From Eudoraea sp. (lineage in GTDB: Bacteria > Bacteroidota > Bacteroidia > Flavobacteriales > Flavobacteriaceae), in contig JAHEHU010000010.1 of NCBI GenBank assembly GCA_024639765.1, positions 1-50,247 of the forward strand: a stretch of DNA of 50,247 nt. Reading direction: 5' to 3'. Shown here one piece after another: positions 1 to 50,247 of the stretch. Each line of letters begins with the position of its first letter. Within the stretch, counting starts at the first letter, position 1. The position numbers were made by a program, and so were the translations under genes. A model generated the notes under the pieces. It was given only the letters and a program-made list of their open reading frames with translations, was not told where the DNA came from and made no database searches.

Positions 1-2
1 AC

Positions 3-308
3 CATCCTTACTATATAAAAAGGGAATACGGGAACTATGTTTATGTGCATAGACCCCTTAAGTTTATAGAAAATAATAAAACCAGAAATAAGGTCATCTT
101 TGATTTCACTATAGAAGGCAGAGGTCGCGAAAAGAAGGAATTGCTATTTCTTTCAACCAATTCTCTTAACCAAGCGGAGTATGATAAATTCAAAGAAGAA
201 GACAAGGTTCCTTATACCCTCCTGAAGCAATTTGAACCGTCTATCTGGCAAAACAATCAGATTATAGAACCTCTGGAAGAAATGAAGAATTTCAAAGTGA
301 CCAACTAA
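3..308 (+). CDS. C-terminal part of an unrecognised protein (cut by the window start)
   Basis: The reading frame is open from base 3 to a TAA at 306-308, giving at least 101 residues with no stop. The GTG at 45 is only an internal codon, so the gene begins before the window. The visible part is soluble and charged (lysine and glutamate rich), with no membrane segment or cysteine. It ends in a segment reading WQNNQIIEPLEEMKNF, a tail that may be family-specific but which I cannot place. It converges on the ferredoxin gene with only 6 nt between stop codons. I do not assign a function. Confidence 0.6.
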   Translation, partial: HPYYIKREYGNYVYVHRPLKFIENNKTRNKVIFDFTIEGRGREKKELLFLSTNSLNQAEYDKFKEEDKVPYTLLKQFEPSIWQNNQIIEPLEEMKNFKVTN

Positions 309-314
309 ACAAAC

Positions 315-668
315 TTATCCGTCCGGATGCATAAAACGTTGCTTACCTAGCAATTCTTCCTCGGTCTCTACCCTGTCCTCGTCTGGAACACAACAATCTA
401 CGGGACAAACCGCTGCGCATTGCGGCTCTTCATGGAAACCCATACACTCTGTACATTTATCAGGGGATATGTAGTATATTTCATCGCTTATGGGCTCTTG
501 TATATCGTCTGCACTCACTTTTTTGCCATTGGGTAAAACTACCTCTCCTTTGAGGGAAGTGCCATCGCTGTAGCGCCATTCGTCCGCCCCTTCGTAAATA
601 GCAGTATTAGGGCATTCTGGCTCACAAGCCCCACAGTTAATACACTCATCTGTTATAATAATAGCCAT
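315..668 (-). CDS. Ferredoxin with two [4Fe-4S] clusters
   Basis: This is a small soluble electron carrier of about 117 residues. The first cluster motif is at C9-x2-C12-x2-C15-x3-C19-P, right after the start. The second half carries CTEC, then after a short insertion [10 protein letters not shown], giving the second set of ligands. A 35-40 residue insertion separates the two motifs, as in the Bacteroidota dicluster ferredoxins. I chose the ATG at 668 because the family begins [10 protein letters not shown]..; the upstream ATG at 719 would add 17 unlikely residues. It is divergent from the acyl-CoA reductase gene, about 125 nt apart, and the pairing suggests, but does not prove, a shared reductive role. 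Confidence 0.9.
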
Positions 669-746
669 AATCTTCTTTTTCGTATTAGCAATTTTAGTAA
701 CTGAAGGAAACCCTGTCATTTCCGACTAACTTTTCTCTCAGTTTCA

Positions 747-754
747 TACTTTTG
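747..754 (+). promoter_or_regulatory. Bacteroidota -7 box upstream of the acyl-CoA reductase gene
   Basis: TACTTTTG matches the consensus TAnnTTTG exactly and lies 39 nt before the ATG at 794. No clear -33 TTTG is visible, so the call rests on the -7 box and its position. Confidence 0.5.
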
Positions 755-793
755 CGGCAAAGGTAATGCCGAAACATATTTTGTACAAATATA

Positions 794-1852
794 ATGGGGA
801 CCCCGGAACAAAGAATACAAGCATTTGTTAAACTTGGTGAATTTCTACGCGCCTACGATGGTTATAAATTGGGTAAGCCCTCACCCCCTCATTGGCAAAA
901 AAGCTTCTCTGAACTTGATGCTGTCGTTACCATTTCGGGCCATAAAAACGGATGGTTTACAGAAGAAAATCTACTGTTTGCCTTTAGTGCCTGGGGAAAG
1001 GTTTTAACACTCCAAGGTATTAAGGATTGGCTTTCTGCCTATACCCTTACTGAAAATGCAGCTAAACAAGTTGCCATCATTATGGCGGGTAACATTCCGC
1101 TCGTAGGATTTCACGATCTCCTTGCAGTGGTTCTGACAGGGAACACCGCTGTGATCAAGCCATCATCTAATGAAACCGACATTCTCCCTTTCTTTATAGC
1201 TTTACTTGAACTATTTGAGCCCACTCTGAAGGGAACTATGATGATCAATAAAGGAACCTTATCGGGCTTTGATATAGTGATCGCTACCGGCAGCAATAAC
1301 ACATCCCGGTATTTTGAATATTACTTTGGTCATAAACCCAACATTATTCGGAAAAACAGGAATAGTGTGGCTGTTTTAACCGGTTCGGAATCCAAAGATC
1401 AATTAACTGCCCTTGGGGAGGATATTTTCAGATATTTTGGCTTGGGCTGCAGGAGTGTGAGCAAGCTTTTTGTTCCGAAAGGATATAACTTTGAGCTATT
1501 TTTTGAAGCAATAGAACCTTATTCATTTTTAAAGGAGCATCACAAGTACCACAACAACTACGATTACAATAAGGCAGTCTATTTAATGAGTGAGTTCCCT
1601 TTTTTAGATAATGGTTTTTTTATGCTAAAAGAGGATGATCACTACGCCTCGCCTATTGGTTCGGTCTTCTATGAACAATATTCTTCGCTGAATTCTCTTT
1701 TAGAAAAATTGGAACAGGAAAGAGACCAAATACAATGTATTGTATCGCAAGGTGTACTTCAAAGTGAAATACCATTTGGCCTTACGCAAACCCCCGCGAT
1801 TACAGATTATGCAGATAATGTGGATACTGTTGAATTCTTGTTAAAAACATAA
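794..1852 (+). CDS. LuxC-like acyl-CoA reductase
   Basis: The 352-residue protein resembles the acyl-CoA reductase (LuxC) branch of the aldehyde dehydrogenase superfamily, which reduces acyl-CoA or acyl thioesters to aldehydes with NADPH. Supporting features are a segment MAGNIPLVGFHD followed by GNTAVIKPSS, typical of the cofactor-binding half, and GLGCRSVSKLFVP near residues 215-228, which holds the candidate catalytic cysteine. It is shorter than LuxC of luminous bacteria (about 480 residues), as is usual for Bacteroidota members. No lux genes are nearby. It precedes serC on the same strand by 78 nt and is divergent from a ferredoxin. The physiological substrate is unknown to me. Confidence 0.8.
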   Translation: MGTPEQRIQAFVKLGEFLRAYDGYKLGKPSPPHWQKSFSELDAVVTISGHKNGWFTEENLLFAFSAWGKVLTLQGIKDWLSAYTLTENAAKQVAIIMAGNIPLVGFHDLLAVVLTGNTAVIKPSSNETDILPFFIALLELFEPTLKGTMMINKGTLSGFDIVIATGSNNTSRYFEYYFGHKPNIIRKNRNSVAVLTGSESKDQLTALGEDIFRYFGLGCRSVSKLFVPKGYNFELFFEAIEPYSFLKEHHKYHNNYDYNKAVYLMSEFPFLDNGFFMLKEDDHYASPIGSVFYEQYSSLNSLLEKLEQERDQIQCIVSQGVLQSEIPFGLTQTPAITDYADNVDTVEFLLKT

Positions 1853-1888
1853 GACAATTATTCCCGAATTACCCCTGCTATCTCAGCT

Positions 1889-1896
1889 TATTTTTG
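1889..1896 (+). promoter_or_regulatory. Bacteroidota -7 box upstream of serC
   Basis: TATTTTTG matches TAnnTTTG exactly, 34 nt before the serC ATG. It suggests serC can be transcribed independently of the upstream reductase gene. Confidence 0.5.
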
Positions 1897-1930
1897 GACC
1901 TTTACGCTTGCAAAAAACGGCAACAACTCT

Positions 1931-2995
1931 ATGAAAAAACACAATTTTAGCGCAGGCCCTTGTATTCTTCCTGCCGAGGTTATGCAAAAAGCGGCCGCCG
2001 CAGTACTGGAACTAGACGGAATAGGCCTTTCTCTTATAGAAATTTCACATCGAAGCAAAGAATTTGTAGCAATCATGGACCAGGCCAGATCATTGGCCCT
2101 GGAACTTTTAGGCTTAGATGGAAAAGGGTATCAGGCTTTGTACCTGCAAGGAGGTGCAAGTCTTCAGTTTACTATGGTAGCTTATAACCTGCTGGAAAAT
2201 AAGGCAGGATATCTCAATACGGGTACATGGGCCGATAAGGCCTTGAAGGAGGCTAAAATCATGGGCAATGCTATTGAACTGGCTTCCTCCAAGGATAAAA
2301 ATTTCAATTTTATACCAAAAGATTTTGATATTCCTGACGATCTGGATTATGTACACCTAACTTCCAATAATACCATCTACGGAACTCAAATAAAGAAATT
2401 CCCCACGACCAAGGTTCCAATGGTCTGTGATATGAGTTCAGATATCTTTTCCCGGCAGTTAGATTTCTCAAAATTCGACCTTATTTATGCAGGTGCCCAA
2501 AAGAATATGGGTCCGGCCGGCACTACCCTGATCATTGTAAAAGAAGATCTCCTGGGCAAGGTTACCAGAAAAATTCCTTCCATGTTAAATTATCAGGTTC
2601 ATATTGCCAAAGAAAGCATGTTCAATACACCAGCTGTATTTCCGGTATATGTGAGTATGCTTACCCTGCAATGGCTAAAGGATATGGGCGGTATTGCGGC
2701 CATTGAGGAAGTCAATGAGAAAAAGGCGAAACTTATATATTCGGAGATCGATCTTAATCCTCTTTTTCAGGGATTTGCAAACAAAGAGGATCGCTCAAAC
2801 ATGAATGCCACCTTTACGCTAAAAGATGAAAAGTTGAAAGACACTTTTGATGCTATGTGGAAAGAAGCTGGTATCAATGGCCTTAACGGTCACCGTTCAG
2901 TTGGTGGGTACAGGGCATCTATGTACAACGCCTTATCTTTAGAAAGTGTGGGCGTGCTTGTGGATATAATGAGTGATCTGGAACGAAAAGCCTAG
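1931..2995 (+). CDS. serC: Phosphoserine aminotransferase
   Basis: SerC transfers an amino group from glutamate to 3-phosphohydroxypyruvate, giving O-phospho-L-serine. It is a cytoplasmic PLP enzyme of class V aminotransferases. The N-terminus KHNFSAGPCILP is the family signature, and the PLP lysine is K191 in YAGAQKNMGPAG. The C-terminal GLNGHRSVGGYRASMYNA is also typical. The length, 354 residues, is normal. A serA-like gene follows after 28 nt, forming a serine biosynthesis pair. Its product may also feed cysteate synthesis (see 39156-40196). Confidence 0.96.
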   Translation: MKKHNFSAGPCILPAEVMQKAAAAVLELDGIGLSLIEISHRSKEFVAIMDQARSLALELLGLDGKGYQALYLQGGASLQFTMVAYNLLENKAGYLNTGTWADKALKEAKIMGNAIELASSKDKNFNFIPKDFDIPDDLDYVHLTSNNTIYGTQIKKFPTTKVPMVCDMSSDIFSRQLDFSKFDLIYAGAQKNMGPAGTTLIIVKEDLLGKVTRKIPSMLNYQVHIAKESMFNTPAVFPVYVSMLTLQWLKDMGGIAAIEEVNEKKAKLIYSEIDLNPLFQGFANKEDRSNMNATFTLKDEKLKDTFDAMWKEAGINGLNGHRSVGGYRASMYNALSLESVGVLVDIMSDLERKA

Positions 2996-3023
2996 CGAAA
3001 TTAAAATCTTACATACATAAGAG

Positions 3024-3980
3024 ATGAGCAAAAAAATACTAGCCAATGACGGCATCTCCAATAGCGGGATACAAGCCCTTGAAACAGCCGGTTTTGAGGT
3101 GTTGACCACCACGGTAGCACAGGAACAACTTGTTAATTTTATAAATGAACAGAACATCGTCGGACTCCTGGTTCGAAGTGCTACTCAGGTTCGAAGTGAG
3201 TTGATTGATGCCTGTCCAAACCTAAAATTAATTGGCCGGGGTGGAGTTGGTATGGACAATATAGATGTGGCCTATGCCAAAGAGAAGGGCATACATGTTA
3301 TCAATACACCCGCTTCCTCTTCCAGTTCTGTAGCCGAGCTGGTCTTTGCACATTTGTTTGGTGGTGTTCGTTTTCTTTATGATGCAAATAGAAATATGCC
3401 ACTGGAAGGCGATAAGAATTTTAAGGTTTTAAAAAAGAATTACGGGAAAGGAACCGAGTTAAGAGGCAAAACTCTTGGGGTTATTGGATTTGGCAGGATA
3501 GGTCAGGCAACAGCTAAAATTGCCCTTGGTATTGGCATGAAGGTTATCTTTTATGATCCGTTCATTGAGGAAGCAAAAATAGAGCTGACATTTTTTGATG
3601 GCCAAACCCTATCCTTTTCTCTTCAGAACAGTACCAAAGAAGAAATTTTAAAAACTTCTGATTTTATTACACTTCATGTCCCTGCCCAAAAAGAATACGT
3701 TATCGGGAAAAAAGAAATGGAGATGATGAAGCCGGGAGTTGGCCTTGTTAATGCTGCTCGCGGCGGGGTAATAGATGAGGTGGCACTGGTAGATGCTATT
3801 GATAAGGGTAAAGTAGCCTTCGCAGGATTAGATGTATTTGAATCAGAGCCCGTACCTGAGATCAGAATATTAATGCATCCAAAGATCTCTTTATCTCCTC
3901 ATATAGGAGCTGCAACAGGCGAAGCACAGGACAGGATAGGAACCGAACTCGCTGATCAGATCATTAGCCTGCTTCAGTAA
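3024..3980 (+). CDS. serA: D-3-phosphoglycerate dehydrogenase-like D-2-hydroxyacid dehydrogenase
   Basis: This NAD-dependent enzyme likely oxidises 3-phosphoglycerate to 3-phosphohydroxypyruvate, the step before SerC. The NAD-binding loop is G155-F-G-R-I-G160, preceded by a catalytic domain containing GRGGVGMDNID. The segment NAARGGVIDE and the later SPHIGAATGEA hold the expected arginine, glutamate and histidine regions. At 318 residues it lacks the C-terminal ACT regulatory domain of long SerA proteins, so serine feedback through ACT is not expected. Substrate assignment rests mainly on linkage to serC; other D-2-hydroxyacids are possible. Confidence 0.88.
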   Translation: MSKKILANDGISNSGIQALETAGFEVLTTTVAQEQLVNFINEQNIVGLLVRSATQVRSELIDACPNLKLIGRGGVGMDNIDVAYAKEKGIHVINTPASSSSSVAELVFAHLFGGVRFLYDANRNMPLEGDKNFKVLKKNYGKGTELRGKTLGVIGFGRIGQATAKIALGIGMKVIFYDPFIEEAKIELTFFDGQTLSFSLQNSTKEEILKTSDFITLHVPAQKEYVIGKKEMEMMKPGVGLVNAARGGVIDEVALVDAIDKGKVAFAGLDVFESEPVPEIRILMHPKISLSPHIGAATGEAQDRIGTELADQIISLLQ

Positions 3981-4038
3981 GACCTTAAAAAAACTATAAA
4001 TAGCATATATTGCGTCAAAACAAACAAATTCAATACCT

Positions 4039-4671
4039 ATGTCTGGATTATTAGATTTATTAAGCGGCCCAATGGGCAAACAATTGATTAGTGGGGTTGC
4101 CGGACAAACTGGTCAACCCGAAGATAAAACAGCCGACGTTTTAAGTATGGCGATGCCTCTTTTGCTTGGGGCTATGAAAAAAAATACATCCGACCCTCAG
4201 AGTGCGGCTGGACTCATAAATGCGTTGTCCTCTAAGCATAATGGGAGTATTTTGGATGATCTTGGCGGTCTTTTTCAAGGTGGTGTACAAAATGATGTTA
4301 TGAAGGATGGAGCCGGAATCCTTGGTCACGTGCTTGGCAACAAACAAGCAACAGTTGAAAATGCTCTAAGTCAGAAATCTGGGTTAGATGCAGGTAGTGT
4401 AGCACAGATATTAAAAATTGCTGCGCCTATAGTTATGGGCTTCCTGGGAAGACAGAAAGCACAGGGAAATGTGAGTGATGCCAACGGGCTTAGTTCCTTG
4501 TTGGGATCTATGCTGGGTGGTCAACCACAGCAAAATCAAAGTCTGATCACCAGTCTTATTGATGCAGACGGAGATGGAAGTGTTTTAGACGATGTAGCCG
4601 GAATGGTTTTGGGTTCAAAAGACAAAAAAGGCGGCCTGGGAGGTATGTTGGGCGGCTTGTTTGGAAAATAA
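4039..4671 (+). CDS. DUF937 protein
   Basis: The 210-residue protein has the composition of DUF937: glycine, leucine and methionine rich, with MSGLLDLLSGPMGKQLI at the start and LLGAMKKNT near residue 50. Two internal repeats are visible: GSILDDLGGLF around residue 75 and DADGDGSVLDDVAGMV around residue 175. The second looks like an EF-hand or dockerin-type loop (DxDxDG). The tail GGLGGMLGGLFGK is typical. There is no signal peptide. The molecular function is not known to me. A strong terminator follows. Confidence 0.8.
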   Translation: MSGLLDLLSGPMGKQLISGVAGQTGQPEDKTADVLSMAMPLLLGAMKKNTSDPQSAAGLINALSSKHNGSILDDLGGLFQGGVQNDVMKDGAGILGHVLGNKQATVENALSQKSGLDAGSVAQILKIAAPIVMGFLGRQKAQGNVSDANGLSSLLGSMLGGQPQQNQSLITSLIDADGDGSVLDDVAGMVLGSKDKKGGLGGMLGGLFGK

Positions 4672-4700
4672 CGGCCAAAACCTTTATTGATATTTAACGG

Positions 4701-4730
4701 AACCGTCCGGACAACCCAGACGGTTTTTTT
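4701..4730 (+). terminator. Intrinsic terminator after the DUF937 gene
   Basis: A 7-bp stem, AACCGTC (4701-4707) with GACGGTT (4719-4725), an 11-nt loop, and a run of T to 4730. It ends the serC-serA-DUF937 transcription block before the lipoprotein gene. Confidence 0.8.
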
Positions 4731-4746
4731 GTATCTTATTGGTACT

Positions 4747-5220
4747 ATGAGAAGTAAATGGAACATTAGAACAAAACGCTTGGCGTTCGTTTGTGTACTC
4801 TGCGCCTTTCCGATTTTTTTTGGGTGCCTTGGAACAAAAACAACACCTGATATTTCGGACGAGGAAAAACAGGTATTTACCACGGAGGTAGCCGATACTG
4901 TAGCCATATCGGATCCCGAATCTAACTATGAGATCATTATTATAGAACCGGGTTTTAACGTTTGGTTGCAATCAGTTGCGCGCCCTGAAGGATATTACTC
5001 CCAGACCTTTATGGAAAACAGGAACAGGCTTTATGTTATTGAGTGGAACAATAGAGTAGTGAATGCATTACAATACAATCCGCAGTTGTATGAACTTCAG
5101 ATCAATTATGATCCCTTGGTAGATTATGGCTATGAAGTAAACTACAAACTTTACAATTACTTTATTTACTTCCAACGCAAGTATAATCAACGCCTGGGTC
5201 CCTTTGCTCCTAGAATCTAA
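4747..5220 (+). CDS. DUF6146 family lipoprotein
   Basis: A 157-residue predicted lipoprotein. The N-terminus has basic residues, a hydrophobic stretch and a lipobox ending FFGC, so it should be lipid-anchored in the cell envelope. The mature part has the pattern WLQSVARPEGYYS..FMENRNRLYV..WN, then NYDPLVDYGYEVNYKLYNYFIYFQRKYNQRLG, split here by short gaps only in my reading; I recognise it as DUF6146. The ATG at 4747 was chosen because it starts directly at the signal sequence; a TTG at 4687 lies inside the terminator region and is rejected. The DUF6787 gene follows after 29 nt with its own -7 box. Confidence 0.75.
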   Translation: MRSKWNIRTKRLAFVCVLCAFPIFFGCLGTKTTPDISDEEKQVFTTEVADTVAISDPESNYEIIIIEPGFNVWLQSVARPEGYYSQTFMENRNRLYVIEWNNRVVNALQYNPQLYELQINYDPLVDYGYEVNYKLYNYFIYFQRKYNQRLGPFAPRI

Positions 5221-5225
5221 TTAAG

Positions 5226-5233
5226 TACCTTTG
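5226..5233 (+). promoter_or_regulatory. Bacteroidota -7 box upstream of the DUF6787 gene
   Basis: TACCTTTG matches TAnnTTTG exactly, just after the DUF6146 stop codon and 16 nt before the next ATG. Confidence 0.45.
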
Positions 5234-5249
5234 ACGCCTTAAAAAGCAT

Positions 5250-5570
5250 ATGAAAGAACGCTTAAAAGAACGCTGGGGGATACAAAATACCTGGCAATTA
5301 CTGGTAATATTCTGGGTCTTTGCTATTACCGGCTCTGCCTCCGTTTATGTGGCAAAACCCTTTCTTAACTGGATAGGGATGTCGCGCGAGGCCTTTCCTG
5401 ACAGTTGGTGGAGCGGTTGGGTCTATTGGAGCTTGCGTATTTTACTTATCTTTCCTTTTTATCAAATACTACTGGTCTTTTTTGGATGGCTTTTTGGACA
5501 ATTTTCCTTCTTTTGGAATTTTGAGAAGAAGATGCTTCAGCGAATTGGTTTAGGGTTCCTTTTGAAATAA
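5250..5570 (+). CDS. DUF6787 small membrane protein
   Basis: A 106-residue protein starting MKERLKERWG, with two hydrophobic segments (around residues 17-36 and 60-85) separated by a short loop containing SWWSGWVYW. A tryptophan- and phenylalanine-rich ending (FFWNFEKKMLQRIG) follows. I recognise this as DUF6787, commonly adjacent to the DUF6146 lipoprotein in Flavobacteriia. It is likely an inner-membrane protein of unknown function. Confidence 0.7.
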   Translation: MKERLKERWGIQNTWQLLVIFWVFAITGSASVYVAKPFLNWIGMSREAFPDSWWSGWVYWSLRILLIFPFYQILLVFFGWLFGQFSFFWNFEKKMLQRIGLGFLLK

Positions 5571-5765
5571 TTAAAATTCTCTATACATAATTATAGCCCT
5601 GTAAATTACTGTTTTACAATGTAAAGCAGAGAGGGACAAAAATTGAGACCCTCATTACAGCCATCTTTATAGATTAAAAGCAGACTATATCTGAAATATT
5701 GGCCGAATTATACCCATTGGGGTAAACTACACTATTAAAAAGAAGATAAAAATAGGGCAATAAAA

Positions 5766-6062
5766 TTACTTCGAATTGATGACCTTCTTAGATCCTGGCC
5801 GGGAAAAGACAAAAGTATAAAGCCACATCAAGGTAAAACTTGGTATGAGATCTAAGCCCGGCAAAAGTTCCTCAATAAAAGTGACAATTCCTGCTACCTG
5901 GCCGGCTCTTCCCTTATACATTCTGGTCATTAACCAGGCTGCAAATGGCGCCCAGATCACATCGGAGAACTCCCCTATTCCAGGAATCATAAAGGATAAC
6001 ATACCAATTCCATCAAACAACAATCCCAGGAACAAGTATTTTAATTTATGTTGATCTTTCAT
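5766..6062 (-). CDS. Small membrane protein, conserved hypothetical
   Basis: A 98-residue protein with hydrophobic stretches around residues 9-45 and 55-88, interrupted by a short charged loop (RMYKGRAG). The first segment contains GLLFDGIGMLSFMIPGIGE and the later part LLPGLDLIPSFTLMWL. These glycine and proline kinked helices suggest two to three membrane passes. It lies downstream of folE on the same strand (70 nt) and may be cotranscribed. I do not recognise a named family and give no function. Confidence 0.7.
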   Translation of the reverse strand: MKDQHKLKYLFLGLLFDGIGMLSFMIPGIGEFSDVIWAPFAAWLMTRMYKGRAGQVAGIVTFIEELLPGLDLIPSFTLMWLYTFVFSRPGSKKVINSK

Positions 6063-6132
6063 CTAAGAATAAAAATACTTAAAACCTGTCTTAATGTCCA
6101 AACGAATAAATGAAGGAAAAAAAGTATACGAG

Positions 6133-6732
6133 TTACGACAATTTAGAACTGATGAGTTTCAGGAACTCATTTCTTGTTTCAATTTTTTCAAATTGTCCTC
6201 TAAATCCGGAGGTAGTAGTTACGGAGTTCTGTTTTTGAACACCACGCATCATCATGCACATGTGAGAAGCTTCTATAACCACAGCTACTCCTTTAGGCTT
6301 TAACGTTTCGTTGATACATTCTAAAATATCATGGGTAAGTCTCTCCTGTACTTGCAAACGCCGGGCAAAGACATCCACAACCCTGGGAATCTTACTAAGC
6401 CCCACAATTTGACCATTGGGTATGTAAGCGATATGAGCTTTTCCATAGAATGGCAGCATATGATGCTCACACAAAGAGTAGACCTCTATATCCTTTATTA
6501 TGACCATCTCATCATACGCTTCCTCAAACATGGCACTCTTAAGTATCTCTACCGCGTCTTGCTGATATCCCTGAGTTAAAAAGAGCATGGCCTTGGCTGC
6601 CCGTTCCGGAGTTTTTTGCAGCCCCTCACGGTCAACATCCTCACCAATTTCATCAAGGATCTTTGAATAGCGTTCTTTTACTTCATTTTTAATTGTGAGA
6701 TTATATTCTTCCAGATTTTTATATGGTGCCAT
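6133..6732 (-). CDS. folE: GTP cyclohydrolase I
   Basis: FolE converts GTP to 7,8-dihydroneopterin triphosphate, the first step of folate and pterin synthesis, in the cytoplasm. The zinc ligands are visible as C88 and H91 in [10 protein letters not shown] and C159 in [32 protein letters not shown] is the family core. The length, 199 residues, is typical of the short bacterial type, and the sequence around QNSVTTT supports active-site completeness. A -7 box lies about 70 nt upstream. Confidence 0.96.
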
Positions 6733-6802
6733 ACGCTTAGTGCAGTTATCCCGAAATTAGTACTTCAATTTCTTTGTTTATTAATTTATAAGTATTCTTA
6801 AA

Positions 6803-6810
6803 CAAATTTA
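6803..6810 (-). promoter_or_regulatory. Bacteroidota -7 box upstream of folE
   Basis: On the minus strand the bases read TAAATTTG, an exact TAnnTTTG match, about 70 nt before the folE ATG. The rest of the 260-nt gap between folE and the ABC ATPase gene (6733-6992) is A/T-rich and I see no further gene in it. Confidence 0.45.
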
Positions 6811-6992
6811 CACAATTCTATGATGTTCATGTCTTTTTAACGTATAATTAGCATTGTATCAGCGCATATTAGCTCAGCATTCATAAGGTGTTTGCTGTCA
6901 TAGTGGTATATTTCCATTGAAACTATACACCCTCTTTGTATTTTGTAATAAGCAGTGTAATGTGTACTTTTCAGCGCCCAAAAGAAATAGGA

Positions 6993-7658
6993 ATGATCAG
7001 TGCCAGGAACATAAAAAAAAACTATGGAACACTCACGGTTTTAAAGGGAGTGGATATAGCCATTAAAAAAGGTGAGATAGTTTCTATCGTTGGGGCCTCA
7101 GGTGCCGGTAAAACTACCTTATTACAGATCTTGGGTACCCTGGACCATCAATCCAATCCGAAGGAAAGTGAACTAAATATCAATGAGGTTGAGGTTACCT
7201 CACTAAAGGATAAGGACCTGGCCCTGTTTAGAAATGAACATATCGGATTTATATTTCAGTTCCATCAATTATTGCCAGAATTTACAGCACTTGAGAATGT
7301 TTGTATCCCGGCTTATATAAAAAAATCACCGCCTCAGGAGGCGGAAATAAGAGCCAAAGAATTGCTTGATTTTTTGGGTCTGCAAGGTAGGCACCATCAC
7401 AAACCCAGTGAGCTTTCCGGCGGCGAACAACAACGGGTAGCAGTGGCACGAGCACTCATTAATAATCCTGCTGTTATCCTGGCTGATGAACCCAGTGGCA
7501 ACTTGGATTCAGAAAGTGCCGATATCCTTCATAAGCTGTTCTTTCAGTTACGAAAAGAATTTGGGCAAACCTTTGTGATCGTAACGCATAACGAAGAATT
7601 AGCAAATATGGCAGACAGAAAACTTACGATGGTAGATGGACAAATCGTAGATCACTAA
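6993..7658 (+). CDS. LolD-like ABC transporter ATPase
   Basis: A 221-residue nucleotide-binding subunit of the LolD/MacB type. Walker A is GASGAGKT (34-41), the signature is [15 protein letters not shown], and Walker B with its neighbour reads [12 protein letters not shown]. Such ATPases power lipoprotein release or envelope export with FtsX-type permeases. No permease gene is adjacent here, so its membrane partner is unknown. The ATG at 6993 gives the usual start [12 protein letters not shown]; the upstream TTG at 6936 is rejected. The stop overlaps the next ATG by one base (TAATG), implying coupling to the CPBP gene. Confidence 0.88.
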
Positions 7659-8200
7659 TGTTAAGACATGTCTGGGAATTTGTTCGCAAACCAAGGTATA
7701 ATCCTTACTCCAATATAAATCCGCGATTAAAATTCAGGATTTTCCTCAATGTACTAGGCTGGAATTTTGTATTTGGCATAGGGCTCGTAATACTACTGGA
7801 GGGTCTTTCCCATCTTTTAGGCATAAACATTGGGGCACACAAAGCAGATGATCTGTTTCAAAAGTACTCTGCTATAACTATATTTTTTTTGATGGTACTT
7901 ATCGCTCCTGTTACCGAAGAATTCATATTCAGGGGTCCGCTCGTATTTTTTAAGCGATCTCACTACTTCCCATGGGTCTATTATTTTTCCTGTTTATTGT
8001 TCGGGTTGGTCCATTTAGGAAATTTTGAGAATGCTTACGATCTGCTATGGCTGGCTCCGTTTATGGTGGCACCACAAGTTGTCATGGGCTTCTTTCTGGG
8101 TTATTTAAGGGTCAGACTGGGGTTACATTATGCTATTTTCATGCACATGGCCCATAACGGCATTTTATTTCTTTTGATCAGTAGCGCTGAAATTTTATGA
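7658..8200 (+). CDS. CPBP-family intramembrane metalloprotease
   Basis: A 180-residue multi-pass membrane protein of the CPBP (CAAX protease / bacteriocin-processing, Abi) family. Motif 1 is E87-E88-x3-R92 in TEEFIFRG, motif 2 has H119 in GLVHLGNF, and motif 3 contains H163 and H166-N167. These fit the glutamate and histidine active-site set. Four or so hydrophobic helices are visible. Its substrate is unknown. It is coupled at both ends: TAATG with the ABC ATPase and ATGA with the TIGR02757 gene. Confidence 0.85.
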   Translation: MLRHVWEFVRKPRYNPYSNINPRLKFRIFLNVLGWNFVFGIGLVILLEGLSHLLGINIGAHKADDLFQKYSAITIFFLMVLIAPVTEEFIFRGPLVFFKRSHYFPWVYYFSCLLFGLVHLGNFENAYDLLWLAPFMVAPQVVMGFFLGYLRVRLGLHYAIFMHMAHNGILFLLISSAEIL

Positions 8201-8976
8201 GGGAATCACAAATTATTAGCGAGGAGTTACGGGAGTTTCTGGATCTTAAAGTTTCAGAGTACAATAGTCCCGCTTTTTTAGCTTCAGACCCTCTGCAGAT
8301 ACCTCATATGTTCTCTCTGAAACAGGACATAGAGATCAGTGGTTTTCTTACGGCCACCATTGCCTGGGGAAATAGAAAAAGTATTATCAACAATGCCCAC
8401 TTATTAATGGACCTCATGGATCAGGCCCCTTATGATTTCGTTACTGGGCATACGGAGGACGATCTAAGGTCCTTACAAACTTTTGTACACCGAACGTTTA
8501 ACGGCTCTGATCTTCTCTACTTTATACGGGCCTTAAAACACCTTTATACGAAGTATGGAGGAATAGAAGTCATTTTTAGCAAGTATGCCCTGCAGGGCAC
8601 CCTACAACCTGCCATATCAAAATTTAAGGAGTATTTTTTTGAACTGCCTCATGCACAAAGAACCACCAAACACGTTTCAGATCCAAGTAAAGGATCTGCC
8701 GCGAAACGGATCAACATGTTCCTTAGATGGATGGTAAGGGATGCATCTAGTGGTGTCGATTTTGGAATATGGAAATCAGTGAGTCCATCTCAATTATCTT
8801 GCCCTTTGGATGTTCATTCCGGGAACGTAGCCAGGAAATTAGGGCTATTGAGCCGGAAACAAAATGATGCGAAGGCGGTGGCTGAACTAGATGCCAATCT
8901 TCGCTTGTTAGACCCCGAGGATCCGGTTAAATACGATTTTGCCCTTTTTGGTCTAGGGGTTTTTGAAAAATTTTAA
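8197..8976 (+). CDS. TIGR02757 family protein
   Basis: A 259-residue soluble protein that I recognise as TIGR02757, a conserved Bacteroidota family of unknown function. Diagnostic stretches are GFLTATIAWGNRKSII (about residues 49-64), KRINMFLRWMVRDASSGVDFG and the C-terminal DPEDPVKYDFALFGLG. The MFLRWMVR and VDFGIW region resembles helix-hairpin-helix DNA glycosylase relatives, but I see no catalytic evidence. It overlaps the upstream CPBP gene by ATGA. Confidence 0.85.
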   Translation: MRESQIISEELREFLDLKVSEYNSPAFLASDPLQIPHMFSLKQDIEISGFLTATIAWGNRKSIINNAHLLMDLMDQAPYDFVTGHTEDDLRSLQTFVHRTFNGSDLLYFIRALKHLYTKYGGIEVIFSKYALQGTLQPAISKFKEYFFELPHAQRTTKHVSDPSKGSAAKRINMFLRWMVRDASSGVDFGIWKSVSPSQLSCPLDVHSGNVARKLGLLSRKQNDAKAVAELDANLRLLDPEDPVKYDFALFGLGVFEKF

Positions 8977-9037
8977 AGCTTTTTTTCCTCAGAGGTTCTG
9001 AAATGGTATGTTATAATATTCACATCCGTTGATTCTC

Positions 9038-9071
9038 TTTGTGTTAAAACCATATGCAATTCCTAATTTTG
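9038..9071 (+). promoter_or_regulatory. Complete Bacteroidota-type promoter (-33 TTTG, -7 TAATTTTG)
   Basis: TTTG at 9038-9041 and TAATTTTG at 9064-9071 are separated by 22 nt, close to the usual 19-22 nt spacing for the Bacteroidota primary sigma factor. The expected start site is near 9078, giving about 95 nt of leader before the gene at 9175. Confidence 0.6.
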
Positions 9072-9174
9072 TAGATAATTTCTTACACTTTCATTCGAGT
9101 AAGTCATTTTTTATGTATCTTGAATATAACAGCCTAACTAATTACTATTCAAGTGCACTCAACAAAGGCAAGGA

Positions 9175-9540
9175 ATGGTAAGTAGTTTTTCCATTTTAAA
9201 AAAGAAAGAGTACCTGGTGATGACCATGCAGGGTACATACGAATATTGGAAATATATGGAATTTCCGGAACAGATCCTGCAAGAATGCAATGGTCATAAT
9301 TGTTCAAAAATACTTGTTGACCTCAGTGAAGTCATTGCCGATGAAATAGCCCTTATAGAGCTCTTTTTTATAGGGGAAAAAATAGCAACCGTTTTAGGAA
9401 ATAAAATAATGTTGGCACTGGTTTGGAAACGGGAATCCTTATCAGACTTTCTTGTAGACGTTGCCACCAACAGATCTGCCCGTCTTAAGGTTTTTACCAC
9501 ACAACAAAGGGCTGCATACTGGTTAAAGAATACATATTAG
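9175..9540 (+). CDS. Small STAS-like soluble protein
   Basis: A 121-residue protein with no signal or membrane segment. It alternates beta-like stretches (KEYLVMTMQGTY, KILVDLSEV, IMLALVWKRE, LKVFTTQQRAAYWL) with helices, in a way that resembles the STAS/SpoIIAA fold used in anti-anti-sigma factors and signalling. The conserved phosphorylatable serine of SpoIIAA is not obvious, so a regulatory role is only a possibility. It has a recognisable promoter upstream and a short ORF in its leader (9113-9181). It converges on the oxidoreductase gene with 14 nt between stop codons. Confidence 0.7.
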   Translation: MVSSFSILKKKEYLVMTMQGTYEYWKYMEFPEQILQECNGHNCSKILVDLSEVIADEIALIELFFIGEKIATVLGNKIMLALVWKRESLSDFLVDVATNRSARLKVFTTQQRAAYWLKNTY

Positions 9541-9554
9541 CCTGTTTCTCTTAT

Positions 9555-10688
9555 TTAAATCAAGCCCATTGATCCTAGTGATAAGGGAATTGATCTATTC
9601 CCTTCCGCGATAGACCTGTATATGGCCTCCACAATGATCATATCCCGTTTACCCATCTCTCCCGGCGCTCTGTTTACTGTTCCTTCAAGTATGTGCCTGG
9701 CAAAATCATCCATTTGTAGTTTTTGTTGTGATTCATGTGTAAAATTGATGTTTCCTTTAGAGCTTGTCCCGGCTAACGGGCCATAATTGTTTGCCGGTTC
9801 CAGAGCAAACCAGCCGCGTTCGCAGGAAGCATACAATCTGTTGGCATTGGCATTATGAGAGGTAAAAATATTCCCTACCGCTCCTCCGGGAAAGTGAAAT
9901 TGAGCCGTAATGGTCTCATCAGTTTCTTTAAAATAATCAGGTCTGGTGCTAAACTCCTGCGCGGTGACGCTTACAGGATTCTCCCCGGTTCCGTAAATAG
10001 CACTTTGAATGCTGTAAACCCCCATGTTCATTAACGCCCCTCCACCAGATAAGGCTTTGTTCAAACGCCATTGCCCTGGATTACCACGCGATTGGTATGC
10101 CGCTTCCGCAGCCAAATAGGTGACTTTCCCAAAGGTCTTTTCCTTCACAAAGCGCTTCACCTCCTGAGTATAAGGCTCAGAATGCAGACGATACCCAACA
10201 CCCAATGAAACACCAGCTTTTTCGCATGCTTCTATGATGGCATCACACTCTTCCACAGAGATCGCCATTGGTTTCTCACATATCACATGCTTCCCAGCTT
10301 GTGCAGCGCGGATGGAAAACTCAGCGTGCATACTATTGGGCAAAACCACGTAGACTATGTCTATATTTTCATTGTTTGCTATGTTGTCAAAATTTTGGTA
10401 ATTATAAATACTACCTTCAGGTATGTTGTATTTGGAAGCCCAAATACTTTCCTTATCCTCTGTTCCCGTAACGATTCCTGCTAAATGACAATACTGGGTT
10501 TGCTCTAAAGCAGGTGCTAATTGATAGGTACTGTAGCTGCCCAGGCCCACCAAAGCAACTCCTAATGAGGATTTCTTTGAAGAATTCTGCCCCATAGCAC
10601 AAGCAAGAGGTGCACTTGCCAGGAGACCGGCTCCCAATATTCCTTGGGATATCTTTTCATTAAATACTCTTCTTGAAATTTTTTCCAT
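9555..10688 (-). CDS. Exported Gfo/Idh/MocA family oxidoreductase
   Basis: A 377-residue NAD(P)-dependent oxidoreductase of the Gfo/Idh/MocA family. The N-terminus (MEKISRRVFNEK, then a hydrophobic run to PLACAMG) looks like a Tat signal with an imperfect lipobox, so the protein is probably exported folded with its cofactor. The Rossmann motif is GLGSYSTYQLA, and VICEKPMAISVEECDAI holds the family EKP lysine. The C-terminal half has the usual GGGALMNMGVYSIQ. The substrate, probably a sugar or polyol, cannot be told. I chose the ATG at 10688, which puts the arginine pair at the N-terminus; 10709 is the alternative. Confidence 0.87.
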   Translation of the reverse strand: MEKISRRVFNEKISQGILGAGLLASAPLACAMGQNSSKKSSLGVALVGLGSYSTYQLAPALEQTQYCHLAGIVTGTEDKESIWASKYNIPEGSIYNYQNFDNIANNENIDIVYVVLPNSMHAEFSIRAAQAGKHVICEKPMAISVEECDAIIEACEKAGVSLGVGYRLHSEPYTQEVKRFVKEKTFGKVTYLAAEAAYQSRGNPGQWRLNKALSGGGALMNMGVYSIQSAIYGTGENPVSVTAQEFSTRPDYFKETDETITAQFHFPGGAVGNIFTSHNANANRLYASCERGWFALEPANNYGPLAGTSSKGNINFTHESQQKLQMDDFARHILEGTVNRAPGEMGKRDMIIVEAIYRSIAEGNRSIPLSLGSMGLI

Positions 10689-10828
10689 TGCAGTAGACTT
10701 TAGAACCATTACTAACCCGAAGATACTAACAATTCTTGCCAGTTTAATACGAACTAAAATTGCTTTTGTTCCATGCGTTTCTTACTCAACTTATTTTTAT
10801 ATTTTAGTGCGGATATAAATCAAATCAA

Positions 10829-12316
10829 ATGAAACTAAAGATACTGACAGTTGCTACCGGCCTTTTCACTATTTGCCTAAGTTTTGGTCAAAACCGTTCT
10901 ATTCCCGTTGATACCGCTGTAACAACACAACACAGTGTTTCCGTGAATGGCACTAATTTTTCATACACGGCTAAAACCGGTATGCAGCCCGTTTGGGATG
11001 AATTAGGAAAGCCCATTGCATCGCTCCATTATACGTATTACACAAGAAATGATGTTAAGGACAGGGCCTCAAGACCCTTACTTATTTCCTTCAATGGAGG
11101 ACCCGGATCTGGTTCGGTTTGGATGCATCTTGCTTATACCGGTCCCAGAGTCCTAAAAATTGATGACGAAGGATACCCTGTACAGCCTTATGGGGTGAGT
11201 CAGAATCCTTATTCTGTGCTGGATGTGACCGATATTGTATACGTTAACCCCGCAAATACAGGATATTCCCGCACCATCCCGGAGTCAGGGAAAGAAGTAG
11301 ACAGGGATAAATTCTTTGGCATAAACGCAGATATAAAATACCTGGCAGAATGGTTAAATACATTCGTCACAAGACATAACCGCTGGCGTTCCCCTAAATA
11401 TATTGTAGGTGAAAGTTATGGGGGCACTCGTGTCATGGGTCTTTCACTGGCCTTACAGAATCAGCAATGGATGTACCTCAATGGCGTTATTATGGTGAGT
11501 CCGGCAGACTATAAAGTGATTCGAGTAGGAGGACCTGTTAGCGATGCACTCAACCTGCCTTATTACACAGCAGCTGCCTGGCATCATAAGGCATTACCAC
11601 CTTCCCTTCAGAACAAGGATCTTCTGGAGGTATTACCAGAGGCCGAGTCTTACACCATCAATACCTTAATTCCTGCCTTGGCAAAAGGAGGTTTCATAAG
11701 TCCGGATGAGCGCAATCAAGTTGCTGAAAAAATGGCCTTTTATTCCGGCCTTTCACAGGCCGAAATTTTGGCCCAAAATCTATCAGTACCCACCTCCTAT
11801 TTCTGGAAATCCCTCTTAAGGGATAAGGGGTATACGGTTGGTAGGTTAGATAGCCGGTATTTAGGGATGGACAAGCAACTTGCCGGCGTAAGACCAGATT
11901 ATAATGCCGAGATCACTTCTTGGCTACATAGCTTTACTCCTGCCATTAATTATTATCTGCAGGAAGAACTTAAATTTAAGACAGACATCAAATACAATAT
12001 GTTTGGCCCTGTAAGACCATGGAATAACGAAAATGACGATACCCGCGATAATCTCAGACAAGCCATGGCACAGAACCCATATTTAAACGTACTAATACAA
12101 AGTGGTTATTACGATGGGGCCACAACGTACTTTAATGCCAAGTATACAATGTGGCAGGTGGATCCAAGTGGTCGTATGAAAGACCGATTCCAATTTAAAG
12201 GATATAGAAGCGGCCATATGATGTACCTCAGAAGGGAAGATCTGAAACAGGCAAATGATGATATCCGCGCATTTATCCAAAGAACACAAACCAATGGCAA
12301 AAGCGCTAAATATTAG
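10829..12316 (+). CDS. Secreted S10-family serine carboxypeptidase
   Basis: A 495-residue secreted peptidase of family S10, which removes C-terminal amino acids. A signal peptide covers about residues 1-20 (ending LSFGQ). The oxyanion region is SFNGGPGSGSVWMHL (88-102), the nucleophile is S196 in GESYGG, and the C-terminal histidine lies in RSGHMMYL. The length is in the family range. It probably works in the periplasm on peptides, next to other exported hydrolases of the window, but no operon partner is visible. Confidence 0.92.
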   Translation: MKLKILTVATGLFTICLSFGQNRSIPVDTAVTTQHSVSVNGTNFSYTAKTGMQPVWDELGKPIASLHYTYYTRNDVKDRASRPLLISFNGGPGSGSVWMHLAYTGPRVLKIDDEGYPVQPYGVSQNPYSVLDVTDIVYVNPANTGYSRTIPESGKEVDRDKFFGINADIKYLAEWLNTFVTRHNRWRSPKYIVGESYGGTRVMGLSLALQNQQWMYLNGVIMVSPADYKVIRVGGPVSDALNLPYYTAAAWHHKALPPSLQNKDLLEVLPEAESYTINTLIPALAKGGFISPDERNQVAEKMAFYSGLSQAEILAQNLSVPTSYFWKSLLRDKGYTVGRLDSRYLGMDKQLAGVRPDYNAEITSWLHSFTPAINYYLQEELKFKTDIKYNMFGPVRPWNNENDDTRDNLRQAMAQNPYLNVLIQSGYYDGATTYFNAKYTMWQVDPSGRMKDRFQFKGYRSGHMMYLRREDLKQANDDIRAFIQRTQTNGKSAKY

Positions 12317-12493
12317 CAGTATTAAGTTTTATTCTTAACCAGTTATTTTTTTATACTTCATTGATCCCACTTTTCCATGGGATCCATAGGATTGTTCCAT
12401 TCCAAAAAAAGAAATGTATTCCTGATACTTTTAGACGCTTTTAAACGTTATGAAAGCAGTTAAAATCTGGACAAACAAGTTAAATATACAAGT

Positions 12494-13354
12494 ATGAAAA
12501 ATTGGAAATCATCAGGTCTTATTTTGACCCTGATCATGATCTTTGCCGCCTCCTGCGAAAAATCAACAGACATTAACGAGCAAGGAACGTCTCCTGAATT
12601 GCCGCCATTTGAATCTATGGCGATCGATTTTGGAGCATTTGAAGACAGTGGTACCTCAGGAAAATCTACACCCCTTGTCTATGACAATAAGGCTCCCAAT
12701 GGGAATTGGGTGTTCTCCCGACTGGTAGTTGGGGTTTGGAGCTCAGCTATTTATTCCACATTAGCTGTTCCGGTTGCCTCTTTTCAGGCAGCTTTTTCTC
12801 AAACACCTGAGAAGATCTCAGATGACACCTGGGAATGGACCTATAGTGTTGGTGGATTCACAAGCGACTATACGGCTCGTCTCACAGGTCAATTAACTGC
12901 CAATGGGGTTGCATGGAATATGTACGTAACCAAATTGGGTATTGAAGGGTTTAATGATTTCTTATGGTTCAGTGGCAATTCTGCTTTGGACGGCAACAGC
13001 GGCTCTTGGATCCTCAACCAGGGACCAGATAGACCAGATCCTATGTTGCGTATAGATTGGGAAAGAAGTGGTGAAGAAATTGGTTCTATCCGTTACACTT
13101 GGGTTCGAGAATTGGATGATCAGGAAAATGATGATCTATTTAGAAACAGTTATCTGGAATATGGATTGCAAGAAGGCACCTATGATGCCTATTTCAGCGC
13201 CTATGTTTACGATACCACACTTCAGTCATTCACAGAAGTTGATATTGAGTGGAGCAGAGACACTTTTGAAGGACGTGTAAGAGCTATGGCCTATTTTGAC
13301 GATGAACTATGGCATTGCTGGGATAGCAATGGCGATGATGTAGCTTGCGAATAG
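12494..13354 (+). CDS. Uncharacterised lipoprotein
   Basis: A 286-residue predicted lipoprotein with a signal sequence and lipobox FAASC (C21). The mature protein is rich in aromatic and acidic residues and alternates tryptophan-containing strands (WTYSVGGFTSDYTARL, WNMYVTKLGIEGF, IDWERSGEEIGSIRYTW), which suggests a beta-sandwich or lipocalin-like surface protein. It ends with a cysteine pair (HCWDSNGDDVACE). I do not recognise the family. It is followed by a terminator and stands as a single gene. Confidence 0.8.
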   Translation: MKNWKSSGLILTLIMIFAASCEKSTDINEQGTSPELPPFESMAIDFGAFEDSGTSGKSTPLVYDNKAPNGNWVFSRLVVGVWSSAIYSTLAVPVASFQAAFSQTPEKISDDTWEWTYSVGGFTSDYTARLTGQLTANGVAWNMYVTKLGIEGFNDFLWFSGNSALDGNSGSWILNQGPDRPDPMLRIDWERSGEEIGSIRYTWVRELDDQENDDLFRNSYLEYGLQEGTYDAYFSAYVYDTTLQSFTEVDIEWSRDTFEGRVRAMAYFDDELWHCWDSNGDDVACE

Positions 13355-13380
13355 CCCATAAACAAAATAAGGAACTCCAA

Positions 13381-13411
13381 AAACCCTGCTTTATAAAAGG
13401 CGGGGTTTTTT
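13381..13411 (+). terminator. Intrinsic terminator after the lipoprotein gene
   Basis: Stem AACCCTGC (13382-13389) with GCGGGGTT (13400-13407), including one G-T pair, a 10-nt loop, and T run to 13411. Confidence 0.8.
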
Positions 13412-13468
13412 CGTTCACCCCTATCTTATTTAGTATCTTTTCAAGGTCTATGTCCACAAACTTGTTTT

Positions 13469-14155
13469 ATGAAAAGAATCCTGCTCCTTTTGGTATTGTG
13501 TTTAGTAATCACCCATATGCCTGCTTTTGCTCAAGACTGGGCGCAACTAAAAGTATTTCAAGAGGCTAATCAAGAGTTAGGGATGATAGGATCTGAAGAA
13601 CGGGTAGTGTTTTTTGGCAACTCCATAACCATTGGCTGGTTGCACACTATGCCTTCATTTTTTAGGGACCGACCTTTTATAAATAGAGGTATTGGCGGAC
13701 AAACAACCCCACAAATGCTGGTGAGATTCAGGCAAGATGTTCTTGATCTGGAACCAAAAGTGGTCCTGATTCTAGCTGGCACTAATGATATTGCAGGTAA
13801 CACCGGCCTTATGACCCTTAATGAAATTATGGGTAATTTAAAATCAATGGCAGAATTGGCAAGGATTAATAACATAGCGGTTATCTTATGTTCCGTTTTA
13901 CCTGCCTCCGATTATCCGTGGAGACCAGGGCTTAATCCTGATGAGAAGATACCAATATTAAATGCGATGATCAAAGAATACACAGAACGAGCCGGAGTAC
14001 ACTATTTAGATTATTTTTCTGCCCTGGTCAATGAGGACAATGGTATGGATAGCCATCTCGCCAATGATGGGGTGCACCCTACAAAAGCAGGATATGAAAT
14101 TATGGCGCCCTTAGCACTGAAAGCGATCAAAGAAGCCCTTAACAAATCTAGATAA
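13469..14155 (+). CDS. Secreted SGNH/GDSL-type hydrolase
   Basis: A 228-residue esterase-like protein with a signal peptide (1 to about 21, ending PAFAQ). Block I is FFGNSIT with S52 as nucleophile; the usual aspartate of GDS is asparagine, as in several Bacteroidota relatives. Block III gives AGTND (N106, D107) and block V DGVHP (D200, H203). These enzymes remove acetyl or acyl groups from sugars or lipids. The substrate is not inferable. The next gene, a glycosyltransferase, starts 57 nt after its stop. Confidence 0.92.
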   Translation: MKRILLLLVLCLVITHMPAFAQDWAQLKVFQEANQELGMIGSEERVVFFGNSITIGWLHTMPSFFRDRPFINRGIGGQTTPQMLVRFRQDVLDLEPKVVLILAGTNDIAGNTGLMTLNEIMGNLKSMAELARINNIAVILCSVLPASDYPWRPGLNPDEKIPILNAMIKEYTERAGVHYLDYFSALVNEDNGMDSHLANDGVHPTKAGYEIMAPLALKAIKEALNKSR

Positions 14156-14212
14156 GAGGTATGGGATTATTTTTTGATCCATATAAAAGCAGGATCATTA
14201 GCCACCCAAATT

Positions 14213-15217
14213 ATGAACCAACTTGTAAGCATTCTCATTCCGTTTAAGAATACCGGGCGTTTCTTGGGAGAGTGCATAGCCTCAATTCAAGATCAAACGT
14301 ATTCGCAATGGGAGGTATTGGCTGTGGACGACCATTCTTCAGATAATAGTAGGATAGTTCTGGCGTCCTTCGCAGAAAAAGATCCCAGAATCCAACTTCT
14401 TTCAAACAAGGGTAAAGGGATTATCACAGCTCTGCGAACCGCGTATGAGGCATCTTCCGGTAGTTTTATAACACGGATGGATTCTGATGATATCATGAAG
14501 CCCGGGAAGATAGGCAGCATGGTCTCTTCCCTGCAAACATATGGCCCCGGAGGCATTGCCCTGGGAAAAGTCCGTTATTTCTCATCAAGAGGAATTAGCA
14601 ATGGCTATAGACGCTATGAAGTATGGTTAAACAACTTAACGCATAATGGAGCAAACTTTGAGGAGCGGTACAAAGAATGTGTTATACCCTCCCCCTGCTG
14701 GATGCTGCACAGGGAAGATCTTAACAAATGTGGGGCATTTAATGATGACCGCTACCCGGAAGATTACGATCTGGCCTTTCGTATGTATGCCTGCGGACTT
14801 TGCTGTTTGCCTTCTGAAGATGTTTTGCATTTGTGGCGAGATTACGATACACGCACATCACGTACCAGCGAACACTATGCCCAAAACTACTTTCTGGATC
14901 TGAAGATCTATTATTTTTTAAAACTAGATTGGGATGCTGATAGACCCCTGGTTATTTGGGGAGCCGGAAATAAAGGCAAGACGATTGCTAAACTCCTTAC
15001 AAAACATAAGGTAGCATTTTATTGGGTATGCGATAATCCAAATAAAATTGGAAAAGAAATTTATGGGCAAATTCTTTCATCCTACACCGAAATTGAAAAG
15101 ATGAAAGATCCTCAAAGCATAATCACCGTAGCCAATGCAAAGGCCCAAAGACAGATACGAAGTTTTTTGGGTAAGAACTCTCAGAAGGACATGAACGACT
15201 TTTTTTTCTTTTGCTAA
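14213..15217 (+). CDS. Family 2 glycosyltransferase with a C-terminal nucleotide-binding-like domain
   Basis: A 334-residue cytoplasmic glycosyltransferase. The GT-A domain begins VSILIPFKNTG, has the nucleotide-sugar aspartates in VDDHSSD (38-44), the metal-binding DSDD (90-93), and the acceptor-side YPEDYDLAFRM. From about residue 245 a second domain starts with VIWGAGNKGKTIAKLL, a Rossmann-type glycine loop also seen in sugar-modifying PglD-like proteins. This fusion is known in surface-polysaccharide enzymes. The ATG at 14213 begins the GT motif; a TTG at 14174 was rejected. No membrane segment is visible. Confidence 0.86.
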   Translation: MNQLVSILIPFKNTGRFLGECIASIQDQTYSQWEVLAVDDHSSDNSRIVLASFAEKDPRIQLLSNKGKGIITALRTAYEASSGSFITRMDSDDIMKPGKIGSMVSSLQTYGPGGIALGKVRYFSSRGISNGYRRYEVWLNNLTHNGANFEERYKECVIPSPCWMLHREDLNKCGAFNDDRYPEDYDLAFRMYACGLCCLPSEDVLHLWRDYDTRTSRTSEHYAQNYFLDLKIYYFLKLDWDADRPLVIWGAGNKGKTIAKLLTKHKVAFYWVCDNPNKIGKEIYGQILSSYTEIEKMKDPQSIITVANAKAQRQIRSFLGKNSQKDMNDFFFFC

Positions 15218-15275
15218 GGTCCGTAGACATTTGCTATTAAAATTTCGAAGGCCTATACTCCACTTAAAATTTACG

Positions 15276-15283
15276 TATATTTG
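15276..15283 (+). promoter_or_regulatory. Bacteroidota -7 box upstream of the BatA-like gene
   Basis: TATATTTG is an exact TAnnTTTG match, 17 nt before the ATG at 15301, so the mRNA leader would be very short. Confidence 0.5.
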
Positions 15284-15300
15284 CCAAATGTTTCTTGGGA

Positions 15301-17217
15301 ATGTTGTTTAAATATCCGCAACTACTTTGGGCTCTTTGGCTCCTCCTACTTCCTATCTTAGTTCATCTTTTACAACTTCGAAAATTTAAGAGAACTCCTT
15401 TTACGAATGTAAAACTGCTACAAAAAGTAGTGGCCAAGTCACAACGCAGTCAGTCATTAAAAAGATGGTTGCTGTTGTTTACCAGAATGGCTCTTTTTGC
15501 CTCCCTGATCTTTGCCTTTGCACAGCCTTTTACGGCAAGTTCCACGGCCTTAAAAGAGCAAGAAATTGTTCTTTATCTCGATAATTCACATAGTCTGCAA
15601 CTCCGAAAGGATAATAGTTCATTATTAGAGGAAACCATACAGGAACTCATTGAATCCATACCCACAGGTGTACGATTTACTTTGTTCACAAACGATGAAG
15701 AATTCAAGGATGTTACCATCGATGACATTCAAAATGAATTACTGCAACTCGCATTCAGCCCTAACCAGCTTACCCTTAATGATATTTTCTTGAAAAGCGG
15801 CACCTATTTCAGCCAAAGTACCTCAACCAATAAAAAGCTTATCGTTTTGTCCGATTTTCAAAGGTCGATTAATGGAACTATTCCCGATTCTCTGAATGAA
15901 ATAGAGCCATATTTTGTTCCGCTTCGTGTAGAAAATATGAATAATATTTCTCTAGACTCACTCTATTTACAAACGGGTAATTCCCCTGAAAAGAATTTGG
16001 TCGTAATCGTTTCGGGCAGTTCCCCATTTGAATCAACACCAATCTCTGCATATAATGGGAAAGCATTAATAGCGAAAGCCGCTGTATCATATACTCCAAA
16101 CGAGAAATCGAAAATAATCTTTACCCTTCCGGCCAATGAAGAAATTACTGGAAAAGTTAGCATAAGTGATATGGGGCTGACATATGATAACGAGTTGTAT
16201 TTCAATATCAATACACGTGAAAAAATAAAAATTCTGACCCTTGGTACGGCCAATGATCTGTTCTTGCAAAAACTATTTGGGGATGATAGCTGTGAATACA
16301 GCTCAGTGGATGAAGATGAGCAGGCGATACCCCTGATCGATTCCCAGGATCTTGTAATACTTAACGAGCTTACTTCCATATCAATACCACTCCAAGCTTC
16401 CATTAAAGAATATTTGCAACAGGGTGGAAGTATGATAGTGATCCCTTCACAGGAAATGAATGTCAGAGATTTCAATAAAATCTTGTCTGGAACTGGATTC
16501 TCCTATGGAACCAGATTGGCAGTGCCCCAGCAGATTACCGGAATCAATTATGAACATCCGCTTTTTGTAAATGTTTTCAAGGATAGGATCGACAATTTTC
16601 AATATCCCGATGTAAAGCAGTATTACAAAGTAAATGGAAATACTTCCGATATCCTGTCTTATGCCAATGGAGCTCCTTTTCTGGCAAGTAGAGGAGATGT
16701 TTATGTTTTTTCGGCCTCCCTGGAGTATGTAAATTCAAATTTCAAAAGTTCTCCTCTGGTGGTTCCAAGTGTGTACGCCATTGCGTTGCAAAGCAGAAAA
16801 CTTGCTTCACTGTATTATACTATGGAAAATGAGAATAGCGTTGATATCCCCGAGTTGATGCAGCAAGACAGAATTATAAGCGTACAAAAAGATGGAGAAG
16901 AATTTATTCCCAGACAACAGTCGATTGGTCAAAAAACCCGACTTTGGTTTTCGGAATATCCTAAAGAACCTGGGACATACGAGTTGAAGAACACCCAACA
17001 AAATATGTCTTTAAGCTTTAACTATGCAAGAAAAGAAAGTGATCTGTCATATTTGGAGGTTGAATCGATGGAAGGAGCAACCATTAAAAGTTCGGTCTCT
17101 GAGCTATTCAATGAGATTGAAAATGACAATGCCGTAACAAACCTTTGGAAATGGTTTGCTATTTTAGCACTGCTTTTTATTCTGACTGAAGTAATCATAC
17201 AAAAAGTACTTAAATGA
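15301..17217 (+). CDS. BatA-domain membrane protein with vWA-like region
   Basis: A 638-residue protein. The N-terminal BatA domain has two membrane helices (about residues 8-25 and 55-75, with LLLLPILVHLLQLRKFKRTPFTN between them), as in the aerotolerance operon proteins. A vWA-like domain follows, with the degenerate metal site YLDNSHSLQ in place of DxSxS. A long periplasmic part ends in a third helix near residue 620. Unlike true BatA/BatB it is not next to moxR. The gene overlaps the dihydroorotase-like gene by ATGA. Start at ATG 15301; a TTG at 15295 is possible. Confidence 0.85.
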   Translation: MLFKYPQLLWALWLLLLPILVHLLQLRKFKRTPFTNVKLLQKVVAKSQRSQSLKRWLLLFTRMALFASLIFAFAQPFTASSTALKEQEIVLYLDNSHSLQLRKDNSSLLEETIQELIESIPTGVRFTLFTNDEEFKDVTIDDIQNELLQLAFSPNQLTLNDIFLKSGTYFSQSTSTNKKLIVLSDFQRSINGTIPDSLNEIEPYFVPLRVENMNNISLDSLYLQTGNSPEKNLVVIVSGSSPFESTPISAYNGKALIAKAAVSYTPNEKSKIIFTLPANEEITGKVSISDMGLTYDNELYFNINTREKIKILTLGTANDLFLQKLFGDDSCEYSSVDEDEQAIPLIDSQDLVILNELTSISIPLQASIKEYLQQGGSMIVIPSQEMNVRDFNKILSGTGFSYGTRLAVPQQITGINYEHPLFVNVFKDRIDNFQYPDVKQYYKVNGNTSDILSYANGAPFLASRGDVYVFSASLEYVNSNFKSSPLVVPSVYAIALQSRKLASLYYTMENENSVDIPELMQQDRIISVQKDGEEFIPRQQSIGQKTRLWFSEYPKEPGTYELKNTQQNMSLSFNYARKESDLSYLEVESMEGATIKSSVSELFNEIENDNAVTNLWKWFAILALLFILTEVIIQKVLK

Positions 17218-18470
17218 ACATACTGCTAAAATCAGCAACTATCCATGACGAGGACAACCATGGATTGCATAAAAAAGTACGTGATATATGGATCAAAAAT
17301 GGAAAAATTGAGAAGATCGCAGCTTCAATAAAAGCAGACTCAAAGACCAGGGTGATTTCCTTGCCAGATCTCCATGTATCAAAAGGCTGGATAGATAGCA
17401 GTGTAAGTTTTGGTGAACCGGGTTATGAAGAACGTGAAACACTTGCAAATGGCACAAAGGTTGCTGCTCACAGCGGCTTTACGGATATTGTATTAAATCC
17501 CAATACCAAACCAATTCCCGATACAAGTGGCGATGTCGTCTTTTTAAAGAAAACTGACAGTGAAAAAGGAGCGAGAGTACATCCCATGGGAGCCCTTACG
17601 ATGGATAGTGCGGGTAAGGATCTGGCTGAATTATACGATATGAAGAATGCGGGCGCTGTAGCCTTTTACGACTTCAAAAAGCCGATCATGAATTCTAATT
17701 TATTAAAGATCGCTTTGCAATATGCACAAGGTTTTGATGGGTTGGTCCTCTCCTACCCTATGGACGTATCAATTGCTGTCAACGGGATGGTCAATGAAGG
17801 AGGTATGTCTACAAAGCTTGGCTTAAAAGGTATCCCCTCCTTTTCTGAAGAGATTCAGATAGCACGAGATCTTTTTATCTTGGAATACACGGGAGGAAAG
17901 CTTCATATCCCTACCATTTCAACTGCCGGTGCAGTGACCCTTATTGCCGAGGCTAAAAAGAAGGGGTTAGATGTGAGCTGTAGTGTAGCGCTACATAATC
18001 TTTGCTTCACTGACGAAGTCCTGGACGAATTTGAAACAAATTATAAGGTACTGCCTCCACTTCGTACAAAAAAGGATGCAGAAGCGTTAAAAAAGGGATT
18101 AAAGAACGGTATTATAGATATGGTCACCACCGATCATATGCCCATAGATATTGAAGAAAAACGCATAGAGTTCGATCATGCTGCCTTTGGGAGCTTAGGC
18201 CTCGAATCGGCTTTTGGAATGCTTAATTCTATTTTTGATACTGAGATTTCCATTAAATTACTAACCAAAGGAAGAGAGCGATTTGGGCTTACAACACCGA
18301 GCATTAAAGAAGGGCAACCGGCTACCTTAAGCCTTTTTACCACGGAAGGAACGTTAGAAATCAAAAAAGAAAACATCAGATCAACCTCCAAAAACAGTAT
18401 GTTCATTGGCCGGAAAGGGAAAGGAAATGTCTATGGTGTTATAGTAAACGACCAATTACTCCTGGCATAG
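17214..18470 (+). CDS. Dihydroorotase homolog lacking most metal ligands
   Basis: A 418-residue member of the dihydroorotase/amidohydrolase family, aligned with PyrC along its length (GFTDIVLNPNTKPIPDT, LRTKKDAEALKKGL, TTDHMPIDIEEKR). However the catalytic HxH motif, normally DVHVHLREPG, reads DSSVSFGEPG. The second zinc-site histidine regions read LSYPMD and LHIPTIST, so only one of these histidines and the aspartate of TDH remain. It is probably not a normal metal-dependent dihydroorotase. Inactive homologs can act as partners of aspartate transcarbamoylase. It is coupled to the BatA-like gene by an ATGA overlap. Confidence 0.85.
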   Translation: MNILLKSATIHDEDNHGLHKKVRDIWIKNGKIEKIAASIKADSKTRVISLPDLHVSKGWIDSSVSFGEPGYEERETLANGTKVAAHSGFTDIVLNPNTKPIPDTSGDVVFLKKTDSEKGARVHPMGALTMDSAGKDLAELYDMKNAGAVAFYDFKKPIMNSNLLKIALQYAQGFDGLVLSYPMDVSIAVNGMVNEGGMSTKLGLKGIPSFSEEIQIARDLFILEYTGGKLHIPTISTAGAVTLIAEAKKKGLDVSCSVALHNLCFTDEVLDEFETNYKVLPPLRTKKDAEALKKGLKNGIIDMVTTDHMPIDIEEKRIEFDHAAFGSLGLESAFGMLNSIFDTEISIKLLTKGRERFGLTTPSIKEGQPATLSLFTTEGTLEIKKENIRSTSKNSMFIGRKGKGNVYGVIVNDQLLLA

Positions 18471-18489
18471 AGACTTACAAAAAATAACC

Positions 18490-18819
18490 ATGACCACAAA
18501 AGAGATTAAGGAAGGAAAGACGACGGCAATTACCTCTTATATCACTATTGTTGGGGCATTGATCGCCATGTCTATGAATTCAGAATCAAAGAACGCGTAT
18601 GCAAGATTCCACACACGGCAGGCTTTTGGATTGCATTTGGTCTTTATTGGCTGCGCGCTCTTCCTCAGCGTATGGTTTTCTAAATACGCCTGGCTTGCCC
18701 TTTATATTTTTTACTTCGTTATGTGGTTATATGGATTTCTAGGTGCTATTAGTGGAAAGTTGAACCCTTTACCTGTATTAAGTCCCTATTTTCAAAAATG
18801 GTTCACTTTTATTCAATAA
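18490..18819 (+). CDS. Small membrane protein (DUF4870-like)
   Basis: A 109-residue protein with three hydrophobic segments (about residues 15-30, 47-65 and 70-92). The conserved look NAYARFHTRQAFGLHL resembles the DUF4870/Tic20-like family, in which a short cytosolic loop with FHxxQA precedes two helices. The role is unknown. It is the third gene of the BatA-like block, 19 nt after the dihydroorotase-like stop and 1 nt before the next ATG. Confidence 0.75.
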   Translation: MTTKEIKEGKTTAITSYITIVGALIAMSMNSESKNAYARFHTRQAFGLHLVFIGCALFLSVWFSKYAWLALYIFYFVMWLYGFLGAISGKLNPLPVLSPYFQKWFTFIQ

Positions 18820-18820
18820 T

Positions 18821-19480
18821 ATGACTACCCTTCCATTGTCTCTTGAGCATCTTGTCCGTCCTCCTGTATCAGGAACCAATAAAGCAGCTTCTTTATTTTT
18901 ATTTCACGGGTATGGCAGTAACGAAGAAGATCTATTTTCTTTTGCCCCGGAACTTCCTCCTGAATTATGTGTGATTTCAGTAAGAGCGCCCAATCCCATG
19001 CCCCCTTATGGCTATGCATGGTATGCCATCAACTTTGATGCAAATTTTGGCAAATGGAGCGATGTGGCTCAGGCGAAAGAATCTGTTGGCAAAATGATCG
19101 CTTTTATTGAAGAGGCCATTGAGGCCTACGATTTAGATAAAAACAAGGTATCGCTTTTAGGTTTCAGCCAGGGTACCGTTCTCAGCCTCGCACTGGCCCT
19201 TTCATATCCGGATATGGTACGCAATGTAATAGGCCTAAGTGGCTATATAGATGAGAAAATACTTATAGAATCTTTTGAGCAAAAGGATCATACTCAACTA
19301 AAAATGTTTATCTCCCATGGCCAAATGGATCCTGTTATCCCATTATCATGGGCACAAAGGACACCCCCAATATTAGATAAGCTGGGTATAGAACATACCT
19401 TTGAAGTATTTCCTACGGGACATGGCGTGTCTCGAGAAAACTTTTATGCCATGAATACCTGGCTAAAGAACCATATTTAA
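18821..19480 (+). CDS. Alpha/beta hydrolase, phospholipase/carboxylesterase family
   Basis: A 219-residue cytoplasmic esterase. The oxyanion-hole strand reads FLFHGYGSNEEDL, the nucleophile elbow is GFSQG, the acid lies in HGQMDPVIP, and the histidine in GHGVSRE. This is the complete set for the YpfH/EstB-type carboxylesterases. The length matches the family. Its stop codon overlaps the stop of the opposite-strand gene at 19477-19480. Confidence 0.9.
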   Translation: MTTLPLSLEHLVRPPVSGTNKAASLFLFHGYGSNEEDLFSFAPELPPELCVISVRAPNPMPPYGYAWYAINFDANFGKWSDVAQAKESVGKMIAFIEEAIEAYDLDKNKVSLLGFSQGTVLSLALALSYPDMVRNVIGLSGYIDEKILIESFEQKDHTQLKMFISHGQMDPVIPLSWAQRTPPILDKLGIEHTFEVFPTGHGVSRENFYAMNTWLKNHI

Positions 19481-19971
19481 TTGCTACGGGTATACAACAG
19501 ATAATCTGCGAGAGAAAAATCGACAGATAAATTATCCTTTAACTCATATTGGATAAACAATTCACCCCAGTATTTTCCATCCGAAAAGTCGGCTATGATC
19601 CATTTGTGATTTAACACTTTGATCTTATTGATCTTAAAATCATTTTCCATCCCTTCGTATGGAACCAAAGGGTTATCGCCTTTGGTTTCATTTGTCTCTA
19701 TTAATTTGTCTGCTATATAGCGTGCAGGATCCTCCAGGGATAAATGATCATAATAGGCAAGGGCATCATCATTGTTTTCCAGGGAAAAGTATTGTAGATC
19801 TAATGCCTTTATCTGAGTGGTTCTGAGCGAATCCTCTAGTTGTTCTATTGTAATTTTTAATTCAGTATTTGTTTTATCAATGGCCTCTACCCTTTTGGCA
19901 CTGCTTACGTACAGGTAGAGCGCTATCAGAGAAGAGAAAATAAATAAGTACAAAAATATCCTAGTTTTCAT
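19477..19971 (-). CDS. Membrane-anchored hypothetical protein
   Basis: A 164-residue protein with one N-terminal membrane helix (about residues 5-22), then a coiled-coil-like stretch (KTNTELKITIEQLEDSLR) and a folded C-terminal domain rich in aromatic residues (HKWIIADFSDGKYWGELFI). The helix with a short cytosolic end suggests the domain faces the periplasm. I do not recognise a family. It overlaps the upstream MBL-fold gene by ATGA, so the two are probably coexpressed. Confidence 0.75.
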   Translation of the reverse strand: MKTRIFLYLFIFSSLIALYLYVSSAKRVEAIDKTNTELKITIEQLEDSLRTTQIKALDLQYFSLENNDDALAYYDHLSLEDPARYIADKLIETNETKGDNPLVPYEGMENDFKINKIKVLNHKWIIADFSDGKYWGELFIQYELKDNLSVDFSLADYLLYTRSN

Positions 19972-20738
19972 TCGTCTATAGTTACTGTTAAATTATCATA
20001 AGCTAAATGTACATTCTCAGGAAGCGACTTTTCTACCTCTTCATGAAATCCCAAATAATGACTGATGTGGGTAAAATAAGCTCTTTCGGGTTGTACTTTT
20101 TCAACAAAGGCAAGGGCCTCTTTGAGATTAAAATGAGAGTGATGAGAATCTATTCGTAAAGCATTAATGCATAGCACCTTAACACCCTTTATCTTTTCTA
20201 TCTCTTTATCCTCAATAGACTTTACATCTGTCAGATACGCAATGTCTTTTATACGATACCCGAATACCTGTAACCTATTGTGAAAAGCCTCTACAGGATG
20301 GGCATACAAATTACCTACCTCAAAAGGTTTTCCGTTTTCAACCTCATTAACTTTCACGGCAGGAGCCCCTGGATATCGATTGTTTTCAGAAAAGATATAA
20401 TCGAACCTTATTTTCAAAGAATTCACTACTCGTTGGTGGGCATATATGGGGATGTCTCCCTGGCGAAAGAAAAACGGTCGGATATCATCAATCCCTGCGG
20501 TATGGTCAGAATGTTCATGGGTAAATAGAACTCCATCCAATTTCGTTACCTGATGACGTAGCATTTGTTGCCTGAAATCGGGGCCGCAATCAATCACGTA
20601 ATTAAAATTATCCCAGGAAATAAGAACCGATACCCGTAGCCTTTTATCTTTTGGGTCTTTACTCAGGCATACCGGATGCGTGCTCCCAATGACCGGGATC
20701 CCTTGTGAGGTTCCTGTTCCCAAAAAAGTTAATTTCAA
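19968..20738 (-). CDS. MBL-fold metallohydrolase (PhnP-like)
   Basis: A cytoplasmic metallo-beta-lactamase-fold phosphodiesterase of the PhnP type. Family signature LTFLGTGTSQGIPVI starts the protein, metal ligands lie in FTHEHSDH (HxHxDH), and later AYLTDVKSI, INALRIDSHHSH and THISHYLGFH. Length is about 256 residues. No ATG exists in frame between the upstream stop and the signature, so the start is non-ATG. I prefer TTG at 20738 because a -7 box overlaps the alternative TTG at 20759. The start could alternatively be 20759. Confidence 0.85.
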   Translation of the reverse strand: MKLTFLGTGTSQGIPVIGSTHPVCLSKDPKDKRLRVSVLISWDNFNYVIDCGPDFRQQMLRHQVTKLDGVLFTHEHSDHTAGIDDIRPFFFRQGDIPIYAHQRVVNSLKIRFDYIFSENNRYPGAPAVKVNEVENGKPFEVGNLYAHPVEAFHNRLQVFGYRIKDIAYLTDVKSIEDKEIEKIKGVKVLCINALRIDSHHSHFNLKEALAFVEKVQPERAYFTHISHYLGFHEEVEKSLPENVHLAYDNLTVTIDE

Positions 20739-20756
20739 CGGCTCATCTATTTTATT

Positions 20757-20764
20757 CAAATTTA
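20757..20764 (-). promoter_or_regulatory. Bacteroidota -7 box before the MBL-fold gene
   Basis: The minus strand reads TAAATTTG, an exact match. It overlaps the TTG at 20757-20759, so transcription would start downstream of that codon and it could not be the initiation codon. Confidence 0.45.
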
Positions 20765-20798
20765 TGACTTATTTATTTAAAAGATTGCCCATTCTTGT

Positions 20799-20806
20799 TA
20801 ACTTTG
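20799..20806 (+). promoter_or_regulatory. Bacteroidota -7 box before the 485-residue protein gene
   Basis: TAACTTTG matches TAnnTTTG exactly, 20 nt before the ATG at 20827. TTTA at 20776-20779 sits 19 nt upstream of it as a weak -33. Confidence 0.5.
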
Positions 20807-20826
20807 TTTACCGTAAACTTCGTTGA

Positions 20827-22284
20827 ATGTCATCCGTTTTAAATCAAGATCCTGCATTTGAAAACATTCCTTCCATAAAGGCCAAAACCCTCCGCATAAA
20901 TCTCAATCCGGTTATTTACGGAACCTTTGCAGAGATAGGTGCCGGACAAGAAACAGCGAGGCATTTTTTTAGATCCGGTGGGGCCTCAGGAACCATTGCA
21001 AAAGCAATGAGCGCTTATGACAAAAAGTTTAGTGATGCCATTTATGGTATTGAAGAAGACGGGAGATATGTGACTCAAAGTAGATTGGAAAAAATGCTCA
21101 GCCATGAAATGAAACTGATGGAAGAGCGTATTACACGGGACGATCACCCTGACCGACTCTTCTTTACCTATGCAAATACAGTGGCTACTATAGATTTTTC
21201 AAAAAGATATAAAGGTCATGGTTGGGTCGGGATCATGTTTCAACTAGATCCCAATCAAAAGGAATACGACGAAATTATACTACACCTTCGTTTTAAACAA
21301 AATGAAGCACGCCTGCAGCAAGAAACTCTTGGTATTGTGGGTGTGAACCTCATTTATGGCGCCTTTTATAAATACAACAAGCCCAGGAAATTATTAAAAT
21401 ACCTCTATGATCACCTGGACAGGGATACGGTGGAGATCGATATGGTGAATTTCAACGGTCCTAACTTTAAGAATGTTGATAACCGCTTGATGAGCCTTCA
21501 ATTGATCAGGAATGATATGACCGATGCGGTGATGTTTGGTCCTGATGGTAATAACCTTTTGCCGGCTGCTGTCCTATACAAAAAGAACATACTGGCCTTA
21601 CGTGGTAGCTTTAGACCGGTTACCAAGGTGAACATGGACATGTTTCAGAAATCTTATGATATCTTCATCCGTGAACAGACGGTGGAAGAGGAAAAGACCA
21701 TTGTGATGTTCGAAATAACCCTCTCCAATCTTAGGGCCTCGGGGGAAATAGATGAGCAAGACTTTATGGACAGAGCAGAATTATTATGCTCTCTTGGCCA
21801 TACGGTGCTAATTTCTAAATTCCAGGAATACTATAAGCTTGTGGAATACCTGGGTAACTTTACCAAAGCGCGTATAGGTCTTACCATGGGCGTCAATAAT
21901 TTGGTGGAAATATTCGACGAAAAGTATTACAGACACCTCAGTGGTGGTATTCTGGAAGCCTTCGGAAAATTATTCTTTAAGGACCTTAAAGTATATCTCT
22001 ACCCTATGAAAAATCCTGAGACAGGACAGATCATGACCAGTAATAATATTAAGGTTCACCCCAGGATGAAGGAACTTTACAAGTTCTTTAAATACAATGG
22101 TAAAGTGATGGACATTATTGATTATGATCCGGAAATAATGGATATCTTTTCAAGAGACGTCCTTAAAAAGATCACAAGTGGGGAGAAAGGTTGGGAAGAA
22201 ATGCTTCCTGAAGGGATCGCAGATACCATAAAGAAGAAAAGGCTCTTCACCAAAAATGTGACCGCCGCAGAAGAAAAAGTATAA
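20827..22284 (+). CDS. Conserved soluble protein of unknown function (485 residues)
   Basis: The protein has no signal peptide, no membrane segment and no beta-barrel character, so it should be cytoplasmic. Distinct stretches include NPVIYGTFAEIGAGQETARHF near residue 30, HGWVGIMFQLDP near residue 130, MVNFNGPNFKNVDNRLMSLQL near residue 208, and a C-terminal part with YYKLVEYLGNFTKARIGLTMGV and NLVEIFDEKYYRHLSGGIL. I recognise it as a conserved family but not its function. It is monocistronic, with its own promoter and a strong terminator. Confidence 0.8.
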   Translation: MSSVLNQDPAFENIPSIKAKTLRINLNPVIYGTFAEIGAGQETARHFFRSGGASGTIAKAMSAYDKKFSDAIYGIEEDGRYVTQSRLEKMLSHEMKLMEERITRDDHPDRLFFTYANTVATIDFSKRYKGHGWVGIMFQLDPNQKEYDEIILHLRFKQNEARLQQETLGIVGVNLIYGAFYKYNKPRKLLKYLYDHLDRDTVEIDMVNFNGPNFKNVDNRLMSLQLIRNDMTDAVMFGPDGNNLLPAAVLYKKNILALRGSFRPVTKVNMDMFQKSYDIFIREQTVEEEKTIVMFEITLSNLRASGEIDEQDFMDRAELLCSLGHTVLISKFQEYYKLVEYLGNFTKARIGLTMGVNNLVEIFDEKYYRHLSGGILEAFGKLFFKDLKVYLYPMKNPETGQIMTSNNIKVHPRMKELYKFFKYNGKVMDIIDYDPEIMDIFSRDVLKKITSGEKGWEEMLPEGIADTIKKKRLFTKNVTAAEEKV

Positions 22285-22285
22285 T

Positions 22286-22318
22286 AAAATAAGCCCTGAT
22301 AATATCAGGGCTTATTTT
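22286..22318. terminator. Strong bidirectional terminator
   Basis: A perfect 15-bp stem, 22286-22300 with 22304-22318, and a 3-nt loop. The stem has a GC-rich core (GCCCTGAT/ATCAGGGC) and A-rich left and T-rich right arms, so it can stop transcription of the plus-strand gene and of the converging bcp gene. Confidence 0.9.
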
Positions 22319-22336
22319 ATTTCGTTAGCCATATAG

Positions 22337-22786
22337 CTACAATATTTGTGCGGCGTGATCCTTGGTCTTAACTTTTTCAATCACCTTTTCCACCGCGCCT
22401 TCACCATCCACGATAAAAGTGGTTCTGTGGATACCATCATATTCTTTTCCCATAAATTTCTTTGGCCCCCAAACACCAAAGGCATTGATAACTGTGTGAT
22501 CCTCATCTGCCAGTAATGGAAATGGGAAGCTGTATTTGTCCCTAAAGTTTGATTGTTTTTTCTGTGAATCCTCACTGACCCCGAGTAAATGATACCCTTT
22601 TGCCTGTAATTCATTATAATTATCCCTTAAATTACACGCTTCTGCGGTACAACCGGGGGTATTTGCCCTGGGATAGAAAAAAACTACCAGTTTTTTTCCT
22701 TTGTAATCGGAGAGTTTAATTTCGTTTCCGTCTTGGTCTTTTGATGTAAATTGGGGTACTTTGTCCCCTACCTGAAGTGTTTTCAT
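22337..22786 (-). CDS. bcp: Thiol peroxidase of the Bcp type (peroxiredoxin)
   Basis: A 149-residue thioredoxin-dependent peroxidase that reduces hydrogen peroxide and organic hydroperoxides in the cytoplasm. The peroxidatic cysteine is C46 in RANTPGCT and the resolving cysteine is C51 in AEACNLRD, the atypical two-cysteine arrangement. The N-terminus VGDKVPQF is typical. I chose the ATG at 22786; the longer ORF start at 22822 adds a lysine-rich leader unlike the family. Divergent from nth, with only 38 nt between starts. Confidence 0.93.
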   Translation of the reverse strand: MKTLQVGDKVPQFTSKDQDGNEIKLSDYKGKKLVVFFYPRANTPGCTAEACNLRDNYNELQAKGYHLLGVSEDSQKKQSNFRDKYSFPFPLLADEDHTVINAFGVWGPKKFMGKEYDGIHRTTFIVDGEGAVEKVIEKVKTKDHAAQIL

Positions 22787-22824
22787 TCGCTTTTTTTTAA
22801 TTGTAGCCGTAAAAATAGTCATAT

Positions 22825-23484
22825 ATGACCAAATCTGAAAAAGTTGATTTTACGATCAAAACTTTACGTGAATTATACCCGATAATTCCGGTTCCTTTGG
22901 AACACAAAGATCCCTACACCCTTCTTATAGCAGTATTGCTTTCCGCACAAAGCACAGATGTACGTGTTAACAAGATCACCCCAAAACTTTTTAAAAGGGC
23001 CGATAATCCTTATGATATGATTAAATTATCCGTAGAGGAGATCAGGGAAATCATAAAACCTGTAGGGCTTTCGCCCATGAAATCTAAAGGTATTTACGGC
23101 CTGTCTAAGATACTGGTAGAAGAGTATGAGGGAGACGTGCCTAAAGACATCTCTTTATTAGAAAAATTACCAAGCGTTGGGCATAAAACCGCAAGTGTTG
23201 TAGTCTCTCAGGCTTTTGGAATACCTGCCTTTCCTGTAGATACCCATATCCACAGATTAATGTACCGATGGGGGTTCTCTACAGGGAAGAACGTTGTAAA
23301 AACTGAGCGAGATGCCAAAAGGCTGTTTCCCAGAGAATTGTGGAATGACTTACACCTTCAGATCATCTGGTACGGAAGGGAATATTCACCTGCCCGTGGA
23401 TGGGACCTCGAAAAAGACATCATTACCCGTACTATTGGGAGAAAAAAAGTACTTCAGGAATATGCCAAAAAAAAGGCCCGCTAA
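22825..23484 (+). CDS. nth: Endonuclease III homolog without iron-sulfur cysteines
   Basis: A 219-residue base-excision repair DNA glycosylase/lyase. The helix-hairpin-helix is LPSVGHKTASVV with catalytic lysine K121, and the catalytic aspartate is D139 in PVDTHIHRLMYRWG. The C-terminal region after residue 170 contains no cysteine, whereas E. coli Nth ends in C-x6-C-x2-C-x5-C holding a [4Fe-4S] cluster; here that stretch reads WYGREYSPARGWDLEK. Clusterless members are known in some bacteria, so activity is likely retained. The terminator of the opposite-strand small ORF overlaps its stop codon. Confidence 0.88.
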   Translation: MTKSEKVDFTIKTLRELYPIIPVPLEHKDPYTLLIAVLLSAQSTDVRVNKITPKLFKRADNPYDMIKLSVEEIREIIKPVGLSPMKSKGIYGLSKILVEEYEGDVPKDISLLEKLPSVGHKTASVVVSQAFGIPAFPVDTHIHRLMYRWGFSTGKNVVKTERDAKRLFPRELWNDLHLQIIWYGREYSPARGWDLEKDIITRTIGRKKVLQEYAKKKAR

Positions 23485-23492
23485 TGCGAGCC
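23467..23492 (-). terminator. Intrinsic terminator after the first 47-codon ORF
   Basis: On the minus strand GGCTCGC (23492-23486), loop ATTA, GCGGGCC (23481-23475), then eight T (23474-23467). The 7-bp stem includes one T-G pair. It lies across the nth stop codon (23482-23484) and starts 8 nt after the small ORF stop. Confidence 0.8.
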
Positions 23493-23499
23493 GTAGTTC

Positions 23500-23643
23500 T
23501 TAGTTCAGGATCATTTCGAAACTGAATTGCCTGTGCTTAACAATTCTAAGGGCTTTTGAATAAGCCAGCAGAAATTGGATCGTTTCCGGTCCTACTCTGG
23601 GATAGGCTAAGGCGTTTTTTTTAGTTGAGTAAATTTTTTCCAT
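23500..23643 (-). CDS. 47-residue microprotein A downstream of the first sigma factor
   Basis: This ORF is too short for usual gene callers. It starts at ATG 23643, 67 nt after the sigma factor stop, and ends at TAA 23500. The product (MEKIYSTKKN..., then TIQFLLAYSKALRI..., ending EMILN) has no cysteine, signal or membrane helix; the middle looks like an amphipathic helix. It has a paralog of identical length at 24629-24772, 18 of 47 positions identical, concentrated in FLLxYSKxL and ILN. The conservation of size, spacing and C-terminal ILN argues for a real gene. Function unknown; a sigma-associated regulator is only a hypothesis. Confidence 0.75.
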   Translation of the reverse strand: MEKIYSTKKNALAYPRVGPETIQFLLAYSKALRIVKHRQFSFEMILN

Positions 23644-23710
23644 ATGATTGTGATATCGTTATGATAAGATAACGCAACCTATATGGAAATATTGTAAAAG
23701 GTGTTATGAA

Positions 23711-24295
23711 CTATGAATTCGTTAGAACAATATTGTTTTTATCAATGATTTTTCTGAGATTGATTAAGGCATAACGCATTCTTCCAAGAGCGGTATTAAT
23801 ACTTACCCCTGTGTTTTCAGAGATCTCCTTAAAACTCATATCCTTGTAAATACGCATTAAAAGAACTTCTTTTTGATCATCTGGCAATTCTTCAATTAAA
23901 AGACTTAAGTCACTGTCTATCTGATCTTTAATTATTTGCTTTTCTGCATTTAATTTGTCATCCCCTATTACGGAAAAGATATTGAAATCGTCACTGCCTT
24001 CAAACTTAGGCATACGCTTATTCTTTCTGAAGTGATCTATGATAAGGTTGTGTGCAATACGCATTACCCATGGAAGAAATTTTCCTTCTTCACTGTAATT
24101 ACCTTTTTTTAGCGTTTTGATCACCTTAATAAAGGTATCCTGGAATATATCCTCAGTTACATCACGGTCCAGTACTTTTGAATAAATAAAACTACTTATT
24201 CTCTGGTTGTGCCTGTTGATTAAGATCTCTAATGATTTTTCATCCCCGCTGATGTAATCATTAACTAGTAGTGAATCGTCCTTTAGTGGTTTCAT
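23711..24295 (-). CDS. ECF-type RNA polymerase sigma factor A
   Basis: A 194-residue sigma-70 family factor of ECF architecture. Region 2 contains TEDIFQDTFIKVIKTL and the WVMRIAHNLIIDHFRKNKR segment that contacts the -10 element; region 4 contains MSFKEISENTGVSINTALGRMRYALINLR for -35 recognition. Between them lies a short acidic linker. No anti-sigma membrane gene is adjacent; instead a 47-codon ORF follows. Close tandem paralog at 24841-25422, about 75% identical by hand count (144 of 193). Target genes unknown. Confidence 0.95.
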   Translation of the reverse strand: MKPLKDDSLLVNDYISGDEKSLEILINRHNQRISSFIYSKVLDRDVTEDIFQDTFIKVIKTLKKGNYSEEGKFLPWVMRIAHNLIIDHFRKNKRMPKFEGSDDFNIFSVIGDDKLNAEKQIIKDQIDSDLSLLIEELPDDQKEVLLMRIYKDMSFKEISENTGVSINTALGRMRYALINLRKIIDKNNIVLTNS

Positions 24296-24541
24296 AGTTA
24301 GATAATCTTTTTGGTTTCTTTAAAGTTCTTCAGCCTTGCTTTTGAACTTAGGTTGTTAAATAAATTTGAGTTACTTGTTTTTCAATAACAATTTAAAAGT
24401 ACCCAAACAGCCACCCTCAGGAAAAACTATGTTGTAAAACACCCGATTCTTGATGTGAACACACATATTCGTATTTGGCAGTGCCTAAATCGCGAAAATA
24501 TCTATTCCACCCTGTGAATTAATTAAGAGCCAGAAGCGCAT

Positions 24542-24570
24542 AAAAAAAGGCGCTTTTGTTTCAAAGCGCC
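24542..24570 (-). terminator. Intrinsic terminator after the second 47-codon ORF
   Basis: On the minus strand GGCGCTTT (24570-24563), 6-nt loop, AAAGCGCC (24556-24549), then T run (24548-24542). It separates the second sigma cassette from the first sigma gene, so each cassette appears to be its own transcription unit. Confidence 0.85.
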
Positions 24571-24628
24571 TATACTCTATAAGAATGATGTTTATTTGAC
24601 CTCTATAAAAGAAAACATTGTCTACGCA

Positions 24629-24772
24629 TCAATTTAATATGTTCTCAATGGTTATTCCCTTCACCTTACGTATGTGAAGCGATTTTGAATAGTTGAGAAG
24701 AAAATCAACCGTGCTCTTTTGAGCGGTGATTAGCTTACAATGTTTTGGATCCTTGGAGTAAATGTCTTGCAT
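24629..24772 (-). CDS. 47-residue microprotein B downstream of the second sigma factor
   Basis: The paralog of the ORF at 23500-23643. It starts at ATG 24772, 68 nt after the stop of its sigma factor, and ends at TGA 24629. The product (MQDIYSKDPKHCK..., then TVDFLLNYSKSLHI..., ending ENILN) is 47 residues, has one cysteine, and is probably soluble. The stem FLLxYSKxLxI and the end ILN match microprotein A without any gap. A terminator follows 58 nt after its stop. Identity between the microproteins (38%) is far below that of the sigma factors (75%), so they evolve faster. Function unknown. Confidence 0.75.
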   Translation of the reverse strand: MQDIYSKDPKHCKLITAQKSTVDFLLNYSKSLHIRKVKGITIENILN

Positions 24773-24840
24773 AGAATCTGTATTACCCCTAAATAACGGC
24801 AGATAGGGAGCAATAATAGAATTCTTCGTCCTAAAACCTA

Positions 24841-25422
24841 TTAATTCGTTAAAACAATTTGATTCTGCTCAATGATCTTGCGGAGATTGATCAAAGCATA
24901 TCGCATACGTCCCAAGGCGGTATTTATACTAACCTGGGTGTTCTCAGCGATCTCATTAAAACTCATGTCCTGATATATTCTCATACGCAGCACCTCCTGC
25001 TGATCTTTGGGCAACTGTTCAATAAGGACCTCTAAATCCTGGTCTATTTGCTCTTTGATCAGCTGCTTTTCAGCATTTAACTTATCATCCGTTAGAACAG
25101 AGAATATATTGAACTCTTTGTTTCCCTGATATTTCGGCATCCGTTTATTACGCCGAAAATGATCTATGATCAGATTATGGGCAATACGCATGATCCAGGG
25201 CAAGAACTTGCCTTCCTCATTATATTTACCGCGTTTCAAGGTACTTATAACCTTTATAAAGGTGTCTTGAAATATATCCTCGGTAATAGACATGTCATGT
25301 ACCTTGGAATAAATATAGCTGCTTAGGCGCTGATTGTGTTTGTTGATCAAGATCTCAATGGCTCGTTCATCACCATTGATATAATTACTTATGAGGATAG
25401 CATCGTCAATCGTTGTTTGCAT
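24841..25422 (-). CDS. ECF-type RNA polymerase sigma factor B
   Basis: A 193-residue factor with the same layout as sigma factor A: TEDIFQDTFIKVISTLKRG and IMRIAHNLIIDHFRRNKR in region 2, and MSFNEIAENTQVSINTALGRM in region 4. Only 49 of 193 aligned positions differ, and most are conservative. The ATG at 25422 aligns with the start of its paralog; the ORF extends to 25494 but those 24 residues have no counterpart. A -7 box lies about 120 nt upstream. The gene is divergent from uvrA, an arrangement common in Flavobacteriia. Confidence 0.95.
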   Translation of the reverse strand: MQTTIDDAILISNYINGDERAIEILINKHNQRLSSYIYSKVHDMSITEDIFQDTFIKVISTLKRGKYNEEGKFLPWIMRIAHNLIIDHFRRNKRMPKYQGNKEFNIFSVLTDDKLNAEKQLIKEQIDQDLEVLIEQLPKDQQEVLRMRIYQDMSFNEIAENTQVSINTALGRMRYALINLRKIIEQNQIVLTN

Positions 25423-25540
25423 ACAATTACTTTTTTGGTTCAATTCAGGGGTCGCAATATTTTTGTAGGATGCGACTTTTTTAATCCTTTTCAAAAAAGT
25501 AATGTTGCTGTATAGGCAGTATTTTATTTGATTAACACTT

Positions 25541-25548
25541 CAAATATA
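25541..25548 (-). promoter_or_regulatory. Bacteroidota -7 box upstream of sigma factor B
   Basis: The minus strand reads TATATTTG, an exact match, about 120 nt before the ATG at 25422. It would give a 110-nt leader; no riboswitch or attenuator is obvious in it. Confidence 0.45.
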
Positions 25549-25639
25549 GAAAAAATATAAGTTCTCAGTGGCTGCTGAATCTTTTTAACATTTTTCAATT
25601 CCTCCTTTTATTCCACTGGCGTTTGGTTTTTACATATTG

Positions 25640-25647
25640 TATCTTTG
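25640..25647 (+). promoter_or_regulatory. Bacteroidota -7 box upstream of uvrA
   Basis: TATCTTTG matches exactly, 17 nt before the uvrA ATG, so the leader is short. Confidence 0.5.
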
Positions 25648-25664
25648 CACCTTTCTGATTTTTT

Positions 25665-28448
25665 ATGGCCACAATAACAGAGGTAGATCCTAAGCATAAT
25701 ATCATTATAAAGGGGGCAAAACTGCACAATCTTAAAAATATTGACGTGGTGATCCCTAGAAACAAATTAGTGGTCATTACAGGTCTTTCCGGTTCAGGAA
25801 AATCAAGTCTTGCCTTCGACACCCTTTATGCGGAGGGTCAAAGACGTTATGTTGAAAGTCTTTCCTCCTATGCAAGACAATTCCTCGGCAAATTAGACAA
25901 GCCCAAGGTAGATTCAATTAAAGGTATTGCTCCGGCCATCGCCATAGAACAAAAGGTGAATGCTACCAATCCCAGGTCTACCGTTGGTACAAGTACTGAG
26001 ATCTATGATTATTTGAAATTATTGTTTGCCCGGATTGGTAAGACCTATTCGCCCATCTCAGGGAATGAGGTCAAAAAGCATACAGTGACAGATGTGGTCT
26101 CTTTTGTAAGGACATTCGAAGAAAACACCAAACTATTATTGCTGGCCCCTATAAGTATTCCAGAAGACAGGGACAAGAAGAAGACCTTGCAGCTTCTATC
26201 AAAGCAGGGATACGCCAGGATAAAGTATGGAGGAACCATTCACAGAATTGACGAGGAACTACATCAAAAAGTAGGGGACCAATTATATCTGGTGGTCGAT
26301 CGGATCGTTAAAAAAGATGATGAAGATTTCTACAACCGCTTAGCTAATGCCATAGATACTGCCTTCTTTGAGGGGAAAGGCGATTGCCTAATCGAAGAAG
26401 TGGCCACAGGAAAAGAAACGCCATTTAGCAATGCCTTTGAACTAGATGGCATGTCCTTTTTAGAACCTAATGTTCATTTATTCAGTTTTAATAACCCTTA
26501 TGGTGCCTGCCCGGCATGTGAGGGCTATGGGGATGTTATAGGAATTGACGAAGATCTTGTAATTCCCAATACCTCCCTCTCTGTCTACGAAAATGCCGTT
26601 TTTCCCTGGCGTGGCGAAAGTATGAGTTGGTATAGGGATCAGCTGGTAAATGCCGCCTATAAATTCGATTTTCCTATACACAAGCCATGGTTTCAATTAT
26701 CAGAGGATCAAAAAAATCTTGTTTGGGAAGGCAATAAACATTTTATTGGGATCACTAAGTTTTTTAAACAATTGGAGGATAAAAGCTATAAGATCCAAAA
26801 CCGCGTAATGCTCTCACGCTATCGTGGCAAAACACGATGTCAGCTATGCAGGGGAAAAAGATTACGCAAAGAAACAGGGTATATTAAGATCAATGGCAGT
26901 TCAATATCTGATCTGGTGGGCAGTCCAATTCTCCAATTAAAATCCTTTTTTGAGGAGTTGGTTCTTTCTGATCATGACCAAAAGATCGCCAGTAGATTGC
27001 TTAAGGAGATTAATACACGCCTGGGCTTTCTGGATAAGGTAGGTTTGGGGTATTTAACCCTTAATAGAAAATCGAACACGCTATCCGGTGGCGAAAGTCA
27101 GCGCATTAACCTGGCCACATCACTTGGCAGTAGTCTGGTTGGATCTATGTATATTTTAGATGAACCCAGTATTGGACTTCATCCCAGGGATACTGAGAAT
27201 TTGATCGATGTGCTGTGTTCCTTACGAGATCTTGGAAACACAGTCATAGTGGTAGAGCACGATGAAGATATCATGAAGGCTGCAGACGTCATTATAGACA
27301 TAGGTCCCGAAGCTGGTACGTTTGGAGGTGAAGTAGTGGCCTGCGGCACCTATCAGGAGATCTTGATGGCCAACTCCTTAACAGCTGACTACCTCAAGGG
27401 TAAGCAGGAAATTGCAGTACCTGAAACGCGAAGAACGAGTCCCAATTTCATTAAGGTAACAGGAGCCAGGGAGCACAATTTAAAGAATATTGATGTAACC
27501 ATTCCCCTGAACATGCTCACTATTATTACAGGGGTTTCAGGAAGTGGGAAAAGCACCTTGGTAAAAAAGATAATATACCCGGCACTTTTAAAAGAATTAG
27601 GCGGATATGGGTCAAAAGCAGGGCAACATACGGCCATACAAGGGAAATATAAGGAGATAAAACACATAGAATTTGTAGATCAGAATCCTATTGGCAGATC
27701 CTCCCGATCAAATCCGGTAACGTATATAAAGGCATATGACGACATCAGGAATTTATTTGCATCTCAGAAACTCAGCAAACTAAGGGGCTACCAGGCGAAA
27801 CACTTTTCTTTTAATGTGGACGGTGGCCGATGTGAAAAATGTAAAGGTGAAGGAGAGATCACAGTAGAAATGCAGTTTATGGCCGATGTGCATTTAGAAT
27901 GTGATTCCTGTGGAGGTCAACGATTTAAAAAAGAAATTCTGGAAGTCAACTTTGAAGGCGTCAATATCGATAACGTCTTACACATGACCATAGATAATGC
28001 ATTAAGTTTTTTCCAACTTCACAAGCAAACCAAGATTGTTTCAAAATTAAAGCCACTACAAGATGTTGGTCTGGGGTATGTAACCCTGGGACAATCATCC
28101 TCAACCTTGTCCGGAGGAGAGGCACAACGTATTAAGCTGGCTACCTTCCTGATAAAAGGAACTTCCAAAGAGAAAGCACTATTTATATTTGACGAACCAA
28201 CTACCGGTTTGCATTTTCATGATATCAGAAAATTATTAAAGTCGTTCAATGCGCTAATTAGCAGCGGTCATTCTGTATTGGTAATTGAGCATAATTTGGA
28301 AATGATCAAATGTGCAGATTATGTAATTGATCTGGGACCCGAAGGTGGTGAACAAGGAGGAGCATTGGTCTCAGAAGGAACTCCGGAAGAAATTGTAGCC
28401 GCCAAAAAAGGTTATACGGCTACCTATCTTTCCTCAAAAATAGAATAA
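25665..28448 (+). CDS. uvrA: Excinuclease ABC subunit A
   Basis: UvrA recognises bulky DNA damage in nucleotide excision repair and loads UvrB; it is a cytoplasmic dimeric ATPase with two ABC modules. Walker A of the first module is GLSGSGKS (40-47); the second begins GVSGSGKST near residue 622. Both signature motifs ([12 protein letters not shown] and [12 protein letters not shown]) are present. Two zinc-binding modules are seen: CPACEGYG with CQLCRGKR, and CEKCKGEGE with CDSCGGQR. The length of 927 residues is normal. No uvrB is in the window. Confidence 0.97.
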
Positions 28449-28590
28449 TACTTCATTAAAATTCCGGTTGTTTTTAGTTACTTTCCGGCGTGTGCATTTA
28501 CTAATCACAGCACATTATATCCACATTAGATAGTATCTTACTAATTTTTATATACCTGATTATCATATACTTATGAGTTAAATCTGATTT

Positions 28591-28607
28591 TTGGCACGCT
28601 GTTTGGT
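28591..28607 (+). promoter_or_regulatory. Candidate sigma-54 (RpoN) promoter
   Basis: TTGGCACG (28591-28598), four bases, TTGGT (28603-28607). The -24 element is a perfect match to the RpoN consensus TTGGCACG-N4-TTGCW; the -12 element differs by one base (TTGG for TTGC). The two GG pairs are exactly 12 bp apart. No TAnnTTTG box is seen in this leader. The start of transcription would be near 28618, within a hairpin. Confidence 0.55.
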
Positions 28608-28616
28608 ATATCTATG

Positions 28617-28640
28617 CTGAATGTAAATAATTGCATTCAG
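28617..28640. repeat. Inverted repeat at the predicted transcription start
   Basis: CTGAATG (28617-28623) and CATTCAG (28634-28640) form a 7-bp stem that can extend inward by three pairs, leaving a 4-nt loop. It would sit at the very 5' end of the mRNA from the sigma-54-like promoter, so it may stabilise the transcript or serve as an operator. Confidence 0.5.
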
Positions 28641-28659
28641 AATTTTAAATAATTGTGTC

Positions 28660-29832
28660 ATGAAAAATCTACTACTCATTTTAGGAGCCTTTGCACTGAG
28701 TAGCTCAGTGGGGGCCACAACCTTAGAAGAAAATCTTGCGATCAGCAATACATTTCGATATAACAACTCCGTAATTTTTGTGGAAAACGGAATTACATTT
28801 TCTGTGTATAGAGATGGTGAGTTCGATTTTTACATAGACAACCAGGTAAATTTTGGCGCCAATGTTAACATTGGTAGGGCCAACCTTACATTTAATTCTG
28901 GATTCGATTATGGTCCTTTTGTACAGTATGATGACTATGGTGCCGTGATCCAGGTACAGAATGTACCCATTTTTTATGACTACTATGGACGTGTTTCACA
29001 GATAGGTGGCATTAATGTATGGTACAACAATGGCAGGCTCAGAAGAGTTGGAGGCTTACATGTATACTATAACAACCGGGGAATGTTCAACAGATTCAAT
29101 GGTTATATAAATGTATACAACAGGTTTTATACCTATAACCCGTATCACGCCTATTTCGCAAGACCTGCCCTTGGTTTTTGTCTGGTGTACAACAGACCTT
29201 ACAGAAGGTATTATGCCCCTATACGATATACCTATTACAGGCCTTATTACAACAACTATAGAAGGACGTATGCCAGAGTAGGTAACCACTACAGATATAA
29301 TAACAGGCAAGATAGATCTCGTATCTATCGTAACGACAGACGCGTGGTGGCCAGAAATAATAACAGCAGAAGAAATGATGGGTATGCCCGCAATGACAGG
29401 CAGCTTCGCGACACCAAAGGTCGCCGTAGCAATGGACAGTTTCGGGATACTAAGAGTAGCCGTAGTAATAAAGTAGCCAGCAATGGCAGAACGGCCTCCA
29501 GGACAGAAACTATGCGATCTAAGCGGACTATGGATGGGAAAAGATCTAGTACTCAAACCAGAAGCACGAGGTCTACCCAGGTGAAAAGGAATAGCTCAGG
29601 AACCATAGGTAGAAGTAATGCCGGAAAGGCAGTCACTCAAAGAAAAGTGGTTCGTACGCCTAACAAAAATGTTGCCAGTAGAAGTAAAACTACTTCTAAT
29701 CGCCCGCAGCGTACACAGAGAACCGCTGTTAGTCGCAAGACAGTAAGTACAAAAAGAAGTGGTCCTAAAGCTACAACAAGATCTGCAAGTAAGACCAATG
29801 TATCTCGAAGCAGAAGCCGAAGAGTGCAATAA
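28660..29832 (+). CDS. Secreted protein with aromatic repeats and a highly basic tail
   Basis: A 390-residue protein with a signal peptide (about 1-19, ending SVGA). Residues 20-90 form a beta-rich domain. Around residues 95-150 there are short repeats of the type INVWYNNGRLRRVGG / LHVYYNNRGMFNRFNG. Next comes a tyrosine-arginine-rich stretch (RRYYAPIRYTYYRPYY). From about residue 220 the sequence is low complexity, made almost wholly of R, K, S, N, T and Q, giving a strongly basic tail. No known enzymatic motif is present. It may bind anionic polymers such as DNA, polysaccharide or the outer membrane surface. It appears to be driven by an RpoN-type promoter. Confidence 0.78.
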   Translation: MKNLLLILGAFALSSSVGATTLEENLAISNTFRYNNSVIFVENGITFSVYRDGEFDFYIDNQVNFGANVNIGRANLTFNSGFDYGPFVQYDDYGAVIQVQNVPIFYDYYGRVSQIGGINVWYNNGRLRRVGGLHVYYNNRGMFNRFNGYINVYNRFYTYNPYHAYFARPALGFCLVYNRPYRRYYAPIRYTYYRPYYNNYRRTYARVGNHYRYNNRQDRSRIYRNDRRVVARNNNSRRNDGYARNDRQLRDTKGRRSNGQFRDTKSSRSNKVASNGRTASRTETMRSKRTMDGKRSSTQTRSTRSTQVKRNSSGTIGRSNAGKAVTQRKVVRTPNKNVASRSKTTSNRPQRTQRTAVSRKTVSTKRSGPKATTRSASKTNVSRSRSRRVQ

Positions 29833-29860
29833 GATAGTTTTTAGGTTGGTTAGTTGGTTA

Positions 29861-29893
29861 GCCCCGTGGTGGATTCGTCCCTGCGGGGTTTTT
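29861..29893 (+). terminator. Intrinsic terminator after the basic secreted protein gene
   Basis: Stem CCCCG (29862-29866) with CGGGG (29884-29888), an internal GGA-TTCG-TCC mini-hairpin, and T run to 29893. Confidence 0.75.
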
Positions 29894-29951
29894 CTTGAGG
29901 GTACTGCCCTATTATCAATTCTAATATTAATTATCAGGGTCTCTTATTACT

Positions 29952-31409
29952 TTATTTTGGGCCTATGTATTTAGATAAGACCCCAAATACATCTTCCGAT
30001 ATTTTAAATCGATAGAGAACTCCTATGTACATGGCTATGATCAGGAAACTTTTTAAGGCAATATTGATTATAGGATGAAACGGGAATTGCAAGGCGAAGA
30101 AAATTGCACAGACCAAAAGCAGGAGAAAGAGCACCTTAAATGTTTCTTTCGTAAATGGCTGTAGATCTAATTTTTGTTTTACATAGAGCAGTTTTAACAG
30201 ATTATAAATAAATACCGCAATAAAAGTGGCAAGGGCCGCGCCCTCTATCCCAATACGGGGAATTAGATACCAATTAAACAGAATGGTGCAAATAGCAAGA
30301 AAAACGCCTAGAAATAAGATGGCCCTGTAGTGATCGGAATTGTATAGAATAGCATTGTTATTCCCTAACATGGCATCGAACAACTTAGCCAACCCAATAA
30401 GCAATACAATGTTAAATCCACCCCGGTAATTCTCAGGCAAAAGGAGATACAAGTCCCCAAGGTTCAAAAGGATCAACACAAATATGAGGCCTGAGATAAT
30501 AAAAAGTGTGAGAGAGCTTTTGTGGTATAGTATCCCTAGACCTTCTTTATCTTTCTGGTTCAAAAGTGCAGCAGTCATCGGGTAGGTGATCTGATGCATG
30601 GCACGAGAGGGTACGGAGATCACTGTAGCAATAAATACCGCCACGGTATAGTAGGCAACTTTCTCTATTTCAATGAACTGGTTGATCATAAATTTATCAA
30701 CCTCCAACAAAACTACGGCCGTAGAACCACCCAAAATGATCAAAAAACTGTAGGTAAGGATCGTTTTAATATTATGTGGGACCTTAAAAGTAAAAGAAGG
30801 TACCCTAAGCGCATAGGCATAAATTTTCATGATCAACATTCTCAAAATATATACCCCTACCAGGGCCTTTAAGAAGGTGTCTACAGAGATATAATCCGCA
30901 TACACTCCAAAAAGCAGCGCCATAACTGCTATCCTCGCAAAGATCTCTTTCATAAAATTTCCAAAAACAGACCTCATAAGGACACGGGACCATGCATAAA
31001 AGATCTCGAAATAGGCCATTGCCATAGCAATGAGGAAAATATGCCATACGTAGTCTTTCGCAATTAAATTGCGTTGCCCTATGAAGTTTCCAATAGCATC
31101 ATTTGCCATATAACTGAACAAACCAAGAGGCAGGATAAGAATCAATGGCAAAACCAACATAAAGGCCAAAAATCCATCCTGAGTTTTTTTATCCGTATAT
31201 CCAGTAAAAAATTTAATCATGGTATTTGGTACACCAAGGGCTAAAACAGGAGTTAATATGGCCGAGGTGGCTAATATGACGCCTACAAGGCCATAATAAG
31301 TATCTGTTAGAAAACGGGCATAAAGAAACAGCGTATTGATGGCCCCAATTGCAAAACCTAAATAGGTAATGACCATATTACTCAATGACTGTTTAAATAC
31401 AATTCCCAT
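29952..31409 (-). CDS. Polysaccharide flippase (Wzx/MATE-like membrane protein)
   Basis: A 485-residue integral membrane protein with about 12-14 hydrophobic helices and few charged loops. It begins GIVFKQSLSNMVITYLGF and contains LALGVPNTMIKFF, typical of oligosaccharide flippases that move undecaprenyl-linked repeat units across the inner membrane. The C-terminal half ends in paired helices. It is coupled to the upstream glycosyltransferase (TAATG) and lies in an operon with a YfhO protein, pointing to surface glycan or glycolipid synthesis. Confidence 0.87.
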   Translation of the reverse strand: MGIVFKQSLSNMVITYLGFAIGAINTLFLYARFLTDTYYGLVGVILATSAILTPVLALGVPNTMIKFFTGYTDKKTQDGFLAFMLVLPLILILPLGLFSYMANDAIGNFIGQRNLIAKDYVWHIFLIAMAMAYFEIFYAWSRVLMRSVFGNFMKEIFARIAVMALLFGVYADYISVDTFLKALVGVYILRMLIMKIYAYALRVPSFTFKVPHNIKTILTYSFLIILGGSTAVVLLEVDKFMINQFIEIEKVAYYTVAVFIATVISVPSRAMHQITYPMTAALLNQKDKEGLGILYHKSSLTLFIISGLIFVLILLNLGDLYLLLPENYRGGFNIVLLIGLAKLFDAMLGNNNAILYNSDHYRAILFLGVFLAICTILFNWYLIPRIGIEGAALATFIAVFIYNLLKLLYVKQKLDLQPFTKETFKVLFLLLLVCAIFFALQFPFHPIINIALKSFLIIAMYIGVLYRFKISEDVFGVLSKYIGPK

Positions 31410-32680
31410 TATAATTGTGCCGCTAATTTCTTGGTTAATTCTCTCCTGCTGAACTTTTCAATCCCCGTAACCGGCATGGAAAGTGATTTCTTTTGATAGG
31501 CTGTAAACCATTCCCAAATTGTCTCTTTAAGCTTTTTATCATTTTCATAGGTAAATACCCTACCGGTCCTGGTGTTGCGTACCATCTCTCCTGCCTCCCA
31601 TCCGGGAGGGCCAATGGCCAGTATGGGGCGTCTTGCGGCAAGATATTCAAACAATTTCCCCGGGATGATCCCTTTGGTCCCCTCAGAGTTGATCTCAGCC
31701 AATAACAAGACCTGCGACCCCTGCTGTATCTTAATAGCTTCCTCATGTGGTAGGTATGACAACATCTTAACCACACCTCCTAAGTTGTGTTCTTCTATCT
31801 CCTTTATCACATCCTCACTAACCACCCCTGCCAGTTGTATTTGTAAGGATCTTCTAAAGCTTGGATGTTCCTTTGCCAATTCTGACAGAACACGCCAGAG
31901 TACTTTTGGATTTCTTTCTGACAAGAGAGAGCCAATATGCGAAATGGTAAAATTGGTATCGAGCGCAGTACCTCCATCGTAATCCGTATTGAACCCATTT
32001 GTTATCACCAATATAGGTCTTGCAGTAATGGCCTCAAATTCTTGTTTAGTGGTCTCACTGGTCACTATGATCTCATCTGCCTTATTTAGCACTTCTTTTT
32101 CCAGTGCTATGTGCTTCTTTTGTGATCTCTTGGTTAATCTCAATTCCTTATGGTAGCCTATGGAGGTCCATGGATCCCTGAAATCGGCAATCCATTTAAC
32201 CGTTTTTAGTTTTTGTAAACCCATACCTATAAGGTGCAAGCTATGAGGCGGGCCGGACGTGATAACGGTCTGTATTTGTTCTTTTTCGATGATGCCAGAT
32301 AAAAATCTAATCGACGGTTTAACCCAATGTACGCGGGCATCCGGAATAAAGAAATTACCCCGAACCCAAAGAAATATACGCTCTAATAAAGATGGTTCTT
32401 TAGAGGTAATGATCCCGGAACTTATCCTGTTTGTCTTTTGACCAGAAAGCAGGGAAGCTAGTTTATAGGGTTCCCAAATGGTATTCCGATAAATAGTGAC
32501 TCCCTCCGGCACCTCTTTTGATAGTGTGGCGTCTTTTATTGGATAATGCGGGTCTTTTGGTATGTAGAGGACAGGTTCTATCCCGTTCTCTGGTAAATAC
32601 TTGACAAAATTAAGCCATCGCTGAACCCCCGGTCCTCCTGCAGGGGGCCAATAGTAGGTTACGATGAGCACTTTTTTCAT
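31409..32680 (-). CDS. Glycosyltransferase (GT4-like, GT-B fold)
   Basis: A 423-residue cytoplasmic glycosyltransferase. The N-terminal half starts VLIVTYYWPPAGGPGVQRWLNF, the glycine-rich acceptor-side motif of GT4-like enzymes. The donor-binding half has SHIGSLLSERNPKVLWRVL and, near residue 345, the segment EGTKGIIPGKLFEYLAARRPILAIG, containing the conserved E and KxFEY of GT4 enzymes. The donor and acceptor are unknown. Overlaps the YfhO gene by ATGA and the flippase gene by one base, forming a tightly coupled operon. Confidence 0.9.
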   Translation of the reverse strand: MKKVLIVTYYWPPAGGPGVQRWLNFVKYLPENGIEPVLYIPKDPHYPIKDATLSKEVPEGVTIYRNTIWEPYKLASLLSGQKTNRISSGIITSKEPSLLERIFLWVRGNFFIPDARVHWVKPSIRFLSGIIEKEQIQTVITSGPPHSLHLIGMGLQKLKTVKWIADFRDPWTSIGYHKELRLTKRSQKKHIALEKEVLNKADEIIVTSETTKQEFEAITARPILVITNGFNTDYDGGTALDTNFTISHIGSLLSERNPKVLWRVLSELAKEHPSFRRSLQIQLAGVVSEDVIKEIEEHNLGGVVKMLSYLPHEEAIKIQQGSQVLLLAEINSEGTKGIIPGKLFEYLAARRPILAIGPPGWEAGEMVRNTRTGRVFTYENDKKLKETIWEWFTAYQKKSLSMPVTGIEKFSRRELTKKLAAQL

Positions 32681-35115
32681 GTTAGTTGTTTCATTTTTCT
32701 ACGTCGCCATAACGTGAAAAAACCTCCTCCTATTAAAATCACTGCCAAGATTATAGAGCTTGCCATGGAAATAGTACTGCCCTGAGTTACAACTTCCGGT
32801 TCAAATACGAACTCTATCTCATGTTCTCCAGATGGTATCATTAAGGCTCGTAAACCATAATTAACCTTAAAATAAGGGACATTTTGGCCATCTACATAGG
32901 CATTCCATCCATTGGGGTAATACAATTCTGAAAAGACCACCACTCCATCATGATCATTGGATGATTTATAGGAAAGCTTATTGGGTCGGTACTTTTGCAA
33001 TACTACCATAGCGGTAGAATCTACCTCATATCGGAATTGATTTACTAATGGGAAATCTTGAGTGTTAATAATTGCTTCCTTGTTGAGATCTAAACTATCA
33101 AGGGCCATGATCTCCTCATTGGCGGAGCGTACGGGGAGAAGCAATTCCACGAACCATGCATTGCCGTTGGCCTCAGGATTGATGGAAGCTACACGCTGTC
33201 CCTCCTCGTTTTGCTGTATTACATATTTTACATTCAACATGTTAAGTACCTGTCTGTTATTTTGATAAATATGATAATCAAACAGCTCTTGAATAACAGC
33301 AGGTTTAGCCGCATGATATCCCCCTATGGATTTGTGAAAATAGGAGGTTCTGGCGCCATTAAGACCTTCCGAAGTATCGTATACGCGGTATACAGTGGTA
33401 TCTGTTTTTATCTGCTTGTCAACCGCCGTTTCCTGAAAGGGCTCATTCATTAGTCTTCTCGATACAAAATCGTCCGAATTTACATAGCGAAGGGCCACTC
33501 CAACAAGATCTAAACAGATAAGTACACCAAGGACAACAACCAATATTGACTTATTTATTTTTGATTTTATATACAGCCAAAGTACTGCTGCGGCAAGTAG
33601 CACATAGATCAAAGATCGTAAGCTGTCATTAAGGTATACTGCTTCTCTGTCTCTTTTGATCATAGCCAACACCTCATCACCAAAATATCGCAAATACGCA
33701 CCATCATTGAGTCCATCGAAATTGAACATTCCCTTTAGCAATAAAATCGCAATGGCCATTCCCCCGGTAATGATAAGCGATACTTTCAGGGCCCTTAACT
33801 TGTGGGTAACCGAAACTTCTTTATTCAACAAAGCTGAAAGTCCCAAAACAGCCAGCAAGGGAACACACAGTTCCAATACCACCTGGATGGAAGAAACAGC
33901 CCGGAATTTATTATACAAAGGGAAATAATCGATCATAAAGTCTGTCAGAACACCGAAATTCTTACCCCAGGAGAGCATAAGTGAAAACAGAGCACCACCC
34001 AGCAGCCACCATTTTGTTTTTCCTTTAACCAAAAACAACCCCATGACGAATAGAAAAACTAGAATAGCTCCAACATAGGCAGGGCCTGCTACCCCTGGTT
34101 GCTCACCCCAATACAATGGAAGTCCGCTCGAAAACTCTAAAGCCTGCGATCTGGGCAGTCCCTGATTGGTCAAATACTCATATGCTTTAGACGATGTTCC
34201 AAGGTCCTCGCTATTAGATCCCCCAAACATTCTCGGAACAAACAGATCCAAGGATTCTGTTATTCCATAACTATATTGGGTGATGTATTCCTTATCTAAC
34301 CCAACCAGTTGTTCTTTGGGTGACCCATCTGGATTTATAGTTAATTCTGACTTCCCCCTTGTACTCCAGTCAGCATATTCCTTTGTGGCCATAAGGGCTG
34401 TCGCATTTACGGCTATCCCAAGGACCACAGCCAGTATCAAAACCCCTACTGCACTGAAATACGTGGCCAGTGTTTTCTGTTTTATGGCGTCTATCAAGAG
34501 GACCAATCCTAAGACTAATATCAAGAGCATGAAGTAATAGGTCATTTGATAGTGGTTGGCATTGACCTCTAATGCCATTGCAATAGCAGTAAGTATAAAA
34601 CCCCAGAAATATTGTTTTCTGAAGGTTAGGAGGATACCCCCTAAAAGCATTGGCAAATAGGCGATAGCATGTGCCTTCGCATTGTGCCCCACACCAAGGA
34701 TAATGATCAGATACGTAGAAAAACCAAAGGCGAGAGCTCCCAGAACAGCCAACCTGTAATCGATCTTCATACAACTCAAAAGAATATAGAACCCAAGGAA
34801 GTAAAGAAATAAGTAGTCTGCCGGTCTTGGCAGGAAGCGCAATACCAGATCTAGTTTTTTTACATAATTATGAGGGTAGTTAGCTCCCAGTTGGTAGGTT
34901 GGCATACCTCCAAAGGCAGCATTGGTCCAATAAGGTTCCGTTTTGGTGGCAGCCCTAAAGTCGTTTTGTTCTTTCGCCATCCCTGTGTACTGGATGATGT
35001 CTGACTGCTCTATTACCTTTCCCTGTAAGACCGGATTGAAATAGGCCAGCGCTACTACCACAAAGAAAGTGAGGACAAAAAAATGGGTGAAAAATTCTTT
35101 GGAGATACCCTTCAT
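32677..35115 (-). CDS. YfhO family membrane protein
   Basis: An 812-residue polytopic membrane protein with a hydrophobic N-terminal two thirds (about 12 helices) and a periplasmic-type C-terminal domain (about residues 560-780) closing with one helix and a basic end. The first loop contains QSDIIQYTGMAKEQNDFRA and YWTNAAFGGMPTYQ, recognisable as YfhO. Family members act as glycosyltransferases of undecaprenyl-linked sugar on cell-wall polymers in Firmicutes; here the substrate is unknown. First of the three coupled envelope glycan genes, following the DUF4834 gene. Confidence 0.88.
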   Translation of the reverse strand: MKGISKEFFTHFFVLTFFVVVALAYFNPVLQGKVIEQSDIIQYTGMAKEQNDFRAATKTEPYWTNAAFGGMPTYQLGANYPHNYVKKLDLVLRFLPRPADYLFLYFLGFYILLSCMKIDYRLAVLGALAFGFSTYLIIILGVGHNAKAHAIAYLPMLLGGILLTFRKQYFWGFILTAIAMALEVNANHYQMTYYFMLLILVLGLVLLIDAIKQKTLATYFSAVGVLILAVVLGIAVNATALMATKEYADWSTRGKSELTINPDGSPKEQLVGLDKEYITQYSYGITESLDLFVPRMFGGSNSEDLGTSSKAYEYLTNQGLPRSQALEFSSGLPLYWGEQPGVAGPAYVGAILVFLFVMGLFLVKGKTKWWLLGGALFSLMLSWGKNFGVLTDFMIDYFPLYNKFRAVSSIQVVLELCVPLLAVLGLSALLNKEVSVTHKLRALKVSLIITGGMAIAILLLKGMFNFDGLNDGAYLRYFGDEVLAMIKRDREAVYLNDSLRSLIYVLLAAAVLWLYIKSKINKSILVVVLGVLICLDLVGVALRYVNSDDFVSRRLMNEPFQETAVDKQIKTDTTVYRVYDTSEGLNGARTSYFHKSIGGYHAAKPAVIQELFDYHIYQNNRQVLNMLNVKYVIQQNEEGQRVASINPEANGNAWFVELLLPVRSANEEIMALDSLDLNKEAIINTQDFPLVNQFRYEVDSTAMVVLQKYRPNKLSYKSSNDHDGVVVFSELYYPNGWNAYVDGQNVPYFKVNYGLRALMIPSGEHEIEFVFEPEVVTQGSTISMASSIILAVILIGGGFFTLWRRRKMKQLT

Positions 35116-35134
35116 TGAAAGCTTGCTACTTAAA

Positions 35135-35398
35135 TTATTCTATTTCCTCAAAATCTATGTACTCCCCTACTTCACTTGAGGATTTTTTGGAGCCGGTTGC
35201 TTTTTTTGATTTATGTTGGTCGTGAATTGTCTGTTCGCCGTTGTTTCTACTCATGTTTGCTTGCTCAAAGGCTTCCCTGAAGTGTCTTTCAGTCTTTTTT
35301 GCGGCATAATTGAAAACCCTAGGAGCCAGCCACCTTCCAACTATCTTGAGAAGGTAGTACACCAAAATGATGATCAATAGTGTCTTTAAAAAACCCAT
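35135..35398 (-). CDS. DUF4834 small membrane protein
   Basis: An 87-residue protein with one N-terminal membrane helix (TLLIIILVYYLLKIVGRW) and a charged C-terminal tail rich in lysine, glutamate and serine, ending EYIDFEEIE. I recognise DUF4834. It is first in the polysaccharide operon, 19 nt before the YfhO gene start, with a -7 box at 35419-35426. Its role may be structural or regulatory in the operon. Confidence 0.8.
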   Translation of the reverse strand: MGFLKTLLIIILVYYLLKIVGRWLAPRVFNYAAKKTERHFREAFEQANMSRNNGEQTIHDQHKSKKATGSKKSSSEVGEYIDFEEIE

Positions 35399-35418
35399 CT
35401 TTTATATACTATTTATAT

Positions 35419-35426
35419 CAAAAGTA
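35419..35426 (-). promoter_or_regulatory. Bacteroidota -7 box upstream of the DUF4834-YfhO operon
   Basis: The minus strand reads TACTTTTG, an exact TAnnTTTG match, about 20 nt before the DUF4834 start. Confidence 0.5.
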
Positions 35427-35485
35427 CAATTCCAACGTTGTAATAGCAGCACAAATGTCTTAAAAGTTTAATAAAATAGCGCCTG

Positions 35486-36520
35486 ATGAAAGCATGCTTT
35501 AGCACCAAACCTATTCACTTTTATCTCCTTTTTCTATGTTTTGCACTTCCATTTTTAGGTATTAGTCAATATACTGATGTTATAAATTCAAACAGACCTG
35601 GACTCTCAGTGAGTGCTTATGCAGTGGGGAAAGGAGTAATACAAGCAGAGACAGGATTTATCTACGAGCAGAGAGAACATACAGATCTGTCTCAGGAATC
35701 CACCTTTATGGGTGCCGATCTTGCACTTCGATATGGCTTTTTTCGCGAAACATTGGAAATATCTTACGAAGGAACCTATGTACAACAAGATATTACCTAC
35801 ACTGCTTTTGATCTAAATGAAAAAAGAACTGATTTCTCAAGAAATAGGCTTGGAATAAAATATCTGTTGTATGATCCTTTTAAAAACCCGGACCGCACAA
35901 AACCAAATTTATACAGCTGGAGGGCAAACAATAAATTTCAACTTAAAGACCTTGTACCTGCCATCTCTGTATACGCAGGAGCAACTTTTTCCATAGGTGA
36001 CAATCCGTTCTATCCGGAAGATCCGATTGTTGCCCCCAGGGCTATGATAGCCACACAAAGCAGCGTTACTTCCAGATTAGTATTGATCACAAATCTTATT
36101 TACGATAAAATAGGCACTGATTACCCTGAGATGGAGTATCTCATATCCCTTTCCCATGCGTTCAAAAATCCAAAATGGAGTGTTTTTATTGAGAATCAGG
36201 GAATTAAAAGCGATCGATATTCAGACATCTTGTTCAGGACAGGAGTCGCTCACCTGTTCAGTAAAAATTTCCAGGCAGATATCAATGTAGGGGCAAGTAT
36301 TAAAACTACCCCTAGTAGAATATTTGGTGCCCTGGGGTTGTCCTACAGGATTGATTTTCACCAGGACCAGATCATAGCGATCGATGATCAAAAAGCAGGA
36401 CAAAATGGTGATTTTATCAAAAAGAATGCTTTCAAAAATGATAATGAGAAAGCCCTACCAGGCATTTCAAAGAAAAAAATGCGAAAACTTGAGCGCAAAG
36501 CCAAACGCAAGAAAAATTAA
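35486..36520 (+). CDS. Outer membrane beta-barrel protein, transporter-like
   Basis: A 344-residue protein with a signal peptide (about 1-28, ending FLGISQ). The mature part alternates hydrophobic and polar residues in short strands (GVIQAETGFIYEQ, ADLALRYGFF, LEISYEGTYVQQDI), consistent with the MetA/phenol-pathway type outer membrane family. The last ~50 residues are a hydrophilic basic tail (KKKMRKLERKAKRKKN) facing the periplasm. The substrate is unknown. Divergent from the DUF4834 operon. Confidence 0.78.
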   Translation: MKACFSTKPIHFYLLFLCFALPFLGISQYTDVINSNRPGLSVSAYAVGKGVIQAETGFIYEQREHTDLSQESTFMGADLALRYGFFRETLEISYEGTYVQQDITYTAFDLNEKRTDFSRNRLGIKYLLYDPFKNPDRTKPNLYSWRANNKFQLKDLVPAISVYAGATFSIGDNPFYPEDPIVAPRAMIATQSSVTSRLVLITNLIYDKIGTDYPEMEYLISLSHAFKNPKWSVFIENQGIKSDRYSDILFRTGVAHLFSKNFQADINVGASIKTTPSRIFGALGLSYRIDFHQDQIIAIDDQKAGQNGDFIKKNAFKNDNEKALPGISKKKMRKLERKAKRKKN

Positions 36521-36539
36521 GCCTTCAACAGGCTCTTTT
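36520..36539 (+). terminator. Weak intrinsic terminator after the barrel gene
   Basis: Stem AGCCT (36520-36524) with AGGCT (36530-36534), 5-nt loop, then C and TTTT. Only five base pairs, so a low call. Confidence 0.35.
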
Positions 36540-36631
36540 GAAACTCACCCTAACTCTTCTTCCATAAAGTGACCTTAAGTCTTTATTCTGTGATCAATAA
36601 TTCCTAATATTGAGCAATTAAAGCAGGTAAA

Positions 36632-37750
36632 ATGGTAACCATTAAAGAGGCTGTTAAGAAGTCTGAACTTAAGAAATTCGTAACCTTCCCCTTTTCATTG
36701 TACAAAGGTTCACCCTATTGGGTGCCCCCTTTGATCAAAGGTGAAATGGACTCCTTTGACAAATCCAAAAATCCTGTTTTTGAAAATGCCGATGCCTGGT
36801 TTTTTCTTGCTTACCAAAATGGCAAGATCGTTGGCAGGCTAGTTGCTATGATCAACTGGATTGAAGTCAATGAGCAAAAACTTCGAAAAATGAGGTTTGG
36901 TTGGTTCGATTTTATTGATGATCCGGAAGTTACGGATGCATTAATTGACAAGGTGAAGGAATTGGCCATAGCCCATAAGATGGAATTTATGGAAGGTCCG
37001 GTAGGATTTTCAAATCTCGATAAAGTAGGTGTTTTGGTAGAGGGTTTTGACCATATTGGCACTATGATCACCTGGTACAATTACCCCTATTATAAGTCGC
37101 ATTACGAGCGTATGGGCTTTGTTAAAGAAAAAGGATTCGTAGAAAACAAATTTCCTAATAGCAATGTGAATCCGGCCCTCTTTAAAAAATTAAATGTACT
37201 GATCAAAAAACGGTATGGGCTGAGGGAAATGAATTTTAGCAAGACCTCGGAAATTATACCCTGGGTAGACAAAATGTTCGATCTTTTTAATGAGACCTAC
37301 GCAAAACTATCTTCTTTTGTCCCTATTACACCAATACAGAAGGCCCATTTTAAAAAGAAGTACTTACCCTTCATTAATCCGGAGTATGTAAAGTTCATAG
37401 TGGATAGTTCGGATAGACTAGTAGCCTTTGCCATTGTGATGCCATCCTTTTCCAGGGCTTTACAAAAAGCAAAGGGTAAACTCTACCCCTTTGGTATATT
37501 TCATTTGCTAAGGGCCAAAAAACACAATAAGGATGTTATATTCTATCTTATTGGGATACTCCCGGAATATCAGAATAAAGCGGTAACCTCTATCATTTTC
37601 AATGAATACTACGAGACCTTTAAGGTTAAAAAGGTTGAAACCTGTTATAGGACGCCCGAATTAGAAGATAATATTGCAATAAGACAGCTTTGGAAACATT
37701 TTGACCCTGTAGTATACAAGAGACGAAATACTTATAAAAAAATGCTCTAA
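36632..37750 (+). CDS. GNAT-fold N-acyltransferase, candidate for amino-lipid acylation
   Basis: A 372-residue cytoplasmic protein. The central part has the GNAT pattern (AYQNGKIVGRLVAMIN; then MEFMEGPVGFSNLDKVGVLVEGFDHIGTMIT) and a second GNAT-like half (FYLIGILPEYQNKAVTSIIFNEYY), consistent with a tandem acyltransferase. Homologs are sometimes misannotated as GTP cyclohydrolase. It converges with an alpha-oxoamine-synthase-type gene, 21 nt apart. Bacterial ceramide synthases are GNAT-like, so N-acylation of the sphingoid or capnine base made by its neighbour is plausible, but this is inference. No signal peptide. Confidence 0.7.
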   Translation: MVTIKEAVKKSELKKFVTFPFSLYKGSPYWVPPLIKGEMDSFDKSKNPVFENADAWFFLAYQNGKIVGRLVAMINWIEVNEQKLRKMRFGWFDFIDDPEVTDALIDKVKELAIAHKMEFMEGPVGFSNLDKVGVLVEGFDHIGTMITWYNYPYYKSHYERMGFVKEKGFVENKFPNSNVNPALFKKLNVLIKKRYGLREMNFSKTSEIIPWVDKMFDLFNETYAKLSSFVPITPIQKAHFKKKYLPFINPEYVKFIVDSSDRLVAFAIVMPSFSRALQKAKGKLYPFGIFHLLRAKKHNKDVIFYLIGILPEYQNKAVTSIIFNEYYETFKVKKVETCYRTPELEDNIAIRQLWKHFDPVVYKRRNTYKKML

Positions 37751-37771
37751 GCAGCTGTCTTAATCCAGAGA

Positions 37772-39031
37772 TTATTCGCCCATAGCAGCAGCCACGGCGG
37801 CCGAGAGCCTTTTGTAGGTGCCATTTTCAAGCCTTTCACGTATACCGGAAAACGCATCCAGCGTTATTGAGATGTCCTCCAATGTGTGCGTAGCTGTTGG
37901 GATCATTCGCAATAATATAAGTCCTTTAGGTATTACCGGATAGACAACTATAGAACAAAAAATACCATAGTTCTCTCTCAGATCCTTTACAAGAGCCATA
38001 GCCTCCGGGATACTTCCGTTAAGATATACAGGCGTTACACAACTGGAGGTGTTACCTATATCAAAACCTCGTTCTTTGAGTCCTTCCTGAAGTGCATTCA
38101 CATTTTCCCAAAGTTTTGCTTTAAGTTCTGGCATGGTTCGAAGCATATCCAGGCGTTTTAAAGCTCCCTTTACATAAATCATAGGCAATGACTTTGCAAA
38201 CATCTGAGATCGCAGATTGTATTTTAAGTAATCTATGATTTCCTTATCAGCAGCCAAGAATGCTCCAATTCCTGCGAGGGATTTAGCGAAGGTCGCAAAA
38301 TACACATCTATCTCATCCTGCACGCCCTGCTCTTCTCCTGCTCCTGCTCCTGTTTTACCCAATGTGCCAAATCCATGTGCATCATCTACAAGAAGTCTGA
38401 AGTTGAATTTCTTTTTGAGGGCTACAATCTCTTTTAACTTTCCTTGTTCGCCTCTCATCCCAAACACTCCTTCAGAAATAACCAGAATACCTCCTCCGGT
38501 TTGTTCTGCCATTTTGGTAGCTCGTTCAAGGTTTTTTTCAAGGCTTTCTATATCGTTATGTTTAAACGTGAACCGTTTCCCCATATGCAAACGAACCCCA
38601 TCAATGATGCAGGCATGAGAATCCACATCGTACACTATGATATCATCCTTAGATACCAAGGCGTCTATTGCAGACATTATTCCCTGATATCCAAAATTTA
38701 AAAGGTAAGAAGATTCTTTTTTGACAAAGGAAGCCAATTCCTTTTCCAATTGTTCGTGGTACACGGTATGTCCACTCATCATTCTGGCACCCATAGGATA
38801 TGCAGCACCGTATTCCATGGCCGCTTCACCATCTACCTTTTTGATCTCCGGTAAGTTCGCAAGGCCCAGATAGTCATTAATACTCCAGGTAATAACCTCT
38901 TTCCCCTGAAATTTCATTCTGTTAGAAATAGGTCCTTCCAATTTTGGAAATACAAAATACCCTTCTGCCTGTGAAGCCCATCTTCCTAAAGGGCCCTTAT
39001 TTTCAATAATCCTGTCAAATAGATCTCTCAT
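37772..39031 (-). CDS. Alpha-oxoamine synthase family acyltransferase (serine palmitoyltransferase / cysteate acyltransferase type)
   Basis: A 419-residue PLP enzyme that decarboxylates an amino acid while joining it to an acyl thioester. The PLP lysine is K250 in TFAKSLAGIGAF, the metal-free PLP-binding DDAHGFG is at 216-222, and the substrate-side motif SINDYLGLANLP is at 50-61. Length and motifs fit serine palmitoyltransferase or the cysteate acyltransferase that makes capnine in Flavobacteriia. The adjacent cysteine-synthase-type gene favours cysteate, but sequence alone cannot decide between serine and cysteate. Glycine C-acetyltransferase is a less likely alternative. Confidence 0.85.
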   Translation of the reverse strand: MRDLFDRIIENKGPLGRWASQAEGYFVFPKLEGPISNRMKFQGKEVITWSINDYLGLANLPEIKKVDGEAAMEYGAAYPMGARMMSGHTVYHEQLEKELASFVKKESSYLLNFGYQGIMSAIDALVSKDDIIVYDVDSHACIIDGVRLHMGKRFTFKHNDIESLEKNLERATKMAEQTGGGILVISEGVFGMRGEQGKLKEIVALKKKFNFRLLVDDAHGFGTLGKTGAGAGEEQGVQDEIDVYFATFAKSLAGIGAFLAADKEIIDYLKYNLRSQMFAKSLPMIYVKGALKRLDMLRTMPELKAKLWENVNALQEGLKERGFDIGNTSSCVTPVYLNGSIPEAMALVKDLRENYGIFCSIVVYPVIPKGLILLRMIPTATHTLEDISITLDAFSGIRERLENGTYKRLSAAVAAAMGE

Positions 39032-39051
39032 TTAACCGTTTTTGGTTTGTG

Positions 39052-39059
39052 CAAAACTA
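39052..39059 (-). promoter_or_regulatory. Bacteroidota -7 box upstream of the acyltransferase gene
   Basis: The minus strand reads TAGTTTTG, an exact match, 20 nt before the ATG at 39031. Confidence 0.45.
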
Positions 39060-39099
39060 TGGATTTTTGACCACGAATCATAAATTTATTTAAGGACAT

Positions 39100-39130
39100 A
39101 AAAAAAGGCAGCGAATTTTAAATCGCTGCC
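39100..39130. terminator. Intrinsic terminator between the two PLP enzyme genes
   Basis: An 8-bp stem GGCAGCGA (39107-39114) with TCGCTGCC (39123-39130), an 8-nt loop, and on the minus strand seven T (39106-39100). It ends the cysteine-synthase-type transcript before the acyltransferase gene, so the two are separate units despite adjacency. Confidence 0.85.
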
Positions 39131-39155
39131 TACTTTTTAATTTTTTGTTAGATCT

Positions 39156-40196
39156 TTATTTTATGACCTCCAGTTTATTTTCCTGAGTCACTTTTACCTC
39201 ATCCATAAATCCCTGAGCTTGCATCCATTGGTCGCTGTATACTTTACTCATATATCGCGAACCATGGTCTGGAAAAATAACCACTACCTTGCTGTTTTCA
39301 TCAAACTCTCCTTGCGCGGCAAGTTGCTTAACAGCCTGAATAGCAGCTCCGGAGGTGTAGCCAGAAAAAATACCCTCGGTCCTTGCTATGGCCCTGGCTG
39401 TGTGAGCACTGTCTTTATCAGTTACTTTAACAAATTCATCGATGATCTTAAAATCTGTGGCATCCGGGATAAGATTCTTACCCAAACCTTCAATACGGTA
39501 GGGATATATCTCATTGGCATCTATCTTTCCTGTTTCATGATATTTCTTAAGCACCGATCCATAAGCATCAACCCCGATGACCCTGATATTAGGATTCTGC
39601 TCCTTTAAATAACGGGCTGTTCCGGAAATGGTTCCTCCGGTACCGCTACAGGCGATCAAATGCGTGACCTCACCATTCATTTGCTCCCAAATTTCAGGTC
39701 CTGTTGAACGATAATGTGCCTCAATGTTCAATTCATTGAAGTACTGATTGATATAGATAGAATTCTCAGTTTCCTGATGCAAACGCTTGGCTACTTCATA
39801 ATACGAACGCGGATCATCTGCACTCACATGAGCCGGACATACATATACCTGTGCTCCCATTGAACGAAGCATGTCTATTTTATCCTGAGATGATTTAGAG
39901 CTAACCGCGAGGATACATTTATACCCTTTTACAATACTCACCATGGCTATACTAAAACCCGTATTGCCAGAAGTTGTCTCAATTATTGTGCTGCCCTTCT
40001 TTAAGAGGCCTCTGCGTTCTGCTTCTTCAATGATATGCGCTGCTATCCTGTCCTTGGCAGAATGACCCGGATTATAGGCTTCTAACTTGGCATAAAAGTT
40101 CCCTGACAAATTCTTGGTGATGGTATTCAGCTTCACCAGAGGGGTATTTCCAATAAGATCAAGGATAGAATTATGGGCGTTGATCGATTGTTCCAT
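39156..40196 (-). CDS. Cysteine synthase family PLP enzyme, possible cysteate synthase
   Basis: A 346-residue fold-type II PLP enzyme. K48 lies in [11 protein letters not shown], which departs from the usual NPxxSVKDR by a histidine. TTSGNTGFS (74-82) and [10 protein letters not shown] bind phosphate and substrate. The C-terminal [16 protein letters not shown] resembles the cystathionine beta-synthase core, but no CBS regulatory domains follow. Reactions include cysteine, cystathionine, or cysteate synthesis from O-phosphoserine and sulfite. Its adjacency to a cysteate-acyltransferase-like gene favours cysteate synthase, as in capnine pathways; this is inference. Confidence 0.7.
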
Positions 40197-40242
40197 ATGG
40201 TTTGGTTCTTGAAAGACCTTACTATTAACGGTATTTCAGGGG

Positions 40243-40250
40243 CAAAATTA
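40243..40250 (-). promoter_or_regulatory. Bacteroidota -7 box upstream of the cysteine-synthase-type gene
   Basis: The minus strand reads TAATTTTG, an exact match, about 47 nt before the ATG at 40196 and just after the stop of the upstream S9 peptidase gene. Confidence 0.45.
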
Positions 40251-40265
40251 CTACTTTATTTTTTA

Positions 40266-42404
40266 TTATTGATCTTTTCCCTCCAAATCGAGCAGAAAAG
40301 CATACTCCTTCGCCGTCTCCCTCAATGCTTCAAATCTACCCGAAGCACCGCCGTGACCGGCTTCCATATTGGTATCTAAATAAAGAAGGTTCTGATCTGT
40401 TTTTAATGCTCTAATCTTCGCTACCCATTTAGCCGGTTCCCAATATTGCACCTGTGAATCGTGCAGGCCAGTTGAAACATACATGTTTGGATATTCCTGA
40501 GATTTTACATTATCGTAGGGGGAATACGAAAGCATATACTCATAATATTCTTTATCACTAGGATTACCCCATTCATCATATTCTCCCGTGGTCAATGGGA
40601 TGGAATCATCTAGCATAGTGGTCACTACATCTACAAAGGGAACGGCGGCAATGACGCCATTGTAAAGTTCCGGTGCCATATTGACAACCGCACCCATTAA
40701 TAATCCTCCTGCAGAGCCACCCCAGGCATACAAGTGGTCAGCGTTGGTATATTTCGTGTCAATAAGAAATTTAGAACAATCAACAAAGTCGGTGAAGGTA
40801 TTCTTCTTCTTTAACAACTTTCCATTTTCATACCAGGGCCTGCCCAGATACTCTCCTCCCCTGATGTGCGCAATGGCATATATAAATCCCCTGTCTAATA
40901 AGCTTAAGCGTGCAGAAGAAAAATTAGGATCTATGGTGGCTCCATAAGACCCATAGGCATATTGAAGCAATGGACTGTTACCATCTAATTTAGTATCCTT
41001 ATGATATACCAATGAAATTGGGATCTTTGCACCGTCACGTGCTGTTGCCCAAAGCCTTTCTGAACGATAATTTTCTTGATTAAATTTCCCCCCTAGTACC
41101 TCCAACTGCTTTAAAACGGTCTTTTCCTTCGTTCGCATGTCAAAATCGATAATGGAATAAGGAGCCGTCATGGAATTGTACAAATATCTAAACGTTTCCG
41201 TCTCATAATCAAGATTTACATAGGGATACGCTACATAGGTCTCGCTGGTGAACGGCAAATAATAGGAATCTTTTCCGTCCCAGCGTGTAATCCTCATTTT
41301 ATTCAAGCCATTATCACGCTCTGAGATCACCAGATACTCTTTAAAGATTTCAATATCCTCGAGTAAAACATCTTCCCGGTGTGCCAAATACTCTTTCCAG
41401 TTATCTGATGATGTGGCACCTTCGGAGGTTTTCATCAATTTAAAATTAGTAGCGCCGTCCTTGTTTGTCAAGACATAAAAATCCTTCCCAAAATGATAGA
41501 TAGAATATTCAAGCCCTCTCGTCCTGGGTGAAAAAATGTTGAATGTTCCATTGGGATCATCTGCAGATAGTATCTGATATTCCGAAGTTAATGTGCTATA
41601 GGAACCTATGATGATGTATTTCTTTGATTTTGATTTGTATACATAGGTATTGAACGTATCGTCTGTTTCGTGGAAAACGAGTTCATCATCCTCTGAAGAG
41701 GTGCCAAGCACATGCTTATAGATCTTATCGGAACGCAACGTTACCGGGTCCTTTTTGGTATAAAAGATTGTCTTATTGTCATTTGCCCAGACAGAACCCC
41801 CGGTGGTATTGTCTATTTTATCTGCATAAACTTCTCCTGTAACCAGATTTTTGAACTGTATTACATATTGACGCCTGGAGATGGTGTCTGTACCAAAAGC
41901 TGCCATGGTATTATCCGGGCTTACCGAGATACCATTCAAGTTATAGAAATCATGACCTTCTGCCATAAGGTTAACATTGAACATGATCTCTTCATCTGCC
42001 TCCTGTACTCCCTTTTTTCTTGAATAAATGGGGTATTCTTTGCCACTTTCAAACCGAGTGATATACCAATATCCATTGCGCTTGTAAGGAACGGACGAAT
42101 CATCTTCCTTGATCCTTGCTTTCATTTCCTGAAAAAGTTTTTCCTGAAATTCCTTTGTATGCGCCGTTTTGGCCTGGTAATACTCATTTTCCTGTTCCAG
42201 ATACGAAATAACCTCGGGATTTTCTCTGTCATTAAGCCAGTAATAGTCGTCTACACGGACATCTCCATGTAATTCCAGCTGTTTTGGAATCTTTTTGGCT
42301 TCTGGGGCACTTACTGCGATCATAGTGTTATTTTCGTTTTGGCAAGAAACCGCAAAAATAATACTTAATAGGAAAATCAGGGTCTTTTTCGATATATGCA
42401 TCAT
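40266..42404 (-). CDS. S9-family prolyl oligopeptidase (oligopeptidase B-like) lipoprotein
   Basis: A 712-residue serine peptidase with an N-terminal lipobox (FAVSC), so it is probably periplasmic and lipid-anchored, unlike cytoplasmic oligopeptidase B. The seven-blade propeller occupies about 60-430, and the alpha/beta-hydrolase domain has the nucleophile S564 in AWGGSAGGLLMG, followed by EAGHGGASGRF with the histidine. The family signature DDYYWLNDREN is at the start of the propeller. It cleaves short peptides after proline or basic residues. The exact start may be the first or second methionine. Confidence 0.93.
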   Translation of the reverse strand: MMHISKKTLIFLLSIIFAVSCQNENNTMIAVSAPEAKKIPKQLELHGDVRVDDYYWLNDRENPEVISYLEQENEYYQAKTAHTKEFQEKLFQEMKARIKEDDSSVPYKRNGYWYITRFESGKEYPIYSRKKGVQEADEEIMFNVNLMAEGHDFYNLNGISVSPDNTMAAFGTDTISRRQYVIQFKNLVTGEVYADKIDNTTGGSVWANDNKTIFYTKKDPVTLRSDKIYKHVLGTSSEDDELVFHETDDTFNTYVYKSKSKKYIIIGSYSTLTSEYQILSADDPNGTFNIFSPRTRGLEYSIYHFGKDFYVLTNKDGATNFKLMKTSEGATSSDNWKEYLAHREDVLLEDIEIFKEYLVISERDNGLNKMRITRWDGKDSYYLPFTSETYVAYPYVNLDYETETFRYLYNSMTAPYSIIDFDMRTKEKTVLKQLEVLGGKFNQENYRSERLWATARDGAKIPISLVYHKDTKLDGNSPLLQYAYGSYGATIDPNFSSARLSLLDRGFIYAIAHIRGGEYLGRPWYENGKLLKKKNTFTDFVDCSKFLIDTKYTNADHLYAWGGSAGGLLMGAVVNMAPELYNGVIAAVPFVDVVTTMLDDSIPLTTGEYDEWGNPSDKEYYEYMLSYSPYDNVKSQEYPNMYVSTGLHDSQVQYWEPAKWVAKIRALKTDQNLLYLDTNMEAGHGGASGRFEALRETAKEYAFLLDLEGKDQ

Positions 42405-42406
42405 GC

Positions 42407-42440
42407 TTTGTTTAAGAATTGCGGCAAATTAGTAAATTTG
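42407..42440 (+). promoter_or_regulatory. Complete Bacteroidota-type promoter upstream of ybaB
   Basis: TTTG (42407-42410) and TAAATTTG (42433-42440) are 22 nt apart. The ATG at 42461 lies about 20 nt downstream, giving a short leader. Confidence 0.6.
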
Positions 42441-42460
42441 AGGAACGAAAACTAAAAAAT

Positions 42461-42787
42461 ATGTTTGGAGATCTAATGGGCATGATGGGTAAACTTAAGG
42501 AAACTCAGGCCAAAGTGGAAGCTACCAAGAAACGATTGAATACGGTGCTTCTTGATGAAAACTCGGGAGACGGTATGCTAACAGTTTCACTAACAGCAAA
42601 TCGTGAGTTAAAATCTATACAAATAGACGATAAACTCCTCGAAGACAAAGAACAACTGGAAGACTACCTTATCCTTACCTTAAATAAGGCTATTGAGAAA
42701 GCTACTGCCATACAAGAAGCAGAGCTGGCAGCGGTTGCCAAAGAAGGAATGCCCAATATTCCCGGAATGGATTCCTTTTTAAAATAA
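42461..42787 (+). CDS. ybaB: YbaB/EbfC nucleoid-associated protein
   Basis: A 108-residue DNA-binding protein that forms dimers and coats DNA. The N-terminal coiled coil ([19 protein letters not shown]) and the core [21 protein letters not shown] are typical. The ATG at 42461 begins MFGDLMGMM, the normal start; the longer frame from 42419 adds an upstream part that lies inside the promoter. No recR or dnaX is beside it, in contrast to E. coli. Confidence 0.9.
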
Positions 42788-42841
42788 GGCTCCACTAATG
42801 ACTATTACTCTTTATAGAATATATAGTTTCGAAAATTAGTT

Positions 42842-43165
42842 ATGATCGATATTAAAAAAGAGAAGAATAACCTATACCGCTTCTTTGTAACCTCAGAGGA
42901 AGGAAATGCATTGCTGCAAAGTGTCACCTTTGACACTGAAAAGGAACTAAAAACAACCGTAAAGAAATTGTATCCCTTATCAAAAAAACCTTCTGTTTTT
43001 GAAAGAAAGACCAATCATAACGGGAAATTTCACTTTACCCTTAAAGATGCGAGTGGTATTGTAATAGGCACAAGCAACACCTATACCTCAGAAGCCGGGA
43101 TGGAAAATGGAATCACCAATGTACGCAAAAGGATCGCGTTCTTAAACCGATCAAAGTCCCTCTAA
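42842..43165 (+). CDS. YegP family (DUF1508) protein
   Basis: A 107-residue soluble protein with the two YegP-type repeats: FFVTSEEGNALLQSVTF and, near residue 60, GKFHFTLKDASGIVIGTSNTY, each with the F...G...S pattern, followed by MENGITNVRKR. DUF1508 proteins are of unknown function, associated with stress in some bacteria. Its last 15 nt overlap the end of the converging threonine aldolase gene. Confidence 0.82.
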   Translation: MIDIKKEKNNLYRFFVTSEEGNALLQSVTFDTEKELKTTVKKLYPLSKKPSVFERKTNHNGKFHFTLKDASGIVIGTSNTYTSEAGMENGITNVRKRIAFLNRSKSL

Positions 43166-44191
43166 AGAAGCTATTATTTTTAGCGTATGCTTATGCATGT
43201 CTCCTGTGTAATCCATATGGGTCACCATGCGCAGCTTCCCCTGCCCCATCCCTATGATCTGAATATTTTTTTTAGCCAATGCTTCCAGGAATTTTTCGGT
43301 GGAACATTTTTGCTCATTAATTTCAAAGATGATGATATTGGTCTCAATGGGTTCAACTTTCTTAACAAACGACAGTTTTTCTAAATGCAGTCCCAACTCC
43401 TTCGCTTTAAAATGATCTTCCGCAAGGCGTTCAACATGGTGGTCCAGGGCATAGATTCCGGCAGCAGCAAGAAAACCGGCCTGTCTCATCCCACCACCCA
43501 GTATTTTTCTAATCCTCAAAGCTTTATCCAAATACTCCTTCTTCCCTACCAATACTGAGCCCACAGGACATCCCAGGCCTTTGCTAAGGCACACACTGAT
43601 AGTGTCAAAAAGGCCTCCATATGCTTTCGGGTCTTCTCCTTTGGCAACAAGCGCATTCCATAGTCGGGCCCCATCCAGATGATATCCGAGTCCATGAGAA
43701 TCACATACTTTCCGTATCGCTATTAATTCTTCAAAATCCCAGCAGGCCCCACCGCCTTTATTGGTGGTGTTCTCTATACAGACCAGAGAGGTAAGCGGAC
43801 TATGGTAAAAATCGGGTGGATTGATAGCAGCTTCTACCTGACTTGCCGTCATCATGCCCCGATCTCCATCGACCAATTTACAGGACACCCCACTATTGAA
43901 ACTTACCCCGCCCCCTTCATAGTTGTAAACGTGAGCAAATTTATCACAGATCAGCTGATCTCCCGGATTCGTATGAATTTTTATGGCGGTCTGATTGGTC
44001 ATGGTACCACTAGGAAAAAACAAGGCTGCTTCCATTCCAAAAAGGGCCGCTACTTTTTCTTCCAGGGCATTTACGGAGGGATCTGCCTTAAAGACATCAT
44101 CCCCTACTTTGGCCTTCATTATGGCGTTCAGCATTCCGGAAGATGGCTTAGTAACCGTATCACTGATAAGATTTATCTCCATGGTATCCAT
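43151..44191 (-). CDS. ltaE: Low-specificity L-threonine aldolase
   Basis: A PLP enzyme of about 346 residues that splits L-threonine or allo-threonine to glycine and acetaldehyde. The start NLISDTVTKPS, GDDVFKADPSVNALEE, the PLP-binding lysine in CLSKGLGCPVGSV, and GGGMRQAGFLAA are diagnostic. It lies 6 nt after a metalloprotease on the same strand. ATG at 44191 or, 3 codons in, at 44182; both are possible. Provides glycine, linking to the serine/one-carbon genes elsewhere in the window only loosely. Confidence 0.93.
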   Translation of the reverse strand: MDTMEINLISDTVTKPSSGMLNAIMKAKVGDDVFKADPSVNALEEKVAALFGMEAALFFPSGTMTNQTAIKIHTNPGDQLICDKFAHVYNYEGGGVSFNSGVSCKLVDGDRGMMTASQVEAAINPPDFYHSPLTSLVCIENTTNKGGGACWDFEELIAIRKVCDSHGLGYHLDGARLWNALVAKGEDPKAYGGLFDTISVCLSKGLGCPVGSVLVGKKEYLDKALRIRKILGGGMRQAGFLAAAGIYALDHHVERLAEDHFKAKELGLHLEKLSFVKKVEPIETNIIIFEINEQKCSTEKFLEALAKKNIQIIGMGQGKLRMVTHMDYTGDMHKHTLKIIASLEGL

Positions 44192-44197
44192 ACTCTT

Positions 44198-46591
44198 TTA
44201 ATTGGCACAACCCATGCCAATGGGTGACCCATCTGGTAACTTAGGGGCTGCGATCACTTTAAACTCATCCATATCTTCCATGAAGACCCCTATCCTTCTG
44301 GCCATTTCTTTTTGGTCTGCATCCGAAGAACTCATATACTTAGATTTTAGTGCTCTGAGTACCTCATTGGCTATGGCATTAACCTGGGGGTGCACATCCT
44401 TATGGGCCGCCAGGTTCATGATATGAAACAGAACACGATAGTTGATCGTACGTTGAACCTGCATTCTGTATGGGTCCTTGTGTGCCTTCATTAAAGTATT
44501 CTCTTCCAAACCTTTCATAATTTCATTTAATCCCAATTGATCTGGATCCAAACTTTTTTGTTGAATAAGTCGTGATGCCCTTTCCGGATGCAATAAAAAT
44601 CCTAAGGTCATATCTGCTGCTGTTTCGGGTGCCGAAAGAGCATCAAAAGAAACCCCGGTCTTTCCATTAAATGATTCACGTGTTCTGTTAAAGCCTATTG
44701 CTCTGGGAGGAAACAAACCTAGCTTATCTGCCGGAATGGCTATTACCGCCGCATCTAAGGTTTTAAAAATACTTTGTAGTGCATTTTTTTGATCTTTTAC
44801 CCCCATAGGCTCTACGACCAATTGACCATCTCCTTTTACGGCATAATTATAATTAAGTCCGCCAATAGATTTTGCGGCTGCTTCTGTTTGATATCTATGA
44901 AAGAAATACAAAGGGACAAAAACATCTTCTAACACAGAATTGGCCTCTCCTGTTCTGATATTATGAATTGAAAAGTTATCAATGGCTTCTGACCTAAGAG
45001 CAAGCATCCTGTCTAATTCTTCACTTGCACTGCTTCCGTTGTCCCATAAATGTCCAAGGACATGCGCACTACCCATTGGACGTGAATCCTGATCTGAAAT
45101 ATAGCGTAATCCTTGTTCTTGCGCATTTTCCAAGATATTGTTTAATCCGTCTTTTTCCGCAGTTCCCTCAGGAAAATCAGCGTATGAATATGCCACCGTT
45201 GTTTTGTCCCATTCCCCAATGCCTGTATCATAGGCCTGAGAAAAATCGATCATCCCATTGGTCAGGCTTATGTAAGGATGTGGATAATCCATGACAGACG
45301 CTCTGTTATTTGTACTGGCTGCAAAATTATGGGCGAACCCAAGTGTATGTCCGATTTCATGTGCCGATAGCTGTCTGATCCGTGCCAAGGCCAATTCTAA
45401 CATAGGTTGTATGTTCTCATCACTTTCCGCAAAAGGCTGATTCATTAGGGCCTGGGCAATGAGAAAATCCTGCCTGATACGCAAACTGCCAAGACTTACA
45501 TGGCCTTTAATGATCTCACCGGTTCTTGGATCCGTTATGCTACTACCATAGCTCCAGCCCCGTGTGGAGCGGTGTACCCATTGGATGACATTGTATCTAA
45601 CATCCAGAGGGTCGGCATCATCGGGCAGCATTTTAAGTTGGAACGCATCTTTGTATCCTATAGCTTCAAAAGCCTGGTTCCACCATCGGCCCCCTTCGAG
45701 CAAGGCGGAACGGACCGGTTCGGGCGTACCGTTATCCAGGTAGTATATGATCGGTTCTTTGGCCTCACTTATTGCTGCATTGGGTTCCTTCTTTTCCAGT
45801 CGGTGCCGTGTTACAAATCTTTTAACAAGCGATTCCTGTACCGGGGTTGCGTAATCGTAATACGAAAAGGGATACGATCCTGAACGCGGATCAAATATCC
45901 TCATCTTGTAGCCATTATCTGGCAAGTCAATAAATGAATGGTGCTGTGAGACCGTTACCAGCTCAGGATTGGGTGAAACTGATCGTATATAGCCCCCCTT
46001 GGGCTCTCCTTTGAAAGTTAGCATCAGATCGAACTCAATGTTCTTTGGAAATGCTCGTGTCCTGGATAGGTCGATCGCACTTTTTGATTTATCCAGTGTA
46101 TAGGACCCCTGATTGGTTCGTTTTAATCGGGCCGATACTCCATGTGCATCCTGCATTAAGAAATCAGTGATATCTAAAATATAGCTACCGTTTTTTTCCT
46201 CTTCTATCTTAAAGCCAAAAAGCACAGATTTAGCAAAGGCCTGTTCAACTGATTTCTTCTCAAGGGTATTCTCCGTAAGCGCCCTAAATTTCAAATTTGG
46301 TTGAATCAATAACAGTTTGTTTCCTGCTTTTTTAAAATACACAACCTGCTCATTTCCAAGCTGTCCTCTATCCAATCCTATATCATTACTTCCAATACCA
46401 CTACTAAGAGAGTACACATACAGAAATTCTTTCTCCAGTTCCTTTACTTCCAGGAAGACCTTGTCATTTTGTTCATCGTGATAGAAGGAAAACAAACCTT
46501 CATATTTTTTATAATCCTTACTTTTTTCTGCAAACTGACCAAAGCCGGCCACGCAGAAAAAGAACCCAATTACCGGTACAATATGTTTCAT
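44198..46591 (-). CDS. Exported zinc metalloprotease (DUF5117/DUF5118 type)
   Basis: A 797-residue protein with a signal peptide (about 1-18, ending AGFGQ). The metzincin zinc site is H411-E-x2-H415-x2-G-x2-H421 in AHEIGHTLGFAHNF, with a Met-turn in SVMDYPHPY. The N-terminal domain (to residue ~210) fits DUF5118/5117 and the C-terminal ~300 residues match no domain I can name. The protease is likely periplasmic or secreted. Substrate unknown. Divergent from the ATP-grasp gene across a 190-nt gap. Confidence 0.88.
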   Translation of the reverse strand: MKHIVPVIGFFFCVAGFGQFAEKSKDYKKYEGLFSFYHDEQNDKVFLEVKELEKEFLYVYSLSSGIGSNDIGLDRGQLGNEQVVYFKKAGNKLLLIQPNLKFRALTENTLEKKSVEQAFAKSVLFGFKIEEEKNGSYILDITDFLMQDAHGVSARLKRTNQGSYTLDKSKSAIDLSRTRAFPKNIEFDLMLTFKGEPKGGYIRSVSPNPELVTVSQHHSFIDLPDNGYKMRIFDPRSGSYPFSYYDYATPVQESLVKRFVTRHRLEKKEPNAAISEAKEPIIYYLDNGTPEPVRSALLEGGRWWNQAFEAIGYKDAFQLKMLPDDADPLDVRYNVIQWVHRSTRGWSYGSSITDPRTGEIIKGHVSLGSLRIRQDFLIAQALMNQPFAESDENIQPMLELALARIRQLSAHEIGHTLGFAHNFAASTNNRASVMDYPHPYISLTNGMIDFSQAYDTGIGEWDKTTVAYSYADFPEGTAEKDGLNNILENAQEQGLRYISDQDSRPMGSAHVLGHLWDNGSSASEELDRMLALRSEAIDNFSIHNIRTGEANSVLEDVFVPLYFFHRYQTEAAAKSIGGLNYNYAVKGDGQLVVEPMGVKDQKNALQSIFKTLDAAVIAIPADKLGLFPPRAIGFNRTRESFNGKTGVSFDALSAPETAADMTLGFLLHPERASRLIQQKSLDPDQLGLNEIMKGLEENTLMKAHKDPYRMQVQRTINYRVLFHIMNLAAHKDVHPQVNAIANEVLRALKSKYMSSSDADQKEMARRIGVFMEDMDEFKVIAAPKLPDGSPIGMGCAN

Positions 46592-46782
46592 AGTTAACGT
46601 TTAGCTGCTAAATTTATATAAATTAGAAAGAACCATCACTGCCATAGAAATAAATTCCTCTTGCGCAATTCTCAAAACAGAATAGAGCAGTCTATCAAAT
46701 TATCAATTTTACTTAAGAATATTTGTTGAATTCCTGTTCGTATTTCATACAAAATCCGCTATATTCCACCAAAGACTTTTAT

Positions 46783-48243
46783 ATGCCTAAAGAAGACAGT
46801 ACCATATTTGCTTCCTACCAGCGAGATCCGTCCCTTTTTGATGAAATCTATGATGCTAAGGGGCAGATAAAAGACGTCTATAAGACCCTCTTCCAACTGT
46901 ATGGAGGCCATTCTATACCGGATTACATGACCTTAAATGAAAAAGCGAGGTCCTCCTTCTTTAATCAGGGGATCACTTTTCAGGTATATCATGATAAACA
47001 GATGCAGGAAAAGATCTTTCCTTTCGATTTATTTCCACGAATTATAGATAGTAAAGAATGGGAGGTCATTGAAAAAGGGGCCATTCAAAGAAGCAGGGCC
47101 CTGAATCTATTTCTCTGGGATATATATCATGAAAAAAAGATATTGAAGCAGGGAGTTGTGCCTTTGGAACTCATCAGTTCTTCCGAAAACTATCTGCATC
47201 AAATGATAGGTGTAGATCCGCCCGGTGGGATCTACAATCATATCTCAGGAACAGATGTCATTAAACACAATGATGGCCAATATTACGTACTGGAGGATAA
47301 TATTCGTTGCCCTTCTGGGGTAAGTTACGTGATCTGCAATCGCACAGCCCTTAAACGTGCCTTGTTTGGCGTCTTCAATCACTACGAAACACATACGGTA
47401 ACCAATTATGCTGAAAATCTTCTCGATCTTTTGGAATCGGTAAAGCCTCATGGAGTGGACGTTCCCAATACCGTCGTTATTACCCCGGGAATGTATAATT
47501 CGGCCTTTTATGAACATTCATACCTGGCCAAGACCATGGGCGTTGAATTGGTAGAAGGACGCGATCTTTTTGTGGAGAACGATTTCGTTTATATGCGCAC
47601 CATTAAAGGCCCTCAAAAAGTTGATATCATTTATAGACGAATTGATGATCAGTTCCTGGATCCATTAGAATTCAGGGCTGATTCATCCTTAGGGGTCCCG
47701 GGCTTGTTCTCGGCGTACAAAAAGGGAAATGTTACCCTGGCCAATGCCCCAGGGACAGGTGTTGCCGATGATAAGGCCGTCTACACCTATATGCCTGAGA
47801 TCATTAAATACTATTTGGATGAAACACCAATCCTGAACAATGTGCATACCTACCATTGCAGCCGGCCAAAGGAATTGGCCTATGTGTTAGATCACATTCA
47901 TGAATTGGTGATCAAACCCGTTGATGAAGCAGGGGGATATGGCATTTCCATTGGTAACCGACTTACCAAAGAAGAAATAGAGACTGTAAAGAAGCAAATA
48001 AAGGAACATCCAAGGAAATATGTAGCGCAACCCATAATGTCTTTATCTGTGCATCCAACGTATATAGATGAAACAAGTTCATTTGAACAACGCCATGTGG
48101 ACCTCAGGACATTTACCATCTTGGGAAAGGACAGGGATTTTGTTCTAAAAGGCGGCTTAACACGAGTAGCGCTTAAAAAAGGAAACCTTATTGTAAATTC
48201 TTCTCAGGGTGGTGGATCCAAAGATACCTGGGTTTTAAAATAA
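46783..48243 (+). CDS. Circularly permuted ATP-grasp protein
   Basis: A 486-residue member of the circularly permuted ATP-grasp type 2 family (DUF404/DUF407). Conserved stretches include GGIYNHISGTDVIKHNDGQYYVLEDNIRCPSGVSY, read here in two parts, and KPVDEAGGYGISIG, the nucleotide-binding glycine-rich loop. ATP-grasp enzymes join a carboxylate to an amine; the substrate here is unknown. The ATG at 46783 gives MPKEDSTIF; the in-frame start at 46723 is rejected as it adds a short unrelated leader. The alpha-E and transglutaminase genes follow on the same strand, 10 and 32 nt apart. Confidence 0.88.
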   Translation: MPKEDSTIFASYQRDPSLFDEIYDAKGQIKDVYKTLFQLYGGHSIPDYMTLNEKARSSFFNQGITFQVYHDKQMQEKIFPFDLFPRIIDSKEWEVIEKGAIQRSRALNLFLWDIYHEKKILKQGVVPLELISSSENYLHQMIGVDPPGGIYNHISGTDVIKHNDGQYYVLEDNIRCPSGVSYVICNRTALKRALFGVFNHYETHTVTNYAENLLDLLESVKPHGVDVPNTVVITPGMYNSAFYEHSYLAKTMGVELVEGRDLFVENDFVYMRTIKGPQKVDIIYRRIDDQFLDPLEFRADSSLGVPGLFSAYKKGNVTLANAPGTGVADDKAVYTYMPEIIKYYLDETPILNNVHTYHCSRPKELAYVLDHIHELVIKPVDEAGGYGISIGNRLTKEEIETVKKQIKEHPRKYVAQPIMSLSVHPTYIDETSSFEQRHVDLRTFTILGKDRDFVLKGGLTRVALKKGNLIVNSSQGGGSKDTWVLK

Positions 48244-48253
48244 TACTAAAACT

Positions 48254-49201
48254 ATGCTAGCTAGAGTAGCCAACAATCTTTTTTGGATGGGGCGTTATAT
48301 TGAACGTTCTGAACATATTGCACGGTACATGCATGTAAACTACTTTTCTTCCCTGGATGCGCCCAATGAACTCTCCAGATCCAGGCAATTTGTTCTGAAT
48401 TCAATGCTGAGGATGATTGGTGCACCTGAGGCCGGAGAAAACGAGGTATTGGATGAAGAAGCGGTACTTTTCAAACTTGCTTTAGATCCTGAGCACCCTT
48501 TCTCCATTATAAGCAACGTTAAGTATGCAAGAGAAAATGCAAATAGCGCCCGTGACCTTATCTCTACAGACCTTTATGAGTCTATAAATAAGTTTTACCA
48601 CTTTGTTCTGAAATATCCGGAGCAGCACTTTCTAAAAAAAGGGCTGTACGACTTTGCCATCAACATCATAGAAATGTCTTCCATTTTAAGGGGTAGGATC
48701 AGAAGTACACTGTTGCACGATGAGGTCTATGCAATCATTATGTTAGGGGTTAATCTGGAAAGGGCCAACCAGCTTATCCGTATCATTAATGCCAAATACT
48801 ACGATGCCTTATACGCCCAGGGGAGTTACGAGGCCAAGTTCAGCAAAAGTTTTGAGTGGACCACCCTGTTAAAATGTGTGGAATCCTATGATATGATGCG
48901 CCGGTTTTACAAAAAAACACCCACGAGTTTAACCACCCTGGAGTTTCTGATCTTAAACCCTAACTGTCCAAGATCTATGATGAATAGTTTAAATCAGGTC
49001 TACACGCATATTCGGGTATTAGACAATTCATTCCGTTATAACAAGCGGTCAACTGCCTTTCTTGTAGGAAGAGTGCGTGCAGAGTACCAGTATAAATACA
49101 TTGAAGAGATAGAAGGCAATATCAAACAATTTATTGAGGCTATGTTGAAGAATTTAGCCGATATTGGTGATAAAATGGAAAACGAATTCTTTCATTATTA
49201 A
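48254..49201 (+). CDS. Alpha-E domain protein
   Basis: A 315-residue mainly helical protein (formerly DUF403). The start MLARVANNLFWMGRYIERSEHIARY is diagnostic. Acidic and basic residues alternate in helices (EFLILNPNCPRSMMNSL is a conserved patch). It has no catalytic motif I can assign. Members are nearly always adjacent to a circularly permuted ATP-grasp and a transglutaminase, as here, so it probably acts with them in a peptide- or amide-forming process. Confidence 0.88.
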   Translation: MLARVANNLFWMGRYIERSEHIARYMHVNYFSSLDAPNELSRSRQFVLNSMLRMIGAPEAGENEVLDEEAVLFKLALDPEHPFSIISNVKYARENANSARDLISTDLYESINKFYHFVLKYPEQHFLKKGLYDFAINIIEMSSILRGRIRSTLLHDEVYAIIMLGVNLERANQLIRIINAKYYDALYAQGSYEAKFSKSFEWTTLLKCVESYDMMRRFYKKTPTSLTTLEFLILNPNCPRSMMNSLNQVYTHIRVLDNSFRYNKRSTAFLVGRVRAEYQYKYIEEIEGNIKQFIEAMLKNLADIGDKMENEFFHY

Positions 49202-49233
49202 ATGGTCCGGATGCTTTTAGCCCCAACAAGTTT

Positions 49234-50091
49234 ATGTCTTTAGAATATACAATTGTCTATAAAGCAGAGAATGTCTACGACCATCCTGTAAAAGAAGCTC
49301 GGTGGCAATTCCTTATTACCCCGGATGAGAATAGTAACCAAAAGTTACAAACTGTAACATTTAAGAATTCTATGGATTTTCCATATGAATTCTCAACAAA
49401 TGCCTATGGTTTTAAAACAATACGGATCCTTGCCAAAGCTCCCTTTAAGGAAATCTCTTTTGAGGCGGGATTTAGCGTTATCAAGGAGCGGTCTAATCCT
49501 TTCGAATTCATACTGCCCATCAACAAGGAAGATGAATATGCCAAATATCAGCAGCTTCAATTCAAAGTAGATCATGAACCCTTTTTGCGCAGAACGCCAT
49601 TAACGTCTTTGTTAGAGCATCACAACCACTTCTTCAACTATCAACCAGATAAATTTGTTTTTGAAAATCTTCAGGAGTTGAATAAATGGGTTTTTGAAAA
49701 GATTTTTTATACGCCCGGTGCTACCAATGTAGACACCACTTTAGATGAGATAATAGAGAACAGGCATGGAGTATGTCAGGATTTTGCCCATTTGTTCTGT
49801 GCTGTGGCCAGAAAATATGGGATTCCTTGTCGCTATGTATCCGGGTATTTACACCAGGGAAACGGATATTTCGGTGACTCGCAGATGCATGCCTGGACCG
49901 AGGCCTACATTGAAGACATAGGGTGGATAGGTTTTGACCCAACTAATAATCTGATCGCCAACGAGAACCACATCAAAGTAGCGCATGGAAAGGATTATTC
50001 TGATTGTTCTCCTTTAAAAGGTATTTTGTACTCAAAGGGTAATAATACCACTAATCACAGCGTTCAGGTTCACGGTCAGCAACAACAATAA
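49234..50091 (+). CDS. Transglutaminase-like cysteine protease family protein
   Basis: A 285-residue soluble protein. The N-terminal beta-rich domain (about 1-115) matches the bacterial transglutaminase N-terminal domain. The catalytic triad is visible: C181 in HGVCQDFAHLF, H219 in MHAWTEAYI and D235 in GFDPTNN. Members cleave or form isopeptide bonds; several of these are peptidases. It ends the ATP-grasp / alpha-E operon; a promoter and prfB come next. Confidence 0.9.
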   Translation: MSLEYTIVYKAENVYDHPVKEARWQFLITPDENSNQKLQTVTFKNSMDFPYEFSTNAYGFKTIRILAKAPFKEISFEAGFSVIKERSNPFEFILPINKEDEYAKYQQLQFKVDHEPFLRRTPLTSLLEHHNHFFNYQPDKFVFENLQELNKWVFEKIFYTPGATNVDTTLDEIIENRHGVCQDFAHLFCAVARKYGIPCRYVSGYLHQGNGYFGDSQMHAWTEAYIEDIGWIGFDPTNNLIANENHIKVAHGKDYSDCSPLKGILYSKGNNTTNHSVQVHGQQQQ

Positions 50092-50130
50092 AATCATTTT
50101 TAAAAAATTTACTACTCCGTAAAAGAGTGG

Positions 50131-50138
50131 TATTTTTG
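50131..50138 (+). promoter_or_regulatory. Bacteroidota -7 box upstream of prfB
   Basis: TATTTTTG matches exactly, with TTTA at 50108-50111 as weak -33 (19-nt spacer). The prfB ATG is 17 nt further. Confidence 0.5.
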
Positions 50139-50155
50139 AACGAAAATATACTACA

Positions 50156-50247
50156 ATGACTACCACAGATCAGCAAAAAGATCTTATAGAGCGCCTTGGT
50201 GCGTTAAGGAGGTATCTTTGACATAGATGCCAAATTGATTGAAATAG
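50156..50247 (+). CDS. prfB: Peptide chain release factor 2, N-terminal part (continues beyond the window)
   Basis: Release factor 2 reads UGA and UAA codons. The gene starts ATG at 50156 and after 21 codons meets an in-frame TGA (50219-50221) in the context AGG-AGG-TAT-CTT-TGA-C. This is the classical programmed +1 frameshift site: an internal Shine-Dalgarno-like AGGAGG (50207-50212), the slippery CTT (50216-50218) and the slow UGA-C stop. Continuing in the +1 frame gives DIDAKLIEI, the expected RF2 sequence. The protein is cut at the window end. Confidence 0.93.
50207..50222 (+). promoter_or_regulatory. prfB programmed +1 frameshift element
   Basis: AGGAGG, then TAT, CTT, TGA, C. The internal SD-like element 3 nt before the slippery CTT stimulates shifting. 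When RF2 is scarce, termination at UGA is slow and the ribosome shifts, so synthesis is autoregulated. Confidence 0.92.

What the first reader, a model, noticed from the sequence alone, without database searches (positions are those of the whole stretch)
23500..25422. Duplicated cassette: ECF sigma factor plus a paralogous 47-residue microprotein
Two tandem sigma factors (about 75% identical, 144 of 193 by hand count) are each followed on the same strand by an ORF of exactly 47 codons, after 67 and 68 nt. The two small products align without gaps with 18 of 47 identical positions, including FLLxYSKxL and a terminal ILN. Each cassette ends in its own intrinsic terminator. Duplication of unit, spacing and length together is hard to obtain by chance. 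The small proteins diverge much faster than the sigma factors (38% against 75%), as expected for a partner that sets specificity. They are below usual gene-calling limits. I know of no described sigma-microprotein pair of this kind.
Basis: partly seen in the sequence, partly recalled or inferred. Interest (0 to 1): 0.85.

Follow-up and report, generated by a model that had tools for sequence, protein, structure and literature searches.

The report
Sigma factor's 47-residue feedback microprotein
Beside a stress-type transcription factor these bacteria carry a tiny protein gene that is widely conserved, has its own sigma-type promoter, and looks like the shrunken remnant of the inhibitor that normally holds such factors in check.

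Summary
The two 47-codon ORFs belong to a conserved protein family. All 114 sigma copies in 80 related loci plus the window are followed by a homologous ATG-started ORF of 46-51 aa. Pooled dN/dS is 0.13. A profile matches 178 of 199 genomes of the family; a profile of longer cousins matches 153 of 295 genomes of the class.

The fixed spacing holds a conserved ECF-type promoter, CAATAW-N14-CGTT: perfect in 33 of 33 'second' cassettes and 0 of 636 control starts. It persists at 17 of 20 microprotein genes with no sigma nearby.

Homologues grade into 72-89 aa forms whose N-terminal half resembles zinc-less class I anti-sigma domains. The 47-aa forms keep only a C-terminal helix and tail.

Best reading: a sigma-induced mini anti-sigma factor closing a feedback loop. 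Protein, promoter and ancestry rest on sequence; binding and inhibition are inferred. Dedicated pairing with the own sigma is not supported: distances correlate better across cassettes. The fused model gives no evidence of docking.

The parts
24841..25422 (-). ECF sigma factor of the first (upstream) cassette, 193 aa
   Evidence: Pfam Sigma70_r2 2.5e-14, Sigma70_r4_2 2.1e-9; 75% identical to the other copy
24793..24818 (-). ECF-type promoter of the first microprotein: -10 CGTTAT kept, -35 box 4 of 6
   Evidence: 2 mismatches to the motif; class pattern of first cassettes
24629..24772 (-). 47-aa microprotein of the first cassette
   Evidence: ORF; profile E 2.2e-21
24548..24571 (-). intrinsic-terminator-like hairpin with T run after the first cassette
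23711..24295 (-). ECF sigma factor of the second (downstream) cassette, 194 aa
   Evidence: Pfam Sigma70_r2 5.6e-14, Sigma70_r4_2 1.3e-10
23669..23694 (-). ECF-type promoter of the second microprotein, exact match CAATATT-N13-CGTTAT
23500..23643 (-). 47-aa microprotein of the second cassette
   Evidence: ORF; profile E 8.1e-20
23475..23492 (-). intrinsic-terminator-like hairpin with T run after the second cassette, overlapping the end of the convergent HhH-GPD gene

Best explanation
The ORF encodes a real, conserved microprotein. From sequence: it has its own ECF-type promoter, is under purifying selection, and is homologous to the C-terminal part of longer proteins whose N-terminal half resembles a class I anti-sigma domain. 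Inferred: the ECF sigma, once active, transcribes the microprotein gene from that promoter; [quoted passage not shown] That makes a sigma-induced negative feedback loop run by a reduced, soluble anti-sigma factor that has lost the three-helix bundle. Whether each microprotein acts on its own sigma, on the paralogue or on both is open.
For: 114 of 114 sigma copies are followed by the gene; dN/dS 0.13; 178 of 199 genomes of the family. Promoter: 6/6 -35 box at fixed spacing in 33/33 second cassettes, >=5/6 in 45/48 single cassettes, against 5/636 control starts, and 0/114 upstream of the sigma genes. In the 30 best loci from other families CGTT is present in 30 and a sigma upstream in 29. 17 of 20 unlinked microprotein genes keep the promoter with the same 20-nt box distance. 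hhalign: 47-aa family to 54-70 aa forms 97.6%, those to the long forms 96.7%, 47-aa family to long forms 94.9%. The long-form profile hits N-termini of larger proteins; of 18 fetched, 16 have a sigma upstream (seven of them by matches under 20 bits) and 16 a hydrophobic stretch; three of six tested have Pfam zf-HC2 above its cut-off. The long forms' N-terminal half matches an independently chosen zf-HC2 set at 85%, shuffled controls at most 0.7%. In class I anti-sigmas helix 4 holds 12 of the 14 top-scoring contacts, with sigma2 (PMC7406223, passages read).
Against: No direct evidence of binding. The AlphaFold2 model of a read-through sigma-microprotein has pTM 0.48 and gives no evidence of docking; no interface data are returned. 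Covariation was uninformative (Neff 58; 14 of 25 top pairs in sigma2, which holds 61 of 126 variable sigma columns). Same-cassette distances correlate less than cross-cassette ones. The 47-aa family has no similarity of its own to anti-sigma domains (hhalign 0.3% and 0.2%); against long forms without the five 89-aa linking proteins the match falls to 18% (68% for the 54-70 aa forms). Its model is one helix plus a hairpin. First-cassette promoters have largely lost the -35 box (4 of 33 at >=5/6). Exact-motif hits elsewhere in the own genome are hardly above the reversed control (16 vs 11).
Confidence: 0.55

Rival explanations
1. The microprotein is an effector of the sigma regulon: made when the sigma is active, but acting elsewhere (envelope, secretion, ribosome, protease adaptor).
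For: Unlinked copies keep the promoter, as a plain regulon member would. A similar promoter lies before a PorP/SprF-like gene in the near clade: 11 of 24 orthologues with a usable start have CGTTW 20-55 nt before the ATG, against 29 of 483 control starts, so the sigma may have other targets.
Against: Homology through longer forms to anti-sigma domains; adjacency to the sigma in 114 of 114 and 29 of 30 loci.
Confidence: 0.22
2. The microprotein binds the sigma or RNA polymerase but helps it (co-activator, stabiliser), giving positive feedback.
For: Same genetic evidence as for an anti-sigma: sigma-linked, sigma-type promoter. FecR of E. coli shows that an anti-sigma-type N-terminus can be needed for sigma activity (PMC7406223, passage read).
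Against: The relatives found beside sigma genes are of the anti-sigma type, some with zinc motif and hydrophobic segment.
Confidence: 0.13
3. The short transcript acts mainly as a regulatory RNA and the peptide is secondary. Guerin et al. list an sRNA, Rfp11, under an SM6 (CGT-box) promoter in F. psychrophilum.
For: A short transcription unit from promoter to terminator; Rfp11 is under SM6 and conserved in other species (PMC9723704, passages read).
Against: Purifying selection on the protein, invariant start, length and last residue; no Rfam match in the window at gathering thresholds. Identity of Rfp11 with this gene was not testable.
Confidence: 0.06

Closest known systems
Class I anti-sigma factors (ASDI; RseA, ChrR, RsiW, RskA named in PMC7406223)
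   Same: Gene directly downstream of an ECF sigma; the long homologues, some overlapping the sigma stop and two with a hydrophobic segment (L347, L363), share the N-terminal three-helix part; the C-terminal helix stands where helix 4 would stand.
   Different: The 47-aa protein lacks the three-helix part, zinc motif and membrane segment, has a predicted hairpin tail ending in Asn, and has its own ECF-type promoter.
Class II anti-sigma CnrY (two helices wrapping CnrH; PMC7406223, passage read)
   Same: Very small sigma-binding module; its last helix binds sigma2 like ASDI helix 4.
   Different: CnrY uses two helices; the model here has one helix and a hairpin. No sequence link was found or sought beyond the PDB profile search.
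CfrX, small soluble putative anti-sigma of SigX (PMC8999054, passage read)
   Same: Small soluble partner proposed for an ECF sigma.
   Different: Different organism and sigma group (ECF102); no sequence comparison was made.
SM6 promoters and sRNA Rfp11 of F. psychrophilum (PMC9723704, passages read)
   Same: CGT box at -10, ECF-type; SM6 genes include secretion-system components, and a PorP/SprF-like gene carries a similar promoter here.
   Different: The sigma that reads SM6 was not assigned there, and its -35 logo was not seen by me.

Membership tests
Class I anti-sigma factor (ASDI) | Encoded beside an ECF sigma gene | tested here: met
   114 of 114 and 29 of 30; unlinked copies also exist
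Class I anti-sigma factor (ASDI) | N-terminal three-helix bundle that binds sigma4 | tested here: not met
   47-aa family against anti-sigma sets: hhalign 0.3% and 0.2%. Met in the long homologues: 98.2% for their N-terminal half against sigma-linked proteins found by that same profile (partly circular) and 85% against an independent zf-HC2 set
Class I anti-sigma factor (ASDI) | Fourth helix that binds sigma2 | tested here: inconclusive
   A helix is predicted at 19-31 and aligns with the helix after the bundle in the long forms; binding not shown
Class I anti-sigma factor (ASDI) | Inhibits its sigma | not testable with these tools
   needs an experiment
[quoted passage not shown]
   The model has one helix and a hairpin; a low-confidence single-domain model, so not final
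ECF-dependent gene (SM6-like) | CGT box at -10 with a fixed -35 partner | tested here: met
   114 of 114 have CGTT 26-41 nt before the ATG; box-distance test
Group ECF03 | Membership of the sigma in the Bacteroidetes RpoE-like group | not tested
   No ECF-group models were available; best NCBIfam hit PRK12513 is below its cut-off

The most novel reading that the evidence does not exclude
A class-wide family of 'helix-4-only' anti-sigma microproteins, shorter than the 50-residue limit of the anti-sigma survey, each driven by its own sigma-dependent promoter. It would supply a missing regulator of Bacteroidota ECF sigmas, and in duplicated cassettes it may act crosswise, each microprotein restraining the paralogous sigma.
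Probability: 0.4. Interest if true: 0.85.

Novelty: new variant of a known kind. Interest (0 to 1): 0.72.

Why it matters
Only 6% of Bacteroidetes ECF sigmas were found beside a class I anti-sigma, against 32% on average, and the Bacteroidetes RpoE-like group ECF03 lacks a conserved one (PMC7406223, passages read). That survey removed anti-sigma domains under 50 residues. This family, mostly 47 residues here, is a concrete candidate for a missing regulator, with a defined promoter and simple genetic tests. It would also show how small an anti-sigma factor can become, and its promoter is a handle on the regulon, which may include secretion-system genes.

Tried and rejected
Chance or decayed ORF: rejected. 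Known protein family: the 47-aa proteins gave no match at E<=1; longer forms gave none over a curated cut-off. Known RNA family: no Rfam match at gathering thresholds in the window. Solved structures by sequence: 47-aa profile best E 0.32, unrelated; long form best E 0.51, unrelated, with one anti-sigma (DdvA) at E 1.8; long-form profile best E 1.6, unrelated. Fold match of the 47-aa model: best E 2.7. Docking from the fused model: no evidence. Covariation: uninformative. Mirror-tree support for cis pairing: against. Regulon by motif in the own genome: 16 hits against 11 for the reversed control; two exact, one the window's own, the other overlapping the 3' end of a 397-aa ORF. porU upstream regions: CGTTW at any tried start in 4 of 23, not convincing. 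A loose PWM scan of PorP/SprF-like upstream regions was mostly within shuffles; the clade-wise look was clearer. Identity with Rfp11 and orthology of the sigma to P. gingivalis SigP (193 aa, PMC4800418, passages read): leads, not testable here.

Full report
What is there. On the minus strand, between an HhH-GPD (nth-like) gene and a UvrA gene, lie two ECF sigma genes (24841-25422 and 23711-24295), each followed by a 47-codon ORF (24629-24772 and 23500-23643). The sigma products are 144/193 identical and the small products 18/47, both without gaps. Terminator-like hairpins follow both small ORFs, though two such sites are no more than shuffles give for the region.

Conservation. A scan of genome contigs with one sigma returned the best 80 loci, all titled as Bacteroidota; the nearest are Muriicola. 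In these plus the window, 114 of 114 sigma copies are followed by a homologous ORF: ATG in all, 46-51 aa (97 of 114 have 47), gap 51-115 nt. Met1, one Ser and the last Asn are invariant in the 114 rows. Over 26 close pairs pooled dN/dS is 0.13 for the small protein and 0.03 for the sigma, with a third-position excess. By profile the gene is in 178 of 199 genomes of the window's family; of 20 misses listed, 17 are genomes of at most 2.2 Mb. With the single window sequence the figure was 174 of 199 at E<=1, including chance matches. In a phylum sample 53 of 395 genomes matched: 41 of the family, 8 of the same order, 4 weakly of the same class; the misses shown are all of other orders, but 322 misses were not shown. 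A profile of longer cousins matches 153 of 295 genomes of the class (Bacteroidia, by recall of GTDB).

Why the spacing is fixed. The spacers share a bipartite element, CAATAW, 14 nt, CGTT, with CGTT 26-41 nt before the ATG in 114 of 114. With the boxes held at 20 nt, the -35 box is 6/6 in 33 of 33 downstream ('second') cassettes and >=5/6 in 45 of 48 single cassettes, but in only 4 of 33 upstream ('first') cassettes. Controls: 5 of 636 intergenic gene starts at >=5/6, none at 6/6; upstream of the sigma genes 0 of 114. So the promoter belongs to the microprotein. The window's second cassette matches exactly (23669-23694); its first cassette keeps the -10 box and 4 of 6 of the -35. In the 30 best loci of other families CGTT is present in 30 and a sigma lies upstream in 29. 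Of 20 microprotein genes with no sigma in the fetched stretch, 17 carry the promoter at the same box distance, one has a CGTA variant, two have none. A CGT box at -10 is how Guerin et al. describe their ECF-type motif SM6, whose genes include secretion-system components and an 'sRNA', Rfp11 (PMC9723704, passages read).

Possible regulon. The exact motif is hardly enriched in the own genome (16 hits, 11 for the reversed control). One hit lies before a gene I take for a PorP/SprF-like secretion protein (by recall of the family). Of 30 orthologues, 24 had a usable start; 11 of these have CGTTW 20-55 nt before the ATG, against 29 of 483 control starts, five of them from the nearest clade with nearly the same sequence. 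A lead, not proof.

Ancestry. With a sigma from another family, 247 of 295 genomes of the class match at E<=1e-45. What follows that sigma forms a series: proteins of 72-187 aa, some overlapping the sigma stop, two with a hydrophobic stretch (L347, L363); 89-aa proteins, unlinked to the sigma, with both an N-terminal part and the microprotein-like end; 54-70 aa proteins; and the 47-aa proteins. Several loci showed no partner in my first, narrow look; some of those genomes later proved to have an overlapping copy (G336, L353) or an unlinked one (G200, G681, G757). hhalign links the 47-aa family to the 54-70 aa forms (97.6%), those to the long forms (96.7%), and the 47-aa family to the long forms (94.9%). 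The last two rest on the 89-aa proteins: without them the values were 68% and 18%. The long-form profile also hit N-termini of larger proteins. Of 18 fetched, 16 have a sigma-like gene just upstream (nine at 20 bits or more, seven weaker) and 16 a hydrophobic stretch; of six tested, three have Pfam zf-HC2 above its cut-off and two just below. As the profile chose them, their 98.2% match to the long forms' N-terminal half is partly circular. A set chosen only by zf-HC2 (29 proteins, 28 beside a sigma-like gene) matches that half at 85% (whole long form 80%), against at most 0.7% in 30 column-shuffled controls. I conclude that the long forms carry a class I anti-sigma domain without zinc ligands. 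The 47-aa protein has no similarity of its own to such domains (0.3% and 0.2%). The direction, long to short, is inferred. zf-HC2 itself is rare in the family (1 of 21 genomes; 40 of 119 in the class).

Structure. AlphaFold2 gives the 47-aa protein a helix at 19-31 and a hairpin at 32-37 / 40-45, mean pLDDT 76.6, without a PDB fold match (best E 2.7). A fused read-through model has pTM 0.48 and a linker under pLDDT 50; it gives no evidence of docking. Its sigma part matches AlgU and sigmaE chains best.

Mechanism. Most likely the sigma switches on the microprotein, whose helix, standing where helix 4 of class I anti-sigmas stands, blocks the polymerase-binding face of sigma2. In class I complexes helix 4 carries 12 of the 14 top-scoring predicted contacts and is thought to set specificity (PMC7406223, passages read). 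From sequence: protein, promoter, ancestry. Inferred: that this sigma reads this promoter, that the peptide binds it, and that binding inhibits.

Results against. Covariation was uninformative (193 pairs, Neff 58). If each microprotein were tuned to its own sigma, same-cassette distances should correlate best; instead first sigma with second microprotein is 0.78 and second sigma with first microprotein 0.52, against 0.29 and 0.43 within cassettes. The order is the same in all seven sets tried, once only by 0.52 to 0.51, and was not tested for significance. It may reflect clade-wide rate changes or real cross-regulation. All 33 two-cassette loci fall on one side of a supported branch of the sigma tree (83 of 114 rows), so they are not many independent cases.

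Novelty. Searches of the open library for ECF sigma, Flavobacteria, small protein and uvrA, Bacteroidetes ECF sigmas without anti-sigma, small-protein anti-sigmas, Rfp11, microprotein, anti-sigma and feedback, and F. johnsoniae ribosome profiling (passages of PMC6847099) showed no description of this family in what I saw: listings and passages, no whole papers. Most subscription papers and all preprints are outside that library. I rate it a new variant of a known kind.

Noticed in passing
L286-L335 and L164, bases just before the microprotein ATG: GCCT stands directly before the ATG in 9 of 30 loci and 15 of 21 (GCGT in 3 and 1 more). Unexplained; perhaps an initiation signal or leftover of a leader.
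   Followed up: no
33 two-cassette loci including the window (23500-25422): Each sigma's distances correlate better with the other cassette's microprotein than with its own.
   Followed up: partly
G000:C97:18696-18721 (L147:1501-1526): ECF-type promoter-like site before a PorP/SprF-like gene in the own genome, conserved in the near clade.
   Followed up: partly
whole genome G000: No match to the T9SS sortase model NF033707 in the own genome, nor in clade-mates G001, G011, G018, G026, G032, G037; 16 of 41 family genomes lack one, 23 have one over the cut-off. Loss or strong divergence of PorU in this clade.
   Followed up: no
L164:2274-2420 (minus strand): A 48-aa unlinked microprotein gene ending in GKN between an aldolase-like and a uvrB-like gene (names by recall) in a distant family, with TAATAA..CGTTA upstream.
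   Followed up: partly
28660-29832 (+): 390-aa ORF with an Arg/Ser/Thr-rich C-terminal half and no Pfam match at E<=1.
   Followed up: no
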